Shown: positions 1-64,000 of the stretch, piece by piece
Numbering within the stretch: the first letter of the stretch is position 1
Layout: each line of letters begins with the position of its first letter
Assembly: GCF_963678975.1 (NCBI RefSeq)
Contig: NC_089274.1
Coordinates: forward strand, 5,878,001 to 5,942,000
DNA from: Dysidea avara
Lineage: Eukaryota; Porifera; Demospongiae; Dictyoceratida; Dysideidae
Direction of reading: 5' to 3'
DNA: 64,000 nt
Translations under genes and position numbers: made by a program
The notes under the pieces: model-generated
Databases searched by the model: none
What the model was told of the DNA's origin: nothing
Seen by the model: the letters and a program-made list of their open reading frames with translations, nothing else

Positions 1-382
1 CCCCAAAATTCAATCTTCTGGCACTTAATTTTCAAAATTTTCCTGGGGGGGGCATTCCCCCAGACCCCCCTAGAAGGAGAGCATGCACACTATAAGTGTT
101 TACCCACAACACCTCCACCTTTTAATCTTCCACCGAATAAATGGCCTGACCAATTATTGATTGCTTGTGCCACCTCTGGTTAGTACATATCATTATTTAT
201 GTGATTGTGCATATGACATTAATCTGCACTCTTAACATGAAAATTTTAGATGCCTTTTTATTACTACACTTTACTTCCTGCAGTGTTTTAAAATAGTGCT
301 ACAGGACTTCATGTTTATAGAACATTTATATATGAGATTATAAATTAGTCCAATAGATTCGTATGTAACTGTAGATTATTAT
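1..382. other. Flank without recognisable gene
   Basis: AT-rich sequence with no convincing open frame, exon or paired repeat. A G-run followed by a C-run near 44-70 resembles the G/C-rich tips of MITEs seen elsewhere in the window, but no partner end is inside the window. Confidence 0.4.
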
Positions 383-553
383 CCCATCCAAAAACAGCTT
401 AAAGCTGTAAAAAAAGTGCGCGTCCAAGTAAAGCAGAGTTAACTGCGACAAAAAATAATGATATCATAATGTGGCCATGTGCGAGGTGTGCAAGTTGTAA
501 AATTAATATTAGCTAATCAGATAATACAATGTTATTGTTAAAGTGTTAATGAG

Positions 554-628
554 TGTTTCATTAATTCATTACTCTAATTGATGTACACCTCAATCATGCG
601 CATGTGTCATATTACATCACCTGTAACA
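554..628 (-). repeat. 3' LTR of the first gypsy element
   Basis: Seventy-five bases nearly identical to 4500-4574, differing at only a few positions, and flanked outside by the ATGAG duplication. Confidence 0.85.
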
Positions 629-763
629 TCTTCCCCATACAAAAATGAAAGAAAGAAAATACAACAGGCCTAACATAAGGGGAAGGGCTTTTATAATTAC
701 AAAAATTACTGCATGACCTAAATCAATGTTGTGTGCATACGCATGCCTATGTATACATAGTAC

Positions 764-1196
764 TAGGCCTGCGCCGATTATGCCAGCATAATTTGGGGCA
801 TAATAGGTAGCCAAAAGCATCAGCATAATGCCAGCATAATAGGAAAATTTTTGTGCATTGGTTATCAGAGAAGTTGAAACTCTGCCTATTTTGCATGATG
901 CAGAATGGGATAGCGTGCAAACATGGTAAAAATCAGATTTACAGCTACGTTGTGAAAAAAGATTAGTTAAAGATCGATATACTCTAATAGAACAGTCACC
1001 ACATAATGAAATATCCTAATAAAACGCTCACAGATGTTACGTACTCTAATAGAGCAGTCAAGACACAATTCTATATGAGCATATTTGGAGCATAATGGGA
1101 CACAACTGGGCATAATTGGAGCATAATAGGAGAAATTTTGGAGCAATGCTCAAAAGCATAATAGGCAAATTCAAAAGCATAATAGGCTCAGGCCTA
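764..1196. mobile_element. hAT-type MITE
   Basis: The 433-bp element is flanked by a perfect 8-bp TSD, CATAGTAC (756-763 and 1197-1204). The ends are TAGGCCTGCGCCGATTATGC on the left and, on the complement, TAGGCCTGAGCCTATTATGC on the right. They correspond to the right and left ends of the transposase-bearing element at 35043-37607, so that hAT is a good candidate mobiliser. It carries two copies of the CTCTAATAGARCAGTCA module near 980-1065. It inserted just past the pol stop codon of the surrounding retrotransposon. Confidence 0.9.
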
Positions 1197-1206
1197 CATA
1201 GTACAT

Positions 1207-4200
1207 TTAGTGCCTCACATAATCCTTAAACCTTCCTGGCTCTTTCACCACTCTGCCACTAGCTGTGCATTTAACTGGTGACTCACTGGTCAGCTGTTCC
1301 ACAGGTGCTTGCTTTTCCTCCCCTGGTGGGGAGCACTCTATTGTTGCCTCGTCATTTACAGCTTTTGTGATGGAAGGTCTGTCTTGCTCAGTGCTGTTTT
1401 TCTGTTCCGCTGATGGTTCTGGAATTGTTCTTATAAACTTTCTGTTTCTTCGATAATTTGTTCCGTCATCAGTTTGTACAAGGTATGATCAATCACCTAC
1501 TTTGTTAACTGTCCTTGCTTTACTCCAGGTGCCACCTTTCTGCAATGGCTGTAACTTGACTGGTTGACCTATCTCCAAGTCTGGCAGAGGCTTCGCATGT
1601 CTATCATAATAAAACTTCGCTTTACGACGTTTCAGACGTATGTCTTCTACTACCACTTCATAGTCGACAATAGCAGGCAGCAACAGGGACTCAGCTGCGG
1701 GGAGCAAAATTCTGGTACGTCGAGAATGTAGCTTTTGTACTGGACTTGTTTGTAACCCCCCTGTGGGTGTGTTTCGCCAGTCCAAGATGGTCAGTTGTAA
1801 ATCACGGTTGTCATGTTCAGCTTTGACCATTAGCTTTTTTGCTACTTTAACTGCCGACTCGGCTTTGCCATTACTTTGTCTGTGGCGAGGTGACGATGTA
1901 GTATGGGTGAATTCCCAAGTGGCTGCAAAAGATGCATACTCTTGAGACCTGAATTGAGGCCCATTATCGGTAACCACCATGTCTGGTATTCCATACCTTG
2001 CAAAATGCGCTTTCGTGTGTTCAATGACTGTTTGAGTTGTTGTGTCCATGAGCACGTCCACTTCCCAGAAATTGCTATAGTAGTCTACTGTAATAAGGTA
2101 GTCTTTCTTCCTATGAGTGAACAAATCCTGAGCAACATTTTCCAATTTTGTTCTACCCTGTTAAAGCTTTTGATGCGAAGGCCACTGGTTGCCCATTCTG
2201 AAGTAACGTTGCTCCCAAGCCCTTGTCAGAAGTATCACATTGGAGGGTCACCTCTTCTGCTATGTTGTAAAACTTCAAAACTGGTGCTGACGTGACAAGC
2301 TTCTTGACCTGATCAAATGCTTCTTGCTGTTGTGATTCCCAGTAAAAAGGAACCTCTTTCTCAGTCAGTTTACGAAGTGGTGCCACTACCTCTGCCAAAT
2401 TGGGCAAAAATCGAGATAAGTATTTGACAAATCCCAGGAGCCGTTCTACTGACTTTTTGTCACTTGGCTGCGGTAGGGCTTCGATTGCCTTCACTTTCAT
2501 TGGATCAGGCTGGAGTCCTTTATTTGTTAGTAGGTGGCCCATGTATGCAACCTCCTCAAGTCTAAGTCGAAGTTTCTTTTTGTTCAGTTTTAGGTTACTT
2601 TCTCTAGCCCTCTGTAGCAATCTTCGGAGATTTGCATCATGATCAGCAACATAATCTGACCCACAGCCATACACCAAGATATCGTCAGCTATGACTGCAA
2701 CTCCAGGAAGGCCTTCAATGATCAGGTGCATTCTGCGCTGGAATTCCTCTGGTGCTGAACTAATTCCAAAGGGCATTCTCAAATAGCTGTAGCACCCAAA
2801 GGGTGTCCAGAATGTAGTCAGGTGTGAGCTGCTCTCATCCAGCTTCACTTGGTGGAAGCCATCCTTGGCATCTAAAACTGAGAATATTTTTGCTTCTGCT
2901 AGCTGAGGCAAAATCTCTTCTAAGGTAGGTATCTGATATTTGGGCCTCTGGATGGCCTTATTCAAATCTCTTGGATCGATACACACTCTGACTTTGTTGG
3001 GCTTGACAACTGCTACTAGGCTGCTTATCCACGCTGTAGGCTTGTCAACTTTTGCAATAATGCCTTTTTGTTCCATTTCATCAATTTTTTGTTTGAGTCG
3101 CTTTTTTAAAGCTACTGGGGTACGACGAGGTGCATGTTGCACGGGTGGCACGGAATGATCAATTTCAATGTGGTAGTTTCCTGTGAGGCAGCCTAAACCT
3201 TCAAACACATCCTTGTAATCAGCCAGCAGGGTATCCTCACGATCGACAGCGTGGACACAGTTGATACTGATTAATCCTAACTCTAGACAAGTGTGACCAG
3301 ACAGCAAGGGTTTCTGTTTACCTGGGATTATCTCGAAGTTGATGAGTTGCTGCTTCTCATTGGCTTTACATTGCAAATTTATTTCTCCTAATACTGGGAT
3401 AATTGTTCCATCATACAGCTTGAGCTTTGCTGTTGAGGAATCCATTTGGGGATCACCTTGCTGTTTTATGCAACACAAGTCATTTATTGCCATGAAATTA
3501 CAGGTGGCACCTGTATCTAATTGACATTGTATCTCTGTCTCACCCGTTGCTTCCTGGATCTGCAGTACTGTGAAAAACTGCTTTGTCTGCTGATGATTAA
3601 CTGCCCCCACTTCTTCTAATTGATATAGAGAGTCATCTGATTCACTGTCACTATGCTCTGTCATCACTACATGTACTTTCTTGGTTGGTTGTAATCTGCA
3701 CACTGATTGAAAATGATTTGGCTTGCCACAATTTCGACAGTACTTTCCATACGCTGGACATTGTTGTCTCTCTTGGTGTCGCTTTCCACCACAATATCTG
3801 CAAGATTGAGGCTGGGATTTGCTCAGGGCTATAGTCTTCTTTTGCACAGTTTTCTCTGGTACTCTTCTTCTGGGCTTTTCGCTCACTGCATTTACAGTTT
3901 CGTCTTCCTTATCCCCAATCACCATAAGTTGCTCAAGGGTAACTTCACTGATTCGCAGTGACTCAACAGCCTTTGCTAGGCTGCACTCTTTCTCTCTAAA
4001 CAGGCGTGCCCGTGCTGCTTTGTCGCGTGCTCCCAGTACCAACCTATCGCGAAGCATTTCATCATGTAAAACAGTGAACTTGCGGGGCTCAGCTAGGCGC
4101 CGGAGACGAAGTAGATATTGATCCACAGTTTCCTTAGGTTGTTGTTTAGCACTATGGAAGATATATCGTTCATAGAGGATGTTTCTTTCTGGCGCAAAAT

Positions 4201-4474
4201 GTCTTTCCAAGTTTTCTAGTATCGTAGATGTCTTCTCTAGTGCTTCAGATGTTAGATTCAGTCGCTTTAAAACCTGTTTGCATTCAGTTCCCATTACCGC
4301 TTTCAGTGTAGCTACCTGTATTTCGTCACTTTTCTTAGTTAACTCCGTGGCTGTTGCGTAGTCTGTGAACAACTCCCTAAAAATCTTCCAGTTATGGGCC
4401 AAATCCCCACTACGCTTCATTTGCTCAGGGGGTGGAAGCTGATACATTGCCATTGGTACCAGATTCTCACTCAT
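1207..4474 (-). pseudogene. Gag-pol polyprotein of the first gypsy element, internally deleted
   Basis: The frame opens at 4474 just after the primer-binding site. In order it shows a gag-like region, two zinc knuckles (CRYCGG... and CRNCGKPNHFQSVC), an aspartic protease with DTGA, reverse transcriptase with the ADD active-site motif, and the start of RNase H (FASKALTG). It stops at about 2153. Reading resumes at 2145 inside the integrase core (TVDYYSNFWE, TDNGPQFRS, NGKAESAV). The rest of RNase H and the integrase zinc finger are missing, so an internal deletion has removed a segment there. A second break is a TGA at 1489-1491, after which the same frame runs on to a stop at 1207. It cannot make a full polyprotein. 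Confidence 0.88.
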
Positions 4475-4499
4475 AATCGAGATTTAACTTCTGACACCA

Positions 4500-4574
4500 T
4501 GTTTTACTAATTCATTACTCTAAGTGATGTACACCTCAATCATGCGCATGTATCATATTACATCACCTGTAACA
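4500..4574 (-). repeat. 5' LTR of the first gypsy element
   Basis: Direct repeat of 554-628. The primer-binding site TGGTGTCAGAAGT follows directly on the minus strand (about 4487-4499), and the outer flank is ATGAG. Confidence 0.85.
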
Positions 4575-5035
4575 ATGAGAACTATGTGATGCTGCTAGTT
4601 TTTAAGCGTGTGAGCATCTTCATAAATGCCACACAAATTTAATTCTCAATAAAGCAATCTGTATAGATTCTCTGATAGCAATAAATAGTTTGAGTTTGGC
4701 CGCCTTTCCTTTGTTCGTAACATTGCCATATGCAGGCAAGGCGGCCAAACTCAAACTATTTATTGCTATCAGAGAATCTATACAGATTGCTTTATTGAGA
4801 ATTAAATTTGTGTGGCATTTATGAAGATGCTCACACACTTAAAAACTAGCAGCATCACATAGTTCTCATTAACACTTTAACAATAACATCGTATTATCTG
4901 ATTAGCTAATATTAATTTTACAACTTGCACACTTCGCACATGGCCGCATTATGATATCATTACTTTTTGTCGCAGTTAACTCTGCTTTACTTGGACGCGC
5001 ACTTTTTTTACAGCTATAAGCTGTTTTTGGATGGG

Positions 5036-6579
5036 GTTTCAATACTTTTTGTTAGAATAAGCAATGCACTGTTGATAACAGTAGGTGAGTTTCCATGGTT
5101 TTGACAGAAACTCCAGATTACAGTGACAGAATATTAAAATATAACTGTAATTTTAGTGGCCAGGGCCGCCCACATGGGGGGGGGGGGAGGGGTAACTGGG
5201 ATATTTTGTTCCAGGCATATTTTGTTCCAGGCCCCAGCCTGAAAGGGGCCCCAGGAGGCCCAATCAGGGGCCCCTTGAATACCTGTTTAAAGAAAGATAG
5301 ATATACTCTAATAGAGCAGTCAGGATCTAGACCCTTCCTTGCCCCTAGGCCCCTCTTTAACTCTTTGCCCTGGGCCAACCCTTAATAACACTTTGCCTTT
5401 CATCTTGCACTGCATTAAAACGATCAAGATACTCTATTAGAGAAATCATAAAATAGCTGTAACACAGCAATCAATATTTAGCATAGTTACAACTTCTGCT
5501 TAGCATCGGATGTGTATAGTTTAAAATACTAGACTTTACAATATAAAATATGGCACTTGTAGAAATGTGACTGTTCTATTAGAGTATCTCGATCTACTTC
5601 AAGTATTGACTAATTTAAGCGAAGAAGCTACACCCCTGCCAAGAGATCTTGTGAAATGAAATGAGAATAGTAAAGAAAAGGCAAGTATGTACAGAGACAA
5701 TAGAGGGGCACGTAATTATGTCCTGTTGTAAATAAATGCCTTTAAAATTTATATTACTACTAAATAAGTGCACCAGAATAGGCTTGTGAGGCTGTTGTCT
5801 CATTACTTGTCCTTTCGTGTTGAAAGGATTTAGTCACAATTGGTGAGTTTAACTATACATGTATTTGTGTTGTAAAACTTAATTGTAAAAAGGCAATTAG
5901 CACATATCATGATAAACATGTACTTGTTTGTCATAGTAGAGTCGCTCACGATTATTAGACATTGGACCAGAGTAAAAAAAATTACTGCTATATTTAGAGG
6001 TTGTAGCGTTTGTATATCTTAGTATCTTAATAAATTAATCCTCCATGATCACTAATCACTAAAGAAGCATGCTGTTCTAACTGGCTATAGAGATGGATTT
6101 AGTCTGTGACAGCGTATGAGACAGTGAGTGCTGGCAGCAAGGGCTGGCAGCCAATCTGTTAGAGCACCAAAGGCACTGCTTCAGACTTAGGCAATTGGCT
6201 GTCAGTCCAAAGTGTAAAAAGTTTCACTATTGGTCCTTATAAGCTCCTGATGAAGAAAGTGATGAAGTCATTATCCATATGATATATATTTCAGAGTATC
6301 CATTTCAGTTCTACAATATATAGTAGCCAAGCATAAGATGAACATAACACAGCATTCCAGTGGTTTAGTGGTGACCACAACACTGCTTGAGTTAAACTGT
6401 GGTGAGATTTGAGACTACCGGAAGCCCTGGAATGCCTTCAACACATGAAATACCAAGTATCTAATACCTAGTTTTCATCCACAGTGGACCTGTCTTGGTG
6501 GCCACTTGTACAGAAGGGAAACAGCTGCCACACAGTCTTGTGAGTGAACAGCTAGTTGCCACACCCCTTACTTATCAAT
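5036..6579. other. Intergenic, remnant G/C-tipped MITE
   Basis: No gene. Around 5160-5390 lies a remnant that starts CAGGGCCGCCCA, like the one at 43192, and holds a CTCTAATAGAGCAGTCA module near 5307. Further copies of the module occur near 5430 and, inverted, near 5570. The rest is unremarkable AT-rich sequence. Confidence 0.5.
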
Positions 6580-6830
6580 TGTGACTGGGCCTGCAAAAAT
6601 AGGACATGTGGGCATATGATTTTTGCTTACCTTTTCAAACTTTCATCACTTGTACCTTTTTGTACCATTATGCTATGGCAATGAAATTTTCAGCGCTTAG
6701 TAAGCATTTAATTGGCATTATAATGCAAGTTACAGAATGCTAATATTCTGTTTCAATACTGAGATATTACCTGTAGAGTGACAGGGTGTAGTTTGTGCCC
6801 ACATGCCCTGTTTTCGCAGGCCCAGTCACA
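6580..6830. mobile_element. TGTGAC-clan MITE (251 bp)
   Basis: The inverted ends begin TGTGACTGGGCCTGC on both strands. A second copy in opposite orientation, of almost equal length, lies at 52227-52478. There is no coding capacity. A 2-3 bp AT-rich target duplication is likely but not resolvable here. Confidence 0.8.
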
Positions 6831-7086
6831 ATTTGTAAAATCTTGAGCAAATTGTGTGTGCAAGCAAGTGCGATGTTGTGTATTGGCAGTGCCGTGTATA
6901 TGGCTGCTGTCTAGCAGTGACACATCACGAGTATTGAAGTCACAATGCGTTACTGTATCATCCATCTAAAGACAATCTCTGAATGTGTTATTTTGTGTAG
7001 AGAGCAATCTTCCACAAGAAGTGACCTGCAGGTTTCAGTGTATATTGTTAACCATTAATATTGTTCACCATTGTGAACTGTATGTA

Positions 7087-7252
7087 CAGTGAAACCTCAC
7101 TTAGCGGCCACCTCTTTAATAAGACCACCTCATTATATTGGCCACCTCCAAATATAGCTAAGCAGTACTTTATGACCTCATTCATAAGGCCACCTTGTTA
7201 TTCCGGCCAAATTTTTGGTTCCACAGCTGGCCATATTAATGAGGTTTCATTG
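7087..7252. mobile_element. Small MITE with TA target, mariner-like ends
   Basis: The ends are CAGTGAAACCTCA on the left and, on the complement, CAATGAAACCTCA on the right, each next to TA. The inside repeats GGCCACCT-type words. Related fragments appear near 7590-7710, 58790-58860 and 59320-59375. Confidence 0.7.
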
Positions 7253-9119
7253 TACTTATGTGAATTTTTATTTTTCGTAACTTTTCTTCAGGCTTACTGA
7301 TAGGCACTATGAAGCATTGTTGACTGGTCCGTACATAATGTGGTGACTTGAAATGCTAAAACAGTACGTAGCATGTCTTGTATGTACATGTAATGTGTTG
7401 TAATGTGTCCACACATCCACACATCTTAGAAATAAATATAAATGTATTCTCTATACTCAGTTCCATTGTGCCACTGGATCATAAGTGGGTTGAGTATGGA
7501 TCATCCAGGACATTTGGGTCACATTTTGTCCTGGCCAAGTGGATCTCATCCACTGACAGAATATACAGATCAGATCACGTGTATAAATTACGGTGGAACT
7601 TGTTTATTGCCACCTTCACTCAATAAGCAGGTAACAGTGTATAAATTCTCAATTGGAATTGGCTTTTCTTTCTATACTGGTGGCCATTAAGACAGGTTGT
7701 ACTGATAGAGTGGACATACTAGAGATGCAGCAATATCCTCCACTTAGTGTTGTTTGATAGTGATGCAATGGAAACTATGTATTGTTGCATTTAAATACTA
7801 TACTATTATACTGCAACTCTAGCACGTATTTATAACAGGAATGTTTGTTAACTGTTTAGAGATACTGGAGCCACACCCACTCATCTGGATTCTACAAATG
7901 GAGTCATACCAACTTGTCATTGTACTTACTTGTTACTCCCATTGTGTTTGGATGAATATACATGCTGTCATGTGAGACTTGCTACCATGGCGGGCCACTG
8001 GAAAACATTTTATAGCAGTTATATTACAGTCATTATTGTACAATTCTTACATTATTGTTGTGAAAAGTGTTTGGTATTCATGTGTCCTCTGTATGTTGTA
8101 ATTACATGTGTAATTTTTGTGTGGGGGTGCTATAAAATGCAATAATGTGTGGTGACAATTGACTAGCTACATGTGCTAATTACTCGCAGCTTGTGTCAAC
8201 AACTGGTAACCGCAGTTGTACTCTGTGTAATTCTTTAAGCCGCACCCTTAGAGGACAAATTACGTGGGGGCAACTAAATTCAAATTTCAAAACAAACGAT
8301 GGTAGCTTTGCAGCACCATAGATTATATCTGTGGACTATAATCTATGGCAGCACACTTCTTTGTGGCTATATACACTGATTAACTACATAGAGCGCCAGT
8401 TCATCAATACCCAGTGACTGCAGTTGTGCTCTGCGTCATTCTTTAAATTCCGAGTAAAATTCTTAGAGAGAGCAAATTACGTGGGGGTGACTAAATTCAA
8501 ATTTCAAACTAGCCATTCTTGAAAACATATGTTTCAATCTGAACGAAACTTTAGAACAGCTTAAAGACACATTAACCTACATGCCAAGCGAGTATTGCGG
8601 AAAACAATAATCTGGGTTTTGTATTTAGCCTCTAGGTTGACTGAGGACGACTGAAACTTTGTTTGGTGCTGAAATTATGACTGTAGGGTAATCATGTATG
8701 GTGAAATCGATGATATGAATTTTGAGGCGATTGAGTGAATACTGAAGTGATAGCAGGACAATCAATGTTTGGAATGCAAAAAGGAACACAAGGCATATAC
8801 CTGCGGTTGCGTCTAACCGCATGCGATAAAAAAAAAAGAAACTTCCCTAGTTTTTTGATGTTGGAAATCTTGATCACGAAACAATCAGCATGGATTTGCT
8901 TCACTGCTTGTGTGGTAGTTACTAGTGACACGGTGAGTTCAACTCTAGAGTTTCAGAGAGATATCGTAAGTGGCGGGTGAGTTACAGGAAGGCTGAATTT
9001 GACAACGTTCGTTACTGTAAAATCCTCACGTGTAGTGGTCGCGTCATTTATTGTCTGTGGCGTGTGTTTCTGCTTTACTGGCCGCGCGACTCACTACCGT
9101 GAGTCCTGATCCTTATAGA
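7253..9119. other. Intergenic with a short direct duplication
   Basis: About 8195-8300 and 8405-8510 are diverged direct copies (sharing AATTACGTGGGGG and CTAAATTCAAATTTCAAA). A short hairpin (CCATAGATTAT...ATAATCTATGG) sits between them at about 8317-8350. No convincing exon was recognised. Confidence 0.45.
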
Positions 9120-10874
9120 TAGAGCTGTACCGATATGGGTCTTTGGCATGTACCGATATCGGATATGAATACCACCAAAAGAAGCCAATAACCGATAGTC
9201 AATCTGATATTTGCATTACAAACAAAAGTCATAGATAATCTATGCATTTATGCACTTATCAATGTTTTGCCCCACTACTATGAACACGGGCAGAGGTGGG
9301 GGATAGGTGGGGATTTGAATGCTTAAAAATTCTTATCCCCACTACCTGGGGCTACTTTTGATGTCGAATCCCCCACTTATCCCCCAGTAAAAGACCACGA
9401 AACACCCGGCTACGTGCTCTCGTAGCATCAAATACCCCACCACCTGGGGCACGGTTTGAGGTCGATTCCCTCACTAATCCCTGCCTAGCCCCCACTTCTG
9501 CCCGTGTTCATAGTAGTGGGGCAAAACATTGATAGGTGCATTACCTACTCTACAACAGCTGTGGATATATTCGTTGCTCACTCTATGCCTGTGGTGATAG
9601 TGGCTTGGGTTTCTATTGTACAATCCAGACAATTAGGCACCCACAAATATTTTTATGCATACTCCCATGAAGCCTTAAACAGATATTTCTGCATTGGCTT
9701 GTATGAACTCTGGTACAGTAGGTTTCTTTGGTTATCCTGTGACTGTTCTTTTTATATTACAAAGGTACTATATAACTGCTTCATCTAAGATGATAAGCTT
9801 TAATTTCCAGCAAAAAAGACCAGAATCGCAGGGCCATAGCCAGACTTTTATCTGGGTAGGTTCTTTAGAAGAAAAGTGGACCTTTTTTGAGGCCCTTTTT
9901 ATATGGATTACATTATGGTGTGCGAAGCGCATGCTGAAACTAGGGGGTAATTTTTTTGAAAATATACACTAAAAGGTTGAATTTAGTGGCATTTCAGTCA
10001 ATAAAAATAACAATTTTTAGGTAGGCTCAAGACCAGCTATTTGGATGACATCTGGGAAATATCTCTACTGCTACTGTAATTATACCAACTGTGATTATAC
10101 CATCTGTGTCTATAATATATTGGAATGCCACAGTGAATAAGAATGGGAAAGATTGAGCGCTCTGTTGGATTGTGCATTGAAGCATGGATGCTATTTATGG
10201 GCTCTGCATGGGAGGGGCTTGCCCACCAAAATTTTTATATTTTAAAAGTTCTAGTTTAGACAACAAACATGGTTCTGTAAGTAAATTAAGTAATTACATA
10301 CAGATTTAAAAAGAAAACGTAATTGTGATTGTTCTATTAGAGTGATTGTTTTATTAGAGTGATTGTTCTATTAGGGTGGTTGACTGCTCTATTAGAGTAT
10401 CTCGATTTTGCATTGCATTACAAGCACTGAATGAGCCAGCTACTTGGAGCACTTCTTATTAGTGGTGTTTATTAAACTGGAGCTAATGGACTTTTGCTAC
10501 TGAAAATTTGGACTTGTATACTAAAATTGTGGACCTTTTTGCTAAAATTGTGGACCTTTTAACTGAAATTGTGGACCTTTTCCCAAGAGGGCGGTTCTTC
10601 CAAATCCCCCTGACTACGGACCTGAATCGCATGTATTTGTATGGCTTCTTGTAGTGTAGCATTTGCTGTACAGTGAACAATAAGCCACTGCCACTAAACA
10701 GCCACATGGATAATGTAGAAAACCAATATATAATCCGTTTATGTACAAACTATTGCTGTATAAATATCGGTAGCGATATCGGTCCTCCTACTGTTCTGTA
10801 CCGATACAGATATTGGTAAAAATTCCATATCGGTGGCCGATATTTTGGCCAATCCGATAATCGGTACAGCTCTA
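9120..10874. mobile_element. hAT-type non-autonomous element (1.75 kb)
   Basis: It is flanked by the 8-bp TSD CTTATAGA (9112-9119 and 10875-10882). The ends are TAGAGCTGTACCGATA on the left and, on the complement, TAGAGCTGTACCGATT on the right. The subterminal regions repeat ATATCGG words. The interior holds a nested fold-back (9258-9533), a run of four CTCTATTAGAGT modules near 10328-10410 and three copies of a 16-bp AATTGTGGACCTTTT unit near 10523-10578. There is no transposase frame, so it would depend on a hAT enzyme supplied elsewhere. Confidence 0.85.
9258..9533. repeat. Nested fold-back element
   Basis: The left arm ATCAATGTTTTGCCCCACTA and its inverted copy at the right end extend for more than 40 bases each. 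They enclose C- and G-rich imperfect repeats. Noncoding. Confidence 0.75.
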
Positions 10875-10902
10875 CTTATAGATCACAAATAAATCCAATG
10901 TT

Positions 10903-11570
10903 GGAATTGCTGAAAAAATGCTTCAAGAACTGCAGCAAAGGTTTAAGTATGCTACTGATCCAGCTTGTGTTAAGTTTGAGCCACTGTTTGTACAGCCACA
11001 TTTCTAAATTCAGCATGTAGAGATAGCTATATTAACTGATGCACAGACCGGGGTTGCAAAAGACCACTTGTTGAGGCTATGCAGACCAACTGAATCCAGT
11101 CAACATGTTGAAGATTCTGACTACACGTATGTGCCAGAAGTAGTAGGTACAGATGATAACAACAGTAGTAATGAACCACCCAGTAAGCATCCAAAACTGC
11201 TGCTTTCCAGAGTTGCTTTACTGCTGGAAGAAAAGAGGAAAGAGCAATATAGTGCATCCTGCCTTGATTTGTCTGCAGAGGAGAAGAAGATCCAAAAGTA
11301 CAGCGGGGATAATTTTAGCCAAAAAATGGATGATGATCCCTTTAACTTCTGGAAGGATGTAGTTCACTACCCAATTATTGGTCCAATAGCTTGTGATATC
11401 CTCTGTGTACCTGCCTCCACGGCTCCAGTAAAAAGGGATTTTCTACAAGTGGGGAGTCAACTTTAGGCAAGCATAACAGGCTTACTGACTTTAATCTAGA
11501 GAGGAAAGTTCTGCAGAGAAAGAATAAAATATATGACTTAATAGTTACTATGCATAAGCGTTCATTATAA
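10903..11570 (+). pseudogene. hAT transposase C-terminal fragment
   Basis: One frame gives an upstream segment ending at a TAA (11005-11007), then continues through 11466. The tail shows the hAT C-terminal dimerisation motif: DPFNFWKD, then CVPASTAPVKRDF. A one-base frame change near 11435 then gives SGESTLGKHNRLTD and LERKVLQRKNK, which stops at about 11570. The nonsense codon, the frameshift and the loss of the N-terminal half (BED finger and catalytic core) mark it as a relic. The 9120-10874 element lies directly upstream and may have split the original gene. Confidence 0.75.
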
Positions 11571-11813
11571 CATTTAGTGTAAGTATAAAATTTAAGCTAC
11601 ATAATTATATGCTATTTAATCACATTCATGTAATACCCAGCACCTATTTAACTGAAACTAAAACCTGACATCTAAGACTAAAACTAAAATTATTGAAGAT
11701 GGTAACTAAAACTAAAACTTTAACTAATACTATAATAGTCTAGTATCTAAAACTAAAACTATATACAACTAAAATATATTGAAGATGGTAACTAAAACTA
11801 AAAATTTAATTAA
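11571..11813. repeat. CTAAAA-type simple repeat
   Basis: Irregular tandem runs of AACTAAAACTAAAA. They resume near 12535-12560 after the inserted TTAA-flanked element. Confidence 0.7.
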
Positions 11814-12507
11814 CCCCCTCACCACCAAATTTGTAGAGGCTCCAATCTACTGTTTCTAAACTGCTGTAACTTACACACTATACTATATACTCCTATAAAA
11901 CTATATATCAAATTACTCGCTATAGAACAAGGAATTCAATTATGAAATTGTTGTTTACACAAGAGCAACCACAAATCCATTATATAACTTTAAAGTACGA
12001 AAATTGATCTAATAAAAACTAAACATGTAATTTCACTACTTACTGGCTAGCACTGTTTATAATAATACAATAAACATCACTAACCTGTTGACAGTTGAAG
12101 CGATTATCTCTAAGTCTGGTTTTCCAGAATTTGAACAAGTGTGCATGCGCATACAAGCACGAGGTCACTGTTTCAAGGCATACAAAAGTAGCAATACGCC
12201 ACTCCAACCTATATAATCCCTCTCCTTACTGTTTCTCTTTACTAGTAGTGCCATTATCACGTTGAAGAATCATCTACAATGCTTGTTATCGATGTTCCGA
12301 AAGTATGCGATTGCATCGACTAACTGTGCAATAGTGCACGAGAGCACGGTTATCCCTATTTCCGTTCACTTAAGGGCGTGCCCATTACAGGATAAGCGCA
12401 GGGGCTACTAAAATGCTCGACTGAAGTTACAGAACATTTAGAATGTGATGCCATGGGCGTTTATAATTGAAACTACCATAATTACGGAGGTTGTGATGGT
12501 GAGAGGG
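11814..12507. mobile_element. piggyBac-like MITE
   Basis: It is flanked by TTAA on both sides (11810-11813 and 12508-12511). The inverted ends are CCCCCTCACCACCA on the left and, on the complement, CCCTCTCACCATCA on the right. TTAA targets and CCC...GGG ends are the piggyBac signature. It has no transposase frame and is inserted into a CTAAAA repeat. Confidence 0.75.
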
Positions 12508-12597
12508 TTAACTAAGTTTTTTTTCTATTTCATCTATAACTAAAACTAAAACTAAAAGTCAAATGCATTACTAAAACAACACTAGTGTACTGAAGTA

Positions 12598-14009
12598 CCG
12601 TATTTTTATAAATATAAGCTGCGAGAAATTTTCACGAGTTAAATTTTCGTGTTAAAAAATTTTCAGCGGTGTCCTCAAGCAGCAAAAAATTTTTAACAAT
12701 GAATTATGTAGCTTTATTAATTCGTTAAAATTATACTGTCCTTTTTGTATATAGGAGAAGCAGAATAACAAGCAGTGAAACTTAAGTGTGGCATCTCCAT
12801 TCCATGGGGGCTGCACCCTGATAGTAGGGCTGGGCGGTATTGAAATTTTACTATCACGATATATCATGGGGAAAATATCACGATATTACTAATTATCACA
12901 ATATTTTTTTCATATTTTGACAGATGCTCTACTATGAAACTACACCTATCTACACAAGTGATATAACCTGCAGCAACATGATGGATGTGCAAAAATACAT
13001 GTACATGGCATTAACCATTTATTGAACTATACATGGAGATATAGACATTAGCTAGACCTACAATTAAGCATGGAGAGGATGTGTCTTACACACCCAAGTG
13101 CATGAAATAAATTCAGTTCTACAGATTCCCATGCATGACTAAATGACTGCTAACTATAACAACAAAAGCTCATTCACCCATGCACATTTTATTAGCTATA
13201 ATGCCACAATGTGCAGAAATATTCTTTCCTCAATAAAAATGCATAATAATAAAGTCCTTTAAGTAGCTACTTTCATATTCACATGAATGCTCTATAAAGT
13301 TGCTTGACTGCTCTATTCGAGTATATAAGTGACTGCTCTATTAGAGTATCTCGATTTTTCCTGGAGCTAAACAGCAGCACTATGTTTACAGTAGTTAGCT
13401 AATACGAATATTATTTAAGAACACCACGATAATCACGATATCACGATAATATCGTTTCCAAGAATTTTTGATGATACTGGTATCGTTACATCAGAATATC
13501 GCAGTTTTACGATATAACTGAGATACCGCCCACCCCTACCTGATAGTTGTCTGCCGGTCACAAACTCAAGCCGAGTGGACTGGAGTGGAATTGCTGTAGC
13601 TAGAAGCTCATTCCATGCAATTTACAGATTCGTATATATATATATATATATATATATATCATTTAATGGGTCCTGTAGTAGCTGTCTATCATATGGCATG
13701 GCAACATTGCCAATGCTATCGCTGGTGGCGGCGAAATCCCCAGGCGAGGGCCTATCGGCGAGGACCCAGCGGCAGCTCTCCCCTGGGATGCAGGAGACCA
13801 TTCTTGTTTTAGTAAAATACTGCAGCAAAGACATACTCTTGAAACGCCAATGGCCAAGCTTCGATCCAGGTGGCCACGCAGAAAGCAGTTAACCGAATTT
13901 ATTCAACTTCCCTAATATTACGTTGGTAAAAATTTTTCACGTAATTAATTTTCGTCGGATGCTAGCTTCGACGAAATATTTTTAACGGTGTATAAATATA
14001 GAAATACGG
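12598..14009. mobile_element. TA-flanked MITE, mariner-like, with a nested insertion
   Basis: The ends CCGTATTT-T-TATAAATATA and CCGTATTTCTATATTTATA (complement) face each other with TA on both outer sides. Without the nested hAT MITE (12825-13538) it would be about 690 bases. It contains a TA microsatellite at about 13633-13660 and no transposase. Confidence 0.7.
12825..13538. mobile_element. hAT-type MITE nested in the TA-flanked MITE
   Basis: A perfect 8-bp TSD, CCTGATAG, lies at 12817-12824 and 13539-13546. The ends are TAGGGCTGGGCGGTAT on the left and, on the complement, TAGGGGTGGGCGGTAT on the right. The subterminal regions are rich in CACGATAT words. Two inverted CTCTAATAGAGCAGTCA modules lie near 13306-13352. 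Confidence 0.9.
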
Positions 14010-15167
14010 TATGTGATGGCTGTTTGGTAGATTTGATAATTGGGTCCTATAGGCACTTGGCTACTCAAAATAGTACTTATTATATAACATGTGTATCCCT
14101 TTTGTCCTGGCATCACACACAATACTTTACCGCTTGCTTGCATGCAACATTAGGCAATTCATTGCATGAATAACATTGAATGAAAAATATACCGTAGAGT
14201 GAGGGAGAAGATTTTCATGGATTGGTACCATCCAAAATTTTGACATAGGGAAATTTTTACTTCAGGGTCTTTCATGCTTTTATGGGAAAATAGCATTAAT
14301 ATAGTGATGATTGAATTGTTTGTGGGTGAATAACAAGAATCAAGTTATAATACTCAAACAATGCCATTTTGATGCAGCTACAAATGTCGGGGAGAAATTT
14401 TTGTGGATAGCTGCCAATCTGTGAAAACCACAAAAAAATCCCCTCAAAAATATCGTGCTATACTATAATTTGCGTGGGAGTATCAAAGCAATGCCGCATA
14501 TCATATTGTTCATACAGTACTAATCAACTGCATAACTGCACTGTATGAGTCATACAGTACAGTTATGCAGCTAATTGGGCAAGTACAGTACAGTTATGCA
14601 CTTAATTGGGAAAATACAGCACACTTGGGCAAACACAGTATAGTTATGCGGAGAATTTGTTTAAGGAATGTTACAAAAACAACACACTGTAAATTCTAAA
14701 AAGCAGCCAAACTAATCCTACGAGTTCATTCTACAGCTAGGAATAGATTAGTTAAATACTTACAGATTGTCTGATCATGAAGCCTTTTAAACATGACTCC
14801 ACTAAGACAGCACGATTGATCATGTGCAAAACATTGCAAATCGCTAAAACTAGCCAAACTAATCCTATTAGTTTGTTCTACGACTATTAGTTTAACACTT
14901 ACTGATATCCTGATCACTGAAAATCGCAGCAGTTTGAGTACTAGAGAAAATCACTCCAAGCCAGACGACCAGGAAGTACAATATAACAGTTAAAGCACTG
15001 CCTATGCTTGTGTGTATGAAAACTACAGCACCTGGGGGTGTGTCGAGGCAAACACGGCACTCGGCTTCACCTCATACTGTATTAGCCTCATGCTGTGTTA
15101 GCCTCTCAACACACCTCTTCATGCTGCATTTTCCATATACACGCGCAGCAATGCTTTAATTATAATA
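14010..15167. other. Intergenic with short tandem duplications
   Basis: A roughly 40-bp unit containing CAGTTATGC is repeated near 14520-14650. A roughly 150-bp diverged direct duplication (CCAAACTAATCCTA) lies at about 14703-14930. No exon of the neighbouring kinase-like gene was recognised, although its missing 3' exons would be expected on the minus strand in this direction. Confidence 0.45.
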
Positions 15168-15823
15168 TGTGACCCAGTCTGAGAAAACCGGTCTTATCGC
15201 CCATGTCAGCATATTCGATTTTTCACCCAGGACACACAGCTACATGAATAAACTATCTAATTCCACATTTAAAATCAGCTAGACTTGAGTGGTCTGGTTT
15301 TGCTGGCTACTTTTCCCAAGCCCAGTGGCGATCCGCATGTGTGGTGTGGGGCCTTACTGGAGCTCTGGTCAGCCTGGGAACGACTGTATGCAGCTGTACA
15401 GCTCTGTGGTGTTGAATAAGTATCTCTGCTGTGAATTTCCTTTCATTTTAGCCAGTTTTGAGACCTCAGTGGCTCAAAACTTGGCCTAATTCATCCCTTG
15501 GCCTAATTCATCCCTTGGCCTTCCTTTTTAATTTTTGAACACAATCTTGCCTGCCTTCCAGGGTCCCCGCCTCCCACCCTATTTGCAGCTCGCCTGATAC
15601 AATCAACCTTGGTTTAAAAACTATCTAAAATGGTGGGAAACTTAGTTGTTGGTTACTTGCACAGTGGATGCTCTGGAAGGTAAGGAATTCGTGTAAAACA
15701 TGTGAAAATTTGATACACATAGCTTCAACCATTGGCTAGCTACAACACACTAAATACTTAAAACCGGCATTTCTCGATACTTTTAAATAGGCGATAAGCC
15801 CAGTTTTGTCAGACTGGGTCACA
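15168..15823. mobile_element. TGTGAC-clan MITE (656 bp)
   Basis: The inverted ends TGTGACCCAGTCTGAGAAAA and TGTGACCCAGTCTGACAAAA (complement) extend about 40 bases inward, with AT-rich flanks. It lies downstream of the last kinase exon seen, probably inside an intron. Confidence 0.85.
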
Positions 15824-15898
15824 TATACAGTATTAAGCTACCCCAACTACAATAAACAAAACATGTCTGACAAACAGACAAATATAAAAACACAATAC

Positions 15899-18800
15899 CT
15901 TTTTCACAGCATACTGTTTCCTTTGATGATATATAGTGAACACAAATCCATTTCCTCCTTTTCCGATCTTTGAATTAACAGCTTTACCACTTGGTAGTGG
16001 GTATTTCACATTTCCGCTAAAGTTCCCATCACACTACACACACGTACATAATGAGACGTTTTGTCAAACAATGTATTACTCACAGTGTAAATTATGTACC
16101 CAGGACTCCTACAGTTTTTATGATAGTGTACTGGTTTACCATAAACAGTATCTGTTTCAGGTGGCAAATGGAGATCTTCCTCACTTATAAAATCATCACT
16201 ACATAACAAATATGCATTATGATGACACCATGCATTATGATGACACCATGCATGAAAGCATGATGCAATAAGATTTCCTTTAATAACAAAATTATAAACC
16301 ACAACTGCCGAAGCATGCAGTTACTTAATTAAGTGCATACAATACATCATTAAACATAGAAACCTTTCTAATGGACCACTGCACTTCAAAATTAGCTTTG
16401 CTCTAGCCATTCCTGAAGTAGTTGGTATCCTTTCTTTCACCATGAATTTACTATGATGTGGTAAGATACTGTAGCAAACAATTTAGTTAAATAGACTCTG
16501 ACATATAATTTCCAACCAACATTATACAAACAACCAAACATTACTCAGGAATATTTTGGGGAAGTACATGACATCACGAAAATAGCTTGATGTTTCCATA
16601 ATATACATTTTGCCATAAGTTAAGTGATATGCTGAAAGTGTACCTGTGCCTAACAGATGTACATATAGTTGTACTAATATATGTACATAGAAACATGGTA
16701 GTATGCAAGCTACTGTATACAGTTGCTATAAAACTAGACTTTTGTAATTTCATGGTTGTGTATAAACAACACAGTAAACCACACAATAAACCGTATATCA
16801 AAATATTGATATTTTGGTATATCAATATATGCATAGTATACAATCAAGGTTTTCTGCATCAATTGGTGTTATTAGCGTTTTCATAACTATAATACGTATT
16901 ATAGCTATATAATATGCCAATACTAAAGCATCCAAATTGCAAAAGTGCATGGACACCACACTCACTGCAATTCATGCACTAATACTTAAGAGTTCTGTTC
17001 ATTATTAAATCTTGCTAATACCATACCCAACATTTAAGCATATGAAACTTCAACACCACACAATGGCTTCACTTTCATGCAGAAACGGATACACCATGCA
17101 TGAATGCGGTTACATGCGCATGGCTATATACAAAACTTTGCTCTCCACAAGACTTTAAGGCTGGCCTCACTGCACCACCAGTAAACGACTGTCTTGAAAG
17201 GTTGCTGTAAGTATACATTGGCAGGGATGTAAACATGTACGTATATACTTGCTCTACACTTCAAGTGTTCCCTATGTAATAGTACTACATAAAGAAACAC
17301 TGATGTTATATTTTAAGATCATCATCATTAATTTGAAGTACAGTTATGTCCTGCACGTTAAACAGCCTCACATGTTGCAAATGTAATTCTGCAACCTATA
17401 TAGATTCCATTTTCTAACCCCATGCATGACAAAATAAGTAGTGGCACTTATAACTCTAACCTTGACTTCAAAACATGTTTATCTGCCAATACCAAAAACT
17501 TGATTCTTTGTCGCAGAATAACAAATATTTTGGTATCACAACTTTTGATAATGTCTCCATTTAAGAAGACTACATAAGTTGGCATGACATATCCAGTTTG
17601 AAAATCCTTTGCAACGTTCTCTGATATTCTCTTATGTGAATAAAGAAGTGGCAAGAAGTCAAAAGTAGGGTATATTCCCAAAATGTTTCCAAATGGAGAT
17701 TCTCTTGGGTCAATCAAAACCTATAAAGAGGGGAAAATGGCAGAGAAATATATATAGACGGGTTGCCTATTTAGGGCGTGTCCCTTGTGTAACGCGAACA
17801 AACGCGACTTTCCGTTTTACGCATGATTACAATGTTGGTCAAGAAGTCAACAAAAAACCCATTTTTTAAAATAGTTAGACAAACGTTTTTGGTTCTTCAA
17901 AGGTACAAGGTAAGTTAAAATCATCCAGTCTATCATTCTAAGTAGTAGCAAAGTCTTACAAAGAATGTTTTCAGCGAGTTTTATCGCTTTCCAAAAACCC
18001 GAGATTGAGAGAAAATCATCTTCTCGTTCAGCCTTCACCTTACACGCTGGATATGTTATAGCTCGAACCTTTCTCTATAACATACTTTCTGTTCTGAAGG
18101 CTGGCTAACTCCTGCTTGCTAAAGTTAACCGAAACGTTCATTTTCTCCAATAGCCGTAATACATTTTTGACTTAGCGAACTCGGAAAGTATGTGGAAAAT
18201 TTACGGTAAAACGACCACGCCTTAAAAAGGCAACCCGTCTATATGCATGCACAAAACCAAATCTTGCATTATAGAAAATAATGTCACAATTGACATTTAC
18301 ATTTATAATTATAAGGAGCCAGCTAGGAGTCTAGTCTCAGGGTTCATCTTACAGGTTTTTGCAATAGAATTCGATGAGTTTGCAATTGAATTCGTCCCGT
18401 TTGCAATTGAGTTCGTCGCTTTTGCAATTGAATTCGTCCCGTTTGCAATTGAATTCGTCAGCTTTGCAACTGAATTCGTCCCGTTTGCAATTGAATTCGT
18501 CGGTTTTGCTATAGAATTCGTCCGTAACAAGAATGGCAGCTGGAGCAAACACGAAAACATGATGTAGCAGCTGCTACAAAAACTTGTTCAAGTACAACAG
18601 TAGTAAACAACTCTTTATAAGGCAATAATTCTTCCTCTACAGCCTATCCAGCAACATTCCAAACTCTACTGCTCCATTCGTCTGATTCGCGATGGGTGTG
18701 GTCACTCGCGAACAAGCTAATTAACTTGTCAGACAGCTATCAACTTCGCGTACTACCAGCTCCATTTACCTTCTAGTGTCTCAAGTGTAACTCTCCATGA

Positions 18801-20323
18801 CATAAATAATTCATCTCTTAATGAACGGTTGGTTTCTTGGAGCCGTTTTGTTTATGACGAATTGTAATGCAAACGCGACGAATTCTATTGTAAAACCGAC
18901 TAATTCAACTGCAAAACCGACGAATTCAATTGCAAACGGGACGAATTCAATCGCAAAGGCGACGAGTTCAATTGCAAAAACCTGTAATCTGAGTTACCTA
19001 TGTAGATCCAAAGGCTGCAGCACAAGTTGCATGCTAGCTGTCAGACCTTCAGTGTTGGGCACTGTAAACAGTGGCGGATACAGGGGGGTTGCAATGGTTT
19101 CAGCTGAAACCCCTCTGAAATAACGTGCGCCCCAAATAAATTGACGAGTCGTCGTGTCAGTGATAAAATCGCCACGTGTGTTATAGAAGGATTGTCTACT
19201 GGCGAAAAACTTCATAGTTTAGCCTTTGAAATCACAATTATAATGTTGTACAGCAGGTTGTGACCTTTTTTTTTTTTTTGGTCTTCGACTTGCGGCTAGG
19301 CTAAAGTTGAGTGGAATCTGAAACCTCCTCTAAAAATTTCTAGATCCGCCACTGGTAAAGGAATAAGAAATGCAGTCGAGATTTATGCATAAAATAAATA
19401 ACAAATAAATAATGTTTGAGAAAACTACAAGGCCTAAGGCTTCCCACTAGAATCCATAGATCCCAAAACCCATGTATTTTATGGTGAATTTCATATTATT
19501 TGAGTACACATATACATCTATTGTTTTGTACCAGTAGATGTGTCACCGTGTTTTCTCCCCATGCATAATGCTACAAAACGCATGTGGCATACATCATGCA
19601 GTTTATGCATGCATCATGCAGTTTATGCATGCAGCATGCAGTTTATGCATGCATGGAGGTAAACAACTTTAGCTATGAATAAATTATACTCCCTCTCCAT
19701 TCAACTGTTTTTAAGTGCAAGCATGCTGCGTACCTGCGGCAGCTGCATAATTGATACAATCGGCTGGTAGATCACCTTCGGAATAGGATGCATCGGTGGG
19801 ACTATCAGCATAGGCTCAGGTCTACGTCGTGCCCTTGAGTGCAATGGCATATGCTCTGCAGCTTTAGGCCTGACTCCCTGATTACACAGTCTGTCACTAT
19901 CGTTTCGTTCAGCATCGCCGGTCAGTCTATCACCTATATCTGTGGTTCTATCATCCTTCAGCACGTTCACCTTTGCATCTAAGGCGGCTTCATATTTCAC
20001 AATAGCCGTGTTGTCCTCGCTATTGTCAGTTCTAGGGTGCGGCTCAGATCCATGATACCCATGAGTCGCTGGGTCTACATTGTGTCATAGATAGTACATG
20101 GTACGTAGAATATACGGATCATCGATAAAACACGATCATAACAGCTTTCTTATCACACACTACACTGTATGTTTGATCGCGTTTTATCCATGATCCGAAT
20201 ATACTATCTATGTTTGTGTTAACCTCTGGCTGGCTCTGTGTTACTCTCTGTAACATCTTCTGAGTTGTCGCTGCTCTCCTGAACCGAGCAATCAGTTTGA
20301 TGATTATCTTCTTGGTTGTCCAT
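15899..20323 (-). CDS. Protein kinase-like gene, 5' five exons
   Basis: Five minus-strand exons join in frame with GT-AG borders: 20224-20323, 19734-20074, 17461-17720, 16084-16198 and 15899-16033. They give 317 residues starting MDNQEDNHQ. Residues 1-150 are acidic and polar, then basic and proline-rich, and look disordered. Exon 3 gives a hydrophobic mixed segment (residues about 148-233). Exon 5 carries a clear kinase glycine loop, KIGKGGNGFVF (about 294-304), followed by YAVKK (about 313-317), the beta-3 lysine motif. The helix C, HRD and DFG regions are not found further along the minus strand, so the gene is either longer with distant exons or truncated. I do not recognise the N-terminal half. 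Start choice: the first ATG of an acidic open exon with no upstream frame. Confidence 0.7.
17755..18241. mobile_element. TIR element in intron 2 of the kinase-like gene
   Basis: The inverted ends TAGACGGGTTGCC are present at both sides with TA-rich flanks, and homology extends inward through TTTTACCG-type words. It has no transposase frame. Confidence 0.75.
18345..18995. repeat. Fold-back with 21-bp minisatellite arms
   Basis: About eight 21-bp units (TTTGCAATTGAATTCGTCC type) lie at 18355-18525. About six units in reverse orientation lie at 18864-18985. Outside both arms the bases TTACAGGTTTTTGCAAT are also inverted. Because 21 is a multiple of 3, frames stay open on both strands and yield seven-residue repeats; I read these as a by-product, not a gene. 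The unit contains an EcoRI site (GAATTC). Confidence 0.8.
19069..19354. mobile_element. CAGTGGCGGATAC-ended MITE
   Basis: The inverted ends CAGTGGCGGATAC and CAGTGGCGGATCT (complement) are flanked by the 5-bp repeat GTAAA on each side. The same end type occurs near 22992, 48210, 50088 and perhaps 53343. Confidence 0.75.
19586..19660 (+). repeat. Short tandem repeat, about 21-bp unit
   Basis: ATGCAGTTTATGCATGCAGC-type units repeat about four times, intron 2 of the kinase-like gene. Confidence 0.7.
20089..20213. repeat. Fold-back in intron 1 of the kinase-like gene
   Basis: The left half ATAGATAGTA...GGATCATCGATAAAAC is inverted at GTTTTATCCATGATCC...TACTATCTAT. It nearly fills the 149-base first intron. 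Noncoding. Confidence 0.7.
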
Positions 20324-20640
20324 TACTCGTCACTGACTTTCGCAATACTCGCGCCTAATGCAGTATAGCTGCACACCTGCAGCATAGGTGTATAGCTAAT
20401 TATCTATGCCTGTAGCAGTTCGTGTACAGTTGGCAGGCTACGGGGTACAAATGCTCCTGGTGTAGTAACAAGGCGTTATCCCACTCCCGGTGTCTACACG
20501 ATTTTGCATTATGGCATAGGCAACATCCAATAAGTCACATGACTGAAGTAAAACACTGAATATGCATACACGTCATATGCTTAGGCTATATTTAGAACAT
20601 ATTGTTGTAGTTCACGTGAGATTGAGTAGTGTTGTATCCG

Positions 20641-20700
20641 GCTAGTCTGGTGGCGCCCACCCTTTCGAGTTGTTCTAGAGGAATTTAATTTGAACATAAT
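20641..20700 (+). mobile_element. Solitary TAGTCT-type element end
   Basis: TAGTCTGGTGGCGCCCACCC matches the ends of the 16.6-kb element and the 55-bp miniature. No facing partner end preceded by the same 9 bases was found, so it is read as a stray or eroded end just upstream of the kinase-like gene. Confidence 0.4.
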
Positions 20701-21521
20701 GACGTAACGAAAAGTCTTAACGGAAGTGCCTCACCTAAACCAGTGGCAGAGATATTGAACTTTCTTCGCCTTTACACAGGCGATAGTGGATTGGTCTACT
20801 TTTATAGAATGCGTATGTCTTTCATTCTTTTGACGCAACATAACAAAAATGCATTGATTAAGCGTGGAGCGTTCTGATTGGTTCCACCAGTTTTTGATAA
20901 TCCGGTACAACCCTACTACTGAGGATGTCCAAATCTTTGCAACACGACTGAAACGCAAAGCGGAAAAACGTGATCCAGTACGTCACTTCCTACCTTTTAC
21001 CCATTCAACGGTTTAGACCCTTTAGACCGGACCAACGGTTCAAATCACTTGTTGAACTTGTAATATCTGGCTATATGACGCCTAGCTAGCTACACGCGAC
21101 TTCTCTCAGCTTTACTTAGACAATAACTGATCAAACAATAGCATACATACAATAGATATGTGACCGGATTTCATATAACAAGGCTTCCACACACTAGTCT
21201 CGCGGTGCCCGACCCTAAAAAGAGGGTCTGGTGAAACTGTGTACAAAAAGTTTGGCGCTGCCGGAATGTTGGAAGCTCCAATCAGATCGCTCCATTTCAA
21301 ATCAATCTCGTTATGTACAGACTTGCTCAACCACAAAGTTACGTAATACAGGAAACTGGTTGATCACGTGATCATAGCACATTGCTGTTGTGGTCAAACA
21401 CGTTTTCTGCGTAACAATGACGAGTGAGTGACTTTATAAAGGAGATAAACTGGTGACTGTTATGAATATGGAAAGCACCTTGATGGAAGGTACGGTAACT
21501 CACTCCTGTGTTAAACTAAAT

Positions 21522-22148
21522 TGTGACCGGATCTTGGAAAACCTACCTTTTGGGCACAAGCTAACTTTTTGGGAAAACTCAAATGAAAATTTCAACAATA
21601 TTTTTAAAATTAATTTTTTTGCACATTTGGATAAAGCAACTATTAAACCTTCTTGCTGTGAAGTTTCATACCCATAGCTTCTTTTTCCTAGGAGATATAG
21701 ATGATTATATCAGACCATGTAGTAATTTCACATGCGTGGGACAACAAGTAACTTACAAATTGGGTGATTTGTTCAGGTGCTGGAATAGCTAAAACTTAGT
21801 CTTAGACAATGATACATGCCATTTAATTGCAGAAAAATACCAAGAATACTTCATTAAACTATCAGAAATGTCTTTTAAAGTATTTTAGATGGTAAGAATG
21901 GAATTATTAGTAAACAAAAGGATTTGTCACCATTTGTCACCCTTAATCACCCACAGAACTCAATACATTACCATAAAAGTTAGTTTGTAATGTACAGGAC
22001 AGAAAATCGGCCATATCTTAGGAATGCTTAAAGATATTAAGCTGAAATTTTAACACAAGGTAGATGAGCACCTAGTACCTAATTTAAGCTATAAAACAGA
22101 AAATTGGCCCATGTGCCAAAGAGGTAGGTTTTCCAAGATCAGGTCACA
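21522..22148. mobile_element. TGTGAC-clan MITE (627 bp)
   Basis: The inverted ends TGTGACCGGATCTTGGAAAA and TGTGACCTGATCTTGGAAAA (complement) extend through CCTACCT. The matching place in the right arm of the large element (about 34678-34700) is unoccupied, which confirms a clean insertion into CTAAATTT. Confidence 0.85.
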
Positions 22149-22179
22149 ATTTACAGTGACTTGCGTATGCACACATTCA

Positions 22180-23511
22180 AAGGCGTAGGAACGATTTTCA
22201 GGGTTGGGGGGCCAAAGATAGCCATGACCAGTTAACCATAAACCCATTCAGACACACAGGGTCCCATTGATACGGCTCCTCTGTACCCAGTTCATACGTA
22301 CGTTTATATAAAGGTGTTGTGGGGTGTGTTATCACTAGCTAACAACCCTACACATATAGTGCATAGCTATCTCTTCACTCCCTACACCCGCCGCTATGCT
22401 CCTCTACACCTACTGCATGTGCTTAATGCATGTATGTATCACATGAGAAATCATGGTCACATCAAGGTCTTTTCTTTATGCGAGCTTTACGTACTTCACA
22501 CTACAAGGATTACAGCATTAATAGTTGTTATCGGCAAAGTGAAACATCGTTACCTTTAAGGAACTATAAGCTGGGATGTCTGTTCTAGCAGGTGTTCCCA
22601 AACTGAGTGTAGATCAGGTGAATACTACACTGCATTCATGGTTGGCCACTTTGATATTCCACATCCTTGTTTGTTTCTCTTCATAAATCAACTTCACCAC
22701 AAAGTCTTAATAATGTCTGGTTTAATCGTTGGTAGTCAGCAACTCCCATACACTCGTGCACTACAGTGTGACTGCCCTCTTAGACTTAGATCTGTTACCA
22801 CCCTCAATTTGAGTTCAATCTTTCCAACATCACGGACATGACACTCTTTCTACTGTTCAAACTTCTCACTGCACGGGATCCAGGAAATATTTCAACAACA
22901 GGTATCATGTGCAAGCAGAACAGAAATAAAATTACAGGTGCTTTTGTGTTTAATACAGTGCCTCGTACAGTACAATGAATGGGGTGGACCAGGGGCGGAT
23001 ACAGGGGGTCAAAGGGGCCTCTTGACCCCCCTCCAAAAATTTTTAATATACCAAGATCGAGATACTCTAATAGAGCAGTCACTCTAATAAAGCAGTCACA
23101 GTATTAGAGTAGTGTGTAGTGAGCTATTTAAGGATTTTTATGTACTTTATCAGCTATAAATGCGTGGTTGGTGAGGTGTGCAGCTATTGTCAACTGGCTG
23201 TGGCCTTTTTTTTATTATTTTTGGTCTCACCTTATCAATCCAGAGACAATGTAGTGCCTCAGTTCATTTTTGACCCCCCCTTTCTATAAGTCTGGATTCG
23301 CCTCTGCGGTGGACTGGTGATGCCACACCCCAGAGTGCTTTTGCGTGATGATTGTATGGCTTCTCGTATGGAGGTATGCATTTCTGTGTGTGTATATAAC
23401 TTTGGCTGATTGGCTACTAGTACTTGGCCCAAAAAGTGGAGGACCAAAACATGCTTTTGAAAATAGTGTGGGGGCCTGGCCCCCCCTGGCCCCCGGTTCC
23501 GATGCCCTTGG
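22180..23511. mobile_element. 1.33-kb insertion with G-rich ends
   Basis: The 9 bases ACACATTCA occur on both sides (22171-22179 and 23512-23520). The opposite arm carries the site once, uninterrupted. The ends AAGGCGTAGGAACG and, on the complement, CCAAGGGCATCGGAACC are weak inverted repeats followed by G-runs. It holds a nested CAGGGGCGGATAC-type MITE (about 22992-23308). No transposase was recognised. Confidence 0.7.
22992..23308. mobile_element. CAGGGGCGGATAC-ended MITE, nested
   Basis: Ends CAGGGGCGGATACAGGGGG and, on the complement, CAGAGGCGAATCCAGA lie between copies of GGTGGAC. It contains two CTCTAATAGAGCAGTCA-type modules near 23063-23095. Confidence 0.65.
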
Positions 23512-23530
23512 ACACATTCATAGTGATGAG

Positions 23531-23585
23531 TAGTCTGGCAACGCCCGCCCCATCGCATAGAGTAAGGGCGGGTGCCGCCAGACTA
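23531..23585. mobile_element. 55-bp miniature of the TAGTCT clan
   Basis: The element runs from TAGTCTGGCAACGCCCGCC to the inverted GGGCGGGTGCCGCCAGACTA. It is flanked by the perfect 9-bp TSD AGTGATGAG (23522-23530 and 23586-23594). It is little more than two TIRs and a 15-base loop. The same target, in reverse complement, holds the RecQ/DUF6589 element in the other arm. Confidence 0.85.
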
Positions 23586-23594
23586 AGTGATGAG

Positions 23595-24534
23595 CAAGTG
23601 AATCACTATTTTGCCTCGAGCTTGTAACTTATACTGAACATAATGTATGGCATTGCTATCAGGTGGTTACTAATGCGCCTGACAATGTCATGCATATTTA
23701 AACTGTAAGCTCACTGGTTATGTACACATGGGGCAAGGTCAAGGACCAGGTTGAGATTTGAACTATGATGAGCACGACTGAATCTCTGCTTTGTGCTGTT
23801 GCAGTTTCACCGTAAATTCTTACCGGTGAAACAACATAACCAAATGGTTAGGACAGTGGCTTATATGCCCCATGATGCTGGCCGGTTCATGCTGTTGCAG
23901 TTTCTTGCACTACTTACCATGACTATAACTGGTTATTATGGAACTTTGAGACAGTTTCTATCCGTGTTAACCTCCTGCAAGTTACTAGTCTTGTCCAAGG
24001 TGGATTTGCCCGCACATACTCAAGTGCTTAGGACACTTTCCCCAGCAGATTCAAGCCTAATAGAGCTCTATATGACATGCTTAATATAATGCTACAGAAA
24101 TGTTCATTTGATATCATTTCTCTTGTAATGCTGTGTATATACTCCCGGACACTAAACAAGACTATGGGACCGACCATAATTGACACAGTAAGATACATGA
24201 ATTATAGTTTAGCTTTTTTCATTGTACCAGTGATAGACATGATGTCATGTACTCATCCAGTATTTTCTATAACACAAACTGAGTACGTATGCAACAAAAT
24301 TTAATATTTTATCTTCAAATGTTTAGTAAAACACTTGTTCATATTCTTCCTATTGTGTTGTGCGTATTGTCCAATCTTATATCAATTGCTTTATTTTACA
24401 GATTATTAAAACAAGATGCCACAGAACTTGCCAGCTTGAGCAATCTTAGTGTAAGTGTATTTTGTTTGTGATCTTACAATAGACCATATGCAATCTTGGG
24501 GGCATGGCTTTGTAGTATTGATGCAAGAATATTA
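23595..24534 (+). repeat. Left inner arm of the large fold-back, with overlapping ORFs
   Basis: This stretch is repeated in inverted form at about 28260-29193 with near identity over the ORF-bearing part. It holds three overlapping frames (23793-24089, 24077-24304 and 24289-24471), of 98, 75 and 60 residues, each on a different frame. The second and third are hydrophobic, with likely membrane segments (LPIVLCVLSNLISIALFY). AG acceptor-like sites (TTTATTTTACAG near 24400) and a GTAAGT donor (24453) hint at exons of a membrane protein gene, but I do not recognise a family and cannot rule out noncoding sequence. Confidence 0.5.
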
Positions 24535-24775
24535 TAGAGATGGGCAATTATCCAATTATCATGATTATTTAGTTGGCAATCGTCTAATTTTCATTAACTA
24601 GTGATAATTAAAATTGGCAATTATCACATAATAATCGATCATCTTAAATATTTTTGCCATTTAGTTGAATATTTTAGGGTTTTTGTTACAGTACAGTGGT
24701 TAAATGTACAATAATTGTGATAATGGCTCATGACAATAATCGTACGACAGAAATGTCAATACCCTCCCATCCCTA
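24535..24775. mobile_element. hAT-type MITE in the left arm
   Basis: The ends TAGAGATGGG and, on the complement, TAGGGATGGG lie between 8-bp flanks GAATATTA and GAATACTA (one mismatch). The corresponding position in the right arm lacks it. Confidence 0.75.
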
Positions 24776-27700
24776 GAATACTAGTCAAACTTCTCAGATG
24801 TTCCTTTAAGGTATTTTATAGCTACACAGTACATACAGATTATTGTACACAAGTTAGTACTAATATAATTCCCTACCCCAGGAATTAATAAACCCAGACC
24901 AAAGACCTGCAGGAATCCAGAAATTTTATGTTTCCTAGTGTTTATGCATTCTATTGTATTAGATGCCTCTGCAAGTCACAGTGTCTCATCTTACATAGTC
25001 ATAGCACTTCTGCACCATGCATCACATGACGTCTATCGTCACGTCTGGACTGGCTGCTCACTGGTTACAGCTGGCTTTCTGTATGACAAGTACACTAGTA
25101 TTGCTTAACTGGAGAAATTTTGTGTAACAATTTTTCCAGGAATATTTTCAGTGAAAGGGTGACTGCTGGCAAGAGCTGCTGGTTACACAAGCAGTTTGAC
25201 AAAATTATAATAGCCTTGTGTGCTTCATGTGGTGCATGAGAAGTTAAACTTCTAGTATTTATTAATATTAATGGTGCGTATGGTACCTGGAGGTGTGAAA
25301 ATGAGCACCCATCAGAATGGCCTATGCTAAGCAGTCCAAACCCTCTTTCAGTGTAGGCATTAAATGTTAGGGATTGTGTGAGGCACCATGATATAGAATA
25401 AGTGATCTGGCCATGCAAGATGGGATGCTGTGACTTGTAGAGGTAACAGGCATGAATGTGAAGTACCGATTGAGTTCTTCATTTCCAGGTCCACTGCTTA
25501 TACCACCTCATATTATTTACACATTACATATCACAATAATAATTATTATTGTTTAATTTATTGTTAGCATTTATATTCCAGGAAGTGAGAAGTCTGTGTG
25601 ATAGATGATCAGTCCACTCGCTTCAGCACTGATAAGCCCCCTGCCTATATTATGATGAAGAGCCTTAGATGATCTGTAGATGTCCTTATACCAAGAAGCT
25701 TAAGACGGCAATCAATCTGCAGCAATTGGTGACTTAATTACGAACTAGCCAATTACGACATGAAACTGACAATTCCTTTGTAGCATATCTAAGTGTGTAA
25801 TACATAATATGTTTATGTATAATGTACTGTAATGATACAATGCAAGGAGTGAAAAGACATAATGAAGTGTCCATTTATATGTTGGTATTATTCTTCACTT
25901 GTATTGTACAGAAGTGTTTGTGGAGCCATCTAGGGACTTGCAATTGTCATTTACAACACACACTTGAATGTTGCAATAATATTTACACAGTCAGAAGTTT
26001 TGTGCTCCAAGTATGAAGCTTACACATCTGGTTGATGTACATGTACTGATAGTACATTTGATATGCTTGTCTCACCACTACTTCATTTATTGTGTTGCAA
26101 GCCTTGATTATTGCAAGTGCATCATTTTGAAAGAACCATTGCATCACGGCAGTGAGTGTTATGAAGATGATGTTGACTATAGAGCTGAAACAAACATTCT
26201 GTATACCAGTGTGTGGCAATGACCACAATACAACAAGACATCGAGATTGGGAGAATGGGCTGGAGCGCTGTAGCCTTGTGACCTGACCCTTAATCTGTCA
26301 TGTGAGATCACATGACCCTCTGAGATTGGGTCATGGTAAATGTGTACCCCAACATTTATGATAAAGCTCTGGCAGGTACATTTGGTGGTATGCCAATTTA
26401 CCCAACACCAGATGCCCTATATGATCCCTCCTAACTGATATGCTACAATGCAGCCCATATCCTACTAACCAGCTGTAGTTTGGTACTATGGACCTTTGGT
26501 GGGATAAAAAGTTTCCAGCACTGCAAACAATTAGTGATAATGCTGCTCCTTTACTGCCCTGCTATAGCATAGAATGATCTAGAACAGGTAGGCTGCTACA
26601 TATGGTACTACCCCAAACCTGTTGATACCTTCTAATGAATACCATAATGCATAGTGATCAAGCTAACCCTACCGTTTAGATATTTACTGAATAGTGCATA
26701 GTGTTCAACGTTAGTTCCCATCTATTAATGTTATTATGGCCACCTTCAAGTTAACCTTCGATTAAACTTGTAATATGCAACAGGTCTGAACAAGTGATAA
26801 AAATATACACAACTCAATCGATATGACAAACAAAACTTAGTTACAGAATAAGTTAGAATACACACTATTATAAACCAATTGCATCGTGTGTGGTGTCTTC
26901 CCATAGTCTCCAGAACACCTATATATCAAGATGACAATTGCTGAAATAAAAGACCACTAAACACATTACAGAAATTGGACAATCAAATCAGCAAATGAAG
27001 CCAAAATCTCACAAGCCAAATCAACACTATTGCAGAACTTCCCAGAAGCATTTTAGGTCACTCTGAAACCATACTAATTTTCCAGTGACATTGTAAGGCA
27101 GAAAAGCGACAATCTACATCATTCTTACAATAGCACTGAATGAACTAAGCAAATGACAATGCTCGATTGATGATTTGATATCCATATGGTACAGTATATA
27201 CATAGCTGACAATAGACTTACCTCAGCAGTATGCACATGACTCCAATGAATAAACATTTGTGTGCCACTAGCACCTATTATAAGAGGAACACTCATCACT
27301 TGTGACAACAGTTGCTGGTCTTAACTAAAAATCAACACAATAAATTATGAAAGTGAATGTCAGGAAGAGTGGAATGAAAGTTGTTGCAAAGCGATAGGAT
27401 CAACTACCATCGAGTTATCAACCATTTTATAAAGGTATGTAAAGGGTTTGTGTGTTTCCTTACTGAAAAGTTATTTTCACGACTAGTTTTGGCTTCACCA
27501 TTAATTTTAGTGTTAGGATAAAACCCTAGGTATCATTTTGATCCTTGCTACATCATGAGTAGAATGATATAAATTGCATAGCCATAGGAGGGACGAAAGC
27601 TTCGAAAGTTACAGCGCTTTGTGCAAAGCATGTGTATTTATTAAGTGTAAATCCAGTTTTCTGGATTATGCGGGTTTAAGGGTTAAGCTGTACAAACAGC

Positions 27701-28190
27701 AGTGTAGTAGCTAGCTAGGCATAACTTCTTTTAAAGCAAATCTGTAATGAAGAGTCCACAGAGATGGGCTCGCATTGCTTGTTAAAGGGGACAGCCAGAT
27801 CTTGTGCCCGGGTAATTCAGAAAGCTAGCTACACCCCGGTGTGTTTTGTAACATATCTCTACACAGTGACATAGCTAACAATGGCTATAGGCGAGGAAAA
27901 AACTTGGACTATTTGCCAAATTCACCTATGTTTTACACTGCCTAAGTTATCTACTGTACGGTAGCTTTCAGACCTTCCCCTCTAGGATTGTGATGACCAA
28001 CAGTTTAGGCCTTGCTTAAAGGGTGGTACAAATGTGAATGTATGTTGGTGGTGAGGTAGGGGTTTTAAATCAATCTCCTTACTGAGGACACTGTATTTGT
28101 TGTTATAGACTATGTGCAATCTAGAGCATAGTCTCATATATTCCTGAGAGCAAGAAATTCTATACTGGAAAAATTTTAAATGCTCATACT
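24776..28190. other. Unique core of the 16.6-kb element
   Basis: About 3.4 kb between the inverted arms. Only short unconvincing frames are present and no transposase motif was recognised. At about 27368-27695 lies one copy of a dispersed repeat whose second copy is at 52094-52655. Since this would be the internal region of a fold-back transposon, the lack of a gene supports non-autonomy. Confidence 0.5.
27368..27695 (+). repeat. Dispersed repeat, copy 1
   Basis: Highly similar to 52094-52655 once the MITE at 52227-52478 is removed from that copy. It shares GTTGCAAAGCGATAGGATCA at one end and CCAGTTTTCTGGATTATG near the other. Noncoding. Confidence 0.8.
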
Positions 28191-28259
28191 CTTGATGAAA
28201 GGAACATCCGAGAAGTTACTATAGTATTCTTTTAAGACATTCTGGTTACAGATTGCACA

Positions 28260-29193
28260 CGATCAATACTACAAGCCATGCCCCCAAGATTGCATATGGT
28301 CTATTGTAAGATCACAAACAAAATACACTTACACTAAGATTGCTCAAGCTGGCAAGTTCTGTGGCATCTTGTTTTAATAATCTGTAAAATAAAGCAATTG
28401 ATATAAGATTGGACAATACGCACAACACAATAGGAAGAATACGAACAAGTGTTTTACTAAACATTTGAAGATAAAATATTAAATTTTGTTGCATACGTAC
28501 TCAGTTTGTGTTATAGAAAATACTGGATGAGTACATGACATCATGTCTATCACTGGTACAATGAAAAAAGCTAAACTATAATTCATGTATCTTACTACGT
28601 CAATTATGGTCGGTCCCATAGTCTTGTTTAGTGTCCGGGAGTATATACACAGCATTACAAGAGAAATGATATCAAATGAACATTTCTGTAGCATTATATT
28701 AAGCATGTCATATAGAGCTCTATTAGGCTTGAATCTGCTGGGGAAAGTGTCCTAAGCACTTGAGTATGTGCGGGCAAATCCACCTTGGACAAGACTAGTA
28801 ACTTGTAGGAGGTTAACACGGATAGAAACTGTCTCAAAGTTCCATAATAACCAGTTATAGTCATGGTAAGTAGTGCAAGAAACTGCAACAGCATGAACCG
28901 GCCAGCATCATGGGGCATATAAGCCACTGTCCTAACCATTTGGTTATGTTGTTTCACCGGTAAGAATTTACGGTGAAACTGCAACAGCACAAAGCAGAGA
29001 TTCAGTCGTGCTCATCACAGTTCAAATCTCAACCTTGTCCTCGACCTTGCCCCACGTGTACATAACCAGTGAGCTTACAGTTTAAATATGCATGACATTG
29101 TCAGGCGCATTGGTAACCACCTGATAGCAATGCCATACATTATGTTCAGTATAAGTTACAAGCTCGAGACAAAAATTAATAGTGATTCACTCG
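28260..29193 (-). repeat. Right inner arm of the large fold-back
   Basis: Inverted near-copy of 23595-24520. The three overlapping frames recur on the minus strand (28694-28990, 28479-28706, 28312-28494), each with a single residue changed (C to Y, T to V, H to R). The arm ends directly at the target of the RecQ/DUF6589 element. Confidence 0.85.
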
Positions 29194-29202
29194 CTCATCA
29201 CT

Positions 29203-29313
29203 TAGTCTCGCGTGGCCAGACCGCTGTTCCGCGCAGGGGCTTATCGATTGTAGATTATAAGCGCCCGCGCCGAATAGGGTCTGGTACACTTCCAATAGGC
29301 CAGTTGTGTTCGC
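29203..29313 (+). repeat. Left 111-bp TIR of the RecQ/DUF6589 element
   Basis: Starts TAGTCTCGCGTGGCC and ends CAGTTGTGTTCGC. It is the reverse complement of 34536-34646 with no mismatch seen. Confidence 0.93.
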
Positions 29314-29389
29314 GACCCAGCAAAATGTTGGGTGTAAATTATTTCCATCCACCTATAGGCGCCGGATAGATTTTATTTAAGACTTAGAA

Positions 29390-30950
29390 ATGGAAAGGAC
29401 TGCCCATGTCTGTGGAAGTTCGTCTATTATAGATGCAGCAATTGAAGATTCCATTCAAGATCTAGGTTTAGACACCATCAAACCCAAGCAGCGCAATGCG
29501 ATACAAAGCTTCTTGTCTGGAAATGACACGTTGGTTGTTTTGCCGACTGGTTATGGGAAGTCTCTCATATATGCAGTTCTTTCGCTGATTTTTGATAAAC
29601 TGAGAGGTAAGACTAATCAGTAAGTAATTTGGTTCAGTGGTTTTATTTTACTTACAGGGTGCCAAAAGGAAAGCATTGTTTTAGTTGTAAGCCCTTTGAC
29701 AGCCCTGATGATGGATCAAAAAAGAATTTTATCTCAGAAAGGCCTATCAGTGGAGTATGTTGGAGAAAAACTCGAAAACATAGATGATGTATTGAAAGGC
29801 AAAGTACAACTTGTGTATATCAGTCCAGAAAGTTTACTGGGCAATGCAAAGATCAGGAAAATGTTGTTGACTTCTGTGTACTCCCAAAACTTAGTAGGAT
29901 TAGTTGTAGATGAGGCTCACTGTGTGAAGATATGGTAAGCCAGCTCGTAGCCGGGGTGTGGCAACTTCCGAGATATCTGATACAGTTCCACCACATGTTT
30001 TTGATTTATAATTTGCTATAGCAGTAATTACAAGGGTGAAAGGGGTGTCAGACCTCTTTAGTGTACCACCTACACTTTTAGGTAGACGTGATTAATTTTA
30101 ACTACACATTTGTTTTCCAAAATATAGGGGTGACAAGTTTCGGAGGACGTTTGCTGAGATAGGGACAATCCGGAGCTTGATTAATAAGGAAGTAAACATT
30201 CTTGCTCTCACAGCCACTGCTACACATGAAACAGTGAAGAGTATCTTTGAACGTTTGTCAATGACTAATGTTACAATGGTCGGACTTCCTCCTGAGAGGC
30301 CAAACATCAAGTACTTTGTTGTCCCTATGCCTAAAATGGCTGATCTTTGTTCAATACTAGCTCAGGAGCTTATAAGCATGAAGGCTGACATGCCTAAAAC
30401 AGTTTTGTTTTGTCAAAGTTTGCCGCAGTGTGGTGATTTCCATGTAAGAATCAAGAGGCTACTAAAACAGAACATTGCTATACCACCAACAGCTCCCAGT
30501 ATATTTCCTTTTCGAATGCTCAGTCTTTTTACATCGGCATCTAGAACAGTGATACGGGAGAAGACCCTACAAGAATTCTGTAAAGAAAAGACCAACTTAA
30601 GGTTGATCATTGCCACTACTGCTTTTGGCTTGGGGGTGGATTGTCGAGATATAACTCGAATCATCAACTGGGGTGCACCCAATTCCTTGGAAGAATTGGT
30701 TCAAGAATCTGGTAGAGCTGGACGAGATAGTAGTGAGGCAGAATCCATTTTATACTATGGGAAAGGAGCCATGAAACACATTTCAAAGCCCGTTAAGATT
30801 TATGGAGAGAATCAATCTCACTGTAGAAGAACGCTCTTGTTCAAAGATTTTCTTTTCAGTGATGTTGACAAACACGATATTGTTGCATGTAGATGTTGTG
30901 ATTTGTGTGCTCGATTGTGTGTTTGTGCTAAGTGTAAAAACAATAATTAA
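29390..30950 (+). CDS. RecQ-like superfamily 2 helicase
   Basis: Three exons join in frame (29390-29606, 29658-29934, 30128-30950) and give 438 residues. Visible motifs are the upstream KPKQRNAI with its glutamine (Q34), Walker A TGYGKS (53-58), DEAHCVKIWG (157-166, the RecQ form of motif II), LTATAT (192-197), ATTAFGLGVD (motif V) and QESGRAGRD (357-365, motif VI). A cysteine-rich tail (CRCCDLC, CVCAKC) matches a RecQ zinc-binding subdomain. No winged-helix or HRDC domain follows, so it is a core-only helicase, shorter than most cellular RecQ proteins. Expected role: ATP-dependent 3'-5' DNA unwinding in the nucleus. Its place inside TIRs suggests a part in transposition or repair of the donor site (inference). 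The first ATG lies 76 bases after the TIR. Confidence 0.9.
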
Positions 30951-30959
30951 AATACAATT

Positions 30960-33900
30960 TTAAAGATCTAAGTTTATAATTTTCTCTTTAAGCCACTCAG
31001 TCACTGCTTTCCAATCAAATGTTTGGAATAAAGGACTCCTCTTGTACGATTGGAGATTCTGTTGACTACTTTCACTGAACACATCATCTGACACCAATTG
31101 AGATACTATCATAGCCAAATCTTTTTTAAATGCAGGAAATGTGTGATAGTCCTTATTCTTACTAGCATCAGCCTCATCTTCAAAACGACCACACAGCTTA
31201 TTGATAATGCCCAGTGTACGTCCTACAGTTTGTATGCACTGGGGCTTCAAATTTGAACCCAGGTTCTCCATCATAGACTTCACACGCCCATTTAAATGTT
31301 CCATATGTAGATCGCAAGCTATATTGTGTCCAATTCTTCCAACAGTATTGATAGTTCTCCCCCACTTTAGCTCAGTAACCTGTCTAGGTGACATCACCAT
31401 AGTCTGAGATAATAATTTGAATGCTTCCAAAGCATAATTTCGGCGGCCAGTATGTTTAAATACAGGCATCAGAAACCGCCAATATCTAATAATGCGATCG
31501 CCATCACCCTCTTGTACAGCATCATGGAAGCCATGCCACAGCAAGCCTAAACTCATGACATCCAGTGCATAACTGTAGTCAGTTCCTTTGGGTGGTGTTT
31601 TTGAGTTGTTTGAGAATAAATTCATCTTGATCCAATTTCGAACTACGCATTTGGCAACATCATTGCAAGTAAAAACTCTGGATGGCTCATCTTTCATAAG
31701 CTTTGTGGCACCAGCAACAATGTACCCGTGCAACACAACCATCAAAAAATCTTCTGTTGCCTTCATGCACTTAGAAGGATCACTCTTAACGGCAGTACGG
31801 TTGATTAAGTTCCTAAGTTGATACAGCGTGCCTTTATCTTTACTTGACTTCTTGGTGTATAGTCGCTTCCACATTGCCTGTAGTATATTAGTAACACTTG
31901 TACTCAAATAATACACCTGTTACCTGTAATAGACACATTCTAGCATGCCAGTCAGCAACAGCAGGAACAAAACCCTCCAATCGATGTAAAGCTGATGTGT
32001 CATCATCCCGTAATGTAATGGCACCTCTAGCACGAGCAGCAGTTAACTGATCACCAAAAAGCAAGATCTTGATTAATCTTGAGTCATCAACTGTATAATC
32101 TTTTCCCTCTACAGACACTGTCTTGGTTGCAACATGCACTGGAACATAGTTACTCAAATCATCTAACACCTCAGTCATTTCCTTCAGCAGAGCTTCATTC
32201 TTCAGAATCACACCAAGTGGTACCTAGATGCAGATAGATATTACATATATCACAAGTATCAGAAAATTTAGATTACGTCGCCTACAGTATATTATATATC
32301 TAATACAACAAATCCATGACACATAGCTATCTACTGTACAAATTTTATAGAATCAGTTATATATGAATATACATACCACTTCAGACTTGCAAGCCATTTC
32401 CTTAGAAAATGCACTGGGGATATGCCATGTCACCAAACTTTGCTGATCCTTGAATTGCTCCATGCTTTGCACCAAAATCCTACAATAATCAATGTATTAC
32501 AAAGAGACACTAAGCAGCAGAATACACACCTTGCTACTAGGGTTTCAAATTCACTGAGTAACTTCTCCACATCATCCGAGCTAGGCAAAAAATTATCAGG
32601 ATATATGTCAATAGAAGAAGGACAATCATCTGATATTTCAGCAGTGTTGACTCTATTCTGCACAGCATATGAATGAAAATAATGCAATGACCGTGTAGTA
32701 CGGTCATGACGTTGGAACGAAGGCCGTACATTCTTATCTATGTTGTCCCCTACTATGACATATCCATTCACTGGCTGGTTGGCAGAAACAGTTAAGCTGA
32801 TCTCATCAGGGCTAACTGGTGACTGGATCAACATAGGACTTTGGTGCACTTCTGCTGCCGTGACACCGTTATCATGTCTTGGATGGCAACTCTCATTTAT
32901 AGCACTCTCAGTATTCGCATCTTGCAAATCATTCAGGTCAAAGTCATCGTCATCATCCAGATCAAATTCATCATCATCGTTGAGATCAAAGTCATCATCA
33001 GATAAAAAATCTCCAAATGAAGAGTCACTGCAGCAGCTGCTATCATCATCTTCGTCGCTGTCGTTTCCATCATTTGCCATATCCAAACAAAGTAATGGGT
33101 CACTATTGGCCCGTGGCTGGTCATCGGATACCTAAAAGTATTTTAATTTCAATGCTAATAACCATTATTTTTTATTTATTTTATTATAGTGCTAAAAGTC
33201 ACCTGGTCCTACAGCCTGTTAAAGATGTTAAGACGATAAGGTGTGTTTAAAAAGTTTGAGATTATGAACATGTCTAACCTTAATAGTCATCAATAGCTTG
33301 TTCACCCAAGATATCACATCTGCATCATGATTATCAGACAGTTTTCTAACAGTGTTAGCAGTTGCTGTCACTGATACGGTGATCATAAATGGTTGTAAGC
33401 ATCGAAAAACCTGTTACAAATAGTAGAAGAGTCATTAAACAGACAACATTAATACCTGCTTGTGTACTCCATTTGCATATAACATCATTGACACAGCCTT
33501 TTGAACTTGGCAAAGTTGCTTGCATTGCATCTTCAATACCATCGAAACTATGAAACAGATAAACTTCTCCTTAGCATTAGGCAGTAGATCATGTAGGAAC
33601 ATCCAAAGTGTAGGAACAGCCTCCTTCAATTCTAAGCCCAATAATTCCCAACTAAACTTTTCAAGTTGTTTTGGAGACTCCCTTAACATTGATTTATGTG
33701 TTGGAGAATTCAATACCTTCATCTCTTCATGAGCTTTATTGGCCATTGCTTTTATTGTGCAGTCATGTAGGTCCTCTGACTCAACAACTTTCTCTGATGT
33801 AGCATTGTACGACTTTCTGCTTAGGGATGTTACAATTGGTTTACGCTTTGGTGTAATACGGTGGTTCCTTACGCGGCCATCTCTGCCTTTAATCTTCACC

Positions 33901-34448
33901 TACAAAATAATGATTTCGATAGATTTTTAAACATGCATAGCTACTCACAGTTACTTCTGGAGTATTGGGTCCTGTGGATACTGTTGATGTGGTGTTCTAT
34001 TTGACAATTTAGTATAGGAGCATACTGGTACATAAAAATTGCTTACTATAGCTTCATTTTCATCAGCTTCTCTTTCTTGATCAGGTTCCCCTAGTTGGGC
34101 AGTCTCAGCAGATCGCTTCTCTCCTGTGTGTGGCCTGGAACAAGACAACTCTGTCTGTGGTGGTGCACTTAAATTAGAAAGAATGTCAGAGGATAGCTGG
34201 TTAACTTTCACAACAGCTTTGTTGTAGTTTATCAAGTTTCTCTGACAATGTGCACAGAAGTATGCCTTTTCTTCAGTTAGCTTCTCAAAAGAATTCACTG
34301 ACAATCCTGGCCATGTGGCAAAAATAAGTCGATTCAAAATCGCCAGCTCATTTGAACAACTGTTTGCCTTTCCATATAACAACTTGCGGTATCTTCGAGA
34401 ACCGTCAGTGTCACACTGAGGCTGTAAACACAGAGCACAAGACTCCAT
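30960..34448 (-). CDS. DUF6589-type protein, candidate transposase
   Basis: Eight minus-strand exons join in frame: 34047-34448, 33949-33996, 33456-33899, 33279-33410, 32530-33131, 32377-32479, 31924-32223 and 30960-31877, giving about 982 residues without a break. The N-terminus has paired cysteines (CALC...C and FCAHC), likely zinc-binding. Residues about 360-400 form an Asp-rich tract. The C-terminal 400 residues show features I associate with DUF6589: LFGDQLTAARARG (Asp about 635), ADWHARM (Asp about 668), GTLYQLRNLINR and DLHMEHLNG (Glu about 870). Conserved acidic residues of this kind could form a DDE/RNase H-like site; that is inference. It converges on the helicase gene with stops 9 bases apart. 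The introns are mostly 45-50 bases up to about 150. Confidence 0.85.
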
Positions 34449-34535
34449 CTACCTCGAGTCCATCACTCAAATACAGGCGCATATGATCTAAGACCAGCAC
34501 GAGTTGGTCAACGCTATATTACTGTTAAATAAAGT

Positions 34536-34646
34536 GCGAACACAACTGGCCTATTGGAAGTGTACCAGACCCTATTCGGCGCGGGCGCTTATAATCTACA
34601 ATCGATAAGCCCCTGCGCGGAACAGCGGTCTGGCCACGCGAGACTA
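34536..34646 (-). repeat. Right 111-bp TIR of the RecQ/DUF6589 element
   Basis: Inverted copy of 29203-29313, ending CACGCGAGACTA next to the CTCATCACT duplication. Confidence 0.93.
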
Positions 34647-34655
34647 CTCATCACT

Positions 34656-35042
34656 ATGAATGTGTGCATACACAAGTCACTGCAAATTTAGTTGTGAGTT
34701 ACCGTACCTTCCATCAAGGTGCTTTCCATATTCATAACAGTCACCAGTTTATCTCCTTTATCACTCACTCGTCATTGTTACGCAGAAAACGTGTTGACCA
34801 CAACAGCAATGTGCGGTGATCACGTGATTAACCAGTTTCCTGTATTACGTAACTTTGTGGTTGAGCAAGTCTGTACATAACGAGATTGATTTCAAATTGA
34901 TTATGTAATGCGTACATTTCAAAAGATTCGCGGCTTACGGTTAATTACATCCGGTGACTCTGCTGCTTAAACTCATTGAGAAAACAGCCATACAATTCTG
35001 TTGGGTTCGTTTTAATGTTGAATAAATAAAGTAGCGCTATTT
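34656..35042 (-). repeat. Right outer arm of the large fold-back
   Basis: Bases about 34670-34900 are the inverse of 21290-21521 at roughly 95% by eye, with small indels. The remaining 140 bases up to the hAT element have no left-arm match, so the left arm is probably deleted there. Confidence 0.75.
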
Positions 35043-37607
35043 TAGGCTTAGGCCTATTATGCTTTTCAAATTGCCTACTATGCTTTTGAGCAATGCTCCA
35101 AAATTTTCCCTATTATGCCCCAATTATGCTCCATTGTACCCAATTATGCTCCATAAGTCTTATTTAAACACACATGGGTAGCTAAAGGAAACAACTTTGT
35201 TCTAATGTTTGGTTTGCATAATAATTTATAATGTCAACGGTTATTATATTGAAGCATAAGTGATGTCTCTATGTAATCCTGTAGGCTGTTTTCTTGTTGG
35301 TCACTGAATGAAGCATTCAAAAGTGAGAAAACCCTTTCTGTAGCTGCAGAAGACGGTTGCAAAACAAGCACTTTGCGAGCAGCAGATGACCAATATGGCA
35401 GCGCACCAGCATTCAGTTTCCACCAGTCAAGCGGATTCAAATCTTCACTGACATCAGCAGTTTTTGCTATGTATTGTGGCATTTCACTTTTTAATGATGG
35501 TATGACATGTACAAGAAATGGAAATATTTGTAATGAATCCACCATTTTATCATCAGGTTTCATAGTATAAGCTTTATGGGGAGAAAACAAACGTGCTGCC
35601 TTGAAAGCTTGCAGTGGGATTTTCAAACTGGTACTTAGCTGTCTATTAAAGTATGCAATACCAGGCTGCATGCAGTTTTTGGCATGCTGTTTCAGTCTTT
35701 CCTTAACTGTGTGAGACCCTTTTGATACAGAGTTGATCACAGCCTCAGTGTTAGGAGCACGGGTTTCTATTCTTTTGATGGCGATTTGCAAAGCATCTAT
35801 TATTTCATAGCATGTAAAAACCAAGGGACCATCTCCTTCCAGCTTGTAAGTGGTTTTAACAAACTCCACACCATAGTCGATTACAGCTGCTAACTCAACT
35901 TGAAGCTTGTCCTTTTTGTCATCAGTGAAGAACGAGAGCAGCTTGGTTCTTGTAGCAGAAGGAAGATCTTCATTATTCTTAAGAAATGGCTCCACATCCC
36001 CAAAATGTACCATAACCTGATAGTAAACTTCCCACCGACTCCACCATCTTGTAGGACTGTAGGAAATCATTTGCTTTCCTGTTAGTTCCTTCCAAAGCAG
36101 TTTGGTTTTAGGGCTGTGTGAAAACATACTCACCCAAGCTATTCCAAACTCATGAAGTATTGGAGTATGAAAATTTTCTCCCACTCTGTCAATTGTGTGT
36201 GAAAAGCATCCTATATCAACTAGATTAGGATACAGCACCTTAACTGTTCTCATAGCAACACCGTTAGATGCTGCTCGATCTCTCATGGTTGCTAAGAGGT
36301 TATCAGTACCAATACTGTACTGTGTAGACAAAGTGTGTATAAGCTCTCGAGCAATTTCTTCTCCTTTGAGGCTCTTCGACAACAGCTGCACTTTGATAAG
36401 ACGCTGTTCAATGTTCCACTCACAAGTAACAAAACGCACTACCATAGCAAGAGCTTCACCCAATCGACTAGTGCCATCAAATATTACTGAAACATCTTGT
36501 TCAGAAATCTCACCTTGTATTCTACTTTTCTCTTGCTTCAAAACTACTGGGATCAAATCCGACATGTGGTGCCTGTCAGTAAGACGATATCCAGTTTCTT
36601 CAAGCAGTTTTCTGAAGTGCTGTAGTTTGCTCAACGGAACTGCAGCTCTGAGAAAAGATTCTACCACTTTAACACGGTGTACTTGTTGTTCCATTGGCAG
36701 TGTTTCCCCTCTAGGGTGTACTTCACTGTTATGTTGCTGTATTGCTTCAGCAATGGTTTTTTCTCTTTTATTCTTGGTGTTTAATGCATCCTTACCATTC
36801 TTATGTTTGACAGATCGAATATGATTCTTTACACTGCTCTTTTTCAGATTAACTTCCTCCCTGCAAGCATTGCAAAATAGTTTCCCACTAGATACACACA
36901 GGTGTTCGCCTTTGAATTCATCAATCCGCTGTTTTGGCTTAATGCTAGCTGCAGCTTTACGTTGGTTTGTACTCTTACAAGAACGTTTACCAGCTGGAGG
37001 ATTGTTTGTGGTAATCACTCGTTTCCTCGCCAAAGTAGATGGCTGTGGGCACTTCAGCACATCCAAGAGTGACTGGGCTCTCTTCTGTGTGGTACTTATA
37101 TCGCTTTCACTTGCGTTCTCAGTCTCTTCCCTCTGGTGTGTTTGTAGCAAAGTACAGCTGCTACTCGATGCCAATTCACCGCAAACGTCGCTACTGCTGT
37201 CATGTATCTCAACGTCACTTGATTCGCTGACATCAGAGTCAGAGGATAAATCTATTTCTCTAACTACATCCATTTAAGAGCAGTTAACAGTACTGAACTT
37301 CACAATTAGCACTCAAATTAGTACGAAAATTAGCACCGCGCTTAATTCCAGATAATTATTTTTGATGGAGCTTTAGTTACAACAGGGAAACAATGCAAGA
37401 CAACAAGCAGAGAGTCAGAGACATAGCGTTTTTGGACTTTACTAAACCCAAAGGTATGCTGTAACGTTTTCTAGTATAAACTGTTGAAAATTTTCCCTAT
37501 TATGCTCGCATTATGCTCAAAGCTGGCCCATTATGCCGGCATTATGCTCGATGCTTTGGCATGCCTATTATGCCTAAAATTATGCCGGCATAATCGGCGC
37601 ATGCCTA
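35043..37607. mobile_element. hAT element with an open transposase frame
   Basis: The left end is TAGGCTTAGGCCTATTATGC; the right end on the complement is TAGGCATGCGCCGATTATGC. Both subterminal regions are studded with TATTATGC words. The MITEs at 764-1196 and 45172-45608 share these ends. Unlike them, this copy has no matching 8-bp flanks (CGCTATTT against GTTTGGTG), so one flank was probably lost or rearranged after insertion. It is nested in the outer right arm of the 16.6-kb element. Confidence 0.85.
35234..37273 (-). CDS. hAT-family transposase
   Basis: Single uninterrupted frame of 679 residues. An acidic Ser/Asp N-terminus precedes a BED-like zinc finger at about 125-160 (CNACR...HIRSVKH). 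The catalytic region includes VIFDGTSRLGEA with a candidate first aspartate, and CFSHTIDRVG. Near the C-terminus PLDWWK...LPYWS and LQPSSAATERVFSLLN match the hAT dimerisation domain, whose glutamate in ERVFS is the third catalytic position. The length fits the hAT range. The protein should bind the element's subterminal repeats and cut and paste it with an 8-bp TSD. No stop or frameshift was seen, so activity is possible; it could also mobilise the two MITEs with matching ends. Confidence 0.9.
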   Translation of the reverse strand: MDVVREIDLSSDSDVSESSDVEIHDSSSDVCGELASSSSCTLLQTHQREETENASESDISTTQKRAQSLLDVLKCPQPSTLARKRVITTNNPPAGKRSCKSTNQRKAAASIKPKQRIDEFKGEHLCVSSGKLFCNACREEVNLKKSSVKNHIRSVKHKNGKDALNTKNKREKTIAEAIQQHNSEVHPRGETLPMEQQVHRVKVVESFLRAAVPLSKLQHFRKLLEETGYRLTDRHHMSDLIPVVLKQEKSRIQGEISEQDVSVIFDGTSRLGEALAMVVRFVTCEWNIEQRLIKVQLLSKSLKGEEIARELIHTLSTQYSIGTDNLLATMRDRAASNGVAMRTVKVLYPNLVDIGCFSHTIDRVGENFHTPILHEFGIAWVSMFSHSPKTKLLWKELTGKQMISYSPTRWWSRWEVYYQVMVHFGDVEPFLKNNEDLPSATRTKLLSFFTDDKKDKLQVELAAVIDYGVEFVKTTYKLEGDGPLVFTCYEIIDALQIAIKRIETRAPNTEAVINSVSKGSHTVKERLKQHAKNCMQPGIAYFNRQLSTSLKIPLQAFKAARLFSPHKAYTMKPDDKMVDSLQIFPFLVHVIPSLKSEMPQYIAKTADVSEDLNPLDWWKLNAGALPYWSSAARKVLVLQPSSAATERVFSLLNASFSDQQENSLQDYIETSLMLQYNNR

Positions 37608-37768
37608 GTTTGGTGATGCTGTAAGCGGATCTTGTTGAATGGATGTTGTGACGTAAACAGTGCACTTACGTAACACGTAAAACGTCATCCAATAAACATT
37701 CCAGAGCTCAAACTTTTTGTACACAGTTTCACCAGACCCTCTTTTTAGGGTCGGGCGCCGCGAGACTA

Positions 37769-38565
37769 TCCACACACACAAAATCAAACTTACGATTTTA
37801 CCAGAAATGGATTGCTGGTCTAATACACTATCATATTTCACACTGTGCTTCCTTCAGCACTGGCAAGTCTGGTTTCTGTAGCAGCTTTCTTCCGACCCTG
37901 TCAAAGCCACGAGTGTGAGATTGGCACCATTAAATGGCCATGGCTTTGTGATAATGGTGTGTAGTGAGCTGGGACTTCACAGAGAGCTCGCCAATAGTGT
38001 TTTCAGTCAATTTGGAGTAATTTGAGGGCCATGGAGAGCCCAAACTTGGCCTCTGGATTCCAATCGTCTTCTTGCTTCATTTTATATGCCTATATTAAGA
38101 CCACCGTCCACCCTCACCCTCCCACCCTATTACTGCCACCTGTGATATTATTTCCCGCTCGGAAAAAGCTGCTCAAAACAGGGCAAATTTTGGGTATCAG
38201 AAATGTATACACCCACTCAGTGATAGCTAGTGAACAGATGAACAATTGGTGCAAATTTAGTTTGCACAGCTGTAGGCACTGGGAAGTTATTACACAATGA
38301 TTCCTTAAAATCGCCATATCTCCTAACGAAGCTTTGTGCGTCGAAGCCTTGTTTTGTCAAATTCAGTCACAGATATAGATCAGCTACAACAATAGAACAA
38401 TATGAAGCCTTTACAACAAACCATAATACATTAGGAAACTATACAGCTACAACCACACATTAAAAACCACATAATATAACATACAACTACAACCACACAT
38501 TACTACGTCTCCCCTTCTGGGATAAATAAAACTAAAACATACAAAAATTAACAAACCAGTTCAAA
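37769..38565. other. Intergenic and presumed 3' end of the second gypsy element
   Basis: No gene. A purine-rich stretch on the minus strand at about 38508-38516 (AGAAGGGGAGACG) resembles a polypurine tract. The bases after it would be the 3' LTR, but a matching 5' LTR was not found. Confidence 0.4.
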
Positions 38566-41500
38566 TCAGTCTGCTAGAAATAAATCGATCTGGTGGTTTA
38601 GACACTCTGCCACTTCTAGTACGAGTGTGTGCTGAATCTTCTTGGTTGTTACTGTTGGTGGGTAAATCATTGTTAGTTGGAATGGTTTCAGCTCTGGGTG
38701 GTAACTCTGATGATGAGTTACTTGGAGTTGAAATGATATGTCTGCAATTTCATCGAAACTGTCCATTGGGGGTTTGAACTGTATAAGACCATGGACTAGA
38801 TTCTTCGACTACTGTTCCGCTAGACTCACGATCTGGCAACCACACTGTTTCACCTGGTAGTAGTGGTTCTAAGTTTCTTGCTCTGTGTCGACAATTGTAA
38901 TTGGCTTTCTGTTTATTTCTCATATCATCCTCCTTGCTTTGTAAAGTTCTCTTGTTTGGTAACTTTGGTTGGAGAGTTTGTGAGATAGTAGGTAAAGTAG
39001 TTCTGAGTTTTCGACCCATTAACAATTCAGCTGGACTATATCCATTTTGCAAAGGAGTTGAACAGTATGTTAGTAGTGCCAATAGTGGATCATCATTTTT
39101 AGACAGTAGAGTTTTGATAGTTCGCACTGCTCGTTCTGCTTCTCCATTGGTCTGTGGATAGTTGGGACTACTGGTGACTTGATCAAAACCATAATCCTTG
39201 GAAAAGTTGGAAAACTCTTGTGAAGAGAATTGTGGACCATTGTCTGACATTAAGCTCTCTGGAATACCATGACGAGCAAAGACAGTTTTAAGCTTGTGAA
39301 TAACACTTGCAGAGCTAGTACTTCTGAGGGAACACACTTCAATGTATCATGAATAGTAATCAACTACTAAAACATCTGTGGTTTTCTTCCACTCAAACAG
39401 ATCAGTGGCCACCTTTTGCCAGGGATATTCTGGAAATGGAGTTGGTTTCAATGGCTCTGTGTTTTGCTGCTTGTGCTTACAGCAAATCAGGCATTTGGAG
39501 ATCATGACTTCTATGTATTTGTTGATGCCAGGCCACCAAACAGATTGACGTGCTCTCTCACGGCACTTAGATATTCCCTGATGTCTGCAATGCAACTTCC
39601 CCAAAATTTCTGGCTGCAGTGATTGAGGAATAACAATTCGGTCACCTCTGAGTAGTAGGCCATTGCACACAGAAAGTTCAGCTGCTGTAAGGCTTAGCAC
39701 AACTTGCAATATGGCTGCGATGTGGCCAATTATCATGGCAGTATTTGATTAGTGTTTTCCATGTGTCATCTTCTTGCTGTCTAGCCATAATCTCTTTCAG
39801 TCTGTGTTCAGAAGCTGGTAACTGTTGCACAGTGAGATTGATATAAGCTTCTACTTCTTGTTAAAACTCTTCATCATCAGTAACTCTTGATGAAACTGGT
39901 GCCCTTGAGAGTGTATCTGCCACTATGAGGTCTTTGCCAGGTACATGTGATACAGTGAAGTTAAAACGCATCAGACAAAGACGAAAGCATTGAACACGAA
40001 CAGGAAGTTCATCTAAGCCTTTGGAGGTGAACAACGGCACAAGGGGTTTATGATCAGTCTGTATGTGAAAAGAAAGACCAATTAAGTAATCTCTAAGCCT
40101 TTCACATGCCCATGTCACTGCCAAAACCTTCTTTTCGATCTGGGCATAACGCTGTTCTGTTGGAGTCATAGATCTTGAAATGTAGGCAACTGGCCTCCAC
40201 TCGCCTGATGGTTGCTGTTGAGTCAACACCACCCCCAGGCCAAATGAGGACGCATCTGCACTTACACAGGTTTTCCTGCAAGGATCAAACAAGGTAAGTA
40301 CACAGTTTGAACTCACCAGACTTTGCAGCTGTTTGAATACCTCTTGTTGTGTACTCCCCCAAGTCCACTGATTTTTAGTACTCAGTAGATCACGAACAGG
40401 TTTAGTGTTCTCTACCAAATTTGGTGTGGACTTGCTTAGTTGGTTGATCATCCCTAGAAATCTACGTAACTCAGAAATGTTTTTAGATTCTTTCATCTGT
40501 TTTATGGCTTTGACTTTGCTAGGGTCAGCATGGATGCCTTGTGTATCAACCAACTGTCCCAGGAATCTGATTTCTTTGCAGGAAAACTCACATTTGGCTG
40601 GATTGAGTGTACTGCCTGCAGCAGCAACTTTTTGTAAAACAAGTCAAGTGTTTGTCATGTTCTTCCTGGGTTTTGCCATACACTAAAATGTCGTCAATAA
40701 GGCAAACAACACCTTCTAGGCCTTTTAAAATATGTGACATATGTCTCTGAAAGTGTTCAGGAGCAGAAGTAATCCGGCGATTGAAACAATATCTACCATA
40801 AGGACAGTGTTGGGCAAGTTACTTTGTAAAAGTAACTAGTTACATATTACATATTACTTGCAACAGAACTATTTAGTTACAGTTACATATTACCCATAAA
40901 ATAAAGTAACTAATAATATTACATATTATATTACTTTGTGTCCACAGCCTTAAGCTGTCACGTGTGAAACTACCACCTTATCACGTGACATGATTGCGTT
41001 GTTGGACAATGTGCAAATCTTGGTTATAAGTAAGAAGCTAGTGAATAAACTTCATTCAGTAGGCCTCGTTACTTCGTTGTGGTTAGGCGTTACTCAGAGG
41101 ATTACTAATGAGATTAGTAACTTCGTTACTTTTAGTAATAATATTACGTCATATTAGACTCGTTACAGTAATTATATTACTTAGGTAACGTGTTACGTTT
41201 GTAAGTAAAGTATCTTGCGTTATATTACCTGTTTTCATAGCGTATTTCGTTATATTACTTTGTTACCACAAAAGTAATAATATTACGTAACGCGTTACGC
41301 GTTACTCCCAACACTGCATAAGGAGTTATGAAAGTCATCAACAGTGCTGATTCTTTGGTCAGTTCAATTTTCCAGAAGCCTGAATTTGCATCCAGTTTTG
41401 AAAATATGGTAACTCCCCCCAACTGAGCTAGAGTTTGCTCAACAGATGGTAGTATGTGTCGCTCATGTCGCACACTCTGGTTTAGTTTGGTGAGGTCTAC

Positions 41501-43090
41501 ACAAATCCTGACTCTCCTATCAGGTTTGGGGACAACTACCATACCTGCACACCAGTCGGTTGGTTCTGAGACTCGAGAGATGATTCCCATCTTCTCCATT
41601 CGTTGTAGTTCAGTTTTGACTTTCTCCATGAGAGGTATAGCTACTCTATGAGGTACTGTGAGAGCAAACAGAGTAGCATCAGGTCTGAGATCAATGTGGT
41701 AAGCTCCTTTCATACAGCCTAAGCCTGTGAAAAGATGAGGAAATTTGGAAACAAAAACTGTTTTACTTGACAACACTTCATCAACACGAATTAGTAGCCC
41801 TAAGGACTCAATTGCAGGTCTTCCTAGAAGTGCTTTCTGTAGCTCTCTGACAACATAGATTTGCTCTTGTGTTTTGGATTGATCCTTCTGTAAAGTGGCT
41901 AGAAACTTGCCCAATACTTGTAGGGAGTGTTTGCTTGGGCCATGAGTATTCTGTCTGAGGAGCTCAAAGGTCCATCTCTAGACTTGTTGTAAACATGTTC
42001 TGGTACAACTGTAACATCTGCTCCAGTGTCAATTTTAATAGTTCTGTCTGACTACTGTTCAGACCAAGTACAACAGTTCATGGTTGGCTTCCTCCATGTA
42101 CAACAGAAACTTCTGAAGAAACTGTATCAAGGAAAGATAGTTCTCCAGTGCTTAAGGTAACATTGGAGTTATTGCCTGAAATGTCATCCACAGCCTTAGA
42201 TCGGCACACTGACTTAAAGTGTCCTTTCTTAGAGCAACGGTGACAGGTAGTATCTCTGGCTGAACATTGCTGTCGTGGATGCATTGGCAATTGTCCACAG
42301 TGAGAACAGTTGTAATTGTTCGGTGCCTTACTATGAAACTTGCTGAGAGGTTTCTGCACTGGTAGTTTGTCGCTATATCTGCCAAACTGTTTGTGGACTT
42401 TGTAGCCCCGCCCCTTCTTCGGGTGCCTACATTTTTGCAGAACATCAATGGCGTCATCAGAGGACTTAGCCACACCCCTTACTGTGGCTTGCTGCGATTT
42501 TACAGCTTCGCTCTGGCGAACAGCATTAACGGCTTTCTGTAAATTGAATTTGGGATCCATTTGTAGCTTCTCTGATAGACTCAGTAGTGTCTCTGATTCC
42601 CACAACAAAACCATTACGAATTAGTTTGTCGTGTAGTGTACCTAACCCACAGTGTTCTGCTAGTCCATACAAGGAAGTAATAAAAGAGTCTGCTGATTCT
42701 CCTTCTTCTTGTATGCGAGAGTTAAATTTAGCTCTCTCAAAAATAACATTTCGGCGAGCAATAAAATGATCCTGGAAACGAGTAACAACAGTGTCATACT
42801 TTTTCTGATCCTCGATCAGTCGACAAATTGAAGGATTGAAAAATGTCATCTGCTTTGGAGCCCATTGTATAGATCAATGTATTGATTTGACTTTCTTCTG
42901 ACTTCTCTGCAAGTCCTGAAGCATGTTTAAACCGCTCGAAACGTTTACTGATGCTGCATGTTACAAAATACAATGTAAAATCATAAGATGTGTGTAATGA
43001 GTTCAGTGATTGCAACATTTGCTGAGTGTGATGAGCTAGTTGCTGAATTAGGGTTAATGGTTCAGTGAACTGCTGAGTGAACTGGGTCAA
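38566..43090 (-). pseudogene. Second gypsy retrotransposon, decayed gag-pol
   Basis: Minus-strand blocks lie in retroelement order but in changing frames: gag (about 43090-42526), two zinc knuckles (CSHCGQLP and CHRCSKKGHFKSVC, near 42200-42310), protease (DTGAD near 42030), reverse transcriptase split by a MITE (41914-41317, then LIDDILVYG near 40690), RNase H (ADASSFGLG near 40250), integrase zinc finger (HCRHQG...CLICCKH, 39600-39480) and integrase core (VVDYYS, MSDNGPQFSS, NGEAERAV, 39370-39150). Stops and frame changes interrupt it at least at 42850, 42600, 40620, 39860 and 39340. No LTR pair was identified. It differs in sequence from the element at 554-4574. Confidence 0.85.
40805..41316. 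mobile_element. hAT-type MITE inside reverse transcriptase
   Basis: A perfect 8-bp TSD, CATAAGGA, lies at 40797-40804 and 41317-41324. The ends CAGTGTTGGGCAAGTTAC and, on the complement, CAGTGTTGGGAGTAACG match a widespread animal hAT MITE pattern. The inside is rich in AGTAAC/GTTACT words. It splits the reverse transcriptase frame of the second gypsy element. Confidence 0.9.
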
Positions 43091-43191
43091 TCACTGGCCG
43101 CTACAATTGAATCAGGAAGCCATTTAGAAATCTGAACTATCTTGAAACTTCAGTTGCTTCTAGCTGCAAGTTTGTGCATGTAATGAGAACA

Positions 43192-44110
43192 GGGCCGCCC
43201 AGAGAAATTAAGGGGCCCAGGGCAAAGAGTTAAAGTGGGGCCCCAGAGGCAAGGAGGTTTCCGTTCTGAATCACAACTTGACCCAAGCTGTAAGTTGAAG
43301 ACCCAAAAAAAAGGTTATTACCTGCTCACAATGACAATAGCTACCCCTCACCAACCATATCTCCTTAGGCCACTCCAAATAAATTCTCTGTTTCCCGTCC
43401 ACCGGCCGCATCTGATTACTGTCCAGCTCTAAAAACTCCATTATTCCGTATTCTTCCATTATTTTCTGGTTATTCTTGTATACTGACAGGCTTACTTGAA
43501 ACAGTGTCAGCTCACAAGTCAGCAGTGCTATCAAGTCAGCACAAACTCCACGTTTGTGTTATTTTTGCAACTAAAGAAGGAAGGTACAAGCTTAAACATG
43601 CTTTTATGTGGTTGTGCCAGGCAAATAATGGCTTGAAAAGCTGCCAATCTTATAATGAAATAATGGAAATGGACTGCCCGCCCGCATGCATATATGCCTG
43701 AGTCCAGGACGGGAAACAGAAAATTTATTTGGAGTGGCCTTATCTATAAGTTTGCTACACTGCTCCTCTGTAGAATACTATTACAGTGGCGTAGCTACCA
43801 TTGAGGCAACCAAGGCAGCTGCCTCGGTAAAAATGCTCAACAACAGCCTGAGTTTTGGCACCCCAGATTTTCCACTCAACTGAACACTACCAGACAGCAT
43901 TCTGTACTTCAGTAGCTGAAAAGTGGTCCAGCACCATGTAAGGCACCATGTCACCATAGGCTCCACTGCTCCAGCCCTGCTTAGTACTAGAGCCATAGAT
44001 TCTATTTGTGTGGCTTGAATTTGTAAAAGATCGAGATAATTATTCTAATAGAGCAGTCAGCGTAATATATTCTAATAGAGCATTCAATACAGATTATGGC
44101 CACTGTTCTC
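43192..44110. mobile_element. Probable composite of G/C-tipped repeat and Harbinger-like MITE
   Basis: It starts CAGGGCCGCCCAGAG, like the remnant at 5160. GTAATGAGAACAG on its left is inverted as CTGTTCTCATTAC on its right, near 44102-44114. It encloses the TTA-flanked MITE at 43368-43739 and two CTCTAATAGAGCAGTCA-type modules near 44045-44085. Borders are uncertain. Confidence 0.45.
43368..43739. mobile_element. PIF/Harbinger-like MITE
   Basis: TTA flanks both sides. The inverted ends GGCCACTCCAAATAAATT continue through CTGTTTCCCGTCC. Three-base TTA duplications are typical of the PIF/Harbinger group. Confidence 0.8.
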
Positions 44111-45171
44111 ATTACACTGCTTGTAATGCTTGATCATTTACATTTTATTTCAATTGTCTTTACATTACCTTTCAAAAGTTTCAATGAGTAAACTGCATGG
44201 CATTACATTGAGCTAATTGATCACGCATATTGTAGTTAATTAATTTTATGTTAGTGTAATTTAGATGAGTGTCCTCTGGTGGTATCAACAGCTTTGTATT
44301 GCCGATACCAATCTGTTCCAATACATTGGTATTGACTAGGGCTCTTAGTTTCAATTAATTTATAAATCAATTAGCCATCAATTATCAAAACAACTAGAAA
44401 ATAATTTCAGGGGAGGCAAAACAGGTCTTTCAAAATTATGGGCAGGAGGAAGGGGGGGAGGGGAGAATTTAAATGATGTTGGGGCACTTTTTCAACTGAC
44501 ATGTAGATCATAGCCTACGAGTACAATACAAATATAAATACACTCTAATTGCTTGTAAAATTGCATAGCCATTAGACATAGAGATGTACTGTCATAGCGT
44601 GTGAAGCAAACATGTATGGTGAGATGTATAACACAATGGGACTGAGGTATTGACTGGAAAAGTGCAGAAGAATGAAAACTGATCAAAATTTTTACCACCT
44701 TATCAACACCTCACATGCTACAGGGTGATATCACAACTTGTCTATTGGAAGTGTATCATATCTCTTGCAGCACGGGAAAAGAGTGGGTGTGCTAGAATAT
44801 TATGTGTGGCTACTGTGTATATCAGCAGAAAATCTGGTAGTGCTTATGCCTAGAGTTTCTATACAATTTTAATGTAGTAGGTACTGTACAATGGCTACTC
44901 TTTTACTATTGGTTTCTAAAGGTAGGTCCCCATGCTCCAAATAATGTACTATTATGTTTCATAATACATGACCTAAGCATGGAAGTGCAATATTTTTTAT
45001 TTGAGAATGATAACTACTGTACTTATAACAGGTCAAGTTAAATTTTTATGTGTAGGCCATCAAAACTGTTGAAAGACATCTCAAGATAGTTAAGGAGGAG
45101 TATGACTATTACATGAAACAATGCAAGGACAGCAGAACCAAAATACTACAACTTTGACATAGCCCAGCAAG
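43740..45171. other. Intergenic
   Basis: No supported gene. Near 44728-44765 a stretch (CTATTGGAAGTGTA) resembles the inner part of the RecQ/DUF6589 TIR, too short to assign. A G-rich tract lies near 44440-44470. Confidence 0.4.
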
Positions 45172-45608
45172 TAGGAACCCGCCGATTATGCTCATAATTT
45201 TACCTATTATGCTATGCTGCACTGCTCAAAAATTTACCTATTATGCTTAAATTTATGCTCAATGCTTACCTATTATGCTCAAATTATGCCCAATTATTTA
45301 TGCCTCAGTTACCATGCTCTGCTAATAATTTCCAGTTTATGGATAAATTATAGTGGCTGAAACACAAACTTACTTGTAAAATGCATATCACAGAAAAGAT
45401 CGATATACTCTAATAGAACAGTCAGCTATGTGATTGTTCTATTAGAGTTACTGACTGCTCTATTATAGTATATCGATCTTTCTGTGAGGGTTATAAGCAA
45501 GAATTCATACTGTTACAAAATATTCTACCTATTATGCTAGCATTATGCTCAATGCTTTCAGGCACCTATTATGCTCATAATTATGCCAGCATAATTGGCG
45601 GGTCCCTA
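45172..45608. mobile_element. hAT-type MITE, TATTATGC family
   Basis: A perfect 8-bp TSD, CCAGCAAG, lies at 45164-45171 and 45609-45616. The ends are TAGGAACCCGCCGATTATGC and, on the complement, TAGGGACCCGCCAATTATGC. Subterminal TATTATGCTC words match the hAT at 35043-37607. A 90-bp palindrome in the middle is built from inverted CTCTAATAGARCAGTCA modules (45395-45483). Confidence 0.92.
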
Positions 45609-45746
45609 CCAGCAAGTAAGGAAAACTTAATGCCATCATATCTATGCTGAATTCGGAAGACAAATTTGGACAGGCATGTTCCATTACAATGTTTTTCATT
45701 TTTAAGGTTTGTCTTATGTCTTATGCATGTAAATGGTGACATCACT

Positions 45747-45860
45747 TAGTCTCACATGGCCAGACCACTTTTCACCTTCACAGTGCATATCGATTGAGTT
45801 CCTACTCTGAAAAAAAGGTCTGGGGAAACTCAATGTAAAAAATAAGTGGCATCACTCAAA
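45747..45860 (+). mobile_element. Solitary TAGTCT-clan end
   Basis: TAGTCTCACATGGCCAGACC matches the RecQ/DUF6589 TIR for about 20 bases. The following GGTCTGGGGAAACTC...GTAAAAAATAAG resembles the 16.6-kb element's end. No partner end was found. Confidence 0.5.
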
Positions 45861-46599
45861 TTTGAGTGCCACCGATCAAATTGCTTCATGCCAAATAGAG
45901 GATAATATTGATGCCAACCAATATGAATAATTCTATGTGTTTGTCACTTGTTTACAATGAAATACATTGTTCCGGAGTTCTTAAATTGATTGTCCGAGAA
46001 CTAGAATATAGCCAGTGACTTCCATATGCCAACAAACCGCCGTGGTTCAGCGGCTGTACCAGAGTAGAATTTGCTTTCTGGCACAAGAGAAGTGTTAAGT
46101 TGAACAAGATGTTGAAGAACAAGATGCTGAAGAACAAGATGATAATAGGCATTAAGTTGAAGAACAAGATGCTTTACAGGCTTTTAAGTCTTTCACAGGC
46201 TCTTCACCTTCTTAGTATTCTTCACATATTTACAATCGATAATAAGTATATGTTGGTGTGAGGTCACTGATTACATTCCAGTGTGCATCTTACTGCATTG
46301 AGTTTTCCCACACCTTTAAAGTTGGCCACTAAGAGACTAGGTCTGCAAATACAGTGTACTACAAGGCACACTGAATACACTTACGAAGATAATGGCATGT
46401 GTGGAAATCTATACCACTGTTTGTATTGCGCCTTGCAGTACATGGTAGTGAAGCAACCCCAACCTGCATGGAACTGCACCCTAAACATTAAGCTACAAGA
46501 GCTGGCTTTGAAAACACTCAGAAGATGAATATTGAATGTTTGTGGGCTCAGTTGTGGGTGTTTGTGGGTTCAGCTATCATCTCCTAAATTAAGTGGCCT

Positions 46600-46630
46600 T
46601 TGTAGGGTCGGGATTGATCGACACGCTTGA

Positions 46631-46668
<38 letters not shown>

Positions 46669-46672
46669 GCAG
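46600..46672 (+). repeat. GT microsatellite
   Basis: About 14 GT units at about 46634-46663. Confidence 0.85.
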
Positions 46673-46806
46673 GTGACAAGCTATTTGCTGTTGTTGGGTT
46701 ATTATGCGTTGCCTAACAAAAATATATATATATCCCTTTACAATTCTGGGCTGGAGATGATAGCTAGGCAAGTCAGCATTTAATTAAAGAAAATAAAGCA
46801 CTCTGT

Positions 46807-47165
46807 TATTATCTTTCATTCCATTGTTTAGGTTAACTGACAGTTACAAGGGCTCTATAATTTGGGATTTCCTATAGGGCTGCAGTACAGTTGCTAATGA
46901 ATCTGTTAACACTGGTGCAGTCAAAGGTTAGCTTTGACATTATGGGCTTAACCATGTGGGTTTTTTCTTTTGTCATCTTTCTGGTCAGCAAATGTATAAT
47001 TATACCAACATCAAATGGCTTAGATCAGCCTGCGCTAACACACTCACAAGTACACTATATGTAAAAATCAGGGGAATCATGCCTTAAGTTGGTAATGACA
47101 CTTCAGGCTGCTCTTATCAATGTCACTGGGCTAACTGAGGTCGCCTACTGGCTACCTGAAAATGG
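46807..47165 (+). repeat. Inverted repeat, left arm
   Basis: Inverted against about 48063-48746. A shorter direct third copy follows at about 48827-48940. This arm carries the unoccupied target of the MITE that sits in the other arm. Noncoding. Confidence 0.85.
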
Positions 47166-47554
47166 ACAGCTACCACCTAAAAGATAATACGCCCATGTCC
47201 AGCAGTGTGCATTTCAAGCTGCATCATAAAATTATGAACAGACCTGTTAAGTAGCTATAGTTTAATTGTCTGCTGTCAAACCGTTTTCAATACCAGAGAA
47301 ACTGGCCATGGAATAAGCATGGTTATTCCATGAATTTCTGAATGACCCACAGAATGTGCAATGGAAATCATGACAGTTTCATGGCATGGCCCATGGCAAT
47401 TGCTATGAAATGCCCATGAAAAAAATGTTTATATAAAACCATGAAAATTCCATTCTACGGGATAAGTAAAATTTTCATGGCCCATTTACACTGTTGGTTT
47501 AGAAATTCATGAAATACCCATGCATATCCATGTCTTTGGTAGCTTTGATATTGT

Positions 47555-47556
47555 AT

Positions 47557-47602
<46 letters not shown>

Positions 47603-47605
47603 TCA
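47555..47605 (+). repeat. CA microsatellite
   Basis: About 20 CA units next to the 3' side of the minus-strand SINE-like unit. Confidence 0.85.
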
Positions 47606-47639
47606 AAAAAAAATCAAAAAAATAGCAAAGCCTTTGGCT

Positions 47640-48070
47640 GCCATGTTGCCACAATCATGCCTACCCAGTGACTAGCAATGGGACACCTGTGTGCTACTCA
47701 GGCACTAGAGACGGCGCTGGAAAATCTTCCTGGGGTATGTCTAGTAACCCACAGAAAGCTGTACCATGCCTCACAGGTGAGGGTGTGAGCACACAAAGTC
47801 CCACCTGAGCCTTCACCTGTTATGTGAGACATGGACAGTTGGCATTTGCTTCCCCAGTAAACACCATGCAGGTACCCATTGATGTTACAGCTGCTGCTTG
47901 CCCAGTTGACACCAGGTCACAAGGCTCCTATTTAACAGCTGGGTATACTGGAGCAATGTGAGTAAAGCTTCTTGCTCAAGGAAGCAACAACATCACCAAA
48001 ATAATTGGGCCTTACCCGGCATTGAAACTGAAACCTTTTGATTACTAGGCCAACGCTCTAGTCCATTTCA
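47640..48070 (-). mobile_element. tRNA-derived SINE-like unit
   Basis: On the minus strand the head reads GGACTAGAGCGTTGGCCTAG and later GTTTCAATGCCGGG, spaced like the A and B boxes of a tRNA-derived promoter. The body has GCAAGAAGCTTTACTCACAT and CAGCTGTTAAATAGG, a pattern I have met in SINEs of marine invertebrates. It ends near T-rich and TG repeats. Family name not assigned. Confidence 0.6.
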
Positions 48071-48746
48071 GGTAGTCAGTCGGCGACCTAAGACAACATT
48101 GATAAGAGCAGCCTGAAGTGTCATTACAAACTTAAGGCATGATTCCCCTGGTTCTTACATATAGTGTACTTGTGAGTGTGTTAGTGCAAGCTGATCTAAG
48201 CCATTTGATCAGGGGCGGATCCAGAGTTTGGAAAGAGGGGGGGCACCTTTCTGAAAAACAGTTGAAGACCAATAAACTTGCTGAAAACCAGTTGAAGACC
48301 AAAAAAAAAAAAAAAAGGTCACGACAATAATAGCTAGTTATCCTTACCAACTATATCACGTCTGTTATATAAAATAAAATCCTATTTATAGCTTCATAGG
48401 TAAGCTACACTGCCTCATGAACATTGTGACTGCTTTATTAGAGTAATTGACTGCTCTATTAGAGTATCTCGATCTTGTATGCAATTTCTTGAAGGGGGGG
48501 GGGGGGCATTTGCACCAAATGCCCCATCCTGGATCCGCCATTGTTGATGTTGGTATAATTATATATTTGCTGACCAGAAAGATGACAAAAGAAAAAACCC
48601 ACATGGTTAAGCCCATAATGTCAAAGCAAACCTTTGACTGCACCATTGTTAACAGATTTGTTACCAACTGTACTGCAGCCCTATAGGAAATCACAAATTA
48701 TAGAGCCCTTATAACTGTCAGTTAACCTAAACAATGGAATGAAAGT
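48063..48746 (-). repeat. Inverted repeat, right arm, with MITE insertion
   Basis: Inverse of 46807-47165 apart from the 48210-48543 insertion. Confidence 0.85.
48210..48543. mobile_element. CAGGGGCGGATCC-ended MITE
   Basis: The ends CAGGGGCGGATCCAGA and, on the complement, CAATGGCGGATCCAGG lie between 5-bp TTGAT repeats. The opposite arm shows the same site empty. Two inverted CTCTAATAGAGCAGTCA modules lie at 48427-48477. Confidence 0.85.
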
Positions 48747-50087
48747 AAACAATGCAATGGTCAGATCTTTACTAAACACTAACCTAGTTATAATCTCCAA
48801 TCCTGAATTGTGCAATTAAGAATTCTATAATTTGGGATTTCCTATGGGGCTGCAGTACAGTTGCTAATGAACCTGTTAAGACTGGTACAGTCTCAAAGGT
48901 TATAGCTTTCACATTACAGACTTACATGTGGTTAAGTTTTTTTTCACTAGACATAAGACTGCATGCACACACACACAAGAGGTAAACAGCACTAGGGAAT
49001 CATTTCATACAAGTAGTGATGATGATTTTATGTGTTTATATGTGTAACTGCATATTTGAGGTCAGTCAGATTCTGCGGTGGCTATCTGAAAGACAGATGA
49101 AAGTTTTATGTGTTGTCTATCTTTCGCTGTAGATATACAACCATTTCATAATGATGTTAACATAGATCATCACTGATGGACAATGTGTTAAAAAAAATTT
49201 ACACAAAGAGAAAAAGAGAAGGTGAATGATGATGACTAATTAAGAAAAATAATGTTTAATTTATTTTCTTTTTTTGTTTGCAATCTGTAGACCCATGTTG
49301 GATTCAAGGTTTATCACCAATAATGAGAGTATATCATCACTTGGTGAGTCTAATAATATGGGTGGAGTTATGGCTTTGAATTTATAGCATAATGCCAGGC
49401 AAACTTGTTTAATTGTTTTCTCATCCTGACCCATGCACATCACTTTTACCTGGCCTCCTCAAATGCTGATATTAGTCTTGTGTCCATGTATCGTGCTCAG
49501 ATGCTGGCTTTCACTTTACAGCACAAGAAATGTCCCTAGCAGCTCAGTAAAAGAGTATAGTGTGAATATCACTTTTAAGAAGGCATTAGTTAACCTTTAA
49601 TTTACAGTTACAGATAGATTGTTATTGCTGTGGTTTGGAGCATTTTCTTTCAAAATGAATAACAAAAATTGACCTCCCGCCAGCATCCAAATTCCATATT
49701 TTGCGGATGAAAAAAATGATCAAGTTTGCCTAGCTTAAGTACTAAGCAGATTCAGGGACAACCCCAGACACTTATAACTCTAAATTTTTATGTTCAGTAA
49801 TTCTTATGCATAACTATAGCATCTTGTCGCATTTGGTTGGTGATGTATTCTGAACAGTTTTGACATAATATTATGCTTATGCTTATATATCTTTTGGATA
49901 AGAAATACTCACAACTTTGTTTACCATGCATGTAATGGGAACATTTAGGGTGATAAAGGGGATATAAGCTAATTGTATGATGGTAAGAGATGACTGTTTT
50001 ATAACAGTTTAGATTGTTCTAATACAGTATCTTGATATTGTTAATATCACTTTAAGGACATGGCTGAAAAAGTGGGCACTCCTTGTA
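48747..50087. other. Intergenic, one possible short exon
   Basis: A minus-strand frame at 49261-49443 (60 residues, containing TIKQVCLALCYKFKA) has coding-like composition and ends in KKRK, but no partner exon could be joined. Otherwise nothing recognised. Confidence 0.35.
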
Positions 50088-50371
50088 CCCCAGTGGCGAT
50101 TCTAGACCTGACCTACAGGGGGGCCCAGTAGGGAACAACATAACTATTGTTGTTTGGCTATAGAATTTTCAAGGGGGTCTGGGGGTGCAACCCCCAGAAG
50201 CTGCAGGATTTTTGCAATTTAAAGGCTTGAAAACAGCCTAAAATTTGTTCTAAAAACATGAAAAATGCTAAAAATAACATTGCCAATCTATACAGCAACT
50301 TTTCCCCAAGATTTTTTAAAAGTTATTTTTTAACAGGGGGGGCCTTGGCCCCCCCTTAGAATCGCCTATGT
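50088..50371. mobile_element. CAGTGGCGATTCTAG-ended MITE
   Basis: CAGTGGCGATTCTAG and, on the complement, CATAGGCGATTCTAAG lie between TTGTACC copies. C- and G-runs flank the interior. Confidence 0.65.
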
Positions 50372-50632
50372 TGTACCCTCTTCGATTTTTAAGCCCACTA
50401 GCTACCAAGTTGCTTTTGTTAACTAGCTAATGTTTGCCCACTACCAAGTTGCTTTTGTTAACTAGCTAGCTAATGTTTTTAACATTTATGAATAGCACTG
50501 AAGGGAAGGTCGCATTTATTAATATTTCATTTATTTCAGTATCAAGGCTGTACAGCACTATGTGCTATCTTATATTGCTACCAATAACGTTTAGCTAGCA
50601 CATATAAAGGTAGGCAAGAAATTGACACATTA

Positions 50633-51751
50633 GGCCACACCAAGTCAAACCTTAGTTTCTGGTCACCCGCCCGCATGGTAAACCTGAAACCCTAGTTTAT
50701 GAGGACTATTATTAATATTACAGGTGCTTAAGTGCACGTGACCCAGCAAGACACTTATTTTTTACTGCAAAAGATCGATATACTCTAATAGAGCATTCAG
50801 GGATTCCAATAGAGCAGTCACACTACTCTTAACTCTAATATTAGGTATATATTAGGTATATATGCCACACTAATAAAATGTTTCTAACTATAGCTAGTTT
50901 TGTCCTTGATTATATAGCTGTTCAGATTATAACTGTTACTAAAGCTTCTGTAACCAAAGTAATTTCAGTAGCATTAACTACTAGTCCATGCAGATGGGCC
51001 ATAGCTTTAACTTTATAATTCAAATGTAGTCCTCTAATGATTAGTCTAATTCCTTATCACTGAACACTACAGGGGTATGGAAAGCCGGCAACATTCGGTG
51101 AGCTTAAACTTAAACTTTTCCATAACTAAAATTAGATTGGCAAGTAGAAACCCTTACAGTTTAAACATTCCCAGATGATCACTAAAAAACAGTAGTCTGG
51201 AGCACTCAATGACTCAAAACTTTGACAGTTACTTTTCTCAAGGTTACTGAATAGAAGGCTGGAAACACATAGCTAGTGGGCTAAGACTTTACATTTGAAT
51301 GAAGAATTTCTGATGTGAAAATAGAAGTTAAATTTCATTGTGTATCATGATCATTTGAACAACTTAGCTATAAGTCATAGTAATACTTTCCTGACATAGC
51401 TAATGAGACATTTATTTCACTTGGAAAGTATAAGTAGCTACATGAGCAAAACATTTCCTATAGTATATTCTAAATAAATAAATAAATATATACTTAAATG
51501 CTATACATCAGTGTATAGCTAGCCATGATCCATCAACAACTTTCCTAGTGCATTTTTTGCCGAAGCACAACTACTTATGTTGTTGGTTAAGTATAAAATC
51601 AACATGAATTTGCTAAATTGAGCAAATAATAATACCATACAGTATATTGTCACAGTAGAGTCTATAGTCCTGAAGTCCTGATCATCCGCCCGCCCGCATC
51701 CATTTGTAGGCTTGGGAGTGACCAGAAACTAAGGTATGACTTGGAGTGGCC
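50633..51751. mobile_element. PIF/Harbinger-like non-autonomous element (1.1 kb)
   Basis: TTA lies on both sides. The inverted ends GGCCACACCAAGTCAAACC and GGCCACTCCAAGTCATACC (complement) run on through TTAGTTTCTGGTCAC. It contains two CTCTAATAGAGCAKTCA modules near 50775-50815. No transposase. Confidence 0.75.
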
Positions 51752-52093
51752 TTAGTTACTTGTCTGAATTCAGTTGTTACCACATGTAAAACCCTTAAAC
51801 CCGCAGAAAACTTTTCGGAAATGCGTGTTTACACAATATGGGCATACATGGCAACACTAGGTGGGGTAAATTAATTCTTACAGCCTACAAATACACGGCA
51901 TAGATTAAAAGTGTGTTTACTGGGCTACTTGGAGAAGGTTAAATAAACACTGTAACTACAGTGGCTTACTTGATATGAAGTGGTGAACGACGAGTCACAT
52001 CTCCGTGTTCCAAAATTTTTGCCACGTGTTTAATTTCGATTGTGGGTTTACTCACGTGAGTCATATATGGCTGATGCAGAATTTCACGAAGAG

Positions 52094-52655
52094 TTGAATG
52101 AAAGCTGTTGCAAAGCGATAGGATCAGCTACCATCGAGTTATCGACCATTTTATAAAGGTATGTAAAGGTTTTGCGTGTTTTCTTACAGAAAAGTTATTT
52201 TCACGGCTGGTTTTGACTTCACCATTTGTGACCGGGTCTGCGAAAACAGGGCATGTGGGCACAAACTACACCCTGTCACACTACAGATCATATCTCACTA
52301 TTGGAACAGAATATTTGAAATCTGTAACTTGCATCATAAAAGCCAACTAAATTCTTACTAAGAGCTGAAAATTGCATTTCCATAGCATAATGGTATAAAG
52401 TGTTATGAGTGATGGAAGTTTGAAAAAGTAGGCAAAAATCATGTGCCCACATGCCCTATTTTCGCAGGCTCAGTCACATTTAGCGTTAGGGTAAAATTCT
52501 GGGTATCATTTTGATCCTTGCTACATCACGAGTAGAATGACATAAATTGCATAACCATAGAATGGATGCTTCGAAAGTTACAGTGCTTTGTGCAAAGCAT
52601 GCGTATTTATTAAGTGTAAATCCAGTTTTCTGGATTATGAGGGTTTAAGGGTTAA
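52094..52655 (+). repeat. Dispersed repeat, copy 2, with MITE insertion
   Basis: Second copy of 27368-27695, split by the TGTGAC-clan MITE at 52227-52478. Confidence 0.8.
52227..52478. mobile_element. TGTGAC-clan MITE (252 bp)
   Basis: Near-copy of 6580-6830 in opposite orientation. Ends TGTGACCGGGTCTGCGAAAA and, on the complement, TGTGACTGAGCCTGCGAAAA. The other copy of the host repeat is unoccupied here. Confidence 0.88.
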
Positions 52656-52741
52656 GTAGGTATCTAACCACTTATCTCGTATATATAAGTTATCTACACC
52701 ATGCAAGATCTACAGTTCATAATAGCAATAAGCTTGCAATA

Positions 52742-55700
52742 ATGTCTGGGAAATGCTTGCTAGATGAAATGGAAGCATTTATAAGGGAGAAAATAGAAAA
52801 GGAGAGATGGACCGACAAAAGACTTAGTCTTCACTTACAGCACAGGTTTCCTGGCAAGAGAGGACGGAGCGTTTCCTCTTTGGATCGGTTTGCAGCAGTG
52901 TTCTTTTTCATTTATTACTGCATTAGCTAGTCAATATACGGTATGGCATGACTAAATCAGTAGCTAGCTAAGCATGCTAGCTATATGGCTCCACTGCCTG
53001 CTATATGGAATGCCAGCAACTAGTGCTGGTGTTCTGATCGGCTAATAAAGCTTATAGTTACAATCACAGTCGATTTGAGAGAAAACCATCATTACATGAG
53101 AAAAATAAAAAGTATGTGTGACCTCGGACTGCATGCGACCACAAAGTAGGCTGCTTTAGCTAAAGTCAGTATTCGAGTCGGGAAGCTTGCACCAGCTTGC
53201 AGCAGTGCAAAGTGATAATGTAACACCATAAAACCATTGTTTATCTCTAAGAGAGGGATCTAAAGAGTGAAAACGAGCCCCCTTCACTCCATTTTCTTTG
53301 AAGATCGAGATACTCTAATTGAACAGTCAATTATACTCTATTCAGGGGCGGCGGATCCAAGGGGAGGGGGAGGCTAAGGGGTTATGCCCCCACCTTTGCT
53401 TTATCAACTTGTAGTTGCCCCTTATAGCCCTAGATTCTGTATATACATCGTTTTTGACACAAAGCATGTGATGCTTTTAATATTAGAGGTCATAAGTTAT
53501 AGCACATATAGTTATGATATTGCTCTATTAAAAAAAAAATCATGCTGAAACCACTCTCAAATTCACTTTAGAGAGCCTAATTTCCAAAATTGTCATGACC
53601 ATATGACTATGCATTGATGAACATGATCTCTTAATATCTGCATAATAACCATTCAGCATCACAAAAATTATTTCTCAGTCACCTGTACATGTGTTGTTAT
53701 GTCTGTAACCAGTTCCAGCCCCCCATTTGGAAAAATCCTATATCCACCCCTGATATTTATTTATTATTACTGTACATGGAAGCACCCAGTGCTGGTTAGC
53801 TACAAACATTTACATAGTTACAAAGATTATACATGTAACAAAACAGTCATGCACATCACATTATCATTATCAACACATATGAAATGGATATTAGCTATTG
53901 AAATAATTAATACAAAATATGTAACTCAGGATGAATTTCTAGACCAGATACTGTAGGTGGTACAAAACTAGCTAAGTGTGAACTTATGCATGCTAGTCTG
54001 CAGTACATTGAGCATGGAATATAAATAAACTTATAGCTACCATGATCATGCAAATACTTGGATACATACATCTGACACATACTCGATCAATTGAAGTAAG
54101 AACTCAAACTAAGTTGAGTTTTGTACAACAAGGTTTATCAGCAGCCAGCTTTTTTTTGTTGCAGACCCTTCCTTCCCATGTGACAAAAATCCTGGAGTTA
54201 CAAAGCCTTCAGATGAAATAATATATTATTAACAATGAGTCAGGCATTATTTTTACATAGTTTGAATTAAATCAAGTGGTCAAAGTGAAATTACACACTC
54301 AAACTTGTTGATCCTGGTGGCGAGTACTGTTCAATAGTGACTAGACAGGTATGATTTTTGCTGGTCACACGGAATGATCACATTTCTATCTCTGTTAGCT
54401 AAGGCTCACCGAACATTATGACCATGAAGAACATCTAGCTATGCATGTATACAAATATACTTGTTAAATGTGGTTGCACGTATAGCTATCATTGATATGT
54501 GTGCCACATGCCTTTTAAACCAAAGTAGGATGCATATGGCAAGGTTTGCAAGTGAGTACATGATGGCGAGAGTAATGTAGACTCTATAAAGACAATCTAT
54601 TATAAGACTAAAAAAGAGTCAGATTGAAAAATGTAGGTAGCCATATTGGGACCGACAAACAGCTTTAAATTCTTCCGACCATGAATCTCATTGCCACTTC
54701 ACTTAATGATTGGATTAATGTATAGATCATAAGATGACATAATGCATTAGTTAATATATACGTATACAGTCAGCTAGTTATTTCATTCTGTAGATTTTGT
54801 CGTGAAAGAGACATACACAAGACAAGCAGGCTCACAAAAGCTGAATTAGATAGGATTGTAACCACTGCTGTCAGTGAGGTGAGTTAACTCTTTCCATTGT
54901 GTCAATTTATCTTTTGACATTCATTGACATTAATACATATAAATGTGTTATACATTTAAATATATCATAGTGTGCAAACCCAGCAATATGTAGTACTGGA
55001 ATTAGTTGAATTTAATTTTAAAATATCATGAGCCTTTACACATGGCAAGGTTGCTCAACAGGTAGTTAGCTAGTATGTACAGTAATATGTAATTGGATTG
55101 GATAAGTGATAAAGTGATATTATCTATCTTAACATGAAAAAAAATACAACAAATAATATTACATTGTTTAGTTTATTTCATTGTTAGTATTATCAGATTT
55201 GTCTAACATTTGAAAACCAGGTGGGTCCAGTGTATGGACGTCGAACATTGACTAGGGTATTGGCATCCGCAGGACTCAAAGCTGGAGAGAAGAGAGTAGG
55301 GGAGTCTCTGAGGCTTGTTTCGTCTCTGTACTCTCAAGCCTGCAGACACTCTGTTGCTTGGATGACAAACCCTGGAACCTACCATGCAGATTATTTTGGT
55401 CAGAAACTGCACATCAACCAAAACGAGAAGAACGTGATGTTCAGAGTAACGCACATATGTGCACTTGATGGATTTAGCTGTAAAATTGTGGCATTTACTA
55501 CTATGCCAATCAAAACAACTACACTGTTTACGAGACAGTGTATATACAGGTATTACGTTACGCACTACAAGTATAATACGTGCTATATGTACTGTACATA
55601 CTACCATCTCATGTATATGTACAAGTGTCTGTTTATTATTGTTTAGACAGATCATCTGCCACTATGGAATGTGGGATCAACTCAGGGTTGATCAGGGGAA

Positions 55701-56622
55701 GTAGTGGTATCTAATGCTGTACATGCAGGAACAGCTGGCAGAATATAGAAGAAACCCTTCTGCACCACCTCATTTGCAAACATCCTCAACCCAGGTGAGA
55801 TTTTATGACGTGATGAAATAACATTAACCTTCTGATAGTAAAATTAACAATGTCAGCAACTAGCTAAAGTAGATATTTCAATTGGATACACATACAGGAT
55901 AAATAACTTTGATACATTTTAAAGATTGGATAAAATATTAGCATTGATGCAAAATTAAATTTTAATTAACAAGCAGTACATACACACTATTATGCTATAC
56001 AGTGTACTTGTTAGCATTGGATAACGTGTTGACTTTTGTATAATAGAATCATGTGGTTGAAAGGATCCGGGTTGAAGTCAATGGAAGGGTAAGCTATTCG
56101 ATTAAGGCCATCCTAATTGAATGCAAGAAAACCACGATTTTAACTTGGAACATCATCATGACGATGTCAAATTTTGTGTCTCCTGGTATAGCATCCAAGT
56201 TAGCCAAGTAGGGATGAAAAAGTTTGTGGCTGCCTGGAATGAGCATCGAATCCGAGGTATATCAACAAAAATTAATGCACAGTGTTTATGCATAACTGTC
56301 ACTAAATCTTATAAGTTATATCATCATTTCTTTTTGTACAGGCAGGGGTATTCCAAACATGCTGATGGCTCAAAACAATCAGACAAAACCTATTGACAAC
56401 TCGTGGTCCCAGCAGCCGACGAAGCTGGCAGACAATATGAAGAGAATGGAGGCACTGTTCGGTGAGTTCGGACAAGATCCATTGGCAGAATGGGAGGATT
56501 TGGTGACTACTAGGATGGAGACATTTACTGAACAATCGCCAAGCTTTGAAGATATTTTTCACAGCTTAGTGAACAATAACAAAACAATGTTTCGTGATGG
56601 ACTTTTATGTGTATTGCTATAA
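52742..56622 (+). pseudogene. rve-fold integrase-like gene, six exons, disabled
   Basis: Exons 52742-52887, 54794-54878, 55221-55549, 55647-55794, 56047-56256 and 56342-56622 join at GT-AG borders into a protein of about 400 residues. A helical N-terminus (TDKRLSLHLQHRFPGKRG, SSLDRFCRERDIH) leads to VYGRRTLTRVLAS and then an rve-type core. The expected core acids are LHINQNEK (first Asp replaced by Asn), RVDQGK (second Asp) and NHVVERIRVEVNG (Glu). Three defects show: Asn for the first catalytic Asp, a TAG at 55702-55704 in exon 4, and a one-base loss near 56120 in exon 5. From memory the family occurs in sponges, cnidarians and fish. Whether it is a transposon gene or a host relative is open. 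Confidence 0.82.
53343..53755. mobile_element. Possible CAGGGGCGG-ended MITE in intron 1
   Basis: CAGGGGCGGCGGATCC on the left and, on the complement, CAGGGGTGGATATAGG on the right. No clean TSD was found. Confidence 0.5.
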
Positions 56623-57480
56623 CCATGTAGCTTAAAGCACAACTGTAAGAATCTTGTACATGTATGTTACTTTTTTCACTGAATCTAGTTTATCTGCAGT
56701 ATTATACATGCGTAATTGGTGTAATCTTGTATATCTTTAAAATTCCAATAATAGTGGAGTCATCCAGCAGTGGTATTGTGACCAATGTTTGAAATTTCTA
56801 CATTTTGGTTTTAAATATTGTGATTCTCAAATGTGACATCATGATACTTTGTTAAATAAGTGATGTCAGTAATATGATACATAATATAATGGTCTAATTC
56901 AATGTCGGTCCATCAATCTGACTCATTTGATGATCCAGATTCAATGTCAACATCAAAATTGATTCAGATGCAGCTTCAGATTTTTAGACTCGAACTCTGT
57001 ACTGGTCTAATAGTCATAGTGACAGTAACCCTGTTGGATTGGTGGGACTGGAAGCAAATTTGAGAGGGCACATTTTGTGTGGCTCACTGGTGTCTGACCC
57101 GTATGAGATGGGCATCTCCTTAAATCAGAATGTCACTGCATGCAGACCATAAAGATGGCACATAAGATATTATGCTTGATAATGATATGATAGGCATCAA
57201 AAGCAAAAAGGCTAATGGGTCAAAGTTTTCTTCTTTTGTCTTTTACACCTGGTAGCACGAGTTAGAATAAGAGAGGATTTTTTTGTGTCAACATAAATGC
57301 AGAGGATGACAGTGTACGTACTTAAGGTCATTTAAATGATATGCATGATACATCTATCAAACTATTAAAGGATAGCACTGCCACCTTTACTGTAATCAGG
57401 GGGACCTTTAGTTTTTACTCTAATCAGGGGTCGAGATATCCATTTTGATGTTATTTTTATATGGATGTATGTATACTAAA
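56623..57480. other. Intergenic
   Basis: Nothing recognised; AT-rich with no lasting open frame. Confidence 0.4.
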
Positions 57481-58630
57481 GATGTGTCAACCATCAAGTA
57501 GCTAGAATGGTCAATGGTTGTCTGTGTAGATCACCTCACATGCATTGATTGATAGTGATGTGTCAACCATCAAGTAGCTAGAATAGTCAGTAGTTGTCTG
57601 TGTAGACCACCTCACATGCAATGATCGACTGTGATGTGTCAACCATCAAATAGCTAGAATGGTCAATGGTTGTCTGTGTAGACCACCTCACATGCAATGA
57701 TTGATGGTGATGTGTCAACCATCAAGTAGCTAGAATAGTCAGTGTAGACCACCTCATATGCAATGATCAATGGTGATGTGTCAACTATCAAGTAGCTATA
57801 GAATAGTCAGTGGTTGTGTGTGTAGACCACCTCACATGCAATGATTGATGGTGATGTGTCAACTATCAAGTAGTTAGAATAGTCAGTGGTTGTGTGTGTA
57901 GACCACCTCACAGGCAATGATCGATGGTGATGTGTCAACTATCAAGTAACTAGAATGGTCAATGGTTTTCTGTGTAGACCACCTCACATGCAATGATCGA
58001 TGGTGATGTGTCAACTATCAAGTAGCTAGAATAGTCAGGGGTTGTGTGTGTAGACCACTTCACAGGCAATGATCGATGGTGATGTGTCAACTATCAAGTA
58101 GCTAGAATAGTCAGTGGTTGTGTGTGTAGACCACCTCACATGCAATGATCGATGGTGATGTGTCAACCATCAAGTAGCTAGAATAGTCAATAATCGTATG
58201 TTTGAAAATCATCTCACAATGTAATGTTTGATGATGAAGAGTCAACCATCAAGTAGCTAGAATAGTCAGTAGTTGTCTGTGTAGACCACCTCACATGCAA
58301 TGATCGATGGTGATGTGTCAATTAGCTATCAAGTAGCTAGAATAGTCAGTGGTTGTGTGTGTAGACCACCTCACAGGCAATGATCGATGGTGACTTGTCA
58401 ACTATCAAGTAGCTAGAATAGTCAGTGGTTATGTGTGTAGACCACCTCACATGCAATGATCGATGGTGATGTGTCAACCATCAAGCAGCTAGAATAGTCA
58501 ATGGTCGTATGGCTAAAAATCATCTCACAATGCAATGGTTGATGATTAAGAGTCAACCACCAAGTAGCTAGAATAGTCAATGGTTGTGTGTGTAGACTAC
58601 CTCAAATTCAATGATTGATGATGGCACAAC
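57481..58630 (+). repeat. Tandem array, 76-bp unit
   Basis: About fifteen units beginning GATGTGTCAACCATCAAGTA and ending with CACATGCAATGATCGATGG. Unit variants alternate (CAGTGGTTGTGTGTG, CAATGGTTGTCTGTG). Two units near 58190-58240 and 58500-58550 share a diverged middle (AAAATCATCTCACAATG), suggesting a higher-order period of about 300 bases. Noncoding. Confidence 0.92.
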
Positions 58631-60230
58631 AAAAAAATATGGTGATCTATTATAAATGTACAACTACAGTAATCTTGTGTGTCTTAAAAGAATTCTGATA
58701 ATAGCAGGGTAAAAAAACTGCAGTGTAATGTCTAGCTAATGACTTTTGACAGTTTTAAACTGTTTTTTAGTGGCCAAGTCAAGTAGGTCTGGAACACAGC
58801 TAAGGTACATTTTATGACCTCATTAATAATATCACCTCATTATACTGACCATTTCCTGTATATTATCATACATTACTCTTGTCTATATAACATCCCAGCA
58901 GGATATTATAGATTTGAGAAGTTGTGGTTGACTATTGTTGTGATGTAGTGTAGCTACACCATACACCATACATATTTATGAGTTACACTGAGCTTTTGGT
59001 AAACAACTGAACTGACTTTAGTAGCGTGCATTTTAGTATTATATCAATACAACACTTACAGTGGAGAATAAACTTTTCCTATAGAGACATGCACTTCATT
59101 TTCGAAAGCGGAAGACAGAGCTACCTGTATATATCATAGTAATTCTATGCTGGAAGGTGTCCATTATCATCATCTCAATGTAACAGTCAGTGATAAGCTA
59201 GAATCTTTGCAATATCAGAGTCCATCTGTTTGTCTAAAATGGTTTTCGGGCCGAAACTTTTTGGCCTTCATAGGCCAAAGGTTGTGGTGGGTTAACATAA
59301 AAATGTCTAACTAGAGAAACTTTTTATAGAGGTGGTCTTTTTAGCAGGTGGCCACTAAGACAGGTGTCACTGTAGATTCAATCCATGTCAAGTATCAGAC
59401 GTAAAGTAGCTAGAGTAGTAAATGGTGGTGTGTAAACCATCTCACAACAGTCCGTGGTAATGTATCAAACATCAAGTAACCAGGTGGCATGTAAACCTTT
59501 GCTATTCCAACTACGTGATGCTTGATGCATCACCATAGACTGTTATGAGATGGTTTAACACCAGTGGGCAATTGACCATTCTAGCTACTTGATCTTGGAC
59601 ACTTCACTGACTATTATGAGGTGGTTTACACAACACTATTGACTATTCTAGCTGCTTGATCCTTGAAAGATAACCATGGACTGCTGTAAGTGAGATGGTT
59701 TACACACTGTGTGTAAACCATCTCACAACAGTCAATGTGATGTGTCAAACATCAAGTAGCTAGAATAGTAAATGGTTGTATGTTAACCATCTCACAACAG
59801 TCAATGAAACTTCAAGTAGCTTTAATAGCCAATGTTGGTGTGTAACACCCCACCATTGACCATTCTAGATACTTGATGTATGACACGTCACATGGCGATC
59901 AACTGTTGTGAGATGGTTTACACACCACCGGATCATTGACTATTCTAGTTACTTGATGTTTGACACATCATTGACTATTGTGAAATAGTTAACACACCTA
60001 CATTGACTATTCTAGCTATTCAAACATCAATATAGACTGTTCTGAGAAGGGTTACACACCACCATTGACTATTAATTACATCTACTTGATATTTGACACA
60101 TCATTGACTATTATGAGATGGTTTACATGACACTATTGACTAGTCTAGCTACTTGATGTTTGATACATCATTGACTATAGTGAGATACCACTTCAAGTGA
60201 TTGAATCACCAACACTGAATACTGTATGTA
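58631..60230. repeat. Diverged and inverted relatives of the 76-bp unit
   Basis: From about 59370 on, pieces such as ATCAAGTAGCTAGAATAGTA alternate with their inverse (CTATTCTAGCTACTTGATG). Neighbouring CCATCTCACAACAGTC also appears in both directions. The first 700 bases hold no clear feature apart from a mariner-like MITE fragment near 59320-59375. Confidence 0.75.
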
Positions 60231-60329
60231 TTGTACATGCAGAATATACAGTAATCATGCAGACATCAAGTCAGTAGTCCGGTGATTGTGTTCTGCTGCA
60301 AATTTTGAATGTACCATGGTTGAGAAGTG

Positions 60330-61640
60330 AGGAAATTAAGAGGTTAATGCAGTGGAAACTATAGTCCGTTCTTTGGTGCCAACATATGGTACGTTTTCTG
60401 CAATGATGTTTTGTCCTACATAGTACTTCTGCATTGGATTCCTCATACAGGTTTTTTTGGCGGAATAGTTGAAAATCTAAGTTTAAATTTTACCTATATG
60501 AAAGAAATAAAGTAACTGAGCAGTTATTGGTAGCTTCAGTTTTACTGGTGGTGCACACTGTGATGAGCTGCATACTATGTGTTTACTTTCTACTCTTGCT
60601 TCTCCAGACCAAGTACAAGTTTGTATACTGGAGTATTAACTAGGTCCCTGAATCACCCTGTGTTAAAATAGTATGATGTGACTTTGTATTTTTTTTGCAA
60701 TTTTGGTCACTGTAGCTTGCATGGAGCCTGTCAACAAGATCAGTTATTCACCCATGCTTGTGTAGTTTGATTTTACCTGCCTTGTTGCTGTAATGTACAT
60801 CTATATCTGCATCCAGGCCCGATAGTGTCTTGTGCTTCAGGTAAGTCAGCAGCAGCAGTTAAGATGGAGTGGTATGTCATAAAGATGTGTTTGGTGAGTA
60901 GAGGTATGTGTCAGTGTAATAGGGTGTGTAGTAAATATAGTAACTGTTCTATCAGGTTTATTTTACTTTATTAAATGAATTATGTAAGGAAAGAGTTTGT
61001 GTGTTAAAACTCTAGTCCATTCTTTGGTATGGTATCAATTATTTGATTGTTTTATCCTCAATATGATTTCTTGCATTGGGTCCCTCGTACAGGTATATAA
61101 TTATTTTTGTTGGAAAGTGTTAACAAAATTAATTTAAGTTAAATTGAGCAGTATGAAAATATAACTGACATATTGTGGGTAGTATTAGTTCCAAGGTTAA
61201 ACCACTGGTGGTGCACACAGACCACATGCTTTAATAATTATAATATTAGGTGTTTACTTTGTAATTTCTTTTATTTGTTTATTTTATCCTCTTGCTTCTC
61301 CAGTACAAGTTTGTACACTGGAGTTATCAACAATGCCAGTGAATCACCTTATGTTACAGCCTGTTTTTATCACCCTAACAAGATAACTGCTTCACCCATT
61401 CTAGTGTAATATTTATTTAATGTAATACATTGCCTTATTGTAGTAGCATACATTTAGGTCGGCATCCAAGGTGGTTAGTGCTTTTACTTGAAATAAGCCA
61501 AGGAAAAGGGCCATGATGGAGTGGTGTGTCATAACAAAGTAGTTGGTGTGTAGTGGCATGTGTCAGTGTGACAGGAAATGTAGTGAACATGTCAATCTAA
61601 TGTTGACTATTCTATTAGGTATATTTGACTTTTGTTGCTC
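60330..61640 (+). repeat. Tandem duplication, about 0.65-0.7 kb unit
   Basis: About 60330-60975 and 61000-61640 are diverged direct copies sharing GGTGGTGCACAC, CTTGCTTCTCCAG, TACAAGTTTGTA, CACTGGAG or ACTGGAG, and ATGGAGTGGTRTGTCATAA. Spacing between matching words varies from about 650 to 695 bases. Acceptor-like CTTCTCCAG recurs, but no open exon follows in both copies. Confidence 0.75.
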
Positions 61641-62151
61641 TGGTAGGCAGTTGAATTGCTAGGTATAAAAAATGTCTTCTTTCAGTTCACAGGACTTCAC
61701 AGGTGCACACAACTACTCAATCAAACCAGAGTAGAATACTGCTGCCATCCGTACTAGATTTTAAATAAGGGCAGAGTGGCTTGATTTTGAAAATATGGAC
61801 AGGGTGTATTTATGATACATAATGTCCTGTAATCATATTTTACACAAAATAAGAATCCTCAATCACTTACCATACTGATGCCTATAAAATTTATAAGCAT
61901 CACTGGGTCATATTCCCTCAACTGCACAACATATATATCTATCTACATCAGTGAATAAATTTAGAAATACAAATTATGTTTGTATGCAGTGAGATACAGT
62001 GTACATGGTAATCTTACCATAATAATATTATTATAACACATCTAGTAAACTCTACCAAGCAGATGCCACCTTGACATTAAAGTGACCGGTGCATGAACTT
62101 TACCCTGGTGCACCCTACCACCTTAAGTGGTGATTCTAGACCTGGGGGAGA
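61641..62151. other. Intergenic
   Basis: Nothing recognised. Confidence 0.4.
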
Positions 62152-62389
62152 TGTGACCAGATTTGCGAAAAGGGGTCTTCCACACACATCTAATTTATCA
62201 ACTTTGACGATCCATAGAATTGAAATACAGCAAGTTATTGACCTGCAATTTGGTCAGTGGTTAGTGCCAACATTGCATAATGGCTAGGGAAAATATCAGA
62301 TTTGTGCGTCTCTTAAACACAAAGTTATGGCCTTCCAAGTTCATGGAATTGGATGTGTGTGGAAGACCCTTTTTGTAAATCCGGTCACA
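62152..62389. mobile_element. TGTGAC-clan MITE (238 bp)
   Basis: The inverted ends TGTGACCAGATTTGCGAAAA and TGTGACCGGATTTACAAAAA (complement) both continue into GGGTCTTCCACACACAT. Noncoding. Confidence 0.88.
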
Positions 62390-64000
62390 ATACTGTTGCA
62401 TATAGATTTAGTATAAATTGGAATTTTGAGGGAGTGGGGGAATGTAAATTAACACTCAGACTTTTTGACTTTTGGAATTTAAAGGCTTAAAATGGTTTAA
62501 TTGATAATTGTTAAGAATGTTAAGAACAATGCCTATCTATAGCTAGCTGTACTATAACTTACCCCAATAGTTTAAGTAATTCATTGTTCAGCAAGGGAAG
62601 GAGGCACATGTCTCTCCAGGCCCACTTCCTTAGAATAGCCTATGCTACCAACTCTCAGATTACGGATCAGATCCCAGGGGTAGCTCACCCCCTTCCCTCT
62701 ACCTAGTGCATAGCTACACTTATTCTACTCGTGCATACACTTATTCTACTGAGTCTGTCAGTGAAGCATATAGCTATAAGGGAAGCCTCAGCCTAGACGG
62801 AAGGAAGGGGAGATGCATTCAATGTGCTTCTTTTAAAGGAGGATAAGCTAATATCGCGATAGTGTGTAGAAACCTTATTGTAACTGAGAGCAGTGTAATA
62901 ACGTGCATGCATAATGGCTTCAATTAATTGGCCAATTAACGCTGGGTGGCCACAAAAGCCAAGTCAACCAGATATGGTAAAGCTCAACAGTTTCAACTTT
63001 GGAAATTGGATTTGGTGAAATCGAATTTCCAAAACTACAAAGCAAAAAACTTTGTAGATATAATAATAGGATGATGGAAAGATACCTCTATCCACATGTT
63101 GCACCAGTAATGAAATGCATATCAGCACATAAGGTTTGGTACATCGTAACTCAAGTCCAACATCATATCTTTAATGTCCAGCCTTAAATGGTACACGTAG
63201 TTAGTTTCACTCTCACATTATCCCATGCATCCAGATGACACGTGGTTAGCTATATAATGTCACCTCTGTGTGATAAAGTTATTAGTGCAAACATATAGTG
63301 TTTGGAATCAGGTATGCTGTGTTACACATATAGCTAAGTAGGCTCCAATACATGAGTTACAAAGGTACAGTTCCATTTGATGAACAGCAAGACCCAGAAA
63401 AGTTGTATCCATTTTCATCTTGCCTGGCTATAACCACATGTCTTCCTAAACACCGTTCATGGTACCCCCATGAGCAACTATTGCACCTGACCTATGGAAT
63501 CCATACATTAATTTGTATGCATATAACTAGACCTCACCATGTCAGTTGTATCATCATCCAAACTAATCATTCCACAAGATTGACAATAGGTATCCAATGA
63601 TTCTAAATAAACAAACATTATAATTCATGTGACACATCATAACTCATCGGTATAATACAACAGACGATGAAAAGAAATTTGCTGGTTCACCAAGAAATCC
63701 AACTATTCATCAAGAACGTTATTTAAGCTAATAGAGATACATTTTACCACAACATGAACAAACACGTACATGTTTACTAAATAATGGTATACAAATGACA
63801 CAATGTGATGATGTATATCGAACTGATTGCTGAAGCAATTAATAGGTGCATAATTACAATAATTTTTGAGGGAAGCCATTACATGGTGCTAGCTACCACA
63901 AATCAACACCTTCCGCTGTCAGCAAAGATGCATAAAGGAGGACTCAAGTAGGTCCATGGTGTTCTCATTATACGTACTGCAGTATATATGCCAAATTAAG
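62390..64000. other. Intergenic
   Basis: No gene, paired TIR or long repeat recognised; only short frames of non-coding composition. Confidence 0.4.

Follow-up and report, generated by a model that had tools for sequence, protein, structure and literature searches.

A young, apparently autonomous transposon of Dysidea avara with convergent RecQ-like helicase and DUF6589 genes, most likely of the AcademH lineage

The window, that is, the whole 64,000-nucleotide stretch of DNA of the marine sponge Dysidea avara analysed here (contig NC_089274.1, positions 5,878,001 to 5,942,000), contains an element spanning 29203 to 34646. Its terminal inverted repeats (TIRs), at 29203-29313 (+ strand) and 34536-34646 (- strand), are 111 bp long and identical at 111/111 bases, the left one beginning with TAGTCTCGCG. 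The element is flanked by two copies of the 9-bp target site duplication (TSD) CTCATCACT, at 29194-29202 and 34647-34655, whereas two random 9-mers of the window would agree with a probability of 2.8e-5. Between the TIRs lie two convergent multi-exon genes with stop codons (30948-30950 and 30960-30962) 9 bases apart. Ends, duplication and gene arrangement are all as given in the preliminary description.

The first gene, on the + strand, encodes a RecQ-like product of 438 aa in three exons: 29390-29606, with the start codon at 29390 and a match to P0020; 29658-29934, with the DEAH box; and 30128-30950, with Helicase_C and the stop. P0020, a database protein labelled as Dysidea avara, matches the product at 98% over 100% of the 438 aa. 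NCBIfam recQ_fam was matched with an E value of 2.8e-60 and 204 bits, slightly below the cut-off of 219.8, and the top PDB matches were RecQ-family helicases.

The second gene, on the - strand, has seven exons with GT-AG introns, running from 34448 down to 30960 and coding for 991 aa. This exon model is a prediction from open frames, GT-AG sites and homologue alignment, and is least certain at the exon 1/2 junction. Exon 1 (33955-34448) encodes an N-terminal CxxC zinc-finger-like part, the fold of the homologue P0140 being ZAD-like. Exon 2 (33456-33882), whose 5' junction is the uncertain one, and exons 3 (33279-33410) and 5 (32377-32479) follow open frames. Exon 4 (32530-33131) carries an acidic stretch and the motif GDNIDK with the proposed first catalytic residue, D480; exon 6 (31924-32223) carries DWH and GDQLT, with the proposed second, D644; and exon 7 (30960-31877) carries HMEHLN, with the proposed catalytic E879, and the stop.

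Two open stretches of this gene matched Pfam DUF6589 (E values of 1.1e-23 and 2.7e-11). The name DUF6589 occurs in none of the papers searched, and the accession PF20231 returned one unrelated paper. The D/D/E candidates are conserved, and other acidic columns are just as conserved. A first AlphaFold model was discarded (mean pLDDT of 40). By a second-look aligner, which ranked transposases first, the predicted fold was nearest to the P-element, Hermes and Transib transposases. In Foldseek no transposase reached significance, the P element standing at rank 21 with an E value of 4.3 among the best 50 of 75 rows, and a sequence profile against the PDB returned three zinc-finger chains alone, at E values of 1.5 or worse. 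The conserved candidates and the transposase-like predicted fold make it likely that DUF6589 catalyses cutting, as proposed earlier, and suggest DDE transposase as the function of this Pfam family. The Pfam match of the gene is DUF6589 and none of the P-element, Hermes (hAT) or Transib families, systems which are not known to have a RecQ partner and whose TSDs are of other lengths.

The insertion target was arm A of an older host transposon (28262-29202). Fourteen paralogous A-arm sites are unoccupied and hold CTCATCACT once; the site is therefore occupied here and empty in its paralogues, which shows the insertion. Perfect 9-bp TSDs flank 5/6 two-ended copies and 5/6 two-ended related elements; they are of mixed sequence, and no target motif was evident by eye in their list. 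A host-gene reading was dropped because copies, TSDs and empty sites contradict it, and the same evidence supports the earlier claim of a real DNA transposon. The element appears to have moved recently and is apparently intact. A further element of 2.5 kb (L048) lies between related TIRs; it has no RecQ or DUF6589 match, and the longest of its 15 listed ORFs is at most 102 aa. Inside the older host transposon but outside the element, a hAT-like gene (35234-37273, Dimer_Tnp_hAT) sits in a 2.8-kb stretch without counterpart in arm B; an 8-bp TSD and TIR of its own were looked for and not found.

The two genes recur as a pair, in line with the earlier reading of them as one system: at 73/95 DUF6589 loci RecQ lies no more than 5 kb away, in convergent arrangement at 71 loci, and the pair is kept in related elements whose proteins are about 33-69% identical to those of our element. 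Copies of the two genes outside TIRs with no TSD had been named beforehand as evidence against the two-gene element. Held to this condition, 22/95 DUF6589 loci and 14/86 RecQ loci are unpaired, and a clean TSD is missing from a full two-ended copy (L032) and from a related element (L061). Decay may account for both the unpaired loci and the unclean TSDs.

RecQ could instead be a passenger, a captured host helicase without part in movement. Its role in movement is putative, and the 22/95 DUF6589 loci without a detectable RecQ neighbour would agree with such a reading. However, the convergent pairing and its retention in related elements argue against it, as does the last RecQ exon, which compared with that of L066 has a dN of 0.22 and a dS of 1.91, with 141/246 differences at third positions, a signal of purifying selection. 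The RecQ frame is also open in 6/7 other copies. We therefore give the passenger reading little credence.

At the other extreme, RecQ might be an obligate partner of the transposase. Each TIR contains an imperfect palindrome, CCAGACC ... GGTCTGG (29216-29284 on the left, z of -3.4 as single-stranded DNA; identical in sequence at 34565-34633 on the right), which as an extruded or melted hairpin could be the helicase substrate, opened for synapsis or strand transfer. In a covariation test 1/22 pairs had a change on both sides, a weak result because the arms are nearly invariant, and two inverted protein-binding boxes would explain the palindrome as well as a hairpin. We regard an obligate RecQ acting on the palindrome as decidedly unlikely. 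If true, the helicase would belong to the transposition machinery and would help to set the 9-bp stagger of the lineage, as opposed to 3-4 bp in the nuclease-carrying AcademX.

In the mechanism we propose, the DUF6589 protein, with its N-terminal zinc-finger-like part and a putative RNase-H-like D/D/E core, would bind the 111-bp TIRs, cut at the TAGTCT/AGACTA ends and join these, at a stagger of 9 bp, to the target DNA; repair by the host would then turn the stagger into the 9-bp TSD. The RecQ-like helicase would assist, most plausibly by opening the TIR or strand-transfer intermediates; each step given to it is conjectural. Movement was probably cut-and-paste, the mode of the P, hAT and Transib families. 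A replicative mode, as helicase-driven copy-out or peel-off, would better accommodate a helicase, an unusual companion of simple cut-and-paste. It would also agree with the persistence of several near-identical copies and with the absence of excision footprints among the 14 empty A-arm sites, which are merely unoccupied. However, the TIRs, the short TSD and a predicted fold like that of the P, hAT and Transib transposases fit cut-and-paste, and replicative movement seems fairly unlikely.

That the element cannot be placed in a named superfamily, as the preliminary description had it, was not supported. AcademH was reportedly described by Kojima in 2020 as the helicase-encoding lineage of the Academ superfamily. 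A helicase together with 9- or 10-bp TSDs is printed for AcademH (PMC10045372), a "RecQ Helicase in Academ" is mentioned elsewhere (PMC3627910), and the title of a paper cited in the former gives animals or fungi as hosts. By these descriptions in citing papers, our element resembles AcademH in its RecQ-like gene, 9-bp TSD, TIRs and animal host, Dysidea avara; its length is near the Academ mean of bivalves, and these descriptions show no point of difference. For the DDD/E transposase, DUF6589 offers the candidates and predicted fold discussed above. With considerable confidence we read the element as a DDE-type DNA transposon that is young, apparently autonomous and most likely a member of the AcademH lineage, and that would move by DUF6589 and RecQ as proposed.

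A separate DDE superfamily with 9-bp TSDs could have acquired RecQ independently. More than one superfamily did so, Academ and Kolobok, according to the passages at hand (PMC9587614; PMC3627910), and the likeness to Academ was drawn from printed descriptions. However, a helicase, a 9-bp TSD and an animal host occur together in what is printed for AcademH (PMC10045372), and the length fits Academ, which makes a separate superfamily very unlikely. KolobokH, too, has a gene for a RecQ helicase, and a red-algal element, Kolobok-1_CCri, is described with RecQ on the complementary strand, as in our element; the Kolobok TSD, however, is given as the 4-bp TTAA (PMC9587614), and the mixed 9-bp TSDs of our element and its relatives leave KolobokH virtually no chance. 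AcademX, of the same superfamily as AcademH, is described with a nuclease instead of the helicase and 3- or 4-bp TSDs (PMC10045372). It was rejected on the 9-bp TSD and the absence of any nuclease domain at E values up to 1 (Pfam, nine open stretches of the element). A 9-bp TSD and long TIRs by themselves would fit a MULE; the Pfam search of the open stretches, at E values up to 1, brought up DUF6589 and nothing of the MULE kind. Helitrons, described as having neither TIR nor TSD (PMC4522978), were excluded by the presence of both.

Helicase-carrying transposons had been named before, as AcademH, and the value of this one is as a clean, testable example and as a hint at what the DUF6589 family does. 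With two genes in open reading frames, exactly defined ends and the corresponding empty sites, it allows a direct test of why some transposons carry RecQ. Viral contigs (viral_contigs) scanned with RecQ and with DUF6589 contained no relative. RecQ-like proteins with host-gene names may be transposon genes, and at least the Dysidea avara relatives adjoining DUF6589 look like such genes. Names of this kind among the RecQ-like proteins found include "ATP-dependent DNA helicase Q1-like" and "WRN-like".

The element (window 29203-34646, 5,444 bp) is a real, recent and well preserved DNA transposon. Its ends and gene arrangement were found exactly as the preliminary description had them: terminal inverted repeats (TIRs) of 111 bp each with zero mismatches between them, a perfect 9-bp target-site duplication (TSD), CTCATCACT, on both sides, and 9 bases between the stop codons of the RecQ-like gene (+ strand) and the DUF6589 gene (- strand). 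Two random 9-mers of the window would agree with a probability of 2.8e-5. The RecQ-like gene has three exons and 438 codons, and this model is supported by a 98% match over 438 residues to a database protein listed under Dysidea avara. For the DUF6589 gene (seven exons, 991 codons), support for the model comes from Pfam DUF6589 matches and from homologues, of which the closest, from Halichondria panicea, shows 41% identity over the searched region. Introns are GT-AG in both genes.

The left flank of the element lies in an older transposon, repeated in the genome, whose two inverted arms (A and B) both contain the insertion site. A genome search with the flank gave at least 40 matches, 20 of which were fetched, and the empty sites that had been proposed as a check were recovered: all 14 A-arm copies with a similarity of 92% or more to the window arm hold a single uninterrupted CTCATCACT, which shows a clean insertion that duplicated 9 bp. 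A fifteenth A-arm copy (86% alike) is also uninterrupted and has a different target sequence. The host transposon (21195-37768) encloses the element, has TAGTCTCGCGG ends, and is flanked on both sides by the 9-bp TCCACACAC, though in CA-rich sequence. Without the element and one TSD it measures 11,121 bp with its inverted arms, and no autonomous gene belonging to it was recognised within 21195-37768. A 679-codon open frame at 35234-37273 (-) contains a C-terminal dimerisation domain of hAT type (Pfam E 1.6e-10); the part of the host transposon in which it lies is missing from arm B. A search for a TIR or an 8-bp TSD belonging to this frame found neither.

At the position in arm B homologous to the target of the 5.4-kb element in arm A (29194-34655), CTCATCACT flanks a different insertion, a 55-bp hairpin element with TAGTCT/AGACTA ends (23531-23585) that is also present in all five fetched B-arm copies. 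The hairpin is unlike the element TIR past TAGTCT, and both element flanks are A-type, so there is no sign of mutual derivation or of arm-to-arm conversion. The simplest reading is that of two independent insertions into one 9-bp target, with CTCATCACT used twice either by chance or as a hot spot.

The proposed genome search with the TIR gave at least 44 matches (40 of 667 candidates scored), among them further copies with 9-bp TSDs. RecQ and DUF6589 sequence is present in eight copies (the window copy and L031-L037), and long alignments with the window copy show 99.2-99.6% identity. Both ends are present in the window copy and L031-L035, and five of these six have a perfect 9-bp TSD, the exception being L032. 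L036 and L037 show a single complete end each within the fetched stretch, DUF6589 is partly deleted and rearranged in L036, and L033 contains a nested insert with TIRs. Both frames are open in the window copy. Of the seven others, six have an uninterrupted RecQ frame and one, L031, an uninterrupted DUF6589 frame; in L031 the RecQ frame is shifted. Ten short elements among the fetched loci (L039-L047, L050) share the TIRs of the element or have related ones. Nine of them, 116-374 bp long, have two identified ends, and seven of these nine have a perfect 9-bp TSD. L040, L041 and L047 have a common flank and represent one event. L044 and L045 have 9-bp TSDs and no complete palindrome arms, which may have been lost after insertion. 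L048 (2.5 kb, TSD with two mismatches) and L049 lack a complete RecQ/DUF6589 pair.

The suggestion that the two genes form one system is strengthened by their recurrent pairing. DUF6589 had at least 111 genomic matches, clustered to 95 loci, and the RecQ protein at least 134, of which 86 were used, one per locus. A RecQ-like gene lies within 5 kb at 73 of the 95 DUF6589 loci, against a chance expectation of 0.16, and 71 pairs are convergent and two in the same direction; these are minimum counts, in which the eight near-identical element copies are included. Unpaired loci number 22 for DUF6589 and 14 for RecQ. One DUF6589 match with no RecQ within 5 kb (G000 C1:8549563-8550465) lies inside a 1,745-aa open frame, possibly a host gene or large fusion.

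Nine related RecQ and DUF6589 loci (L038, L061-L068) were read. Both ends were found in six (L038, L061, L062, L063, L065, L067), all starting with TAGTCT[C/G]GCG and all except L061 having a perfect 9-bp TSD; L064, L066 and L068 show at most one plausible end within the fetched stretch. Copies of the two genes lying outside TIRs and with no TSD had been named as refuting evidence. L032 and L061 have both ends and lack a clean TSD; most two-ended copies and relatives carry the duplication. The last RecQ exon compared with that of L066 (272 codons), the only RecQ comparison with an estimable dS, gave dN 0.22 and dS 1.91, and third positions hold 141 of the 246 differences.

An imperfect palindrome, running from CCAGACC to GGTCTGG, lies within each TIR of the window element. 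Nineteen ends were folded and 12 tested against shuffles, ten of which gave z = -2.8 to -8.7; the other two, from the host transposon and from position 45747, gave weak values (-1.7 and -1.6). Among the 19, L064 and the end at 20643 formed no comparable long hairpin, and the L065 hairpin is perfect, shorter and different in sequence. The inner core, GCTTAT...ATTATAAGC, is nearly invariant in 13 aligned ends from families whose proteins, where known, are about 38-69% identical to those of the element. Little covariation was observed (1 of 22 pairs), and the palindrome may be either a set of inverted binding boxes or a genuine hairpin. TAGTCT ends related to the TIR also occur at 45747-46339 (left end, two mismatches in 20), with flanks that do not match.

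The preliminary description could not place the element in a named superfamily, but TSD length and helicase make it a probable AcademH family. In published descriptions, AcademH has 9- or 10-bp TSDs and a helicase, and AcademX 3- or 4-bp TSDs and a nuclease (PMC10045372); the element is provisionally filed under AcademH on this basis. KolobokH also has RecQ, on the complementary strand in Kolobok-1_CCri, but the Kolobok TSD is TTAA (PMC9587614) and that of the element is 9 bp. A 2013 paper lists RecQ helicase in Academ among earlier reports (PMC3627910), the mean length of curated bivalve Academ elements is given as 5,565 bp (PMC10294476), and AcademH is described as a low-copy element in several fungal phyla (PMC10799480). 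The AcademH paper is cited by PMC12210899 and PMC8290104, and subtelomeric RecQ genes of a fungus are the topic of PMC4522978. The element is of an ordinary kind, a new family in an already published lineage of helicase-carrying transposons.

The DUF6589 protein probably recognises the TAGTCT ends and boxes within the TIR, and would then pair the element ends, cut, and attack target DNA with a 9-bp stagger. Since RecQ is retained next to DUF6589 across families, it probably takes part as well, its most natural putative tasks being to open the palindromic TIRs or to unwind strand-transfer products. With DUF6589 assigned as putative transposase, palindromic TIRs, open frames and matching empty sites, the element is a useful system for studying the role of RecQ. 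Elsewhere in the window, self-comparison revealed tandem repeats with a unit of about 76 bp at 57481-58623.
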